From the NCBI RefSeq assembly GCF_002140175.1, contig NZ_NGMO01000001.1, positions 386,300 to 431,000 of the forward strand: DNA of 44,701 nt, in the 5' to 3' direction. The notes beneath the pieces are model-generated. The model saw only the letters and a list, made by a program, of their open reading frames with translations. It had not been told where the DNA came from and did no database searches. The DNA is from Candidatus Enterococcus wittei (GTDB taxonomy: Bacteria > Bacillota > Bacilli > Lactobacillales > Enterococcaceae). The position numbers were made by a program, and so were the translations under genes. Of this stretch, positions 1 through 44,701 are shown piece after piece. Numbering within the stretch: the stretch's first letter is position 1; every line of letters begins with the position of its first letter.

Positions 1-1132
1 GTTGTTTCTGAGTAGCATTCCTTAAGGTATTAATATTATGGAGTTTCTCCATCATCGTCGCTCTAACTTTTGGTTCAATTTTTAGACCCCGATCCTCTAA
101 GGACAAAATGAAAGAGGTGATATCTTTTGTATAAAATTTTCCATCTATTTGGCCTAATTTTTTCTCTCCATGGTCCTGTTCAACCTTAAGTTTTTTAAAA
201 ACAGGTTCTCCATGGTTATTACCAATCTTAAGTTTATTTAAAATAGATTTTTTTTGTTTATCCTTATTCTGTGGCTTTAAAATGTTTTCTAGTTTTACTA
301 CTTTATTTGATAGTTGCTGCAAATAAGTCAAATTACCAGAATAAACCGCCAATCCATTTACATATGGATTGACATCGCGTGGAACTAACTCTGTAGTAGA
401 GATGCGATTCGGATCCTTACCATGTTTTTTTTCTTCTTTGATGTCATCTTTAATCCACAGCTCAGTCTTCCATGGATCCCTATCAAATTGAAGTTTCACA
501 CTCATTAAATTTTCTTTCATTTTTACGAGAATACGTTCTTGACGTTTGGTCGTATCAAGGACTGTCTCAAATTCACTGCTGAAGATTTTTAATCGTTTGG
601 TAAGTACTTCTTTACTTAAACAAGCTACCAACGGAGTTTTTTCTTTTAGCGATAAGTCACCTTTTAAATTTAGTTCAAATGGATGAGGGGCATGAAGATT
701 AATATTGACGAAAGCTTGCAAGACTTCATCAGTAAACATCCCATCTCTTTTCATAAATGCAAGCTGCGCTTCCCCGTATTCATACCCTATACTTTTAAAT
801 TTTTTGCTTGGTTTTACGTTTTCTAATTTAAATTCTCCTCGAAGTTTCTTAATACGTTGTTCAAGTACCATCATTTTCAATGCATTGTCAAAATATTTAT
901 TTGTCAACTGATGAAATTTCTCTGCATCTTTGATCAGTTCTAACCTTAAGTCGCGATTTTGTAGCTTCTTCTGATCTTTGACTAATTTTCCTTTTAAACC
1001 CTCAATTTTTTTCAACAATGTTTTTTGGTCTTTATGTAATGTCTCGAATTCCTCATATAAGTTTTCTTTTAATTTTATACTTAATCTTTTAGAATCCTCA
1101 TATATAAGTACATTTTCTTTTTCCTTTTCCAT
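1..1132 (-). CDS. Unrecognised lysine-rich coiled-coil protein, 5' part only
   Basis: The minus strand is open from an ATG at 1132 to the left edge of the window, 377 codons without a stop, so the C-terminus is missing. An AGAGGAG ribosome binding site stands a few bases before the ATG. The protein starts MEKEKENVLIYEDSKRL and is rich in Lys, Glu and Leu; roughly residues 20-110 look like a long coiled coil. There is no signal peptide or membrane segment in the visible part. Around residues 300-330 it has two similar short stretches, NNHGEPVFKKLK and QDHGEKKLG. I do not recognise the family and assign no function; accessory-element or phage-related origin is possible but nothing seen here proves it. 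Confidence 0.7.
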   Translation of the reverse strand, partial: MEKEKENVLIYEDSKRLSIKLKENLYEEFETLHKDQKTLLKKIEGLKGKLVKDQKKLQNRDLRLELIKDAEKFHQLTNKYFDNALKMMVLEQRIKKLRGEFKLENVKPSKKFKSIGYEYGEAQLAFMKRDGMFTDEVLQAFVNINLHAPHPFELNLKGDLSLKEKTPLVACLSKEVLTKRLKIFSSEFETVLDTTKRQERILVKMKENLMSVKLQFDRDPWKTELWIKDDIKEEKKHGKDPNRISTTELVPRDVNPYVNGLAVYSGNLTYLQQLSNKVVKLENILKPQNKDKQKKSILNKLKIGNNHGEPVFKKLKVEQDHGEKKLGQIDGKFYTKDITSFILSLEDRGLKIEPKVRATMMEKLHNINTLRNATQKQ

Positions 1133-1180
1133 TTTTCTCCTCTTTTCTTTTATTTTATTTTTTCCCCAACCATTTATTCA

Positions 1181-1230
1181 AAGAGCTGACTAACCACAAG
1201 CCAAAATTCTTTCATGGAAAGTCAGCTCTT
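1181..1230 (-). terminator. Possible terminator after the aldo/keto reductase gene
   Basis: An 11-bp perfect inverted repeat, AAGAGCTGACT at 1181-1191 and AGTCAGCTCTT at 1220-1230, lies just past the stop of the reductase gene. The loop is long (28 nt) and the U-tract on the minus strand is weak, so this is a modest call. Confidence 0.45.
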
Positions 1231-1243
1231 ACTTTTTCAAACC

Positions 1244-2158
1244 TTAAGGTAAAATATTTCCTGCTGCTTGATACAAGGCATACCAGTCTTCTCTTGAAAG
1301 TTCAATTGTAGAAGCACGGGCGATTTCTGCAATTCGCGAAAGATTCATCGTTCCGGCAATCACTTGCATTGATGCTGGATGTCTCAGTATCCATGCAGAA
1401 GATAAACCAGTTGGTGTTGTATGATATTTTTCAGCTAACTCTGCTAATTTCTGGTTCAATTCCGGAAATTTTTCATTCCCAATAAATACACCTTCAAAAA
1501 AACCATACTGATAGGGCGACCACGCTTGGATCGTCATCTCGTGTAATCGAGAATAATCCAGCACACTTCCATCACGATCAATACTTGCTTGATCTGTCAT
1601 ATTGACATGGATTCCTTGATCGATCATACCAGAATGTTTCAAGCCAAATTGTAATTGATTCGCTACTAACGGTTGTTTGACGTATTTTTTCAACAACTCG
1701 ATCTGCATTGGTTTTTGGTTGCTAACACCAAAATAACGAACTTTTCCTGATTGCTCCAATTCATCAAACGCAGCTGCAACTTCTTCCGGCTCCACTAAAG
1801 TGTCCGGTCGATGAAGTAATAGTGCATCCACATAATCCATTTTCAAACGACTCAAACTGTTTTCTACTGATTCAATGATATGTTTTTTTGAAAAATCAAA
1901 CATAACACCTGGTACGATTCCACATTTCGTTTGAATAAACAAATCTTCTCGTTGCAATGACGTTTTTGCCAAGGCTTCTGAAAAGATTGTCTCACACTCT
2001 CCTTGACCATAAATATCTGCATGATCAAAGAAATTGATGCCATTTTCGAATGCTGTGTCAATCACTTGTTCAGGCTTTTCAGCGCCATTTATGCGCATAC
2101 AACCTAAAACGACTGCTGACACGAGTTGGTCAGAAGTTCCTAATTTAATTTGTTTCAT
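1244..2158 (-). CDS. Aldo/keto reductase (YdhF-like), 304 aa
   Basis: NADPH-dependent oxidoreductase of the aldo/keto reductase superfamily, a cytosolic TIM barrel. The catalytic tetrad can be read directly: Asp45 and Tyr50 in FDHADIYG, Lys78 in IQTKCG and His116 in LLLHRPD. The length of about 300 residues is usual for the family. The C-terminal phosphate-binding stretch around VIAGTMNLSRI is typical of the YdhF group. The substrate cannot be told from sequence. The gene follows the purine operon on the same strand but a strong terminator lies between them, so it is probably a separate unit. Confidence 0.9.
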   Translation of the reverse strand: MKQIKLGTSDQLVSAVVLGCMRINGAEKPEQVIDTAFENGINFFDHADIYGQGECETIFSEALAKTSLQREDLFIQTKCGIVPGVMFDFSKKHIIESVENSLSRLKMDYVDALLLHRPDTLVEPEEVAAAFDELEQSGKVRYFGVSNQKPMQIELLKKYVKQPLVANQLQFGLKHSGMIDQGIHVNMTDQASIDRDGSVLDYSRLHEMTIQAWSPYQYGFFEGVFIGNEKFPELNQKLAELAEKYHTTPTGLSSAWILRHPASMQVIAGTMNLSRIAEIARASTIELSREDWYALYQAAGNILP

Positions 2159-2222
2159 CTACCCCCACCCTTTCTTATCTCCATCGATTTTACCATATCT
2201 CATATGAAAAGGCTTCACAAAA

Positions 2223-2265
2223 AGATAAAACTATTTTTCTTTTTCACAAAAAAATAGTTTTATCT
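2223..2265 (-). terminator. Rho-independent terminator of the purCSQLFMNHD operon
   Basis: A 16-bp perfect stem, AGATAAAACTATTTTT at 2223-2238 pairing with 2250-2265, has an 11-nt loop. On the minus strand it begins about 14 nt past the purD stop and is followed by a TTTTT run. This is the natural 3' end of the operon. Confidence 0.85.
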
Positions 2266-2278
2266 CTACATTAATGTT

Positions 2279-3541
2279 CTATTTATTTAAGAGAGCTTTT
2301 GTACCAATATCCATACGGTAAAAGGTGTGGTCCGTTTTCTTGTCTTTCAGAGTCTTGTAAATCTTTCCCTGCGCTTCTTCTATCGTTTCGCCAAAAGCTT
2401 CAATCAGATAGAGGCGGCCTCCAGATCCTACTAATCTTCCCTTATCATCTTTTACACCTGCATAGCATAATGAAAGATCATCCTCTGAAAAATTCGGAAT
2501 CTCCATTCCTGTCTGATAGTCATGTGGATAGCCTTCTGCTGCCACAACGACACCTACACGATATCCCTGTGTTTCCCATGTCAAATCCACCGATTTTCCT
2601 TGTAGCAAATCATTGATTACTTGTGCTAAATCATTCTTCAGGCGTGGTAGAACAACTTGTGTTTCAGGATCACCAAAGCGTGCATTGAATTCAATCACTT
2701 TTGGTCCTTGGGGTGTGGCGATCATTCCAGCATATAAAATACCAGTAAACGGACGCCCTAATTCTTTCATCCCTTTCGCCGCCGGTTTCAGCACATTCTC
2801 AATAGCTTCTTCAATCATCGTTTCAGGGATTTGTGGAACAGGTGTGTAAGCACCCATCCCCCCAGTATTAGGCCCTTCATCCCCGTTATAAGCACGTTTA
2901 TGATCTTGAGAAATCACCATTGGATAAACATTTTCATCACGAACAAAAGCAAGTAAAGAAAACTCTTCTCCATTTAAGAATTCCTCGATCACTACTCGTT
3001 GACCACTCGCTCCAAAACGGTCTTTTTCCAACATTTCAAAAGTTGCTCCAATCGCTTCTTGAACACTCATCGCAACAACTACACCCTTACCTGCAGCTAA
3101 GCCATCTGCTTTGACAACGATCGGTGCTCCTTTTTGTTCGATATAAGTTTTCGCCTGAGAAAAATCCGTAAAGGTTTGGGATTCAGCTGTAGGAATATTG
3201 AATTGAGCCATTAAATCTTTTGCAAAGCTTTTTGATCCTTCGATTAAAGCAGCATCTTTCGTCGGTCCAAAAATCGATAACCCAGCTGCCATGAAGTCAT
3301 CAACAATCCCATTTAATAAAGGTATTTCTGGCCCAACAAAGGTCCAAGCAACACCTTCTTCTTTTGCAAACGCAATAAGTTTACGATGATCCGTTTCCAT
3401 AATCTCAACGGGCTGGATTGCATCTTTTTTCATCCCAGGATTTCCAGGGGCACAATACACTGTTTCTACAAGTGGGCTTTCTAGTAATTTTTTGGCGATT
3501 GCATGTTCTCGGCCACCAGAACCGATAAGTAGTACTTTCAT
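2279..3541 (-). CDS. purD: Phosphoribosylamine-glycine ligase (GAR synthetase)
   Basis: ATP-dependent joining of glycine to phosphoribosylamine, step 2 of de novo purine synthesis, by a cytosolic ATP-grasp enzyme. The protein of 420 aa begins MKVLLIGSGGREHA (nucleotide/PRA-binding loop at residues 7-15). It carries the ATP-grasp segment VVKADGLAAGKGV at about 142-154 and the family signature RFGDPETQ at 288-295. The start was placed at 3541 because this gives the family N-terminus and has AAAGGAGC upstream; a longer frame to 3622 overlaps purH. It is the last gene of the operon, 16 nt after purH. Confidence 0.97.
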   Translation of the reverse strand: MKVLLIGSGGREHAIAKKLLESPLVETVYCAPGNPGMKKDAIQPVEIMETDHRKLIAFAKEEGVAWTFVGPEIPLLNGIVDDFMAAGLSIFGPTKDAALIEGSKSFAKDLMAQFNIPTAESQTFTDFSQAKTYIEQKGAPIVVKADGLAAGKGVVVAMSVQEAIGATFEMLEKDRFGASGQRVVIEEFLNGEEFSLLAFVRDENVYPMVISQDHKRAYNGDEGPNTGGMGAYTPVPQIPETMIEEAIENVLKPAAKGMKELGRPFTGILYAGMIATPQGPKVIEFNARFGDPETQVVLPRLKNDLAQVINDLLQGKSVDLTWETQGYRVGVVVAAEGYPHDYQTGMEIPNFSEDDLSLCYAGVKDDKGRLVGSGGRLYLIEAFGETIEEAQGKIYKTLKDKKTDHTFYRMDIGTKALLNK

Positions 3542-3557
3542 CCTTTTTTTGCTCCTT

Positions 3558-5090
3558 TTAATGTCTGAAATGGCGCACTCCAGTGAATACCATGGCAATG
3601 CCGTATTTATTTGCCATATCAATAGAGTCTTGGTCTTTGATGCTTCCTCCAGGTTGAATAATTGCTTTTATCCCATATTTTGCAGCGTATTCGACCGAAT
3701 CATCCATTGGAAAATACGCATCACTTGCTAAAACCGCATCTTTCGCTTTGTCTTCTGCTTGTTCGATCGCAATTTTCACCGATCCCACACGATTCATTTG
3801 CCCCGCACCAATCCCAACCGTTTGGTGTTGATTTGCTAGAACGATCGCATTGGATTTGACATGCTTCACTGCTTTCCACGCAAAAGCTAATGCTATCTTT
3901 TCGCCTTCTGTTGGTTGCCGGTCAGTCACAACTGTCCAGTCTTCTGACATTTCCATTGTTTCATCCTCTTGTTGAACCAATAAACCACCTAAAACGGATA
4001 CTACTTCCTCGGTGTATTTGAGGGAATCATTAAAATCAAGAGTCAATAAACGAATATTCTTTTTTGTTTGCAGTATCGCTAATGCTTCTTGACTGAAACT
4101 TGGCGCAATGATGATTTCTAAAAATAAGCGGTGCATTTCTTCCGCAGTTTCTAGATCTACTTCTCGATTCAAGACGATGATACCACCAAAAATAGAAACA
4201 GGATCTGCTTCAAAAGCCGCTTTCCAAGCAGAGTAAATCGACTCTCCACTCCCAATGCCACAAGGATTCATATGTTTCAAAGCAACAACAGTCGGTTCTG
4301 AAAATTCTCTCATGATCCGTAAGGCTGCATCGGCATCACGAATATTGTTGTACGAGAGCTCTTTTCCATGTAACTGTTTGGCACAAGCAATCGAATAGCT
4401 TTGAGGAAGAGCTGATTGGTAAAACGCTGCTTCTTGATGGCTATTTTCACCATAACGCAAGTCCTGTTTTCGTACGTATGTTAGCGTCAAATTTTCTGGT
4501 TCTTTTTCTCCCACCGCATCAGTGAGGTATTGCGCAATCAATGCATCATAAGCAGCGGTATGGCGAAATACTTTTGCCGCCAGTTTTTTGCGTGTCTCAA
4601 GGGTTGTCTGGCCAATTTCAGCCATTTCAGCCAAAACAAGATCATAGTCAGCTGGATCAACAATCGCTGTGACAAAAGCATGATTTTTCGCTGCACTGCG
4701 GAGCATACTAGGTCCACCGATGTCAATCTGTTCAATGGCTTGGTCCTGGGTTGTATCTGGGTTCAGGATCGTCTCTCTAAATGGGTAAAGATTCACACAT
4801 ACGAAATCAATCGGATGAATTTCCTCCTCTGCCATGGCCTTCATATGACTGGGGAGGTCACGACGTCCTAATAGACCTCCGTGGATCTTGGGATGTAAAG
4901 TCTTTACACGGCCATCCATCATTTCTGGAAAACCAGTTACTTCATCAATTGACAGTGTCTTAACACCTGCTTCATCTAAGACTTTTTTTGTTCCTCCTGT
5001 TGAAATAATCTCAACCCCTGATTCAATTAGCCCTTGTGCAAAGTCAACGATTCCTGTTTTATCTGAAACACTTAGTAATGCTCTTGTCAT
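3558..5090 (-). CDS. purH: Bifunctional AICAR formyltransferase / IMP cyclohydrolase
   Basis: It catalyses the last two steps of IMP synthesis. The 510-aa protein has the N-terminal MGS-like IMP cyclohydrolase domain (about 1-140, with STGGTKK at 30-36) followed by the formyltransferase domain. The latter shows RYGENSHQ at 212-219, a serine in place of the usual proline of RYGENPHQ, and the catalytic pair Lys272-His273 in LKHMNPCG. Length is normal. The ATG overlaps the purN stop in an ATGA, so translation is coupled. Confidence 0.97.
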
Positions 5091-5665
5091 TGTGTACTAT
5101 CCCCCATATTAATCAATTCTACAATTGCTTCTGGAAATATTCGATGTTCGATTCGATGGATCTTCTCCTCTAAAGTCACCAATGTATCTTGCGGCTCTAT
5201 CTCTACTTTTTCTTGTCGAATAATTGGACCCGTATCTACACCACTATCCACATAATGAACGGTGACCCCAGTTTCTTTTACCCTTGCTTCAAACGCATCT
5301 CTGATCCCATGTAAACCTGGAAAATCAGGAAGAAGCGAAGGGTGGATATTGATAATCTTATTTTCATAAGCCGTTAACAATTCTTTTCCAATGATTCGTA
5401 AATAACCTGCCAAAACAATCAAATCAATCTGATGATTCGCCAGCTCCTCCAATATCGCTTGTTCATAAAGCACTTTTGATGCAAACTCTTTTGGTGAAAA
5501 ACAAGTTGCTTTAATTCCAAGTTTTTCTGCTCGTTGCAAAACAAAAGCATCGGGTCGATCACAAAATAGCCAGTCTATCGTTGCAGGTACTTCATTTTCT
5601 TTAAAGTATTCTACTAACGCTTGGAAATTACTACCATTCCCTGAAGCAAAGACCGCAATTCTCAT
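5087..5665 (-). CDS. purN: GAR formyltransferase (10-formyl-THF dependent)
   Basis: It transfers a formyl group from 10-formyltetrahydrofolate to GAR (step 3). The 192-aa formyltransferase fold carries the catalytic triad Asn106 and His108 (NIHPSLLP) and Asp144 (SGVDTGPII). The N-terminal [11 protein letters not shown] loop binds the substrate phosphate. It overlaps purM by 4 nt and purH by 4 nt (ATGA junctions on both sides), so the three are translationally coupled. Confidence 0.96.
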
Positions 5666-6705
5666 TTTTCTTCCTCAATAAACGTTACTTTTTTACTAGC
5701 GAAAGGAACAACTTGACCAATCTGATACACTTTTTCTCCTAATGCTTCGATCTTCTCAACCACTTCTGCGACTTGATCTGAAGCTACAGCAACGACCATG
5801 CCGATCCCCATATTAAAAATTTCATACATTTCCTTGTGTGGGATTTTTCCATATTTCTCTAAGGCATCAAAAACTGGTAGAATAGGCCAAGAACCTAGTT
5901 GAATATTAGCTGCTGTTTCTTTCGGTAGCATCCGAGGAATGTTTTCGATAAAACCGCCTCCTGTAATATGGGCTGCCCCTTTGATTTTTCCTTCTTTGAT
6001 CAACGGAAGTAAGGAATGCACATAGATTTTCGTTGGTTCTAACAAAATATCAACTAATGGTTCTGTGAAGTTTTCAAGTGTATCCGTTAAAGAAAAGTGG
6101 TTTTGTTCAAAGAAAATCTTGCGAACTAAGGAATAACCATTCGAATGAATCCCACTAGAAGGTAGTCCTAAAAGTACATCATCCACATTGATCGTTTCTC
6201 CAGTAATCAACTGAGATTTTTCAATGATCCCTACTGCAAAACCTGCTAAATCATAATCTTCCCCTTGATACATTCCTGGCATCTCTGCCGTCTCGCCACC
6301 AATCAAAGCCACATTCGCAAGCACGCATCCATTTGCTACACCAGCAACTACTTTTTCTAAACGTGCTGGTTCATTCTTTCCAGTTGCTAGATAATCTAAA
6401 AAGTATAACGGCTCTGCTCCTTGGGCCAAAATATCATTGACACACATTGCCACACAATCGATCCCGATTGTAGCGTGTTGATCCGCTTCAATAGCTACAG
6501 CTAGTTTTGTCCCGACACCGTCCGTCCCTGATACCAAAACAGGCTCCTTCAGCTGAAATCCGCTCAAGTCAAAACAACCACCAAAGCCACCTAATGCGCC
6601 CATCACGCCTAAACGTTCTGTTTTCTTCACATGCTTTTTGATACGTTCGACTACTTCATAGCCAGCTTCCACATTTACACCAGCTTTTGCATAAGCATTA
6701 CCCAT
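5662..6705 (-). CDS. purM: AIR synthetase (FGAM cyclo-ligase)
   Basis: It closes the imidazole ring of FGAM to AIR with ATP (step 5). The 347-aa protein of the PurM/SelD/ThiL fold shows the glycine-rich N-terminal [13 protein letters not shown] at about 35-47, [10 protein letters not shown] (about 59-68), and the [11 protein letters not shown] substrate loop near residues 156-166. Length fits the family. It lies 33 nt after purF and overlaps purN by 4 nt. Confidence 0.97.
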
Positions 6706-6738
6706 TTTCTACTTCCCTTCTTCATTTCTATTCCTCCA

Positions 6739-8178
6739 CTAAAAGAATGAGACTTTTTCCTTTAGTGATTCGCGATATTTTTCTTCATAATCATATAATG
6801 GTGTTGGATAATCCCCATTAAAGTACGCCATACATAATCCTGAATAAGGAGCATTTTCTTTCAAACCAATGGCTTCAATCAAGCCATCTTCACTCAAAAA
6901 TTCTAATGAATCTGCTTCAATGCATGTTCTAATTTCTTCCACCGTATGATTGGCAGCAATCAGTTCTTTTCTCGTTTGAATATCGATGCCATAAAAACAA
7001 GGATATTTTAATGGTGGTGAAGCAATACGCACGTGGACTTCTTTCGCTCCTGCTTCTTTCAAAAGCCGAACGATTCTACGGCTCGTCGTTCCTCGTACGA
7101 TCGAATCATCGACCATGACTACTTTCTTTCCTTCTACCACCCCACGAACAGCCGAAAGCTTCATTCGAACTCCTTGTTCTCTTAATTCAGGAGTGGGTTG
7201 GATAAACGTGCGAGCAATATACTGATTTTTCACTAAGCCGATTTCATAAGGAATTCCACTAGCTTCAGCATACCCACTTGCTGCCGATAAAGAAGAATTA
7301 GGTACACCCACAACGATATCTGCTTCAATTGGCGCTTCCTTAGCTAATCTTCTTCCCATATTTTTACGAGCTGTATGAACATTTACACCAGCAATATCAG
7401 AATCAGGTCGCGCAAAGTAAATAAATTCCATGGAACAGATAGCCAACTGCGTATCTGTTGTGTATTGTTCGATCGTATACCCATTATCATCAATGATGAC
7501 AAGTTCTCCAGGGTGCACATCTTGAACAAAACGAGCGCCAATCCCTTCTAATGCACATGTTTCGGAAGTCACCACGTAAGCACCATTTTTCATTTGTCCG
7601 ATCGCTAACGGACGAAATCCATTTGGATCTAAAGCTGCGATCATTGCATCTTCCGTCAGTAACAGATATGCAAATCCACCTTTTACTTCATTCAAAGCCG
7701 CTTTGAGTTTAGCTAAGAAAGTCGTTTCGTAACTTCGCCGAATCAAATGCATCAAAATTTCTGTATCAGAATTGGAGTGAAAAATTGCTCCGTCTTTTTC
7801 TAATTCCGTTCTTAACGAACGAGCATTTGTCAAATTTCCATTGTGCGCCAAACCAATTGATTGATCATAAAACTTAAATAGAAAAGGTTGTATATTGTCC
7901 ACACTGCCATTTCCCGCTGTTGCATAACGCACATGCCCAATGGCAGCTTGTCCAGTCAGTCGGGCCAGTTTCCTAGGATCTTTAAACACTTCAGAGAGCA
8001 AGCCAAGATCTCGATGACCCAATAATCTACCCGAGTCATTTGAAACGATCCCAGCTCCTTCTTGCCCACGATGTTGCAAACTATGCAAACCAAAATAGGT
8101 GATATTTGCTGCTTCAGGATGTCCCCAAATACCAAAAACACCACATTCTTCATTGATACTTCTTACTTCATAAGACAT
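6739..8178 (-). CDS. purF: Amidophosphoribosyltransferase with N-terminal propeptide
   Basis: The first committed enzyme of purine synthesis, making phosphoribosylamine from PRPP and glutamine. An 11-residue propeptide ([11 protein letters not shown]) precedes the nucleophile Cys12, as in the Bacillus-type enzyme that matures by cleavage. The Ntn glutaminase domain (12-245) is followed by the phosphoribosyltransferase domain with PRPP loop [13 protein letters not shown] at 353-365. The Bacillus-type protein binds a [4Fe-4S] cluster through four cysteines. Here Cys248, Cys394 and Cys449 are kept, but the position of the fourth is Tyr452 (CMAY), so the cluster may be lost or altered. The start lies inside the purL end (16-nt overlap). 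Confidence 0.97.
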
Positions 8179-10382
8179 GCAAGTGCTTCCTCCCAGCTTT
8201 TTTTCGCTGTTTGTGTTTCTAAATCGATCTTTTTATCGATTGTTTGTATCTGGATTCTCGAATCTGTAACCTGACCTAGTCTGATCGCCCGATCCCCAAC
8301 AAATTGTTCAAATTCCGTTTGTTTTTCCTTAGCAACTGTTAAAACAAAACGTGACTGAGTTTCTGAGAACAAAAGCGCTACTGGTAAATCAATTTCTACT
8401 GTTATGCCTAATTCTTTGGTAAATGTTGCTTCAGCTAAGGCCACAGCGAGACCACCTTCTGCACAATCATGGGCACTTTGGATCCATCCTTGTTTGATTG
8501 CTTGTAAAACCAACTCTTGATTCGCTTTTTCAACAGCCAGGTCAAAATGTTCGATTCTCCCTTCAATTTTCCCTAATTGCATTTTTTGCAATTCACTACC
8601 ATTAAAATCGTTAAATGTTGCCCCCACGAGATAAATCAGATCCCCTACCTGCTTAAATTCTTGCGTGGTAATGTAAGCATGATCTTCAATCAAACCGACC
8701 ATTCCGATTACTGGGGTTGGGTAGATGGCTTGGCCATCTGTTTCGTTATAAAGTGACACATTTCCAGAAATCACTGGCGTTTCTAACATTTCACAGGCTT
8801 TAGCAATCCCATCTGCAGAATGAGATAATTCCCAGAACACTTCTGGTTTATCGGGTGAACCATAATTCAAACAATCCGTAATAGCTAAGGGCTTCCCTCC
8901 ACTAGCAATAATATTTCTTGCTGCTTCCGCTACTGCTATCTGCCCTCCTACTTCTGGATCAAGATAAATATAACGAGCATTACAATCTGTGGTCATAGCC
9001 AGTGCTTTCTTTGTTCCACGGATACGTAAGACCGCAGCATCGCTTCCAGGTAGCACCACTGTATTCGTTTGAACTTGTGAATCGTAAGTTTCATAAATTA
9101 CACGTTTTGAAGCAATGGTCGGTTGTGCTAACAAGTCAAGCAAGACTTGATTTGGGTCTACAACCAGAGGATGGTATTGGTCCATTTCTCGAAACTTTTT
9201 CATTCTTTCAGGTTCAGTCATGGCTTTATGATAGATGGGTGCTTCTTCTGCTAAAGCATCTACAGGCAGATTAGCAACCTCAACGCCATGATGATACAAA
9301 CGATACTGACCATCATCTGTCACTTTTCCGATCGTTACTGCATCAAGTTCATATTTGTTGAATAGTTCTTGCACTTGTTCTTCTGCCCCTGCTTTGACAC
9401 AAATCAGCATACGTTCTTGCGATTCCGAAAGCATCATCTCGTAAGGAGTCATAGCCGTTTCCCGTTGTGGCACGTCATCAAGTGTCAAGACTAGTCCTGA
9501 TCCAGCTTTTGAAGCCATCTCGGAACTGGAAGAAACTAACCCTGCCGCCCCCATATCTTGAATACCCACCAAGATATCTGCGTGCTCTAAAATCAGTTCT
9601 AAACACGCTTCAAGAAGTAATTTTTCCATGAAAGGATCTCCTACTTGGACAGCTGAACGTTGTTGCTCTTCTTCTTGGCTGAATTCCTCAGAAGCAAAGG
9701 TAGCACCATGGATCCCATCACGTCCAGTCTTAGCTCCTACATACATGATCGAGTTACCAACCCCAGAAGCTTGTCCCTTTTGGATATCTTGGTGATCAAT
9801 CAGGCCCACACACATCGCATTGACCAATGGATTACCTTCATAACATGGATCAAATGCAATCTCTCCACCAACCGTTGGAATACCGATACAATTACCATAC
9901 CCGCCAATCCCTGCCACTACTTCTTCCAGCAAGTATTTTGTCCGATGGTTATCTAACTCGCCAAATCTTAAAGAGTCTAGTAATGCAATAGGTCGAGCAC
10001 CCATACTAAAAATATCGCGTATAATACCACCAACACCTGTTGCTGCTCCTTCATATGGTTCAACCGCTGATGGATGATTATGGCTTTCCGCTTTGAAAAC
10101 AACCGCTTGGCCATCTCCTATATCAACGATACCTGCTCCTTCACCTGGGCCTTGTAAAACATTTGGACCACTAGTTGGAAATTTTTTTAAGACCGGTTTG
10201 GAATTTTTATAAGAACAATGTTCGCTCCACATGACAGAAAAAAGGCCAGTTTCTGTATAATTGGGCATCCTTCCCAAAATATCTTCTTCAATCATCCGGT
10301 ATTCTTCTTCTGTCAAACCCCATTGTGTATAGATCTTTTGTTCTTTGATTTCTAATGCGGTTGGTTCATTGATTGTTCTCAT
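8163..10382 (-). CDS. purL: FGAM synthase subunit PurL (small type)
   Basis: ATP-dependent amidation of FGAR to FGAM (step 4). At 739 aa it is the short PurL that needs separate PurS and PurQ partners, both encoded just upstream. Visible hallmarks are [10 protein letters not shown] near residue 53, [19 protein letters not shown] at about 98-116 (active-site histidines), [10 protein letters not shown] and the second half DCLNYGSP...GNVSLYNET repeating the PurM-like fold. It abuts purQ with no spacing (its ATG begins directly after the purQ stop) and overlaps purF by 16 nt. Confidence 0.97.
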
Positions 10383-11057
10383 TTACACAGACACCTTTCC
10401 AAAATTCTTTAGCATGGAAGCAAAAAAACGTCGACCATCATTTGACCCTAGCAATTTTTCCATCGCACGTTCTGGGTGAGGCATCATCCCCAAAACATTT
10501 CCTGCTCGATTGGTGATCCCAGCAATCCGTTCCACACTGCCATTGACATTTTCCTCTTCGTATGTAAATACGATTTGGTTGTTTTCTTTCAATTCCTGTA
10601 ACGTCTCTTCATCACAAAAATAATTCCCTTCTCCATGAGCCACTGGAAGTTGGATGATTTCATCCATCTCATATTCAGAAGTGAATGCTGTTTGATTGTT
10701 GACTTTTAGCGCTACTGATTTACAAATAAATTGTAAGGAATCATTCTTTCTCAAGACTCCAGGCAAAAGGCCTGCTTCTGTCAACACTTGAAATCCATTG
10801 CATGTTCCAAAAACAGGTTTTCCTTCATTAGCAAAACGAATGACTTCATCCATAATGGAAGAAAAACGAGCAATGGCACCACATCTTAAATAATCACCAT
10901 AAGAAAACCCTCCAGGAAGCAATACGCCATCAAACCCTTCAAGTGATGTTTCATCATAACGGACATATGCTGCTTGGGCGCCCATGACATCACGAATCGC
11001 CCACAAAAGATCTGCATCGCAATTTGAACCAGGAAAAACGATCACAGCAAATTTCAT
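10383..11057 (-). CDS. purQ: FGAM synthase glutaminase subunit PurQ
   Basis: Class I glutamine amidotransferase supplying ammonia to PurL. The protein of 224 aa starts [14 protein letters not shown]. The triad is visible as Cys86 in FGTCNGFQ, with His194 and Glu196 in MMPHPERA. I place the start at 11057 because this is the family N-terminus. The possible upstream start at 11087 would add ten residues overlapping purS. Only one base separates it from the purS stop. Confidence 0.96.
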
Positions 11058-11058
11058 G

Positions 11059-11313
11059 TTATGCTTCCTCCATTTGCATGATTTCATAACGGTAAGTTTC
11101 CATATTGACGTTTGCTAATAATTGATCGCAGATTGCTTCAATCGTTTCTTCCACTGCCTCTTCGCCAGCAGAAACTTGAATCTCGAAATACTTGCCGATT
11201 CTAATCTCTTCAATACTGTGATAGCCTAAATGATGAACCGCCTTTTTCACAGCTTCTCCTTGTGGATCTAGTACTGAATCTTTATAAGTGACATAGACTT
11301 TTACAAAATACAT
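11059..11313 (-). CDS. purS: FGAM synthase subunit PurS
   Basis: Small subunit (84 aa) bridging PurQ and PurL in the FGAM synthase complex, needed for ammonia channelling. The sequence [22 protein letters not shown] is characteristic. An ATG at 11313 gives the family N-terminus. A TTG one codon earlier (11316) lies 7 nt from the AAGGAG box and could also be used; the difference is one residue. The gene sits between purC (17 nt away) and purQ. Confidence 0.95.
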
Positions 11314-11330
11314 CAATCTGATTCTCCTTT

Positions 11331-12050
11331 TTATATGATGATTAATCGGTTTAAACGATTTAATACTTCTTGGTATACAGGGATCATATCCCCAATTTTT
11401 CTACGATAGACATCTTTATCCATGTGAGCTTGTGTATCTAGATCCCACAAACGACAAGTATCAGGCGAAATCTCATCCGCCAATTGGATCGCTCCAGAAG
11501 GTGTGCGACCAAATTCCAGTTTAAAATCGATTAATTGCAAGCCAACTTGATGAAATAATTTAATCAATTTCTCATTGATCAGTAATGCCTGTTTTTTTAA
11601 TTCAGCAATTTCCTCCAGTGATGCAAGCTCTAAATAAACGATATGTTCCTCATTGATAAAAGGATCATCCAATTCATCTTTTTTATAATAAAATTCAAGA
11701 ATAGGAAATTTTAGTTTTTCTCCTTCCTCCACTCCTAGACGCTTTGAAAAGCTTCCCGCCGAAAAGTTTCTAACAACCACTTCAAGAGGAATCATTTCTA
11801 GCCATCTTACCAATTGTTCGGTTTTTGATATTTTTTTGATAAAATGATTTTGAATCCCATGATGAGATAAATAACTAAAAATCACACTTGTGATTTGATT
11901 GTTCAATTCAGCCTTCCCCTTCATTGAGTCTTTCATTCCACCATTTAACGCAGTAACTTGATCCATATATTCTACCCATAGGACCATTCCTTCAGAAGTT
12001 CCATATATTTTCTTAGCTTTCCCTTCGTAGAGCAAACGACCTTTTTCCAT
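11331..12050 (-). CDS. purC: SAICAR synthetase
   Basis: It condenses CAIR with aspartate using ATP (step 7). The 239-aa protein begins MEKGRLLYEGKAKKIYG (ATP-binding strand) and has the signatures LEMIPLEVVVRNFSAGS at about 84-100 and LIDFKLEFGR (about 172-181), followed by LADEISPDTCRLWD. It is the first gene of the nine-gene operon, with AAGGAG at 12058-12063 and a promoter upstream. In Bacillus subtilis purC follows purB directly; here the two are separated by more than 3.7 kb. Confidence 0.97.
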   Translation of the reverse strand: MEKGRLLYEGKAKKIYGTSEGMVLWVEYMDQVTALNGGMKDSMKGKAELNNQITSVIFSYLSHHGIQNHFIKKISKTEQLVRWLEMIPLEVVVRNFSAGSFSKRLGVEEGEKLKFPILEFYYKKDELDDPFINEEHIVYLELASLEEIAELKKQALLINEKLIKLFHQVGLQLIDFKLEFGRTPSGAIQLADEISPDTCRLWDLDTQAHMDKDVYRRKIGDMIPVYQEVLNRLNRLIII

Positions 12051-12112
12051 TACAACGTCTCCTTATTATACTTACATTATAACAACCAGCCATATATTTC
12101 GTCCGTGTTTTC

Positions 12113-12191
12113 ACTTATGATTCTAACAATTATTTTTACCAAAATCAATATAATTATGTACATTGATAGTTATAACCCCCGATAACGTTCG
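12113..12191 (-). promoter_or_regulatory. Predicted purC operon promoter with a PurBox-like site
   Basis: Reading the minus strand, TTGATT (12143-12148) is followed after 17 nt by TAGAAT (12120-12125), predicting a start near 12113 and a leader of about 60 nt. A CGAAC core in AACACGAACGTT lies at 12187-12191, about 75 bp upstream of that start. The core matches the middle of the PurR PurBox (AWWWCCGAACWWT), with mismatches in the flanks. In Lactococcus PurR activates from about this distance; whether this PurR activates or represses is not visible here. Confidence 0.55.
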
Positions 12192-12237
12192 TGTTTAACT
12201 AAAAAAAGATCATTCATCTCTATTATCTCGAGAAGCG

Positions 12238-12266
12238 TTTACACCATTTCCATTTGATGATATAGT
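12238..12266 (+). promoter_or_regulatory. Predicted promoter of the 125-aa unknown gene
   Basis: TTTACA (12238-12243) and TATAGT (12261-12266) are separated by exactly 17 bp, each matching the sigma-A consensus at five of six positions. The bases AGAAGCGTTTACA over the -35 match the right half of a catabolite-response element but the left half is poor, so CcpA control is only a possibility. Confidence 0.6.
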
Positions 12267-12309
12267 AGTCTTAAAGAAATTTCGGAATAGTTTTCAAGGA
12301 GGTATCTAA

Positions 12310-12687
12310 ATGGAAGAATCACTGGCTTATGCACAACGCTTCTTACTCGAATTATCAGAAGAAGAAAAAACACGCTTATACAATGATCTATTAGCCATCA
12401 AAGATGTTTATTCGTGTCTAAAAGATGCAAGTTTTTATAAATTCAGAAAAATACATCGTGCATCTATACGATCGAACGAATGTCGCAAACGAACATTACG
12501 TTATTCAACAAAGAACAGCCATGAATTAGTCATTGAGCATATTCATGAACAAAAGCTATTCAAACACCATTATCGGATCCAAGTTACTTATGATCACCAA
12601 GAATTCGGTTACACATTTGTTGAAGCATTATTACAATTGCTCCATACGCAACATTTTAATTTCTCCAATCATATCGCCTATGCTTAA
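12310..12687 (+). CDS. Hypothetical protein between the two purine clusters, 125 aa
   Basis: A plus-strand gene with a strong AAGGAGG ribosome binding site and its own promoter, running against all pur genes around it. The product MEESLAYAQRFLLELSEEEK... is soluble, mixed helical, with many histidines in the second half, and has no recognisable motif, signal peptide or membrane segment. I do not know its function. Its TAA stop (12685-12687) is the first three bases of the 8-bp target duplication of the ISL3 element, so the insertion spared the reading frame but cut it off from its original downstream terminator. Confidence 0.75.
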   Translation: MEESLAYAQRFLLELSEEEKTRLYNDLLAIKDVYSCLKDASFYKFRKIHRASIRSNECRKRTLRYSTKNSHELVIEHIHEQKLFKHHYRIQVTYDHQEFGYTFVEALLQLLHTQHFNFSNHIAYA

Positions 12688-12692
12688 AAAAC
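12685..12692. repeat. Target-site duplication of the ISL3 element, left copy
   Basis: TAAAAAAC directly abuts the left end of the ISL3 element and is repeated exactly at 14208-14215 on the other side. Eight bases is the usual duplication length for the ISL3 family. Confidence 0.9.
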
Positions 12693-14207
12693 GGCTCTTT
12701 GTCAATAAGGACTGATGAGTTGTGCAAAATCAAATCTGGGTCAGAATGAACCTCATTCTTTCTCAGATTTTTTTGTTATTTCACTTTGATTAATTGATTG
12801 ATCAAAAAGATTCTAATTTTCATGTTCTCAAATGATTTAAATCCGTAAGATACTCGTTTCATTGTCTTTATATGGGTATTCTTCGCTTCTATTTTTCCAT
12901 TAGAGTAAGGATAAACCAGCGCATTGGTGATCCCTTCTTCATAGGATAGAAGATTTTGAAGCTTCGTTCGAAAGCTGTCGTCAAACGTTTCTGGAAGTTC
13001 TTTTAATAAGGAGAAAAACAAGTTGGGATCTTTGGCACGAAAAGCTTCCATCAACTCATGAAAAACAGTATATGTCTCTTTGAGAGGTGTTGAAAAAGCA
13101 AGCAATCGATCAATCATCATGGATTCGGTGAGAAGTGGGTATTTAGGCGCTCGGAAACTTCGCCATGTTTTGTAGTCATAATGATTAATATTTTCACGAT
13201 TTTTTAACAGAAAGCGCCAGTTCCTTTTCAGTTTTTCGGCTTCACTATGTTGCCCCCTCTCACGTAGCTCTTTCATTTCTCGGATACGAAAGTCGTTGAA
13301 TGCCTGATTCATATGTTTGACTATATGAAAACGGTCAATCACAAGTTTTGCATTTGGTAGAATGCGTTTTGTGAGCTGGAAGTAGGCGGCATTCATGTCT
13401 GTAACTAGGTATTCTACCGTTTCGGGATTGGTACAGTTTAGAAAATAGTTGGTTAAACGAGGTAATTTGCGTGTGGGTAAAATCTCAATTAGTTTGCCTG
13501 TCTCACCATCTGCACAAATGAAGCTCATCTTATCTTCCTTGCAAGTATGAGAACGAAATTCATCGACCATCAATACCCGAGGTAGAGTGCTTTTGGAAGG
13601 TTTTGGTAGATAGCATTTCAGCTCTTTCAATGTACGAATAACGGTTGTTAAAGATACCTGACAAATTTTTGCAATAAAAGATAAAGACACTTTTTCAGTT
13701 AGAAAAGAAATGATTTTGAATCTGACATGATTGGCAATCGAATGTCTAGGGCGGACAAAATAACTCTGAGCAGTCCAGTGTCTCCGACAATTTTTACAGG
13801 TGTAACGTTGCTTCTTCAAGCGTAGGACCATTGGCATATGATTGTATGGGTCAAAACGTACCATCGTTTTCTTCTTACCATTTTTAACAACGATCGACTT
13901 GCCATTCGCATCTAACACGGAAGAACCACAATTTTTACAGGCACACGGAGCAGGTGAAAGAACCGCATCAACGATTAAGGTCTTTTTCTTGTGCAGGGTC
14001 TCGAAAGTAACCTCGGTAATGGTTAAATTTTTGTCTACTAATCTCAGCATTTTTTTGATAGAATCATTCATAGAGCATATCGTCCTCTCAGTTGTTTATT
14101 TTGTGGTGATTTAATCATACCAGAGAACGATATGTTTTTTAATATCTAAAATGAAAATGGGACGGAAGAATCAATTCTGATTCATCAGTCCCATAAATTA
14201 TAGAGCC
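12693..14207 (-). mobile_element. Complete ISL3 family insertion sequence, 1515 bp
   Basis: The left end reads GGCTCTTTGTCAATAAGGAC and the right end, read inward, GGCTCTATAATTTATGGGAC; both continue with TGATGA. These are imperfect terminal inverted repeats typical of ISL3 elements. Exact 8-bp direct repeats (TAAAAAAC) flank it, so the insertion looks young and intact. It encodes one full-length transposase on the minus strand. Confidence 0.93.
12776..14071 (-). CDS. ISL3 family transposase, 431 aa
   Basis: A full-length DDE transposase. Two CxxC pairs (CKNC at 45-48 and 92-95) form the N-terminal zinc finger of the family, followed by a helix-turn-helix region around residues 125-155. Catalytic residues can be proposed as Asp170 (LMVDEF), Asp225 or Asp246 (VTDMNAAY / VIDRFH), and Glu395 (SNGKIEAKN). 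No frameshift or stop is seen, so the element may be active. Its transcription runs in the same direction as the purine genes. Confidence 0.95.
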   Translation of the reverse strand: MNDSIKKMLRLVDKNLTITEVTFETLHKKKTLIVDAVLSPAPCACKNCGSSVLDANGKSIVVKNGKKKTMVRFDPYNHMPMVLRLKKQRYTCKNCRRHWTAQSYFVRPRHSIANHVRFKIISFLTEKVSLSFIAKICQVSLTTVIRTLKELKCYLPKPSKSTLPRVLMVDEFRSHTCKEDKMSFICADGETGKLIEILPTRKLPRLTNYFLNCTNPETVEYLVTDMNAAYFQLTKRILPNAKLVIDRFHIVKHMNQAFNDFRIREMKELRERGQHSEAEKLKRNWRFLLKNRENINHYDYKTWRSFRAPKYPLLTESMMIDRLLAFSTPLKETYTVFHELMEAFRAKDPNLFFSLLKELPETFDDSFRTKLQNLLSYEEGITNALVYPYSNGKIEAKNTHIKTMKRVSYGFKSFENMKIRIFLINQLIKVK

Positions 14208-14215
14208 TAAAAAAC
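14208..14215. repeat. Target-site duplication of the ISL3 element, right copy
   Basis: Exact copy of TAAAAAAC at 12685-12692. In the ancestral sequence the unknown gene's stop would have run directly into the shared terminator hairpin here. Confidence 0.9.
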
Positions 14216-14224
14216 AAACAAAAA

Positions 14225-14253
14225 GCTATTCCCTTCAAATAGAAGGGAATAGC
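14225..14253. terminator. Duplicated terminator hairpin, left copy
   Basis: An 11-bp stem GCTATTCCCTT / AAGGGAATAGC with a 7-nt loop. On the minus strand it is followed by TTTTTG, so this copy still has its U-tract for minus-strand transcripts. It is one of two identical 29-bp copies flanking the IS1182 element, and was once the bidirectional terminator between purB and the unknown plus-strand gene. Confidence 0.85.
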
Positions 14254-15777
14254 TTCAGACTGTAGACAAAGAAAAAAATTTCTTTGTTCTACAGTTTTTT
14301 TGTTACAATTAAAGAAAACGTTTGCTTTTCGAGGAGGAATGTATAATGATGTCCAAACAATCAATGGATAGTCGAATGGAAGAAGCCAAAATTTCGCTAG
14401 ATGCACTTGTTCCTAAAAATCATTTGGTCCGTAAAATTGACAAATCATTGTCATTTGATTTTATTTATCCAATTGTTGAATCAACTTACTCGACCATTGG
14501 TCGTCCTAGTGTTGATCCTGTCGTCTTAGTAAAATTAGTATTCATTCAATATTTATTTGGGATTCGTTCGATGCGTCAGACCATTAAAGAAGTTGAAACA
14601 AACCTAGCTTATCGTTGGTTTCTTGGGCTTAGTTTAATTGATAAAGTTCCTCATTTTTCGACTTTTGGTAAAAACTATGCACGGCGTTTCAGAGAAACCG
14701 ATTTGTTTGAACAGATATTTATCGTTATTCTTGAACAAGCAGTTGATGCTAGATTTATTCATGAAGAAATTTTGTATATGGATTCAACTCATATTAAAGC
14801 GAATGCGAACAAACGTATTTTTACAAGAGAAATGGCACATAAAGAAGCCATTTTATACCAAAAACAATTGGAAGAAGAAATTAATGAGGCAAGAATTGCC
14901 GAAGGCAAACGCCCTTTTGGTTCAATCATTCGTCAGGAGGTGGTAGAAAGGAAAATTAGTGTCGCAGATCCAGAAAGTGGTTATTATGTAAAAACAGAAC
15001 GAGAAAAACAGTTTGCTTATTCTGCTCATACCGTTTGTGATGAAAATGGTTTTGTATTAGATGTCATGATTACGCCTGGAAATCTACATGACAGCCGAAT
15101 GCTCGTGCCACAAATTGAACGTGTTAAATCGCGTGGTTTCTCCTTTTATGGTGTAGCTGCTGATGCTGCGTACAAAACACCTTGGAATGCCAAGTATTTA
15201 ATCGACCAAAAACTACGGCCCATTTTTCCTTATACTCGACCCAAAGGAAACAAAGAACGTTTTAAAAAGAAAGATTTTGATTATGATTCCCATTATAATT
15301 GGTACTTATGCCCCAATGATCAAACACTTCAGTTTCGCACAACTACTCGAGATGGCTATAAAAAATATGTATCTAAATCTTTTATTTGTGAAACTTGTCC
15401 ATTATTGAAAAATTGTACAGAAAGCCAGAAACACCAAAAAGAAATACATAGACACATTTGGGAAGATTACTTAGATGAAGCAGAACATTTACGCCATACG
15501 GCGTATAATCGCGAAAAATATAAAAAAAGAAAAGAAACGATTGAACGTGTTTTTGCAGACGCAAAGGAAAAGCATGGAATGCGCTACACCAAGTATCGAG
15601 GCTTGGAAAAAAATCAGGTGCATACGATGCTTGTTTTTGCCGCAATGAACCTGAAAAAATTGGCCACTTGGCAGTGGAAGCATATGTCTTCATATCTTTT
15701 ATTATACAAAAATAGACAAAAGTATCAGTCTACACTCTTAGTAAAGAGGAAACTGATGCTTTTGTCTACAGTCTGAA
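14254..15777 (+). mobile_element. Complete IS1182 family insertion sequence, 1524 bp
   Basis: Perfect terminal inverted repeats: TTCAGACTGTAGACAAA at 14254-14270 and its complement ending at 15777. It is flanked by identical 29-bp direct copies of a palindromic terminator (14225-14253 and 15778-15806). IS1182 family elements are known to insert at stem-loops and make long, variable duplications, which fits. The transposase stop codon lies within the right inverted repeat. Confidence 0.93.
14346..15776 (+). CDS. IS1182 family transposase, 476 aa
   Basis: Full-length transposase with the N-terminal DUF772-type domain (SRMEEAKISLDALVPKNHLVR...) and a C-terminal DDE domain. Likely catalytic residues lie in LYMDSTHIKAN, VAADAAYKTPWN and KETIERVFADAKE. 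The start is placed at the ATG behind GAGGAGG; an earlier frame-open start at 14322 lies before this ribosome site. There is no disruption, so the element is potentially active. Confidence 0.94.
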   Translation: MMSKQSMDSRMEEAKISLDALVPKNHLVRKIDKSLSFDFIYPIVESTYSTIGRPSVDPVVLVKLVFIQYLFGIRSMRQTIKEVETNLAYRWFLGLSLIDKVPHFSTFGKNYARRFRETDLFEQIFIVILEQAVDARFIHEEILYMDSTHIKANANKRIFTREMAHKEAILYQKQLEEEINEARIAEGKRPFGSIIRQEVVERKISVADPESGYYVKTEREKQFAYSAHTVCDENGFVLDVMITPGNLHDSRMLVPQIERVKSRGFSFYGVAADAAYKTPWNAKYLIDQKLRPIFPYTRPKGNKERFKKKDFDYDSHYNWYLCPNDQTLQFRTTTRDGYKKYVSKSFICETCPLLKNCTESQKHQKEIHRHIWEDYLDEAEHLRHTAYNREKYKKRKETIERVFADAKEKHGMRYTKYRGLEKNQVHTMLVFAAMNLKKLATWQWKHMSSYLLLYKNRQKYQSTLLVKRKLMLLSTV

Positions 15778-15806
15778 GCTATTCCCTTCAAATAGAAGGG
15801 AATAGC
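15778..15806. terminator. Duplicated terminator hairpin, purB-proximal copy
   Basis: Identical 29-bp copy of the hairpin at 14225-14253, starting just 3 nt past the purB stop. On the minus strand the hairpin is followed by TTCAGACTG of the IS, so the U-tract needed for purB termination has been replaced here. On the plus strand it keeps TTTTTA and can terminate IS transcripts. Confidence 0.85.
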
Positions 15807-15809
15807 TTT

Positions 15810-17105
15810 TTATGCTAATCCAACACGTTCAAATATGACGTCTACATTTTTCAAATGATGATGGTAATCAAAGGCATCAGCAATATCTTCTTGTGTCAAT
15901 ACAGAAGTAATAGCTGGATCTTCTTCCAATAATGGTTTAAAAGGTACCTGATTATCCCATGCATAAGCTGTTTTTGGCTGTACAAGATCATAGGCTGCTT
16001 CTCTTGTCATTCCTTTATCGATCAACTTCAATAATACACGCTGACTATAAATCAAGCCAAATGTCGCATCCATGTTTCTTTTCATATTTTCCGGGAAAAC
16101 AGTTAGATTTTTTACGATATTTCCAAAACGATTCAACATGTAATCAAGCAAAATCGTTGTATCCGGCAGAATAATTCGCTCAGCAGATGAATGAGAGATG
16201 TCTCTTTCATGCCACAATGTAACATTCTCATAAGCAGTTACCATATGACCACGAATTACGCGGGCAAGACCAGCCATATTTTCTGAGCCAATCGGGTTTC
16301 TTTTATGTGGCATTGCCGAAGAACCTTTTTGTCCTTTAGCGAAAAATTCTTCCACTTCTCTTGTTTCTGATTTTTGCAAACCACGAATCTCAGTGGCAAA
16401 GCGTTCAATGCTAGTAGCGATCAAGGACATCGTTGCAAAATACTCTGCATGTAGATCACGAGGTAACACTTGAGTAGAAACTTCTTGTGGGCGAATCCCT
16501 AATTTTTCGCAGACATATTCTTCAATAAATGGTGGGATATTGGCGAATGTTCCAACAGCACCAGAAATTTTCCCTGCTTCTACACCTTTAGCTGCATGTT
16601 CGAAACGCTCGATGTTACGTTTCATTTCGGAGTACCAAGTGGCTAATTTCAAACCGAATGTCGTAGGCTCTGCATGTACGCCATGCGTTCTTCCCATCAT
16701 AACAGTATATTTATGTTCCTTAGCCTTTTCACCAATGATTTTTGTGAATCGTTGCAAGTCTTCACGAATCAAATCATTGGCTTGTTTGATCTGATATCCA
16801 TAGGCGGTATCAACTACATCTGTACTCGTCAAACCGTAATGTACCCATTTCCGTTCATCCCCAAGGGTTTCTGAAACAGCTCGGGTAAACGCCACTACAT
16901 CATGCCGAGTCGATTTTTCAATTTCCAAAATACGATCAATATCAAAAGAAGCATGTTCCCGAATTTTTTTCACATCTTCTTTTGGGATTTCACCTAATTC
17001 GGCCCAAGCTTCATCTGCAAGTATCTCAACTTCTAGCCATGCTTGATATTTATTTTGTTCTGTCCAAATATTGCCCATTTCCGGTCGTGTATATCGTTCT
17101 AACAT
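15810..17105 (-). CDS. purB: Adenylosuccinate lyase
   Basis: It cleaves SAICAR to AICAR and adenylosuccinate to AMP, so it serves both IMP and AMP synthesis. The 431-aa protein belongs to the fumarase/aspartase superfamily. The flexible signature loop [11 protein letters not shown] is at residues 261-271, the catalytic base region RTHGVHAEP at 139-147 and STDVVDTA near 94-101. It is third in the purEKB cluster, 13 nt after purK. Its terminator has been rearranged by the IS1182 insertion. Confidence 0.97.
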
Positions 17106-17118
17106 CTATTTTTCTCCT

Positions 17119-18252
17119 TTAATCCCAGATATTCGTTTCCTTGATTTCTTTTAGTGTCCCTTCTACATCTTCGGTCAAAATGGTGATATGGCCCATCTTA
17201 CGACCTTTTTTAGACTCTTTTTTACCATAGAAGTGAAATTTCCAGTTGGCTTTTTTCTCAATCACATGATAGCTTTCCAATAGTTTTTCCCCTAGGACAT
17301 TGACCATAACAGCATCACTTAACAAAGAAACTTTTTCTTCTAATGGCCAGCCACAGACTCCTCTGATATGGGCATCGAATTGGCTCATACCACAAGCTTC
17401 AATCGAATAATGACCAGAATTGTGCGGACGTGGTGCTAGTTCATTCACATAAAGTCCACCAGATTTTGTTAGAAACATTTCCACACATAAAACACCAGAT
17501 AAGCTAACAGCTTCTGCAATCACTCGAGCAATCCGTTCCGCTTCTTCTATGACATCTGCAGAGATATTTGCCGGTGCGATCGTTTCATGAAGAATATTGT
17601 TTCGATGAATATTTTCAACAACCGGAAATGTGGTATATTGCCCTTGCCCATTTCCCGCAACAAGGATCGATAATTCTTTTTCAAAAGGGATCCACGCTTC
17701 TAGCACACATGTTCCTTCTCGTAACAAATCCATCGCTAATGCTAAATCTGCACGACTTCTTAAAACATATTGTCCTTTTCCATCATACCCGCCACGAGTT
17801 GTTTTCAGTACGCAAGGATAGCCAATACCATCAATGGCATCTTGGATATCCGTAGGACTGACAATCGTTGCATAAGGAGCAATCACGATATTATTGGTTT
17901 CCAAAAATGTTTTTTCCAATAAACGATCTTGCGTGATTGCTAACAAATCTGTTCCTTGCGGGATAAATGACATAGGCAATATAGCATTCAATGCTTCAAC
18001 ACTGACATTTTCAAATTCATAGGTGATGACTTCCGTTCTCCTTGCAAGTTCTTCTAAAGCAAAGGTATCATCATAAGAGCTTTCGATATGCCAATCCGCC
18101 ACTTGAGCTGCAGGACAATCGTTCGTTGGATCAAGAACACCAACTTTAAATCCCATTTCTTTTGCACTGATCGCCATCATGCGACCTAACTGTCCACCAC
18201 CCACGATTCCGATCGTCGAGCCTGGTAATAATGGTTTAACCAAGTTGATCAC
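17119..18252 (-). CDS. purK: N5-carboxyaminoimidazole ribonucleotide synthase
   Basis: ATP-grasp enzyme converting AIR and bicarbonate to N5-CAIR. The 377-aa protein shows the dinucleotide-like [12 protein letters not shown] at 14-25, the ATP-grasp [16 protein letters not shown] near residues 147-162 and [14 protein letters not shown] near 265-278. It overlaps the purE end by 17 nt, so expression of the two is coupled. Confidence 0.96.
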
Positions 18253-18724
18253 TACTTTCTATAACAGTTTCAACCGACATTGCACGTCGTTTCGCCAATG
18301 CAGCCTCCAATTCTAAATCATACATGGAAAGCATCTGTATCGCAAGTAGCGCAGCATTAATTGCGCCAGGTTTACCGATAGCGGTCGTCGCTACAGGAAC
18401 TCCTCCCGGCATCTGAACGATAGATAGTAACGAATCTAAACCATTTAATGTTCGGCTTTGGATTGGAACGCCAATCACCGGTAATGTTGTTTTTGCTGCC
18501 ACCATACCTGGCAAATGAGCAGCTCCTCCAGCCCCTGCAATAATCACTTTGATTCCTCTTTGTCTTGCTTCTTCAGCATAAGTAAACATCAAATCAGGCG
18601 TTCGATGTGCTGATACCACCTGTTTTTCATACTCCACTGAAAATTCATCCAATATTTCACATGTATGTTCCATCGTTTCCCAGTCAGAAATACTACCCAT
18701 TATTACAGAAATTTTCGCAGCCAT
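18236..18724 (-). CDS. purE: N5-CAIR mutase (class I PurE)
   Basis: It moves the carboxylate of N5-CAIR to give CAIR. The 162-aa protein has the phosphate-binding GSISDWETM at 10-18 (one serine more usual as GSxSDW), the active-site SAHRTPD with His40, and [13 protein letters not shown] in the middle. It is the first gene of purEKB, with GAGAGGAG upstream of the ATG. The presence of PurK makes this the two-enzyme bacterial route. Confidence 0.96.
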
Positions 18725-18748
18725 TCGTTTCTCCTCTCATCATTTATC

Positions 18749-18814
18749 CATTCATATTTTAACAATCACTTGTTTTAAAGTCAAAGATAAATTCGAACGA
18801 TTATCTACTTTCGT
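18749..18814 (-). promoter_or_regulatory. Predicted purEKB promoter with paired PurBox-like sites
   Basis: On the minus strand TTGACT (18779-18784) and TAAAAT (18756-18761) are 17 bp apart, predicting a start near 18749. Just upstream is AAATTCGAACGAT (plus strand, 18789-18801 region), matching 11 of 13 PurBox positions, and a weaker opposing TTCG at 18810-18813. Their central G/C positions (18795 and 18812) are 17 bp apart, the spacing of paired PurBoxes bound by Bacillus PurR. Confidence 0.65.
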
Positions 18815-18932
18815 TGTATAATATTCGTATTTTGTATTATGCCAACAAAAAACAAGCTGGCTCACTCAAAAATACCCTTGAGTAATCCAGCTTGTTTCTA
18901 TGAGGGGAGTCGTTCATTCCCTTCAGCCTTTA

Positions 18933-20237
18933 CTATCTTAAAGCTTCTTTGAGAATTTCTTCATCCTTTTTCAATCCATTGAAAATCAAATTTAACACGA
19001 TTGCGGTAATACTGCTCATGACGATTCCATTACCAGTAAACATTTGAACGGTCTCAGGTAACTGACTAAATAATTCTGGCATGATGTTAAATCCTAACCC
19101 AAAGCCAATGGATACCGCCACTATCAATAGATTCTTATCATTGGCAAAATCGACTTCCAATAACATACGAATTCCTTGAACTGCCACCATACCAAACATA
19201 ACAAGCATCCCACCACCTAAGACTGGATCAGGGATAATTTGAGCAAGTGCGCCAATTTTGGGGAATAAACCTAAAATAATTAAGAAAAATGCCGAAAAAT
19301 AGATTGGTTTTCTTGTTTTGATACCTGATAGTTGAACTAATCCAACATTTTGTGAAAAACCAGTATAAGGAAACGTATTGAAAATACCGCCAAGTATGAC
19401 AGCCAATCCTTCAGCTCGATAACCTTTTTTCAACTCTTCTTCGCCAACTTCTTTTCCAGTAATATTTCCAAGTGCAAAATAAACACCGGTTGATTCTACC
19501 ATACTTACCATGGAAATGATGATCATCAATAAAATCGACCAAATTTCAAATGTTGGTTTCCCAAAATAAAAAGGTTGAGGAACATGGAAAACTGGTGCAT
19601 GTCCGATGGCACTTAAATCAATCAAACCTAAAAAAGCTGCTAAAATACTACCACCTACTAAGCCAATCAATACTGCGATAGAGCGAACAAATCCTTTTGC
19701 TAACAATTGAACGCCAACAATCAAAAGAATCGTTACAAACGCTAATAACAAGTTCGTTAAATCGCCAAAGCTTTCTGCACTGGCACTTCCACCACCCATT
19801 TTTTCGATAGCCACTGGGATCAAGGTTAACCCAATCACCGTAATGACAGTCCCAGTAACGATTGGCGGAAACAATTTTTTGATCTTTGAAAAAAAGCCAG
19901 CAACTAAAACGACAAATATTCCAGATGCAATGATTGAACCATAGATTGCTCCCACGCCTTGTGTGCTTCCAATCAAAATCAAAGGTGCAACAGCTTGGAT
20001 CGCACAACCTAAGACAACCGGTAATCCAATACCGAAAAATCGATTAACTGTCAATTGGAGCAACGTTGCCAATCCGCACATAAAGATATCGATCGAAATC
20101 AAATACGTCATTTGTTCTTGGTTAAAGCCTAGTCCTGTCCCAATCAGTAACGGTACAGCCACAGCTCCTGCATACATCGCTAATAAATGTTGTAACCCTA
20201 ATACAGCTGCTTTACCATTTTGTGTTTCTTTTTCCAC
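18933..20237 (-). CDS. pbuX: Xanthine permease (NCS2/NAT family)
   Basis: Membrane transporter importing xanthine for salvage by the XPRT encoded just upstream. The 434-aa protein has about a dozen hydrophobic helices and the NAT family signature in TGFSQNVGLVQLSG near residue 300. The start codon is GTG at 20237, behind GAGGAGG with 10 nt spacing. It lies 2 nt after the xpt stop, under the same riboswitch. Confidence 0.94.
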   Translation of the reverse strand: MEKETQNGKAAVLGLQHLLAMYAGAVAVPLLIGTGLGFNQEQMTYLISIDIFMCGLATLLQLTVNRFFGIGLPVVLGCAIQAVAPLILIGSTQGVGAIYGSIIASGIFVVLVAGFFSKIKKLFPPIVTGTVITVIGLTLIPVAIEKMGGGSASAESFGDLTNLLLAFVTILLIVGVQLLAKGFVRSIAVLIGLVGGSILAAFLGLIDLSAIGHAPVFHVPQPFYFGKPTFEIWSILLMIIISMVSMVESTGVYFALGNITGKEVGEEELKKGYRAEGLAVILGGIFNTFPYTGFSQNVGLVQLSGIKTRKPIYFSAFFLIILGLFPKIGALAQIIPDPVLGGGMLVMFGMVAVQGIRMLLEVDFANDKNLLIVAVSIGFGLGFNIMPELFSQLPETVQMFTGNGIVMSSITAIVLNLIFNGLKKDEEILKEALR

Positions 20238-20239
20238 GA

Positions 20240-20821
20240 TTATGCATCCTCCTCAAGAAACTCAACTGTGCCACTTGATAGTGATGCGACCCGGGCTAAA
20301 GAAACCACTTTTAACCCCATATCTTCTAATAACTGACGTCCATCTTGAAAAGATTTTTCGATCACGATACCAATGCCTTCAACTTGAGCCCCAGCTTGTT
20401 GGCATAATTCGATCAGTCCTTTAGCAGCTTGTCCATTTGCTAAAAAATCATCGATGATCAATACTTTATCCTCCGATGATAAAAATTTACGAGAAATCGA
20501 AATCCTACTTGTCAACTGCTTAGTAAAAGAGTAAACAGATGCTGTTAATAGCTCTTCATCCATCGTCAAACTCTTCGCTTTTCTAGCAAAAATCATTGGT
20601 ACATTCAGTTCTTTAGCTGCAAATAAAGCCGGTGCGATTCCTGAAGCCTCAATGGTTACTACTTTCGTAATCCCATGATCTTTAAAGACTTCCGCAAAGC
20701 GCTGACCAATTTTTTCCATCAATACTGGATCTACTTGGTGGGTGACGAAATTATCTACTTTCAAAACTCCCTCACCTAATACGCGCCCATCTTCTTGAAT
20801 ACGTTCCACTAATTCTCTCAC
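20240..20821 (-). CDS. xpt: Xanthine phosphoribosyltransferase
   Basis: It converts xanthine and PRPP to XMP in the cytosol. The 193-aa protein shows the family start [21 protein letters not shown] and the PRPP loop [17 protein letters not shown] place the start at a GTG (20821) because AAGGAG lies 8 nt before it and the length then fits the 190-194 residue family. A GTG seven codons earlier (20842) would put the ribosome site inside the gene. Confidence 0.93.
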
Positions 20822-20905
20822 TTTATCTGCTCCTTTTTTCACGATTTATATAAAAACAAGTGATTCAGCTATATATTTGTTGTCTCTTTATTCAAATAAA
20901 GAAAA

Positions 20906-20940
20906 ATCCCTTTTTGCTTGAAGATAAGCAAAAAAGGGAT
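20906..20940 (-). terminator. Riboswitch-controlled terminator of xpt-pbuX
   Basis: ATCCCTTTTTTGCTT pairs with AAGCAAAAAGGGAT across a short loop and is followed by TTTTTC on the minus strand. The competing antiterminator strand (plus 20948-20960) can pair with 13 bases of this stem (20924-20936) with a single G-U. Confidence 0.9.
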
Positions 20941-20952
20941 CCATCCACTTTT

Positions 20953-21021
20953 TTACTTATAGTCCAACATTTACGGTGTTGGCTAGAAACTGTCATCCTT
21001 ATTATGACGATATATAAGTAA
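20953..21021 (-). ncRNA. Guanine-type purine riboswitch aptamer
   Basis: On the minus strand P1 is TTACTTATA / TATAAGTAA, P2 is the hairpin at 20992-21008 and P3 is CCAACACCG...GTTGG at 20964-20982. The conserved core AGTTTCTA between P2 and P3 and GGACTATAAG after P3 are present. The discriminating base in GACTAT is C, which selects guanine/hypoxanthine rather than adenine. Ligand binding would stabilise P1, free the terminator and switch off xpt-pbuX. Confidence 0.95.
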
Positions 21022-21544
21022 TTTCATTCTATTTTAAATAACGATAAAACAGTAACATTAAAGCTAACATTTTGATGCACAGCGCGACTTTCTTCATTCC
21101 ACATAACAATCAAAAAAATTTTTTTACTAGTTGATTATATTTAGCTCGGTAAACAAGCATGAAAATAAAAAAATTCTTTCTTAAGGTGGTTTGAATACCG
21201 CAGTTTGTTTGTAAAGATCAACTCTATCTATCTTCAAACTTTTGCAACGATGTTTTAAATAATGAAAACAGTCTAACACTAGTTTCTGAAACTGACAACA
21301 ATATTTAACATATTTTTTTCTAAAATCTCATCTTATTTTTCAAAAATCCTATAATTTCCAAAGTATACAAATCACTAAATCATTATCGCTTAATATGCCC
21401 CTATCTTCACATAAGGCCTATTTAAAACTACTTCTTAGAAAGATAAGATATATGATACCAAAAAATGCAAAGACCTTTTTTAGTTTCTAGCTCTTGATTT
21501 TTCAAAACTACATATCCATATATCTTTACTTTTATAGAGTAAGT
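21022..21544. other. AT-rich intergenic stretch without a recognisable gene
   Basis: About 520 bp between the riboswitch and the next gene. I see no convincing reading frame, RNA gene or repeat. The xpt promoter should lie in its first 60 bp (a TAGAAT at about 21025-21030 on the minus strand could be a -10, but no good -35 is visible). Confidence 0.5.
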
Positions 21545-22222
21545 TCAGTTGTTTTTTTCGAGCTTTCGATATTTATCCATTTTTCGGCTAAAAAGCTCTC
21601 CACTACTTGGTGGTGTGTATGTGATTGCATTTGCTCCAGCTCTGATCGTATCCAGAATACTATCATCTGATGGACCACCAGTTGCCATAATTGGCAATTC
21701 TGGATAATTCTTGCGAAAATGACGAACGGTTTCTGCAGTATCTTTGCCAGCACTGATATTGATAATCGAAATACCTGCTTCTAACTTCTCATCAATTTCT
21801 GAATATTTAGAGGTGACTGTGCTAATCACCGGAATGTCCACTACTTGACAGACTTCATGAACAGTTTCAACTGGCGTAGGTGCATTCAGTACCACGCCCA
21901 ATGACCCTTGTGCTTCTGCAAAAAGACTCATGTAAGCCGAACGCGTGCCATGTGTCAATCCCCCACCCACGCCTGAAAAGACTGGTATATCAGCTGCTTC
22001 AATAATACTTTTGGTAATTGCTGGATGGGGCGTAAAGGGGTAGACAGCAATTACTGCATTGGCATTGGTATTCCTTATGATTGCAATATCCGTCGTAAAA
22101 ATAATCGAACGAATCAACTTCCCAAAAATCTTGATACCACTGGCTTCCATAATGACTTCTGGGACTTTTACAATATCTTTACGTAACTCTGTCATTATTT
22201 CTGGAACAAATGAATCTGCCAT
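21545..22222 (-). CDS. TIM-barrel protein of unknown function, 225 aa
   Basis: A soluble alpha/beta protein with strand-loop patterns of a phosphate-binding TIM barrel: ANAVIAVYPFTPHP, DIPVFSGVGGG, DIPVISTVTSKY, IINISAGKDTAE and LPIMATGGPSDDS. The last resembles the phosphate-gripping loops of FMN- or ribulose-phosphate-binding barrels. No catalytic residue can be assigned; enterococcal homologues are usually only loosely named. It is last in the minus-strand unit with two wall hydrolases, 21 nt after the glucosaminidase gene. Confidence 0.75.
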   Translation of the reverse strand: MADSFVPEIMTELRKDIVKVPEVIMEASGIKIFGKLIRSIIFTTDIAIIRNTNANAVIAVYPFTPHPAITKSIIEAADIPVFSGVGGGLTHGTRSAYMSLFAEAQGSLGVVLNAPTPVETVHEVCQVVDIPVISTVTSKYSEIDEKLEAGISIINISAGKDTAETVRHFRKNYPELPIMATGGPSDDSILDTIRAGANAITYTPPSSGELFSRKMDKYRKLEKNN

Positions 22223-22243
22223 ACTTCCACTTCCATTTCTAGA

Positions 22244-22858
22244 TTATTGATCATATTGATCGAGTTTATAGGTTTCTATCACGTGGATGATCTTTTGCGC
22301 ATAGGTCGGGTCTGTCGCATAACCAGCATCTTGTAAAGCTTGTGCAGCCTCTCGATAATTACTTGCCGTGATCACATTTGCATACAATGCTGGATTCCAA
22401 TCGACACCTTGAACAAATAAAGCAGTATGGTCGTCCATAGATTGTTCCCAAGAATCGTAGACTCTAAAGTCTCCTTGGATAGTTATCCATTCTTCATTGA
22501 TAAATTCCTTTGTTTCTAGATTGACTTTCGGTTCATTCCCGAAAGCTTTGATCCCAAAAAGATTTTTATATTGACTAGCTAGTGTGCTTTTTCCCCAATC
22601 TGATTCGAGGATTGCTTGACCAATGATGATACTAGGCAATATACCATAACCTTGTTGCAGTTCTTTTGCATGAGGAATAAGGGCAGCAATGAATTCTTCA
22701 TGCGTCCGTGTTTCTTCTTGCTGCACATCGGATGAATACGGTAATGACAAACTTTTCAAAGAAAAAACAAATGCCATTAATATCAAACCACTTCCCAGCA
22801 CTACAGCAAACCAACGACTGTTTCGCCGTTTTTGTTTTTTCCATTTACTTTTAGCCAT
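22244..22858 (-). CDS. Membrane-anchored FlgJ-like N-acetylglucosaminidase
   Basis: Peptidoglycan hydrolase of the glucosaminidase (mannosyl-glycoprotein endo-beta-GlcNAcase-like) family. The N-terminus is strongly basic (KSKWKKQKRRNSR), followed by a membrane helix at about 16-36, so the enzyme domain sits outside the membrane. The domain (about 52-200) has the catalytic Glu85 in QAILESDWGKS and the typical YKNLFGIKA. At 204 aa it is a minimal enzyme without wall-binding repeats. It lies 9 nt after the carboxypeptidase gene, suggesting joint wall remodelling. Confidence 0.9.
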   Translation of the reverse strand: MAKSKWKKQKRRNSRWFAVVLGSGLILMAFVFSLKSLSLPYSSDVQQEETRTHEEFIAALIPHAKELQQGYGILPSIIIGQAILESDWGKSTLASQYKNLFGIKAFGNEPKVNLETKEFINEEWITIQGDFRVYDSWEQSMDDHTALFVQGVDWNPALYANVITASNYREAAQALQDAGYATDPTYAQKIIHVIETYKLDQYDQ

Positions 22859-22867
22859 TTTTTGTTC

Positions 22868-23671
22868 CTACTTTTCTTTTAATTGATCCAGATACTCTTC
22901 TAGAGTCAAGCCGTGTTTCACCATGTACATCGCATTTTCTTTGCCCACGTAACGCAAATGCCAAGGTTCATACGTGATGTTGGTAACATCTTCGCGTCCT
23001 TTCAAATAACGAACAATGAATCCATAATTCGCAGCATTCTCTGCAATCCACTTTGCTCCAGGTTCATTTCCATAACTTGCATCTAAAACAGTAGTTGGAT
23101 AATTGTTATACCAGTTTTGATCGACCACATCAATCGCTAATCCTGTGTGATGTTCGCTATACCCTGGTTCAGTTATCGTTTGTTTTGTAATGTTTGTCGC
23201 TTCTTCTTGTGTCACACCTTGACTTGCCATCACTTGCTGAACATTTTGCGCAAACACTTCTTCTTGGGAAGCGACTGAACGATAAGCTGACACCATCACT
23301 AAGGGAAAGCCAGCCGCTTGGGCAGCTTGAGCAAACTCTTCATACTCGGGTTTAATCCTTTTATCAATCAAGTATCCATTGTCTAACGAAACTAATTGAT
23401 TGGTTTCATCAATTTCTTTCGTTAATTTATGCGTAGGACCGACCAGAACCAAATTCCAATCGTCTACCTGTACATCAGGAAGATCTGACTTTGTTTTTTC
23501 TGAAGAGTTATTCACTGACTCAGCTTTTACCTCACTCATCGTTGTTTTTTTCTGTTGCTTCGTTTGACTTACAGTTTGGTCTTTTGCGTATGAATTGTTT
23601 TCTGTAACCACGAGATAGCCCATGGCAGCCAACATGATGATAACTGCGCTAAAACCTAATAGTTTATTCAA
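22868..23671 (-). CDS. VanY/DacB-type D-alanyl-D-alanine carboxypeptidase
   Basis: Zinc peptidase of the peptidase M15B family, trimming the terminal D-Ala of peptidoglycan stems. It has an N-terminal membrane segment (LLGFSAVIIMLAAMGYLVV), a Ser/Thr/Lys-rich linker, and the catalytic domain with SAYRSVASQ, then SEHHTGLAID (His174 and Asp181) and EPWH (Glu235, His238). I place the start at a TTG (23671) behind AAAGGA, directly after the upstream gene's stop. This gives a clean signal-anchor. The in-frame ATG at 23719 would overlap the upstream gene by 35 bp. It is unlikely to be a resistance gene; no van cluster is present. Confidence 0.88.
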   Translation of the reverse strand: MNKLLGFSAVIIMLAAMGYLVVTENNSYAKDQTVSQTKQQKKTTMSEVKAESVNNSSEKTKSDLPDVQVDDWNLVLVGPTHKLTKEIDETNQLVSLDNGYLIDKRIKPEYEEFAQAAQAAGFPLVMVSAYRSVASQEEVFAQNVQQVMASQGVTQEEATNITKQTITEPGYSEHHTGLAIDVVDQNWYNNYPTTVLDASYGNEPGAKWIAENAANYGFIVRYLKGREDVTNITYEPWHLRYVGKENAMYMVKHGLTLEEYLDQLKEK

Positions 23672-23684
23672 TTTAAAAATCCTT

Positions 23685-24221
23685 TCATTTCCCTTCTCGT
23701 TCCATTGTTTCATGAACATAGGTTTCTTCTAGATTTTCATTTACCCAATCTAAAAGTTCTAGCTTCTCTCCTTCGATTTGGCGCTGAATCTCAGCTGGCA
23801 AACGGAAGTTCAAAATGTCATCATAACCCCATTCATCATATTGAATACTTACTTTTAAGTCAAGGTAACCAGCGGGAGATTGCTCATTTTTTAAAGGGAT
23901 CAACTCCACACTTGCACAACCACTACTTAACCACTTTTGCGCAATTCTCGTTTTGATTTGTTTGTACTCCGCTATCGCCACTGTTCTTTTTTCAGGAAAT
24001 ATAATCGTTTGACGCAAGATCTTTTGTGTCAACATCCATTCATAATCAGTAAATAAGTTCTTTACTTTTTGCATGGCCTCTGATGATAGATTTCGTTCGC
24101 CACGTTTCCAACCTTGCCAATCCTCTTCATTCATCAAGAGATAGTTTTCTAAAAAATTTTGTTCTGTTTCAAATTGTTCAAGTAAAACACTTATGATTAG
24201 ATCTACGTAGACTTGATGCAC
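23685..24221 (-). CDS. Hypothetical protein heading the wall-enzyme unit, 178 aa
   Basis: Starts with GTG at 24221 behind an AGAGGAGGAG site. The product MHQVYVDLIISVLLEQFETEQ... appears soluble, acidic and helical in the first half, with a beta-rich second half (SVELIPLKN...YLDLKVSIQYDEWGYDDILNF). The segment NEEDWQGWKRGERNLSSEAMQKVKNLF looks like a helix-turn-helix of the Cro/C1 kind, so a regulator role is possible but unproven. It is first of four minus-strand genes. Confidence 0.7.
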   Translation of the reverse strand: MHQVYVDLIISVLLEQFETEQNFLENYLLMNEEDWQGWKRGERNLSSEAMQKVKNLFTDYEWMLTQKILRQTIIFPEKRTVAIAEYKQIKTRIAQKWLSSGCASVELIPLKNEQSPAGYLDLKVSIQYDEWGYDDILNFRLPAEIQRQIEGEKLELLDWVNENLEETYVHETMEREGK

Positions 24222-24426
24222 GTTAATCTCCTCCTCTTATTTCATTTTTATTTTACTTAAATTCAACCAAAAAAGCATCCTTTCAAACAAACCTTTCACA
24301 CTTTTTTATTAATTTCTTTTTCAAAGTAAAAAAATAGGAATCTTTGATATAATCGAAGATGAACAAATGATTACTTTCAGTTTCATTATGTTACTATAAA
24401 TATAACACGAGAAGGAGAGATGATGA

Positions 24427-25392
24427 ATGAAAAAGTTTCAATGGGGCATCGTAGGTTTAGGATCCATCGCTCATGAATTTGCAGAAAACTTTTCTCAAGA
24501 AACAAGCGAGCTAGCAGCTGTGGCATCAAGGACACTAGAAAAAGCACAAACTTTTGCAAAACATTACGGCATAAAGAAAGCTTACGGAAATTATACAGAT
24601 ATGCTGCAAGATGAAACAATCGATATTATTTATATTGCTGTACCTAACCGTCAACATATCGCTCATATTTTACAAGCATTAGAAGCAGGCAAACATGTGT
24701 TATGTGAAAAAGCCATCACGATGAATAAAGAGGAACTGGATCAAGCCATCCAATTAGCCGAAAAAAAGGAACTCGTTTTAGCTGAAGCAATGACTATCTT
24801 CAACATGCCTCTCTATCAGCAGCTACGTTCGATCATTGATTCTGGTAAACTTGGGGCTTTAAAAATGATTCAGGCGCCCTTTGGTAGCTATAAAGAACCC
24901 GACCCAACTAATCGTTTTTTCAATCCTGATCTTGCAGGCGGTGCGCTCCTTGACATTGGTACCTATGCCGTTTCATTTGCACGTTTCTTTTTAAGTTCTC
25001 AACCAAAAGTCATCGCTTCCCGAATGATTCCTTTTGAAACAGGTGTTGATGAACAATCGGTGACGATTTTACAAAATAAAGAAAATGAACTTGCTGCTAT
25101 TAGTCTAACTTTTCAAGCAAAAATGCCTAAAGTAGGGATTGTTGCTTTTGAAAATGGGTATTTGACTATCAACGATTATCCACGAGCAGACAAGGCAGAG
25201 ATCTTCTATACTGATGGCACAAAAGAATTTATTGAAAGTGGTAGCACAATGGAAGCGATGAATTATGAAATCGAAAATATGGTCAAAATCATTGAAGGAA
25301 AATTACCGAACCGCTCCTTTTACTTGACCAAAGATGTCATTAGCATTTTAGATGATATGCAAGTCCATTGGAAAAAGCAGGAACTAGCGTAA
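24427..25392 (+). CDS. Gfo/Idh/MocA family oxidoreductase, 321 aa
   Basis: NAD(P)-dependent oxidoreductase of the glucose-fructose oxidoreductase/inositol dehydrogenase family. The Rossmann start is GIVGLGSIAHEF (7-18), followed by YIAVPNRQHIAHILQALEAGKH and the EK motif (CEKAITMN; most family members have EKP). The C-terminal half carries GGALLDIGTYAVSFARFF, typical of the family. Length is usual. It stands alone with AAGGAG upstream and a terminator downstream. The sugar or polyol substrate is not readable. Confidence 0.92.
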   Translation: MKKFQWGIVGLGSIAHEFAENFSQETSELAAVASRTLEKAQTFAKHYGIKKAYGNYTDMLQDETIDIIYIAVPNRQHIAHILQALEAGKHVLCEKAITMNKEELDQAIQLAEKKELVLAEAMTIFNMPLYQQLRSIIDSGKLGALKMIQAPFGSYKEPDPTNRFFNPDLAGGALLDIGTYAVSFARFFLSSQPKVIASRMIPFETGVDEQSVTILQNKENELAAISLTFQAKMPKVGIVAFENGYLTINDYPRADKAEIFYTDGTKEFIESGSTMEAMNYEIENMVKIIEGKLPNRSFYLTKDVISILDDMQVHWKKQELA

Positions 25393-25423
25393 AAAGGCCT
25401 TATTTTAATAGATGGAAATGCCT

Positions 25424-25461
25424 AAAAGCCACCTAACTCTTTAGAGTCAAGTGGCTTTTTT
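25424..25461. terminator. Terminator downstream of the Gfo/Idh/MocA gene
   Basis: AAAAGCCAC (25424-25432) pairs with GTGGCTTTT (25451-25459), with inner ACTC/GAGT pairs, followed by TT. The A-run on the other side lets it work for the convergent FUSC-like gene too. Confidence 0.85.
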
Positions 25462-25509
25462 GATTGATCATTTAGGGTTCAATGTTTCGTACTTATAAAA
25501 AAATGCAAT

Positions 25510-26469
25510 CTACTCATTGCTATTGAGTTGTTGAGAAAATTCAACTTTAAGTTCGATAAAACTTTTAAACGATTGCAAAAATTGAAATAATTCCGCTCGA
25601 TCTTCAAATTCTAAACGAGAGGCGGGCAAAGGCATTTGCCGATAAAGTTCGTATACTTCTTCAATTCGTGTTAAAATTTGACGCCCATCATTTGCTTCAG
25701 CAAACGTCTCAGCGGTATAAATCAGCAAGCCATATATATGATGACTATAAGGAGCCGGATGATGGATCCGTCTAAGATTCTCCTCCATATCTTGGACAAC
25801 ATTGATCTGTGCGCGCCTCATTGAAAAATAGGTTTCAAAATACTGATTTTGATTCAATAAATTGTTTTCTTGATGCCTACGTGCATAGGATTGGCTCTCT
25901 CGGATATAGATCTGTAACTCTTTGCAAAGAGTAAGGTTTCCTGTAGTTTCTCCAGAAAGTAAAAAATCTGCCATGTTCTTCAAGAGCAAACGAAAACGCT
26001 CTTCTATTAACTTTTGGTGTTCTTTCAGCTGCTTCTTTGCATCAGGCATATAGATATTGGAAAGCAAGGCGAAACCTACACCAATCGCCATCAACCATGT
26101 CTCGTTTTGGAGCAACTGCCAACTCATACTTTGCTCACTGAGATAATGAGTGACTAATACAGAATTCACCACTATCCCTTCCGTTAATTTAAAGCGAACA
26201 GCAACAGGAATAAATAACAATAGAAAAAATCCGAAGCCCAGAATCGTGTACCCTAACACATAAAAGCAAATAAAAGCAATCAATGTAGCGACAATAAACG
26301 CAAGGATCCGATAAAAACCTGTTACCAGTGTTGCCTTGCGCGTATTACCAACGCTCAGCAAAGCAATAATACCAGCTGCTGGCCAAAATAAGAGGGACAA
26401 ATACTTTGCTAAAAACATTGAAGCAATCACACTGATCACCGTTTTGATTGTTCTCATACCAATGCGCAT
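25510..26469 (-). CDS. FUSC/ArAE-type (DUF939) membrane protein, 319 aa
   Basis: The N-terminal half (about 1-145) has five or six hydrophobic helices starting IGMRTIKTVISVIASMFLA, as in the aromatic acid exporter/FUSC family. The C-terminal half is a soluble helical domain (KKQLKEHQKLIEERFRLLLKN...), the ArAE_1 C-terminal region. A role in exporting aromatic or other toxic acids is inferred from the family only. It is divergent from a shorter relative starting at 26580, with about 110 bp between. Confidence 0.85.
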   Translation of the reverse strand: MRIGMRTIKTVISVIASMFLAKYLSLLFWPAAGIIALLSVGNTRKATLVTGFYRILAFIVATLIAFICFYVLGYTILGFGFFLLLFIPVAVRFKLTEGIVVNSVLVTHYLSEQSMSWQLLQNETWLMAIGVGFALLSNIYMPDAKKQLKEHQKLIEERFRLLLKNMADFLLSGETTGNLTLCKELQIYIRESQSYARRHQENNLLNQNQYFETYFSMRRAQINVVQDMEENLRRIHHPAPYSHHIYGLLIYTAETFAEANDGRQILTRIEEVYELYRQMPLPASRLEFEDRAELFQFLQSFKSFIELKVEFSQQLNSNE

Positions 26470-26579
26470 TGGTCTCCCCCTTCCTTTTCTTTGAATTATA
26501 CTAAAATCAGCTATGAAAAACTAGCAATCCTATCAAACTTTAGTTATGATATTGGAAAGAACTTGAAGGAGAATCAATT

Positions 26580-27176
26580 ATGAAACTCGGACGCTTTCGT
26601 CTCGGTATGCGAACCTTAAAAAGCGCTTTAGCCGTATTCTTATGTATTTTGTTTTTTCACGTATTTAATCGTGGTATCCCTATGATCGCTGCCTTATCTG
26701 CTGTTTTTTCATTACGTCAGGATTTAACGACTACCGTCTCCTTTGGGCGTTCCCGTATAATTGGAAATACACTTGGTGGTGGATTAGGTATCTTTTACTT
26801 TTTTGTAAAAAATTATTTTCACAATGATTTTTTAGTGGAGCTTTTTTTGTTACCACTCTTAGTGATCATTGTGATCGTTGTTTCCGATGGTATCAATAAT
26901 AATTCTGGTATCATCTCTGCCATCGCTACCTTGCTTTTGATTTCGCTAAGTATACCTCAAGGCGAGTCCTCTTTATATGCGATTCAAAGAGTTCTAGACA
27001 CCTTTATCGGGACTTTTATCGCTATTGGCATAAATTTCTGCTTACGTCCGCCAAAAATCGAAGAAAAAGAGGAACTAGTAGAAGATTTAGAAGTCTTACT
27101 GAAAAAAGAAGAAGGATTACGAAAAAATCTAGCTGAGGTGGAAGCTCAGATTCGCAAACAACACCAACAAAAATAA
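26580..27176 (+). CDS. Short FUSC/ArAE-type membrane protein, 198 aa
   Basis: Related to its divergent neighbour: LGMRTLKSALAVFLC here matches IGMRTIKTVISVIAS there. It has four to five membrane helices up to about residue 155, then a short charged coiled tail (EEKEELVEDLEVLLKKEEG) ending KQHQQK. It lacks the long soluble C-terminal domain of the neighbour, so the two may form a hetero-oligomer. The start has AAGGAG upstream. Confidence 0.85.
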   Translation: MKLGRFRLGMRTLKSALAVFLCILFFHVFNRGIPMIAALSAVFSLRQDLTTTVSFGRSRIIGNTLGGGLGIFYFFVKNYFHNDFLVELFLLPLLVIIVIVVSDGINNNSGIISAIATLLLISLSIPQGESSLYAIQRVLDTFIGTFIAIGINFCLRPPKIEEKEELVEDLEVLLKKEEGLRKNLAEVEAQIRKQHQQK

Positions 27177-27286
27177 CTTTCAGGACTTATTCTGCCACTC
27201 GTCCAGATAAGCAAGTAAGAACCTACCAAAATGAAATTTATTCTTTGTTTGATAACTCAAAAAAATCGAAGAACTCCAAAAATATT

Positions 27287-27677
27287 GGTTCTATAATATC
27301 TAGTGTTGGTGGAAAACAATTTTGTTTTCTACTAACACTATTTTTTTATAAAAAAAGATAGAAAAAGAGATATCCAAATTGATAGAATTAAGTCGACTAA
27401 AACAAACTCTCTCAAGAAAGGATATCTCCATGGACTATCATACTAGAAAATTACTCGGTTTAACAGATGAAAATATCATTTTCCCTACAAATTGGCTTTC
27501 TGAAAAGAAAGAAGGAGGAATTATCCATTTTCGTGACCGTATTTACTTGATCCAGGGCTTGGTTTTCCAAGATCAATCCAAAACAAAAAAGAATCAATCG
27601 AAGCATATTTCTACTTCGATTGATTCTCGATGAAACTCTTTCAATTTGAACTCACCAACACTACTTGTCGAAGAACC
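27287..27677. mobile_element. MITE-like ISL3 family relic, 391 bp
   Basis: The left end GGTTCTATAATATCTAGTGT and the right end (read inward) GGTTCTTCGACAAGTAGTGT both continue TGGTG, giving about 19 matches in 25. These look like ISL3-family terminal repeats (GG-T/C-TCT start). The flanking 8-mers AAAATATT and AAAATCCT share six positions, a possible decayed target duplication. Inside is a 67-codon frame resembling the N-terminus of ISL3 transposases, and a 13-bp perfect palindrome at 27591-27626. It seems to be an internally deleted, non-autonomous derivative. Confidence 0.65.
27430..27633 (+). pseudogene. N-terminal fragment of an ISL3 family transposase
   Basis: 67 codons beginning MDYHTRKLLGLTDENIIFPTNW behind AAAGGA. 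This resembles the first 25-30 residues of one branch of ISL3 transposases (M-x-x-x-TRKLLGLTD). The zinc finger and catalytic domain are missing, and the tail from about residue 45 (QDQSKTKKNQSKH...) is encoded by the palindrome. Whether it is translated is unknown. Confidence 0.55.
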
Positions 27678-27712
27678 AAAATCCTCACTTTTTTTGGGTT
27701 CTTCGACTTTTT
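27667..27712 (+). terminator. Hairpin with T-tract at the right end of the ISL3 relic
   Basis: GTCGAAGAACC (27667-27677) pairs with GGTTCTTCGAC (27697-27707), followed by TTTTT. The left arm is part of the relic's terminal repeat. It could end plus-strand transcripts entering from the relic. Confidence 0.6.
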
Positions 27713-27775
27713 GCTAACCATTTCAGGCTTCTTTTTCAGCCACAATTCTAAATTCAGTTGGTTTATTCAGTCAGT

Positions 27776-29257
27776 TTATTCATTTGATTCTTCTGGCTTA
27801 TCATAAACATTTACTTGTCTACTTGTTCCACGAGTTGATAAATTCTCGATGAGGTCTTTTATATCAAGACCGGTTGTTTCTTTCAATGTTTCTTGAGTCG
27901 TGGATAATAAATTTGTGGCATAACTCGTCACACGGTTTGCCCCACCAGATTCACCTGAAGTATTTCCTGTATCCACAACAGAGATTTTCTCAATATTTCC
28001 TAAAGGCTGTGCAGCTTCTCGCATCAACTGAGGAAGCATTTCGATAACCATACTCAATACAGCAGCTTCGCCGTATTCTTTAAAGGCATCTGCGATTTTT
28101 TGTTTGGCTTCGGCTTCCGCTTTTCCTTTTGCTAGAGTTGCTTCGGCTTCGGCTTGACCAGCTAATCTCGTTTGATTGGCTTGGGCTTGCGCTAATGCCT
28201 CAATTCTAAATTGTTCTGCTTCGGCTTCTGTTACTTCTCGTACTTTTTGCGCTTGCGCCTCTTGTTCTTTGGCATAACGATCTGCATCGGCTTTTTTCTT
28301 CACTTCAGAATCATATTGTTTTTCACGACGGATGATTTCTTTTTCTTCCAACTCAATTTGTTTTTGTCGTTCAACGACTTTGACTTGCATCTCTTGTTCA
28401 ATAACTTGTTGTTGCTCTCTTGCACTTTCTAAATTGTACGCTTGGTCCGCTTTTGCTCTTGCTACATCTTGTTCTTGCTTGTATGCAGCTAATTTCAATT
28501 CTTTTTCTTTTAAAGATTCCGCAATCTCTGTTTGGCGTTGCAATTCAGCGGCTTGAGATTCTTTTTCAGCTTGCGCTTTTTTGATTCGGGTTTCTTTCAA
28601 TGCTTCCGCTTCAGCAATATCTGCATCACGTTTTACTTGAGCAATTCTTGGTTTCCCTAGCGAATCCAAATAACCATTTTTATCACGTACTTCTTTGATC
28701 GTAAAAGAAACAATGATCAAGCCCATTTTCGCTAAATCTACCGAAGCGACTTCTTGTACACTCTGGCTAAATTTATCTCTATTTTGATAAATTTCTTCCA
28801 CTGTCATAGAACCTAGGATCGAGCGAAGATGACCTTCTAATACTTCTCGTGCTTCGTTTTCTAATTCTTCACGAGTTTTTCCTAAAAATTGTTCTGCTGC
28901 TGTCGCGATTTCTTCAACAGAAGAGCCGATTTTTATGATAGACGTACCATCACACATGACTGGTACACCTTGTTCTGTATAGACCTCTGGAGTGGACACA
29001 TCTAGTTTACTTGATAATAAGCTGATTCGGTTTGAACGCTGAAATACAGGTAAAACAAACGCTCCTCCCCCACGAACGATTTTTACTTTGTTGTTACTCT
29101 CATCTGCGTGGACATTTTTACTTCCTAGATAGCTTCCGCTAATGATCAAAGCCTCATCTGGTTTTGCCGTTTGGTATTTCGCAACAAACACGATCAATAA
29201 CATCAAAACAATCAATGCCGCTAAAATCACAGCGATTAAAACACCCGATATTTCCAT
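27776..29257 (-). CDS. floT: Flotillin (YuaG/FloT-like), 493 aa
   Basis: Membrane scaffold protein of the SPFH/Band-7 family found in bacterial membrane microdomains. An N-terminal membrane segment (residues about 4-25) is followed by the SPFH domain (to about 200, with VASVDLAKMGLIIVSFTIKEVRD). A long Glu/Ala-rich coiled-coil flotillin region then runs to about 385 (EAEAEQFRIEALAQAQANQ). Length matches FloT. The preceding gene is a YuaF/NfeD-type protein 13 nt upstream, the standard pairing in Firmicutes. Confidence 0.94.
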   Translation of the reverse strand: MEISGVLIAVILAALIVLMLLIVFVAKYQTAKPDEALIISGSYLGSKNVHADESNNKVKIVRGGGAFVLPVFQRSNRISLLSSKLDVSTPEVYTEQGVPVMCDGTSIIKIGSSVEEIATAAEQFLGKTREELENEAREVLEGHLRSILGSMTVEEIYQNRDKFSQSVQEVASVDLAKMGLIIVSFTIKEVRDKNGYLDSLGKPRIAQVKRDADIAEAEALKETRIKKAQAEKESQAAELQRQTEIAESLKEKELKLAAYKQEQDVARAKADQAYNLESAREQQQVIEQEMQVKVVERQKQIELEEKEIIRREKQYDSEVKKKADADRYAKEQEAQAQKVREVTEAEAEQFRIEALAQAQANQTRLAGQAEAEATLAKGKAEAEAKQKIADAFKEYGEAAVLSMVIEMLPQLMREAAQPLGNIEKISVVDTGNTSGESGGANRVTSYATNLLSTTQETLKETTGLDIKDLIENLSTRGTSRQVNVYDKPEESNE

Positions 29258-29270
29258 TCCCTACACTCCT

Positions 29271-29795
29271 TTATATTTTTAGCATACTTTCATAAGGTGT
29301 TACATAACACACTCTATCTCTTACTTCAATAATCAAGACTTTTTCGCCACGCTTGATCTCTGTTTCTTGCGGCGCATAAAAACAAGCTGGGCGACTGATC
29401 GAACCCGTTACACTCTTCAATTGAATTTCACCCATTCCTTGAATCGGTATTGGTGTGACTACCGTAGCGATCTGCCCTTCTAATGACTTCTCTGAAGCAG
29501 AAAGCGTCGACTCCGCATGCTTCATTGGCATCAAAATATAAAAGTTCAATAAAAAAACTAAAACGGTTGCAATTATTCCACTCACAATAAAAATAAAAAA
29601 TGAAGATTGTTCAGTCAACGTTTCGCCAAGGTAGCCTAATAGACTAGTAAATGTCAACCACGGGATGATCAACATCGGATCTACTGGACCATCAAAATCA
29701 AATACATCTCCAAAAATCACCAGTACGACAGCAAGAGCTGCACAAACCAGCAAGACATACCAATAAATCGTGGCGATTGCAATTCCCCCTATCAT
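29271..29795 (-). CDS. NfeD/YuaF-like membrane protein, 174 aa
   Basis: Partner of flotillin. It has about three membrane helices in the first 100 residues and then a C-terminal soluble OB-fold NfeD domain (GQIATVVTPIPIQGMGEIQ... KVLIIEVRDRVCYVTP). It lacks the ClpP-like protease domain of long NfeD proteins. The start is unusual: the AAAGGAGG site is best spaced for an ATG that reads ATG-AAA-TGA, and the true ATG (29795) overlaps that TGA. Confidence 0.88.
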   Translation of the reverse strand: MIGGIAIATIYWYVLLVCAALAVVLVIFGDVFDFDGPVDPMLIIPWLTFTSLLGYLGETLTEQSSFFIFIVSGIIATVLVFLLNFYILMPMKHAESTLSASEKSLEGQIATVVTPIPIQGMGEIQLKSVTGSISRPACFYAPQETEIKRGEKVLIIEVRDRVCYVTPYESMLKI

Positions 29796-29957
29796 TTCAT
29801 TTATTCGCCTCCTTTGTTCACAATTTTATCATACCATAGCAAGGAAACAAAATCGTCATACTTCTAAATTAATAGTTCAACTTTTATCCCAATTTTCAAT
29901 GACCTTTATCTTTTCCTTCGACTCATTTTCCATTATACTGGAACACGAGGTGAGACA

Positions 29958-30767
29958 ATGAAAAACTTGAAAAAGCTTTGGGGAAGTTTAATTTCTTTAG
30001 TAATCGTCAGTGCGGTTGGCTTGTGGGTCGGAATCGATCGAATGGGTGAATATCAAACAGATAAAAGCAACTATACCGCTCCTACGACCGAAACAAAATC
30101 ATCTATAACTACTAGCGATACTGCCGATTTTTTTGAAAGTGAGGATTCAAGTGAAACTCAAACAGAGAAAAGCGAATCTTCTCCCTCTGTGATCAGAACA
30201 GAGCCGTCTGATAGTAACGATTCTACGCAGCAAACAAAGAATCGCTTTACACGAGCCGAGGATCTAGAACCAGTAGGAAACAACGAGGGACCTCAAGTGC
30301 TTGGAACAGCTACCTTCAATAAAAGTGAATTAAGTAACAAAAACGGTTGGATCGACTACCATAAATTGGATCATTTAGGACGCCCCACTGGCGCAGATGC
30401 TTTATTAAAGAAATCGATGATCAATACAGGGACGAGTGCCAATCGTGAAATACGTCCACCAGGATTTATTTCTGGACCAAAATATGATCATTCCCGTGGT
30501 CATTTGATTGCCAAACAATTCGGGGGCAGCGGTGATGAACCAAAAAATCTAGTGACCCTTTACCAATATCCTGTAAACGATCCTTATATGAATTACTATG
30601 AATTAATGATTCGTCGCGCATTGAATCAAGGAGAAACTGTCCGTTATCGAGTGACTCCTCATTATGTAGAAAATGAGTTGATTCCTGAAAGTATCGAACT
30701 TGAAGCAAAAGGATTAAGTCAAAATACAATCATTGATTTTACAGTTCTTATTCCTAATAAAAAGTAG
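29958..30767 (+). CDS. Membrane-anchored DNA/RNA non-specific endonuclease
   Basis: A 269-aa protein with an N-terminal signal-anchor (about 8-26), a long Ser/Thr/Glu-rich linker (30-110), and a beta-beta-alpha-metal (NUC1/EndA-like) nuclease domain. The motif DHSRGHLIAKQFGG at 177-190 holds the catalytic His182. The downstream NLVTLYQYPVND has the metal-binding Asn197. The enzyme would act outside the membrane on DNA or RNA. A small gene follows after 9 nt. Related streptococcal enzymes serve in nutrient uptake, competence or escape from DNA traps; which applies here is unknown. Confidence 0.9.
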   Translation: MKNLKKLWGSLISLVIVSAVGLWVGIDRMGEYQTDKSNYTAPTTETKSSITTSDTADFFESEDSSETQTEKSESSPSVIRTEPSDSNDSTQQTKNRFTRAEDLEPVGNNEGPQVLGTATFNKSELSNKNGWIDYHKLDHLGRPTGADALLKKSMINTGTSANREIRPPGFISGPKYDHSRGHLIAKQFGGSGDEPKNLVTLYQYPVNDPYMNYYELMIRRALNQGETVRYRVTPHYVENELIPESIELEAKGLSQNTIIDFTVLIPNKK

Positions 30768-30776
30768 GTGAACGTG

Positions 30777-31142
30777 ATGTTTGAATCCTTAGAAAAAAAG
30801 CACTATACATTAGATGAAATGATCGAATGGCTAATTGACACTAACCTATTTTTTTACGAAGAGCTTATTTTCCTTCCTTCTCTCGATCAATTTAAAAATA
30901 GTCTAGCTACTACAGCTCGCTACTCTTCTTTTGAGAAGGAAGATTTAGATGCTCTACTTACTGATCACCGATTAGTCGCACGTACGATTGATGGTGAGTT
31001 TTTATTTGCAAATGAGGAAACAGTCTGTCTGTTTCCTCATTCGCATATGAAAGAAGATCTTTTATATTTCAATGGCACTTTTTCTGATCTATTAATAAGA
31101 TACGCTAACTCATCAAAATCAATCGCTGATTTTTTTAACTAA
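30777..31142 (+). CDS. Small acidic protein coupled to the nuclease gene, 121 aa
   Basis: Begins at ATG 30777, nine bases after the nuclease stop, with AGGTG upstream. Two GTG codons just before (30768 and 30774) are less likely. The product MFESLEKKHYTLDEMIEWL... has no signal peptide, is clearly acidic in its first half, and ends ...SKSIADFFN. I do not recognise it. Position and charge would suit a cytosolic inhibitor of the nuclease, but this is only a hypothesis. Codons within 31011-31041 form a 13-bp perfect palindrome. Confidence 0.75.
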   Translation: MFESLEKKHYTLDEMIEWLIDTNLFFYEELIFLPSLDQFKNSLATTARYSSFEKEDLDALLTDHRLVARTIDGEFLFANEETVCLFPHSHMKEDLLYFNGTFSDLLIRYANSSKSIADFFN

Positions 31143-31921
31143 TATCTGAAAAACTGGACTTTCTCTAATAGAAAGTCTGATCGACTGTCCTACTCCTCCA
31201 AACAGTCATTTTCCTATCCGGATCCTCTTTCATAGATGCAGTTAACTGCGCCATTATCTCCGGATAGGTTTATCTCACATCTTCTAAATGACATTGATTG
31301 CCCTCTTGTCACACTATACTTAAACCTCGGCACACACCACCATCTATAATAAACCAGCTATTATATAACTGAGAAACTGATTTTGATTATTCTAAGACAT
31401 CCACTACTGTACAGTAGATGAATAACTTTTCTGCTTGAGAGATGAGAGGAGCTTACCCTTTTTATCCATTTTTTCAGGAATATATTTTAGCTATAATTTT
31501 TTATGTATTTATGCAGTTATTCTCAATAGCGATGATTGTTTCTTACTAAAAAGGAAAAAAGCGAATAGCAAAAAAGAACGAGCGTGGAACAAAAGTAAAC
31601 AACACTTTTATTTCACGCTCTAAACACTTATAACGATGGGAACAGAAGTACCTCTTTCGGAAATAAGCCGAAATTCACAAAAATTTGAAAAGTAATTTTC
31701 GTGAGGTTCTTCTTATTTTTCGGAGTTTAACACTTCTGTCGCAACCTCGTTCCGTCAGATAAAATTCCTCTGTGAGAGTACCATTGGATTAAAGGTAGCT
31801 TGTCCAATGCTTGAGATTCTTGCTTATGACATACCCTTTATTCACTTCAAAAGATCCAAATCTACTTTATTCCATAGAACTTTTTTGAGAATTCCTTAGA
31901 CTAGGCTTCGGTAATGGATGA
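31143..31921. other. Gene-poor 780-bp stretch with inverted repeats
   Basis: No convincing gene. It contains a hairpin at 31157-31177 (GACTTTCT/AGAAAGTC) near the preceding stop, a 10-bp inverted repeat CCTATCCGGA/TCCGGATAGG at 31213-31268 enclosing the palindrome GCAGTTAACTGC, and the dispersed repeat at 31580-31748. Confidence 0.6.
31580..31748 (+). repeat. Dispersed intergenic repeat with terminal inverted repeats, copy 1
   Basis: About 169 bp. It opens with GAGCGTGGAACAAAAGT and its own hairpin partner (ending TTTCACGCTC at 31620), and closes with ACTTCTGTCGCAACCTC, a partial complement of the start. The middle holds GAAATTCACAAAAATTTGAAA, shared exactly with the copy at 38039. No coding capacity. 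Confidence 0.8.
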
Positions 31922-33070
31922 TTAAGCATGGTAACGTTCAACGCCATCTAGATACGTAGCTTCTAATGTCATATCGGGATTTAAAACGATGAAATCAGCA
32001 TCTCGGCCTTTAGCGATCTTCCCGCAAGTGTCATCAATTTTACAACTAATTGCTGGAACTAAAGTAGCCATCATCACCGCTTGCTCAGGAGTAGCTAATC
32101 CCCAGTCTACTACATTTTTGATTGCTTCTTTCAATTTCAAGATACTTCCAGCTAAATTACCTGATTCCAAACGAGCTGTGCCATCTTTGACTACCACTGG
32201 AAACTCGCCTAAATTATAATTTCCATCAGGCATACCTCCAGCCATCATGCAGTCAGTGATTAGTGCGACATGATCATGTCCAGCTTTTTCCATTAAAATT
32301 TGAGCAGCATTCGGATGAACATGATGACCATCACAGATCAATTCAGAAAAGACATGTTCCAATGATAACAGCGCACCGACCATTCCAGGTTCACGATGAT
32401 TTAAGCCTCTCATTCCATTATATGCATGAACAAAGACACTGGCACCAGCTTCAACCGCTTTTTGCGCTTCATCGATTGTGGCATTACTATGACCTAAAGC
32501 AACAACAACACCTTCATCCGTTACTTGTCTAACAAAATCTTCTACGCCTTCTCGTTCAGGTGCCAAAGCGATTTTTTTGATCAAGCCGCCAGATGCTTCT
32601 TGCCATTCATTGAATGTAGATAAATCGGGATCACCAAAGTAGCTTGGATTTTGAGCACCTTTATATTCGACTGTAAAGAAAGGTCCTTCAAAATAAATTC
32701 CTTTGATTTTAGCTCCTGGTACTTCTTGGTAGACCTTACCAATCGTTTCAGCGACATCTTTTAAGCGTTCTTTGCTAGAGGTTAAAGTGGTTGGTAAAAA
32801 TGAAGTAACCCCACAGGAAAGTAGCCCTTCAGACATTGCTTTGATTCCTTCTGCATCATTATCCATCACATCATGATTCATAAACCCATGAATATGCGTA
32901 TCCACTAACCCAGGAGCAATCCATTTGCCTGTTTGATCAATGATATTGACTTCTCCTTCAGGTGTTGTTTGAGTATACTCCCCAAAAAGACCATCTGTAA
33001 CTTCAAGATAACCCGCATTTTTTACGCCTGATGTCAAAAAGAATTTGTCTGCATAGATAAAAGTTCTCAT
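31922..33070 (-). CDS. nagA: N-acetylglucosamine-6-phosphate deacetylase
   Basis: Cytosolic amidohydrolase turning GlcNAc-6-P into glucosamine-6-P and acetate, in amino-sugar and wall recycling. The 382-aa protein has the DTHIHG motif (His59, His61), metal ligand Glu128 in YFEGPFF, His194 (LGHSN), His215 (HAYNGM) and catalytic Asp273 (ITDCMM). Length is usual. A GntR-type operator lies about 60 bp upstream of its ATG. No nagB is in this window. Confidence 0.96.
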   Translation of the reverse strand: MRTFIYADKFFLTSGVKNAGYLEVTDGLFGEYTQTTPEGEVNIIDQTGKWIAPGLVDTHIHGFMNHDVMDNDAEGIKAMSEGLLSCGVTSFLPTTLTSSKERLKDVAETIGKVYQEVPGAKIKGIYFEGPFFTVEYKGAQNPSYFGDPDLSTFNEWQEASGGLIKKIALAPEREGVEDFVRQVTDEGVVVALGHSNATIDEAQKAVEAGASVFVHAYNGMRGLNHREPGMVGALLSLEHVFSELICDGHHVHPNAAQILMEKAGHDHVALITDCMMAGGMPDGNYNLGEFPVVVKDGTARLESGNLAGSILKLKEAIKNVVDWGLATPEQAVMMATLVPAISCKIDDTCGKIAKGRDADFIVLNPDMTLEATYLDGVERYHA

Positions 33071-33131
33071 TCTACTCTCTCCTTTGATATTCTACCTTTA
33101 AATTACTCTTATTTTATCAAGAAGTCAAGAA

Positions 33132-33143
33132 TGGTCTACACCA
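33132..33143. promoter_or_regulatory. NagR/DasR-type GntR operator upstream of nagA
   Basis: TGGTCTACACCA differs by one base from the perfect palindrome TGGTCTAGACCA recognised by NagR/YvoA/DasR regulators of GlcNAc use. It lies between the regulator gene's stop and nagA, just upstream of TTGACT (minus strand), a possible -35. Repression relieved by GlcN-6-P or GlcNAc-6-P is inferred from the family. Confidence 0.7.
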
Positions 33144-33144
33144 T

Positions 33145-33981
33145 TTACAGACTTTTCGCAATTTTTTTTACAGATTGAGCAAGTTCTTCATAGAATAAAG
33201 CTTTACTTAATTCATCTCTTTGTTTATAAATCAAACTTTTCAAAATAAATAAATCATTCAGATAGTAATAACTATTTTTTTCTTGTGCCCAATGAATTCC
33301 TTGATTCACTTGCTCTAATGCCGCTTCGCTTTCTCCTTGGTGAAACAAGAAACTTCCATAATTATAAAAAATCTGAGTAAATTCGCTCTTCGTTCGCTCC
33401 TTAACTGTTTCATGAAAAAGCTGTACACTTCGGCTCAAGTAATATCTTGCCTCAGTACTTCTGCCGGCCACACCATAGATTTTTCCAATACAGCTGATTA
33501 ATTGGATTTCAATATCACAAAGATGGGCACGCTCTTTTTGAGTCGAATAGGTTAGCGCTTCTTTCAAATAACCTAAAGCTTGCACTAGATTTTTACGAAG
33601 TGTAAATTCACATACCCCTAAATAATAGTAATACCGTTGAAAATCTTCGGCAGAAGAGAGATTATCAGTCACACTTGATGATTTCAGTTCTTGTTCTAAT
33701 TTACGATAGTCTCGTTTTAAAAAATATAAGTCCAACAGATCGAACTGATTAGATAAGGAGCGGTTTTTATGATCCGATAACGTCATAACGTGATCGATCG
33801 TTACTCCTAGCCGCTGACAGATTTGTGCCATTACTAAAACATTTGGCAATTCTTCATTATTCTCGATCCTACTTAACACACTTTGCGAACAAATTCCTTG
33901 TGAAAGCATCTTTTGTGTCATTTTTTGCTCTTTTCGAATCTCTTTTATAATTGTTCCAAAGGAATCGATCAACGCTTCCAT
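33145..33981 (-). CDS. Rgg/PlcR-like XRE regulator with TPR-type C-terminus
   Basis: 278-aa cytosolic transcription regulator. The N-terminal helix-turn-helix of the Cro/C1 type spans about 6-60 (FGTIIKEIRKEQKMTQKMLSQG then SQSVLSRIENNEELP). The rest is helical with TPR-like repeats (YYYLGVCEFTLRKNLVQALGYLKEAL). This layout is shared with peptide-sensing Rgg/PlcR/PrgX regulators. The start at 33981 has GGAGGAGG; a longer frame to 34014 lies before it. No obvious small pheromone gene was found next to it. Confidence 0.85.
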   Translation of the reverse strand: MEALIDSFGTIIKEIRKEQKMTQKMLSQGICSQSVLSRIENNEELPNVLVMAQICQRLGVTIDHVMTLSDHKNRSLSNQFDLLDLYFLKRDYRKLEQELKSSSVTDNLSSAEDFQRYYYYLGVCEFTLRKNLVQALGYLKEALTYSTQKERAHLCDIEIQLISCIGKIYGVAGRSTEARYYLSRSVQLFHETVKERTKSEFTQIFYNYGSFLFHQGESEAALEQVNQGIHWAQEKNSYYYLNDLFILKSLIYKQRDELSKALFYEELAQSVKKIAKSL

Positions 33982-34168
33982 AAGTAACCTCCTCCAAAAT
34001 ATGCAGATTTGCATTATACCCAGTATTGTACTTTACACACTAAGAAACTTCAAGAAAAGACCAGTAAATGAGCGAGCATTCTTACTCTTTCTCATCAACA
34101 AAAAAAGCCTCCACTGGATCGTATCGGCAATTTTTGAAGAGAACCATCAATAATCTTATTTTATTCTA

Positions 34169-35386
34169 CTATTTTTGTCGATAACTTGCTAAAAACTCAC
34201 GCATCTTAGTAGCAGTAGTTTTTAAATCATCTAATTTTGGCAGATACACGATCCTGAAATGATCAGGCTGAGACCAATTAAATCCACCACCATGGACTAG
34301 TAAAATTTTATGCTCATGTAAAAAATCTAAAACAAATTGTTCATCATCATAGATATTAAAACGTTTCGTATCGATTTTAGGAAAAATATAAAACGCTGCT
34401 TTTGGTTTCACAGCAGAAAGACCTGGAATGTCGTTAATGGCATGATAAATGTATTCTCTTTGCTCATAGATCCGTCCACCAGGAAGAAGCAATTCATCCA
34501 CACTTTGATACCCGCCTAATGCAGTCTGAATGATTTGTTGGGATAATACATTCGAACATAACCGCATAGAAGAAAGCATGTTCAGCCCTTCGATATAGCC
34601 TTTCACATGCGATTTGTCACCACTTAAAACCATCCATCCTACACGAAATCCTGCTACACGATGTGATTTCGACAGACCATTCAATGTCACCACAAACAGA
34701 TCAGGTGCTAAAGTGGCAATCGGGATATGTTCCAAGCCATCCATGACTAAACGATCATAGATTTCATCTGAATAAATAATCAAATGATTTTCACGAGCTA
34801 TTTTAACTATTTCTTCCAATAATTCTTTGGGATAGAGCGCACCGGTTGGATTATTGGGATTGATGATCACAATTGCTTTCGTTCGGCTAGTGATCTTTGA
34901 TTTGATATCCGCAATATCGGGATACCATTCCGCCTCTTCGTCACACACATAATGTACTGGTTTTCCGCCTGCTAAAGAGACTGAAGCTGTCCATAATGGA
35001 TAATCTGGCATAGGTACCAGTACTTCATCCCCGTTATCTAGTAGCCCTTGCATACACATCGTGATCAACTCACTGACTCCATTTCCGGTATAAATATCAT
35101 TGATAGTGACATTTGGAAATCTTTTCAATTGGCAATACTGTTCAATCGCTTTTCTAGCCGAAAAAATACCTTTTGAATCAGAATACCCTTCTGAATCTCT
35201 GGCATTCATAATCAAATCACGGATTACTTCATTTGGGGCTTCAAATCCGAATGGTGCTGGATTACCGGTGTTCAATTTTAAAATACTGATGCCCTCTTCT
35301 TGCATACGTTCCGCTTCTTCAAGTACTGGACCACGAACATCATAGCTGACACCTTCTAATTTATTGGATTTTTCAAATTCTCTCAT
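34169..35386 (-). CDS. alaA: Alanine aminotransferase AlaA-like
   Basis: Class I/II PLP-dependent aminotransferase, 405 aa, strikingly similar along its length to E. coli AlaA (YfbQ): EKSNKLEGVSYDVRGPVL at the start, GNPAPFGF, IYTGNGVSELI, MPDYPLWTASVSL, INPNNPTGALY and YSDEIYD. The PLP lysine is Lys240 in LNGLSKSHRVAGFR. It would interconvert pyruvate/glutamate and alanine/2-oxoglutarate. The ATG at 35386 is chosen; a TTG four codons earlier (35398) touches the GAGGGA ribosome site. Confidence 0.93.
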   Translation of the reverse strand: MREFEKSNKLEGVSYDVRGPVLEEAERMQEEGISILKLNTGNPAPFGFEAPNEVIRDLIMNARDSEGYSDSKGIFSARKAIEQYCQLKRFPNVTINDIYTGNGVSELITMCMQGLLDNGDEVLVPMPDYPLWTASVSLAGGKPVHYVCDEEAEWYPDIADIKSKITSRTKAIVIINPNNPTGALYPKELLEEIVKIARENHLIIYSDEIYDRLVMDGLEHIPIATLAPDLFVVTLNGLSKSHRVAGFRVGWMVLSGDKSHVKGYIEGLNMLSSMRLCSNVLSQQIIQTALGGYQSVDELLLPGGRIYEQREYIYHAINDIPGLSAVKPKAAFYIFPKIDTKRFNIYDDEQFVLDFLHEHKILLVHGGGFNWSQPDHFRIVYLPKLDDLKTTATKMREFLASYRQK

Positions 35387-35555
35387 ACTATTATCCAATC
35401 CCTCTTTTCAAAAAAGTTAGAAATTTCTGATATTATTTACTTATTTATCTCAATATCATACTCTATTCGATTGGATTTTACCATCATTTTCAGGAAATTG
35501 AATGGGAATATTTATACTTTTTTATTCTTATTTTTTCTTTTTTGCCTTCCATATC

Positions 35556-35584
35556 TTGACTTCCATTTCGTATGTCGTTATGAT
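35556..35584 (+). promoter_or_regulatory. Promoter of tRNA-Leu
   Basis: TTGACT (35556-35561) and TATGAT (35579-35584) are 17 bp apart, each five of six to consensus. The predicted start, near 35591, is about ten bases before the tRNA 5' end. Confidence 0.8.
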
Positions 35585-35600
35585 TATAGTGTTGTTTCTT

Positions 35601-35684
35601 GCAGATGTGTTGGAATTGGCAGACAAGCATGATTGAGGGTCATGTGAGCATTCGCTCGTGTGGGTTCGAGTCCCATCATCTGCA
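35601..35684 (+). tRNA. tRNA-Leu (anticodon GAG)
   Basis: A perfect 7-bp acceptor stem GCAGATG/CATCTGC with discriminator A at 35684. The D-arm is TGGAATTGGCAGACA, as usual for leucine tRNAs. Anticodon stem CATGA/TCATG holds the loop TTGAGGG, anticodon GAG at 35635-35637. There is a long type-II variable arm (GAGC/GCTC) and the T-loop GGTTCGAGTCC. CCA is not encoded. It reads CUC/CUU codons and stands alone behind its own promoter. Confidence 0.97.
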
Positions 35685-35713
35685 TATTAAAAAAAGCCTA
35701 CAATAAGTACAGA

Positions 35714-35760
35714 AAAATAAGCTAAGTCTTTCGGGAGATGCGGAGGACTTAGCTTATTTT
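35714..35760. terminator. Bidirectional terminator after tRNA-Leu
   Basis: A 15-bp perfect stem, AAAATAAGCTAAGTC at 35714-35728 with 35746-35760, and a 17-nt loop. The stem's A/T ends give a T-run in both directions, so it can serve the tRNA and the convergent SOS-controlled gene. Confidence 0.8.
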
Positions 35761-35898
35761 GATCATTCTGAAATCAGAAGCTAGAAGAATGTAAAGTATC
35801 TTTTGCAACGCTTATTATTTACCAATCAATCTATACGTACTTTCCCTTTTAGTCTTATGGAGAATAGATCTATCTTCACATCTCAATAGTTTTCTTTC

Positions 35899-36174
35899 TT
35901 ATTTCAATGATTGCTTTCTTGGATAACTACTGTTTTCAAATGCAAGGACAATTTTTGATTTTTCCATGATCGTATAGTCTTTGACTACAAACTGTTTTTT
36001 ATTATTGTAGTATCCTTTTACGAAAACTTTTGTTCCTTCATCTACTTCTGCAAAAAAATTTAAACTATGATTTGCAATCAAGCAATTTTCTCGTCCTAAA
36101 CTAAAGCGAATCAACGGTCTGGCACCTAGTTTTAATGTTCTGATTTTAGTAACGGTTCCATACCTTTTTTCCAT
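35899..36174 (-). CDS. Small SOS-controlled protein, possible OB fold, 91 aa
   Basis: Starts at 36174 behind GAGGTGA; the frame extends further but that part lies in the promoter. The product MEKRYGTVTKIRTLKLGARPL... is basic and alternates strand-like segments (GTVTKIRTL, PLIRFSLGREN, TKVFVKGYYNNKKQFVVKDYTIM) as in small OB-fold nucleic-acid binding proteins. This is fold guessing, not a family match. Its promoter has a LexA box between -35 and -10, so it should be induced by DNA damage. No other SOS gene is adjacent. Confidence 0.78.
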   Translation of the reverse strand: MEKRYGTVTKIRTLKLGARPLIRFSLGRENCLIANHSLNFFAEVDEGTKVFVKGYYNNKKQFVVKDYTIMEKSKIVLAFENSSYPRKQSLK

Positions 36175-36193
36175 CAGCCTCACCTCATCTACC

Positions 36194-36222
36194 ATTATAC
36201 GAACAAACGTTCTTATAATCAA
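36194..36222 (-). promoter_or_regulatory. SOS promoter with LexA (DinR) box
   Basis: On the minus strand TTGATT (36217-36222), a 17-bp spacer and TATAAT (36194-36199) form a strong promoter. The spacer contains AGAACGTTTGTTCG (GAAC-N4-GTTC at 36201-36212), the Gram-positive LexA box, placed to block RNA polymerase. Confidence 0.88.
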
Positions 36223-36636
36223 GTGATTAAAGAAATATATGATGTACTTAAATCAATGAATAAAAACGGTTTGGCAAAGAAGTAAATCATCTGACTTTCT
36301 TTCACCCTCTTTGTTGATGAACACACGAACACATAATTAAGAATTAGGGCAATTACCACATAACGGGAAGTTGAAACTTCTCATCAGACTGAGTTTTAAA
36401 AGGGTTTAATTGCTTTTGTATTTACATATCTAATTGTTTTATTTGAGTATTTATCGACTATTTGTTTAGAAAATCCTGCCATACCGTTCACTTGTTTTGC
36501 TTGTTCAAATCCTTTATGAATTGATTTTCCTCTTATCGTTTTTTAAATAGTACATGAAGACTCAAGCAGTATTTTAGTATGAATCGTCTAATTGCTTTAT
36601 AATGAAAGTATGTCATATAGGAAAGGGGTAATTTCA
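36223..36636. other. Intergenic stretch with a structured segment
   Basis: About 410 bp without a gene. Around 36346-36412 GCAATTA...TAATTGC encloses the small hairpin GAAGTTGAAACTTC, perhaps a folded leader or repeat. TATAAT at about 36597-36602 is a likely -10 for the next gene; the -35 is unclear. Confidence 0.4.
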
Positions 36637-36846
36637 ATGAAAACATTAGACATGATTGCTTTAGCATTGCTTATTGTTGGAGGATTGAACTGGTTATTGG
36701 TTGGTTTATTAGAATTTGATTTAGTTGCTATGATTTCTGGTGGTTCAACTACCATTCTAGCCAAAGCTATTTATATCATTGTTGGAATTTGCGCTATTTA
36801 TTGTTTGAAATTCTTTCCAATGATCTCAAATCGTGTAGAACGCTAA
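36637..36846 (+). CDS. DUF378 small membrane protein, 69 aa
   Basis: Two membrane helices: MIALALLIVGGLNWLLVGLL and AKAIYIIVGICAIYCL, joined by LEFDLVAMISGGSTTI. The pattern GGLNWLLVGL...DLVA is diagnostic of the DUF378 family, whose function is not known. The start was placed at 36637 behind GAAAGGGG. It is monocistronic with a terminator downstream. Confidence 0.9.
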   Translation: MKTLDMIALALLIVGGLNWLLVGLLEFDLVAMISGGSTTILAKAIYIIVGICAIYCLKFFPMISNRVER

Positions 36847-36915
36847 TTACCATTAGCTTCTGCTAAGATTTCTTATAGATATGTTGTGACGAATTGTCCA
36901 ACGCTCTGAATGAAT

Positions 36916-36970
36916 CGAAGAATCCGAAATTAGTTTTTCTATTTTCGTGATTCTTCGGTTTATTTTTTTG
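36916..36970 (+). terminator. Terminator after the DUF378 gene
   Basis: CGAAGAATC (36916-36924) pairs with GATTCTTCG (36949-36957), with inner GAAA/TTTT pairs, followed by TTTATTTTTTT. Confidence 0.8.
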
Positions 36971-37331
36971 TACTGATGTAGTATTGAAACATCATGAACA
37001 CAAATAGATAGTAGAAAAACTATTTTCTAACCATAATAAGTGAACAGGACTTTATTAAAAAATCACTTTTTATTCCTTAGATTTCAGCTAGGTTATCGGG
37101 ACTTAAGTTTTTTTTAAACACTTTGATAAACGTACCAACTAACTTCTTTTTCCTCTCATTTAAACAAAGGTAACGTTTTCTGATTACGTTTATGACTTGC
37201 ATTATTACAAAAAACGTAGATTTGTCACAATCTGTTACATTTCTTTCACCTATGAAATATTCTGATATGTTAAAGTATTCCTCGTTGGCAAGATAGCTGA
37301 CAATTTAAAACAAACACGAAGGAGATTTTTC
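36971..37331. other. Upstream region of the LysM protein gene
   Basis: About 360 bp without a gene. It contains TGTCAC-AATC-TGTTAC, similar to but not spaced like a WalR site, and a good AAGGAG before the gene. I see no clear promoter pair. Confidence 0.35.
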
Positions 37332-37982
37332 ATGAAATCACTTAAAACAATTCTATTTGGAACAACTTTGGCTGCCGGCTTTGCATTATTTATGGGGACT
37401 TCTGCACATGCAGATGAAGCCTATACTGTTCAATCAGGTGATACACTCTCAACGATTTCTCAAAAATACGTTGGCGATAACTCCTTGGTTCAATCAATTG
37501 CAGAAACAAATTCTATCTCAAACATTCACCTGATTTTCTCAGGTCAAGAATTAACGATCCCAACAGGAGAACAAGCAAGTACTCCAGCACCTGTTGTATC
37601 TACAACTACTCCACAAACACAAGTAGTTGAAGCAGTAGAATCAACACCTGTACAAGAAACAGCTCCTGTTGTTGAACAAGCACCAGCAACACCTGCACAA
37701 GAAACAACTCCTGTTGTTGAACAAACTCCAGCTGCACCTGTAGCTGAAACGTCTGCAACAAACACCAGCTCAGCAAAAGAATGGATTGCGCAAAAAGAAT
37801 CAAGTGGTTCTTACACAGCTTCTAATGGTCGCTATATTGGACGTTACCAATTAGATTCTTCTTACTTAAATGGTGACTATTCTGCTGAAAACCAAGAACG
37901 CGTAGCAGATCAATATGTTACCTCTCGTTATGGCTCTTGGGAAGCTGCACAAGCTTTCTGGTTAGCAAATGGTTGGTACTAA
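37332..37982 (+). CDS. Secreted LysM protein with Apf/lysozyme-like C-terminus, 216 aa
   Basis: Signal peptide 1-27 (cleavage after AHA), one LysM peptidoglycan-binding domain (about 29-77, YTVQSGDTLSTISQKY), and a low-complexity linker of Val-Glu-Gln/Pro-Thr-Ala repeats (80-145). The C-terminal domain (148-216: WIAQKESSGSYTASNGRYIGRYQL...WEAAQAFWLANGWY) resembles the aggregation-promoting-factor/SceD type lysozyme-like module, with Glu in KESSGSY as the likely catalytic acid. It is probably a wall-associated lytic transglycosylase or growth factor. Monocistronic. Confidence 0.9.
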   Translation: MKSLKTILFGTTLAAGFALFMGTSAHADEAYTVQSGDTLSTISQKYVGDNSLVQSIAETNSISNIHLIFSGQELTIPTGEQASTPAPVVSTTTPQTQVVEAVESTPVQETAPVVEQAPATPAQETTPVVEQTPAAPVAETSATNTSSAKEWIAQKESSGSYTASNGRYIGRYQLDSSYLNGDYSAENQERVADQYVTSRYGSWEAAQAFWLANGWY

Positions 37983-38038
37983 GATCTATCTATAACAAGA
38001 TAAAAATTATAAAAGTAACATCTTAAAAATACACTGCA

Positions 38039-38209
38039 GAGCGTGGGACAAAAGTATTATTTTACTCTTGTTTCACGCTCTAAATACGTATAGACGGCGG
38101 AATCAGAAGCAACTCCTTCAATAACAAGCTGAAATTCACAAAAATTTGAAAAGCAATGTTCGTGAATTCCTTCTTATTTCTCGGAGTTAACCACTTTTGT
38201 TCCAGCCTC
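38039..38209 (+). repeat. Dispersed intergenic repeat with terminal inverted repeats, copy 2
   Basis: About 171 bp and similar over its full length to the copy at 31580. Left end GAGCGTGGGACAAAAGT folds with a nearby TTTCACGCTC; right end ACTTTTGTTCCAGCCTC is a better complement of the left end than in copy 1. It also shares GAAATTCACAAAAATTTGAAA. Confidence 0.8.
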
Positions 38210-38372
38210 TTTAGTATGTTGACAGATAAACTTCTTAATTTTTTTCAAATGATCAAAGTAAGATTTTTTATCTTATTCGGAATCACTTAAATTAGTTGAT
38301 TATTTAAAGCTTGACCCTCCCTATTATTGTTGAAAGTAGCTTTTGAATGATTAAGCTTGCTTGATCGGCACC

Positions 38373-38558
38373 TTAACTAGCTTTTCTATTAGATACCCTT
38401 CCATATTTCCACTCAGCAGTAGCAATAGAACCCAAATGATGAGTGTCACTTTTATTTTGTTGTATCAAATGGTTTAAATGTGTGAGAATTACTTCTTCAC
38501 TACCAATTACCTCCATTACTTTCTGAAACCTTCTATTTTTCTTTAAAAAAAAAGACAT
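38373..38558 (-). CDS. Doubtful small protein, 61 aa
   Basis: ATG at 38558 with GGAGGT 12 nt upstream, a long spacing. The product MSFFLKKNRRFQKVMEVIGSEEV... is basic and unrecognised. It may be a fragment of a lost gene or chance frame. Confidence 0.25.
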   Translation of the reverse strand: MSFFLKKNRRFQKVMEVIGSEEVILTHLNHLIQQNKSDTHHLGSIATAEWKYGRVSNRKAS

Positions 38559-38811
38559 CTATAACTACCGACCTCCCATTTTATTCAGTATGAACGGAAC
38601 GCTCCTCCATTGGGTAGTGTTTGCTATATAAAGTATGTTCACTCTGAGCAAGAAAATGAAATTGAGATAATATATAGTTTCTTACGTTTATCTAGGATTT
38701 TCCGTTGCCAGTTGCTTGAACAATATGTCTATTATTTTCTACACTAGTAAAATCAGTGTTAAAGTGGAATATAAATTTACCGCTATTTTCAGTCACTTTT
38801 TTCTATTTGAC

Positions 38812-38979
38812 TTATGGGAATATCCATTGGAGACTCCACCTTATCAGCTGTAAAATTCCTTTCTTTTTAATTCTGATAGTCAATATGATTGTCTTGTTCT
38901 TTTTAGATTCCGATGCACTTTCTATATTTGATTTTGATTTACCAGTGTACACCCTGTCAAAAACAGAATTGTACTACAT
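38812..38979 (-). pseudogene. Small cationic frame inactivated at codon 2
   Basis: A strong AAGGAG (38987-38992) with ideal 7-nt spacing precedes an ATG, but the next codon is TAG. Beyond it 53 codons stay open (YNSVFDRVYTGKSKSNIES...), ending in a basic, Trp-rich tail (LIRWSLQWIFP). It may be a remnant of a small peptide gene, or chance. Confidence 0.3.
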
Positions 38980-39143
38980 AAATTCACTCCTTCATTTATT
39001 TCATCAGGGTGTTACCTTTCATTGAAGTTTAAATCTCAACAATTTGATCCTATTTACTTATATAGCATGGTATATATTTTTTCTTCTGATTGGATAGCGC
39101 TTTTCTCAAGCTTTTCATTGTCTGATATCAGGGCAAATAAAAA

Positions 39144-39191
39144 TTGCTCTAGAAATAGTCCTTTTTTTCAAAAGGGGTATTTCTAGAGCAA
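39144..39191 (-). terminator. Terminator of the surface-protein operon
   Basis: A 14-bp perfect stem TTGCTCTAGAAATA (39144-39157) with 39178-39191, followed on the minus strand by TTTTTATTTG. It lies 17 bp past the last gene's stop. Confidence 0.88.
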
Positions 39192-39208
39192 TAATTTTTT
39201 CAAAATTA

Positions 39209-39751
39209 TCAACTGATGTTAATCGCTCCATCAATTGTTGTTGTATTCACTAATTCTGTTTCATTATAAATATTATAAAATATTTTTACTTCATAACTAC
39301 CTTCGCCTTGATTAGGTAAATTCTTAAAAGGAATTGAGTCTATCCGATTATTGGGTGGAATCAAACCAGATTTATAGAGTTCTTTATTATTTGAGGCTAA
39401 GTAGTATTCGACTTGGATATTGTAAACATTTTGCCCACTATTTCGGACATCAATGTTTGCTTTACCATCCGCATCGATTTCAATATTATGTTTTAAGATG
39501 ATTCGCATTTTATCTTTATCTACTTCATCTTGCATTGCTTTTAATATCTCTTCATTACTCAGCTTAGTTAGATTGTCATCCAAATCGGGCAAACCAGTTA
39601 CTATCTGAGGGGGAGATTGATTAAAATAAAAGTATCCACCGATCCCAGCCATTAGAAATAAGGCAATTAAGGAAATGAGGATATATGTTTTTTTCTTTTT
39701 GCTACTATTTGTATGTTTTATATTAATTGTTCTATGTGCTATTTTGTTCAA
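39209..39751 (-). CDS. Membrane-anchored extracellular protein, 180 aa
   Basis: A basic N-terminus (NSSKKKKTY) is followed by one membrane helix (about 24-44, ILISLIALFLMAGIGGYFYF) and an outside domain rich in beta strands (IDADGKANIDVRNSGQNVYNIQVEYYL), like an Ig-type fold. There is no sorting motif and no recognised family. It is last of three surface genes. In role it might replace the DUF916-type membrane protein of WxL loci, but that is inference. Confidence 0.75.
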   Translation of the reverse strand: MNKIAHRTINIKHTNSSKKKKTYILISLIALFLMAGIGGYFYFNQSPPQIVTGLPDLDDNLTKLSNEEILKAMQDEVDKDKMRIILKHNIEIDADGKANIDVRNSGQNVYNIQVEYYLASNNKELYKSGLIPPNNRIDSIPFKNLPNQGEGSYEVKIFYNIYNETELVNTTTIDGAINIS

Positions 39752-39851
39752 TCTCCCTTCTCTGTCTATAACTAAAAAGGTCTGAATGTTCAGATCTTTT
39801 CTAAATAGCTGAGTTAAGATTTACTCTTCTTATCTATCTGTCAAAGTAATC

Positions 39852-40454
39852 TTAGTCTTTTAAAGCAGTAAAATGAAGTGACATTTTATATGAAGGTGTC
39901 ACAATTTCATTTTCTTTAAACTCACTAGTGATCATGCCTTCGAATTTTAAAGCTTTGGATTGTTGCTTTCCAATCGTTGTTAAATAAGTTTTTGTATTCA
40001 AAAATTGACCGGAAGCACTTTGTAGACGAACAGCTGGTTCATTGAGCGCTGTGAAGTATAAATCTTGTGTAATACTTGTAGAACTAGTCTCTTCAAATTT
40101 TTCAACTTCAACCTTTACGTTACGTGCATTCGAATTATTCGTCATCGAATAAAGTGGTGAAACGATTTCAGGTTGTGGTGTGCCATCTTCGGCCATACCA
40201 TTCGCATAACGAACTGTTGTTGGAATGGTGATATCAATATAGTCCTTATCTTCTGGTGTTACCGGATCCCATTCACCGACCCAGCCTTCCACTGCAACTT
40301 CGGCTTTTTCTTCTTTTTGAATCGTTTGTCCTGGTGTATTATCTGGTTCACCAGGAATCCAGCCTAACTCTACAGCTTCTGTACTTAAGGCACCTAACTG
40401 TAATCCACCTAATACGATAGTTGATAAGATAGCTACTTTACTCAGCTTCTTCAT
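39852..40454 (-). CDS. Secreted WxL-locus-like surface protein, 200 aa
   Basis: Signal peptide 1-27 (cleavage after STEA). The mature part begins VELGWIPGEPDNTP and repeats Trp in GWVGEWDPVTPED. A beta-rich domain follows (ITIPTTVRYAN...SPLYSMTNNSNARNVKVEVEKF...YKMSLHFTALKD). The layout resembles WxL-domain surface proteins, but the WxL motif itself is not seen near the C-terminus. It has no sorting motif or membrane anchor, so it must be held by a partner or by wall charge. It lies 39 nt after the FPRTG protein gene. Confidence 0.75.
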   Translation of the reverse strand: MKKLSKVAILSTIVLGGLQLGALSTEAVELGWIPGEPDNTPGQTIQKEEKAEVAVEGWVGEWDPVTPEDKDYIDITIPTTVRYANGMAEDGTPQPEIVSPLYSMTNNSNARNVKVEVEKFEETSSTSITQDLYFTALNEPAVRLQSASGQFLNTKTYLTTIGKQQSKALKFEGMITSEFKENEIVTPSYKMSLHFTALKD

Positions 40455-40493
40455 GTTGTTTCGCTCCTTACTGAAATGAATAAGACAAATATC

Positions 40494-40844
40494 TCAATTA
40501 TAATTTTGTGAAAAATCTTTTTCTCTATTAGTAACAAAAATCATCACTAGTGCTAAAAGTGAGACCAATAAACCAATTAAAGCAATTTGATTATTGAATA
40601 GTTCGCCAGTTCGTGGGAAATTTGATGAAGAATCTTTTTTTGATGGTGGAATCGTTACATTTTGTTCTCCATTTGATGGTGTTGTTTCTCCTGTGTCGCC
40701 CTTATTGTCTGAACTAGTTCCCCAATCACCAATCGTTGCCTCAATACGAATTGTCTGCGTCTCTGTTTCTTGTGCATGACAGACAGTTGGAATCATCAAA
40801 ACCAACATCAACATGCCTACCATGTAATACCTTATTTTTTTCAC
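40494..40844 (-). CDS. Small sortase-anchored protein with FPRTG motif, 116 aa
   Basis: GTG start at 40844 behind GGAGGT. Signal peptide about 1-24 (ending VCHA), a short Thr/Ser/Gly-rich mature part (GDWGTSSDNKGDTGETTPS), then the sorting signal FPRTG (76-80), a hydrophobic helix and a charged tail (NREKDFSQNYN). FPxTG is an accepted variant of LPxTG. Such very small anchored proteins accompany WxL-type surface clusters in enterococci. First gene of the operon. Confidence 0.88.
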   Translation of the reverse strand: MKKIRYYMVGMLMLVLMIPTVCHAQETETQTIRIEATIGDWGTSSDNKGDTGETTPSNGEQNVTIPPSKKDSSSNFPRTGELFNNQIALIGLLVSLLALVMIFVTNREKDFSQNYN

Positions 40845-41254
40845 TGCTCACCTCCAATTGTTTACGACACAATTCCCACAAATCAATTATCCTTAAAAAC
40901 GTGAGAGTTTTAAAACCTAGTTTTACCGACAGATTGGTAAATAAAATAAGTACACATTGTTATTTTTATAATGATATGTACACTTAACTCTTACTTTTTT
41001 TGCCATATATAACGTATCTTTATTGATCTTATCAGGAAATACACTATCCCTCTTCCAAACACATAACATATTATTGAATTTTTTTATCAGGCAAGAATTT
41101 GATTGCTTCTTTAATTCAGTAAACTGATGAAGTAAAAAAAGAAATCGAAGTAACTTTCTTGTTTATCTACATCAAATTTAAGTATATTTATTTCCTGCTA
41201 TTTTACATTTCTGAGGAACTTCCGCATAGTTTTACTATCTCAAAGAATAATGTC
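40845..41254. other. Upstream region of the surface operon
   Basis: About 410 bp between the first Mga-like gene and the surface operon. No gene. It is very AT-rich with short inverted patterns (AAAACCTAGTTTT at about 40910) and is where an Mga-type activator would be expected to bind; I could not identify a site. Confidence 0.4.
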
Positions 41255-42727
41255 TTACACTTCGACAAATTCATCCACCTTAATGTGATAGTAATCGACT
41301 AATTTGTTGATTGCATCTTCATCTAGATAATTTGAGATTCCAATAGTTGGTATACCAAAATGATCATCCAAATAAATATCTGTTAAGATACAATCAAATT
41401 TTTGCAGATAGCTAGTCTCTATTTTTGTGGTGGGGTTCAGAATTTCAATATCAATGTTGTGGCGAAAATAGAATTGAATTTCTTCTTTAAGCATGCACAT
41501 GTGTTCATATGAGCTATCCAACAATAAAGCCACACGGAGCTTCACTCGATACTTACGAACTTGGCTCCACAAATCAGGCCATGAAGTCAATAACTTAAAA
41601 ACGGATTGATGAACCATCTCATCTATGTATGATAGAAAAGGTGAACCTAATGAACTATAGATTTCAAAAAAACTATTTTTTAAGTTTTTTACTAATAATG
41701 GGCTATCTCTTTGGATGTTCTCACAAAATTCTTCTTTCTTATTATGTAAAATATAGGTGGGTCTGACAACATTCATCGTTGTCCAATAAATATCGTGTAT
41801 CAATTTATCCCGTTTTTCACAAATTACGCCGTATTGGTCTTCTAAATAAGAGATGATCGAACTAACTTTCTTTTTTTGAAGAACAGAATCTACCTCAGAA
41901 TCTAAATGGCTAAATCTTGCTGTAGGATGGATAGGCTGATAAAATTCATGAAATAGTTGTTGTAGATTCTCCTCTTTCAGTTCTACCGCAAATACTTGTT
42001 CCATGCGATTCAATAGTTCTATCTCGTTATTAAGATGGTAGAAGACAAAAGGGGCAAAATTTGGAGGCAAATTGTACCCTTGCTTCAGCCGTGTAAAACA
42101 AACAAAAAATTGAAATTTAATACTCCCTAAAAACAAATGATTGTCGTTGTTCATAAGTGCCCAAATTGTATTTTCTTTAACAAACATCTCAATGATATCC
42201 GAAATTAATTCGACTTCATCTTTTTTTATCACATTCTCTGGTAAACTATACTTTTCAGAAAAATAGGCAGAAAAAAAACTCCGGATGTTGCTTTCGTCTC
42301 CTATGATCTCCAAGTTATTCGTGATTTTAAATTGATATGTTTTTACTGCTTGATTGATACGATTGATAATTCTAGATACCTGAGTTTCTGAAATATACAA
42401 GATATCGCTCAGATCATCTTTTGATTTTGCTTTAGCAAAAAAAAGATTTTCTAGTAATGTATATTCTAGACTTTTATCTAGTATTTTTGAGTAGATAAAG
42501 GCTTTAGGTATGGTAAGATTTTTTTTTAATAATACACCTGATCTAAACGAGGTTTCGATAGTCAGTGGTGAAATCATTTCATTTATCTCTGCAAGATCAT
42601 TTCTTGTTGTTTTTTCTGAACTTTCAATTTTTTCTGCAAGCTCAGAGGTCGTGATCCATTGTGTGTCCCACAATATTTCCAAAATCTTCAATTGACGCTT
42701 CAAACGCCCATCTAAGATTTTTCTCAT
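41255..42727 (-). CDS. Mga-family transcription regulator 1, 490 aa
   Basis: A cytosolic DNA-binding protein with two N-terminal helix-turn-helix regions (about 8-60, LKRQLKILEILWDTQWITTSELAEKI..., and 100-140, DDLSDILYISETQVSRIINRI). Central PRD-like helical domains follow, then a C-terminal EIIB-like domain (about 395-490, VALLLDSSYEHMCMLKEEI...DCILTDIYLDD). It is oriented toward the surface operon and is its probable regulator, by analogy with Mga/AtxA-type virulence regulators. Similar all along its length to the next gene. Confidence 0.88.
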   Translation of the reverse strand: MRKILDGRLKRQLKILEILWDTQWITTSELAEKIESSEKTTRNDLAEINEMISPLTIETSFRSGVLLKKNLTIPKAFIYSKILDKSLEYTLLENLFFAKAKSKDDLSDILYISETQVSRIINRINQAVKTYQFKITNNLEIIGDESNIRSFFSAYFSEKYSLPENVIKKDEVELISDIIEMFVKENTIWALMNNDNHLFLGSIKFQFFVCFTRLKQGYNLPPNFAPFVFYHLNNEIELLNRMEQVFAVELKEENLQQLFHEFYQPIHPTARFSHLDSEVDSVLQKKKVSSIISYLEDQYGVICEKRDKLIHDIYWTTMNVVRPTYILHNKKEEFCENIQRDSPLLVKNLKNSFFEIYSSLGSPFLSYIDEMVHQSVFKLLTSWPDLWSQVRKYRVKLRVALLLDSSYEHMCMLKEEIQFYFRHNIDIEILNPTTKIETSYLQKFDCILTDIYLDDHFGIPTIGISNYLDEDAINKLVDYYHIKVDEFVEV

Positions 42728-43058
42728 TTTTGTTCCGCCTCTCTAAACCAAAATAATCATAGTCTAACATTAGTTGTAACATATAGTTTTCTCTGAAAAT
42801 AACCTCAAACTACCGATGGCTAGGTAAAATAACGATTAATCAGAAACATTTCTATTTTACATAAGTCATACTTTATACTTAAACAGTATTGGTCTAGTTA
42901 GAAAAAATGCTATTCAACTTACTACAACATATTGTTCAATATATGAAACTCTTTCTTGATTTAATCTATAACAAGTATTAAGCTATTCACATTTTTAAAT
43001 TTTTATTTTGTTAAAAGAATATAACCGCTAATTGGGCATATATGCATATTTTTTAATT
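42728..43058. other. AT-rich spacer between the two Mga-like genes
   Basis: About 330 bp with no gene. GTAAAATA...TATTTTAC around 42823-42863 could be a weak terminator for the second regulator. Nothing else stands out. Confidence 0.4.
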
Positions 43059-44543
43059 CTAAGTGAGAATTTTTTTTCTAAATAACTTAAAATCTTCCTT
43101 TCTTTCCAAAATAAATGTATGTAATTTATTTATAAATTCATCATCAAAATAAAGTGGAACTCCAATTATTTTTATATGTTCTATTTCACTAGCATCAAAT
43201 ACATCTGTTAACACACAGTCATATTTACTTAAATTATTTAAACAAATCTGTTCAAAAGGAGGCAAGATATCTACCACATAAGTATGCTGGAAATGCTTTT
43301 CAATTTCTTCCTTTAACATCATCAAATGTCCTAGAGGTACATCTAACACAAGTGCAGCTTTTATCGTAAACACTGCTTTTCTCGTTTCTGCACGAAAAGC
43401 ATGCCACTGAGTAACTAAGGTGTATATAGACTGATAAATCATGTTTTTTTTGTCGAAAGAATTAAAATCGAGTGTATCATAGATCGTTGCAAAATTTTCT
43501 TTTAGTTCAATCATTATATCCGATTTCTCACGTGTCAAATCTAAAACAAACTCTTCTATGACATTATTCAAAATGTAATTCGGTCCTAAACTCCTAAAGC
43601 TACTCCATAAAATAGCATCAACTAGCTCGTCTTTTTTTTCGCATTGAATATCGAATTTTTGACAAAAACCATTAATCAACCCTTCTACTTTCATTTGTAA
43701 ATTTATTTGATCAATACCTGACTGACGACATATCGCTGTTAATTTGAATGGTTCGTAATGATGTGCAAATAGGTTGTATAAAACAACTTCATCCAAATCC
43801 AAATTAAAATGAATGAGCCAATCTTTTTTTAATCCTTCATCACTTAATATAGTAGTATAGGTAAAACTAGTTGGTCCTGGTTTTAAGTACTCTCCTTGTT
43901 GGCATCGATAGACCGCAGATAAAATTTTCAATCGAAGTTTACTCAATAAAAAATGATGTTGATCGCTTACACCGATCATCGTTTTATTTTCGCTGTAAAA
44001 TCGTTGAATGACGATGTCAATTAGCTGAAACTCTCCGTCCATCAGCATGTGTTCTAAAGAAAGATATTTCTCGTACATCAAACTAGTGAATAGCTTACGG
44101 ATATTCCTTTCATTTCCAATAAATCTCATTTCATTGCTGATTTTAATTGAAAATTTTTTCAATTCCATATTCAATTTTGTTAGCAATCGATTTAATTGTG
44201 TCTCCGAGATAAATAAACAATCACATAAATCCCCTTTTGAAATAGCAGGATTTTTATAAACTTCTTCAATCAATTGACACTCAATACTCTTTTGTAGAAA
44301 AAGAGAATACAAGTGTGTTTTAGAAACACCAAGTTTTTTGTCTAAAAAAACTCCATATTTAAAAGAAGTCTCGATCTTCAATGGTTCGATGATTTCATTG
44401 AGGTGTTTGATATCCGTACGAATTGTTTTTTCTACTCCACCAATAACTTTAACAATTTCTGAGACTGTTAACCATCCGTTGTCCCACAATAGCTCTAACA
44501 GAGCTAACTGTCTTGCACTCTGCTTCGTTAATATTTCTCTCAT
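43059..44543 (-). CDS. Mga-family transcription regulator 2, 494 aa
   Basis: A tandem paralogue of the preceding gene: RQLALLELLWDNGWLTVSEIVKVI matches RQLKILEILWDTQWITTSELAEKI, and DCLFISETQLNRLLTKLN matches DILYISETQVSRIINRIN. Same plan of HTH_Mga, PRD-like centre and EIIB-like C-terminus (IKAALVLDVPLGHLMMLKEEI...YDCVLTDVFD). About 330 bp separate the two, so they probably have separate promoters. Its target is unknown. Confidence 0.88.
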   Translation of the reverse strand: MREILTKQSARQLALLELLWDNGWLTVSEIVKVIGGVEKTIRTDIKHLNEIIEPLKIETSFKYGVFLDKKLGVSKTHLYSLFLQKSIECQLIEEVYKNPAISKGDLCDCLFISETQLNRLLTKLNMELKKFSIKISNEMRFIGNERNIRKLFTSLMYEKYLSLEHMLMDGEFQLIDIVIQRFYSENKTMIGVSDQHHFLLSKLRLKILSAVYRCQQGEYLKPGPTSFTYTTILSDEGLKKDWLIHFNLDLDEVVLYNLFAHHYEPFKLTAICRQSGIDQINLQMKVEGLINGFCQKFDIQCEKKDELVDAILWSSFRSLGPNYILNNVIEEFVLDLTREKSDIMIELKENFATIYDTLDFNSFDKKNMIYQSIYTLVTQWHAFRAETRKAVFTIKAALVLDVPLGHLMMLKEEIEKHFQHTYVVDILPPFEQICLNNLSKYDCVLTDVFDASEIEHIKIIGVPLYFDDEFINKLHTFILERKEDFKLFRKKILT

Positions 44544-44701
44544 TTTCCCCCCCTAAAAGATCTAGCTATAATTTAAAATAACAAAATAAACTCAGAAAAA
44601 GGATATTTTGATCATTTTTAAAACTAAAAATAAAAATTGTAAAAATAAAAAAACTTAACTCAATAACAATATTAAAATATAAATGTACTAATGTCTATAC
44701 A
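44544..44701. other. AT-rich upstream region at the right edge
   Basis: Extremely AT-rich promoter-side sequence of the second Mga-like gene, cut by the window edge. No gene seen. Confidence 0.4.

Follow-up and report, generated by a model that had tools for sequence, protein, structure and literature searches.

A 91-residue gene with a LexA box within its promoter: a probable SOS-induced, SSB-type protein in Candidatus Enterococcus wittei

In Gram-positive bacteria, YolD has been proposed as the UmuD counterpart within a UvrX-YolD-RecA mutasome, the counterpart of Pol V (PMC6511836, PMC12926913). The accessible parts of these descriptions contain no subunit like the 91-aa protein analysed here, and the terms 'OB-fold' and 'Lactobacill' do not occur in the main text of either paper. 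Small OB-fold proteins that handle DNA have likewise been reported from Gram-positive mobile elements, namely PrgE of pCF10 and OrfL, OrfM and HelP of ICEs; as far as the available text goes, these are described as conjugation proteins, and we liken them to the 91-aa family by description only (PMC12614216, PMC11137577). Papers on LexA or the SOS response together with Enterococcus, Lactobacillales or the OB-fold, available as excerpts, yielded none on this protein family and no gene-by-gene chart of the SOS regulon of enterococci or lactobacilli. WP_002295437, DUF5960 and phrog_15227 were not mentioned in the literature searched.

We analysed a 44,701-nucleotide stretch of Candidatus Enterococcus wittei (the window; NZ_NGMO01000001.1, positions 386,300 to 431,000), in which the locus comprises the following features.

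36217..36222, minus strand: -35 element TTGATT (promoter scan)
36201..36212, minus strand: candidate LexA operator (SOS box) GAACGTTTGTTC, exact match inside the promoter spacer
36194..36199, minus strand: -10 element TATAAT (promoter scan), with a spacer of 17 bp to the -35
36178..36186, minus strand: ribosome-binding site GAGGTGAGG, read from the sequence
35899..36174, minus strand: 91-aa basic, SSB-type OB-like protein with ATG at 36174 (ORF, profiles, pI)
35714..35760, minus strand: probable intrinsic terminator, 15-bp hairpin followed by a T-run (-21.4 kcal/mol, z -4.68)
35600..35685: convergent tRNA-Leu, beyond the hairpin 35760-35714

The original prediction had named a minus-strand promoter TTGATT-17-TATAAT with the consensus SOS box in its spacer, and this arrangement was confirmed, the box being an exact GAACGTTTGTTC. 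The 91-aa protein is indeed the sole gene seen behind this promoter, being followed by the hairpin and then by the convergent tRNA-Leu; by the look of it, the gene is a one-gene unit. Judged from the position of the -10 element, the mRNA leader is probably about 13 nt long. The hairpin perhaps serves from both sides, including the convergent tRNA-Leu; its long loop was missed by a consensus terminator scan that accepts loops of 3-8 only. The listed alternative ORF of 107 aa starts with a TTG inside the -35 element. Choosing start codons by their proximity to the place of the window's ATG, we could align an ATG with this region in 79 of 84 family loci; four others have TTG and one has GTG.

As evidence by itself, the box was rejected. 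Allowing one mismatch, 15 sites were found in the window against 15.8 expected, and the exact box occurs at 24 places in the whole genome against 43 for a backwards control pattern. When the box was combined with a -10 element (up to one mismatch), the genome held five matches, two of which are the window site read on both strands, and the backwards control gave one. Since the box alone stands at chance level, the case for LexA control is carried by the conservation of box and -10 together.

We followed this combination through 84 Enterococcaceae loci, consisting of the window, 79 genome regions, one phage and three plasmid records. These loci encode 78 distinct proteins and are thus not all independent; left out were L001, which is the window gene itself, L130, which gave no tblastn match, and about 22 further listed BLAST matches. 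The composite motif was defined, after a first look at these loci, as a box (up to one mismatch) with TATAAT (up to one mismatch) one base on. It was found upstream on the same strand within 2.6 kb in 82 of the 84 loci, within 600 bp in 72 and within 160 bp in 34. Across all 941 kb, the motif occurs 84 times on the same strand and three times on the opposite strand, and in 200 dinucleotide shuffles of the 160-bp windows it appeared in at most one locus, against 34 of 84 in the real sequences. Sixty-one of the 82 loci, the window among them, have a -35 element matching in four or more of six positions at a spacing of exactly 17 bp; control spacings yield such an element in 15 of 492 cases. Two loci escape the definition of the motif: in L087 a box with one mismatch lies 38 bp upstream, but its -10 is displaced by one base, and L111 has no box with a -10 in the 2.6 kb scanned upstream.

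For more remote loci, we let the -10 follow the box at a distance of either one or two bases. Among viral contigs, 44 of 69 loci carry the motif (four hits on the opposite strand), and 22 of the other 25 have less than 600 bp of upstream sequence; the count is 69 rather than 70 because L168, for which no start was found, was dropped. From the matches listed in an order-wide profile search we hand-picked 40 distant loci; 23 carry the motif as well, in 19 cases no more than 160 bp upstream (one hit on the opposite strand). The 17 distant loci without it fall into a plasmid-copy clade (eight), a clade of one other family (seven) and two others, one of which, L247, has one-mismatch boxes but no fitting -10; outside the two motif-poor clades, 22 of 24 distant loci carry the motif. 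A second family member in the window's genome (C1:324895, L336:1471-1770, profile E 9.9e-6) has no box in the unmasked part of its surroundings, the locus being partly masked, and by eye belongs with the plasmid-copy clade, L263 being nearest. Because these 17 loci and this second copy lack the motif, the family is not bound to the SOS response alone.

Boxes with one mismatch precede lexA and recA in the window's genome, and exact boxes precede two Y-family polymerase genes, which we take, by length and context, for dinB and a uvrX-like gene. Together with the conservation of the operator-promoter in the family, these boxes strongly support the LexA-controlled promoter of the original prediction. 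On these sequence grounds we regard LexA control of the 91-aa gene as nearly certain, and LexA would be expected to bind the operator and DNA damage to induce the gene.

The protein itself belongs to no significant family in Pfam or NCBIfam, and its weak Pfam matches (GOLD, Cpn10) were taken as noise. Searches against the PADLOC anti-phage defence models returned no family at E-values up to 1, sequence searches of the PDB no meaningful relative of the protein or its family. The earlier statement that no family could be named was therefore right; yet the family is spread through the order, prophages and plasmids. It is the same family as phrog_15227, a phage cluster to which no function has been assigned and which matches 36 of 42 members (best E 2.8e-24; window protein 5e-4). 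Identity with YolD was rejected (hhalign 0.5%), as was a C-terminal [YFLM]P..[KR] tail as a family hallmark, which occurs in 16 of 34 near-box loci and 11 of 48 others.

A link to single-stranded DNA-binding proteins (SSB, PF00436) emerged from distant relatives. The PF00436 model does not match the window protein itself, but it matches five of ten relatives that we picked from the 40 distant loci with an eye to SSB likeness (E 2.6e-5, 1.4e-4, 0.0068, 0.067 and 0.078), all below the cut-off of 26 bits (best score 24.6). It is the best or second-best match in all five, three of the matches cover only about the first 35 residues, and for L240 the uncharacterised DUF7497 outscores it (0.0011 versus 0.0068). 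When 30 genomes were searched with PF00436, two stretches in one genome (G126) overlapped family members, both again below the cut-off. In profile comparison (hhalign), a 60-sequence family profile aligned with 22 SSBs at 75.6% (E 2.4e-5) over 81 OB columns in register, and the OB part alone at 76.8%. By comparison, 60 column shuffles of the OB part reached at most 1.1%, the reversed profile 0.6% and three other small families from the same loci at most 0.6%. A profile of 42 mainly Enterococcaceae members reached only 11% against SSB and 21% against the OB part; with no SSB match for the window protein either, the link thus runs through the distant members.

In contrast to SSB, the family is about 90 aa long, basic and LexA-boxed, and stays below the Pfam cut-off. 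The acidic C-terminal tip (DDDLPF), invariant or nearly so in the 22 SSBs, is found in none of the 84 family members, 83 of which have a pI above 8. The depositors of phage EG-TP1 report a structural match to 'SsDNA-binding protein' for gp32, which is this gene in a shortened model; the annotated start of gp32 (L047:6001-6270) apparently lies too far downstream, and the conserved one overlaps gp31. Judged from the profiles, the 91-aa protein probably has an SSB-type OB fold, and we think it reasonably likely to bind ssDNA. The basic charge and OB-like character claimed for it earlier have thus gained a profile link and family-wide support, and the nucleic-acid binding claimed with them would follow from the predicted fold.

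Neighbouring genes were counted on the same strand, 3 kb upstream and 1.5 kb downstream, in the 84 loci. Twenty-five of them have a YolD-like gene nearby, and in four of these the order is Y-family polymerase, YolD-like gene and 91-aa family gene. The YolD-like neighbours barely register in Pfam (one of eight, E 0.038); aligned with true YolD proteins by hhalign they reach 90.8% (87.9% for 16 members; at most 1.8% in 40 shuffles). Other recurrent neighbours are DUF5960 (15 loci), an unnamed 95-aa family (14) and DUF7694 (three), and 39 loci have none of these families. The likeness to the UvrX-YolD-RecA system consists of the LexA box and of these four units. In contrast, the 91-aa family is not homologous to YolD, and the genome of the window keeps the two loci apart: its uvrX-like and YolD-like genes form a pair elsewhere, behind an exact box of their own. 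Against a translesion reading count the many loci, a majority, without a polymerase gene near, and the window gene stands alone.

Starting from what we observed (promoter, operator and their conservation, the SSB profile link, the basic charge and the units with YolD-like and Y-family polymerase genes), we propose an SOS-induced, tip-less SSB-type OB protein that acts on damage-exposed ssDNA and helps UvrX/YolD translesion synthesis; taken as a whole, we hold this proposal to be about evenly poised between right and wrong. In the undamaged cell, LexA on the box between -35 and -10 would block RNA polymerase. RecA filaments on ssDNA would trigger LexA cleavage and thereby the synthesis of a short-leader mRNA and of the 91-aa basic protein, a putative OB domain of the SSB type, minimal, divergent and lacking the acidic tip. 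This protein may bind ssDNA gaps, or RecA/SSB-covered template, at stalled forks, and may there assist UvrX, the SOS polymerase, and its partner YolD in translesion synthesis. The repair accessory suggested in the original prediction fits the YolD-like/Y-family polymerase units; a role in translesion synthesis together with UvrX/YolD we put forward tentatively, as somewhat less than an even chance.

A bolder form, which we consider speculative and rather unlikely, is that the Lactobacillales own a damage-specific, tip-less SSB under LexA control that replaces ordinary SSB, or loads beside it, on gaps and thereby joins the UvrX-YolD-RecA mutasome as an additional component. Y-family polymerases would then work without the usual SSB interaction hub, and the protein would have been captured repeatedly by phages and plasmids. 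An unnamed family whose promoter incorporates a LexA box makes a strong candidate for an SOS effector not yet accounted for; should it serve UvrX/YolD as an SSB-type accessory, this would bear on the set of small subunits that the Gram-positive counterpart of Pol V requires.

The chief rival to this translesion accessory is a modulator of RecA or of the SOS response, a LexA-induced protein that would compete for ssDNA or bind the RecA filament and so damp or time the response; DinI, PsiB and RecX are modulators of this kind and serve as working analogues. A small, solo, LexA-boxed gene would suit such a task, and so would an SSB-like protein without the acidic tip, which could for that reason cover ssDNA without recruiting repair enzymes. 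A divergent cousin (for example WP_002295623.1; L253:4633-4893) is widespread on enterococcal plasmids (532 plasmid records, 370 of them typed conjugative), where an anti-SOS function would be useful. In four of five plasmids viewed, all similar and from E. faecium, it lies 0.4-0.7 kb behind an annotated ssb, which we also count in favour of the SSB-type accessory; the fifth has two annotated hypothetical proteins at this place. In its genome copies, L253 included, the box was searched for and is absent. We rate the modulator as unlikely, given that the Pfam and NCBIfam scans named none and that linkage to YolD-like and polymerase genes speaks for synthesis, not for shut-off.

Less likely still, in our estimate, is a gene that belongs first to mobile elements, protecting or processing their ssDNA upon SOS induction, with the chromosomal enterococcal copy as a domesticated remnant. 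Members were found on 70 viral contigs, two of which (L132, L133) carry copies nearly identical to the window gene's closest relatives, and in phage EG-TP1 and Latilactobacillus TMW phages, besides the plasmid records with the cousin. By BLAST, 70 of 105 Enterococcaceae genomes from 11 of 17 genera have relatives, with up to five matches per genome, and none was found in three of 15 genomes of the same genus. In addition, a tRNA-Leu adjoins the gene, and tRNA genes are common integration sites. On the other side, the window shares its aminotransferase and LysM flanks with five of the 11 other same-genus regions (L052-L062; two on small contigs keep one of these neighbours and four keep none), and copies from the genus group in a single supported clade (98/89). 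From these shared neighbours and the single clade, the window copy looks mostly inherited, with its operator kept, though it may have been mobile as well. The deep forks of the family tree are unsure, the alignment having 94 columns for 117 rows and the bootstrap being unsettled. One E. faecium record labelled plasmid (L048, NZ_CP092374.1) has both chromosomal neighbours and is possibly a chromosome fragment or a misassembly. Across the order, a profile search of 395 sampled genomes found relatives in at least 123 and in at least 37 of 80 genera. The window protein is 68% identical to WP_002295437.1, and its relatives would place the window in Enterococcus near E. faecium. With the window protein as single query, a contig scan returned one relative, 40% identical along some 50 residues and encoded in a MAG labelled Deltaproteobacteria.

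An RNA-binding role, in which a damage-induced OB protein would act on transcripts or the transcription machinery in the manner of a cold-shock protein, appears improbable. It draws on weak matches to tRNA_anti-codon (E 0.029 and 0.16), which for L247 outscore SSB (0.029 versus 0.078), and on tRNA_anti_2, which weakly matches three of 42 members (best 0.014). However, SSB beats tRNA_anti-codon in the other four SSB-matching relatives, and some loci neighbour DNA-repair or ssDNA genes. Finally, although small division inhibitors are frequent in SOS regulons, for example YneA in the accessible part of PMC13396833, a division inhibitor or checkpoint protein is very improbable here, given a basic protein with an SSB-type profile and, by eye, no hydrophobic segment or signal. 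None of our findings speaks for the division inhibitor or the regulator that the original prediction had offered besides a repair accessory.

Several further genes drew our attention during the analysis. The unnamed 95-aa family and DUF5960 stand beside the gene in some loci (L065:6185-6472; also L104 and L112) and are further candidate SOS genes. A second box with a -10 and zero mismatches in the window's genome (C1:832281; L266:1501-2067) precedes a 79-aa gene, behind which lies a gene that by eye resembles the DUF5960 relatives, much of the flank being masked. In the same genome, a 72-aa gene located a few hundred bases past lexA is preceded by two exact LexA boxes with a distance of 27 bp between them (L270:2407-2445).
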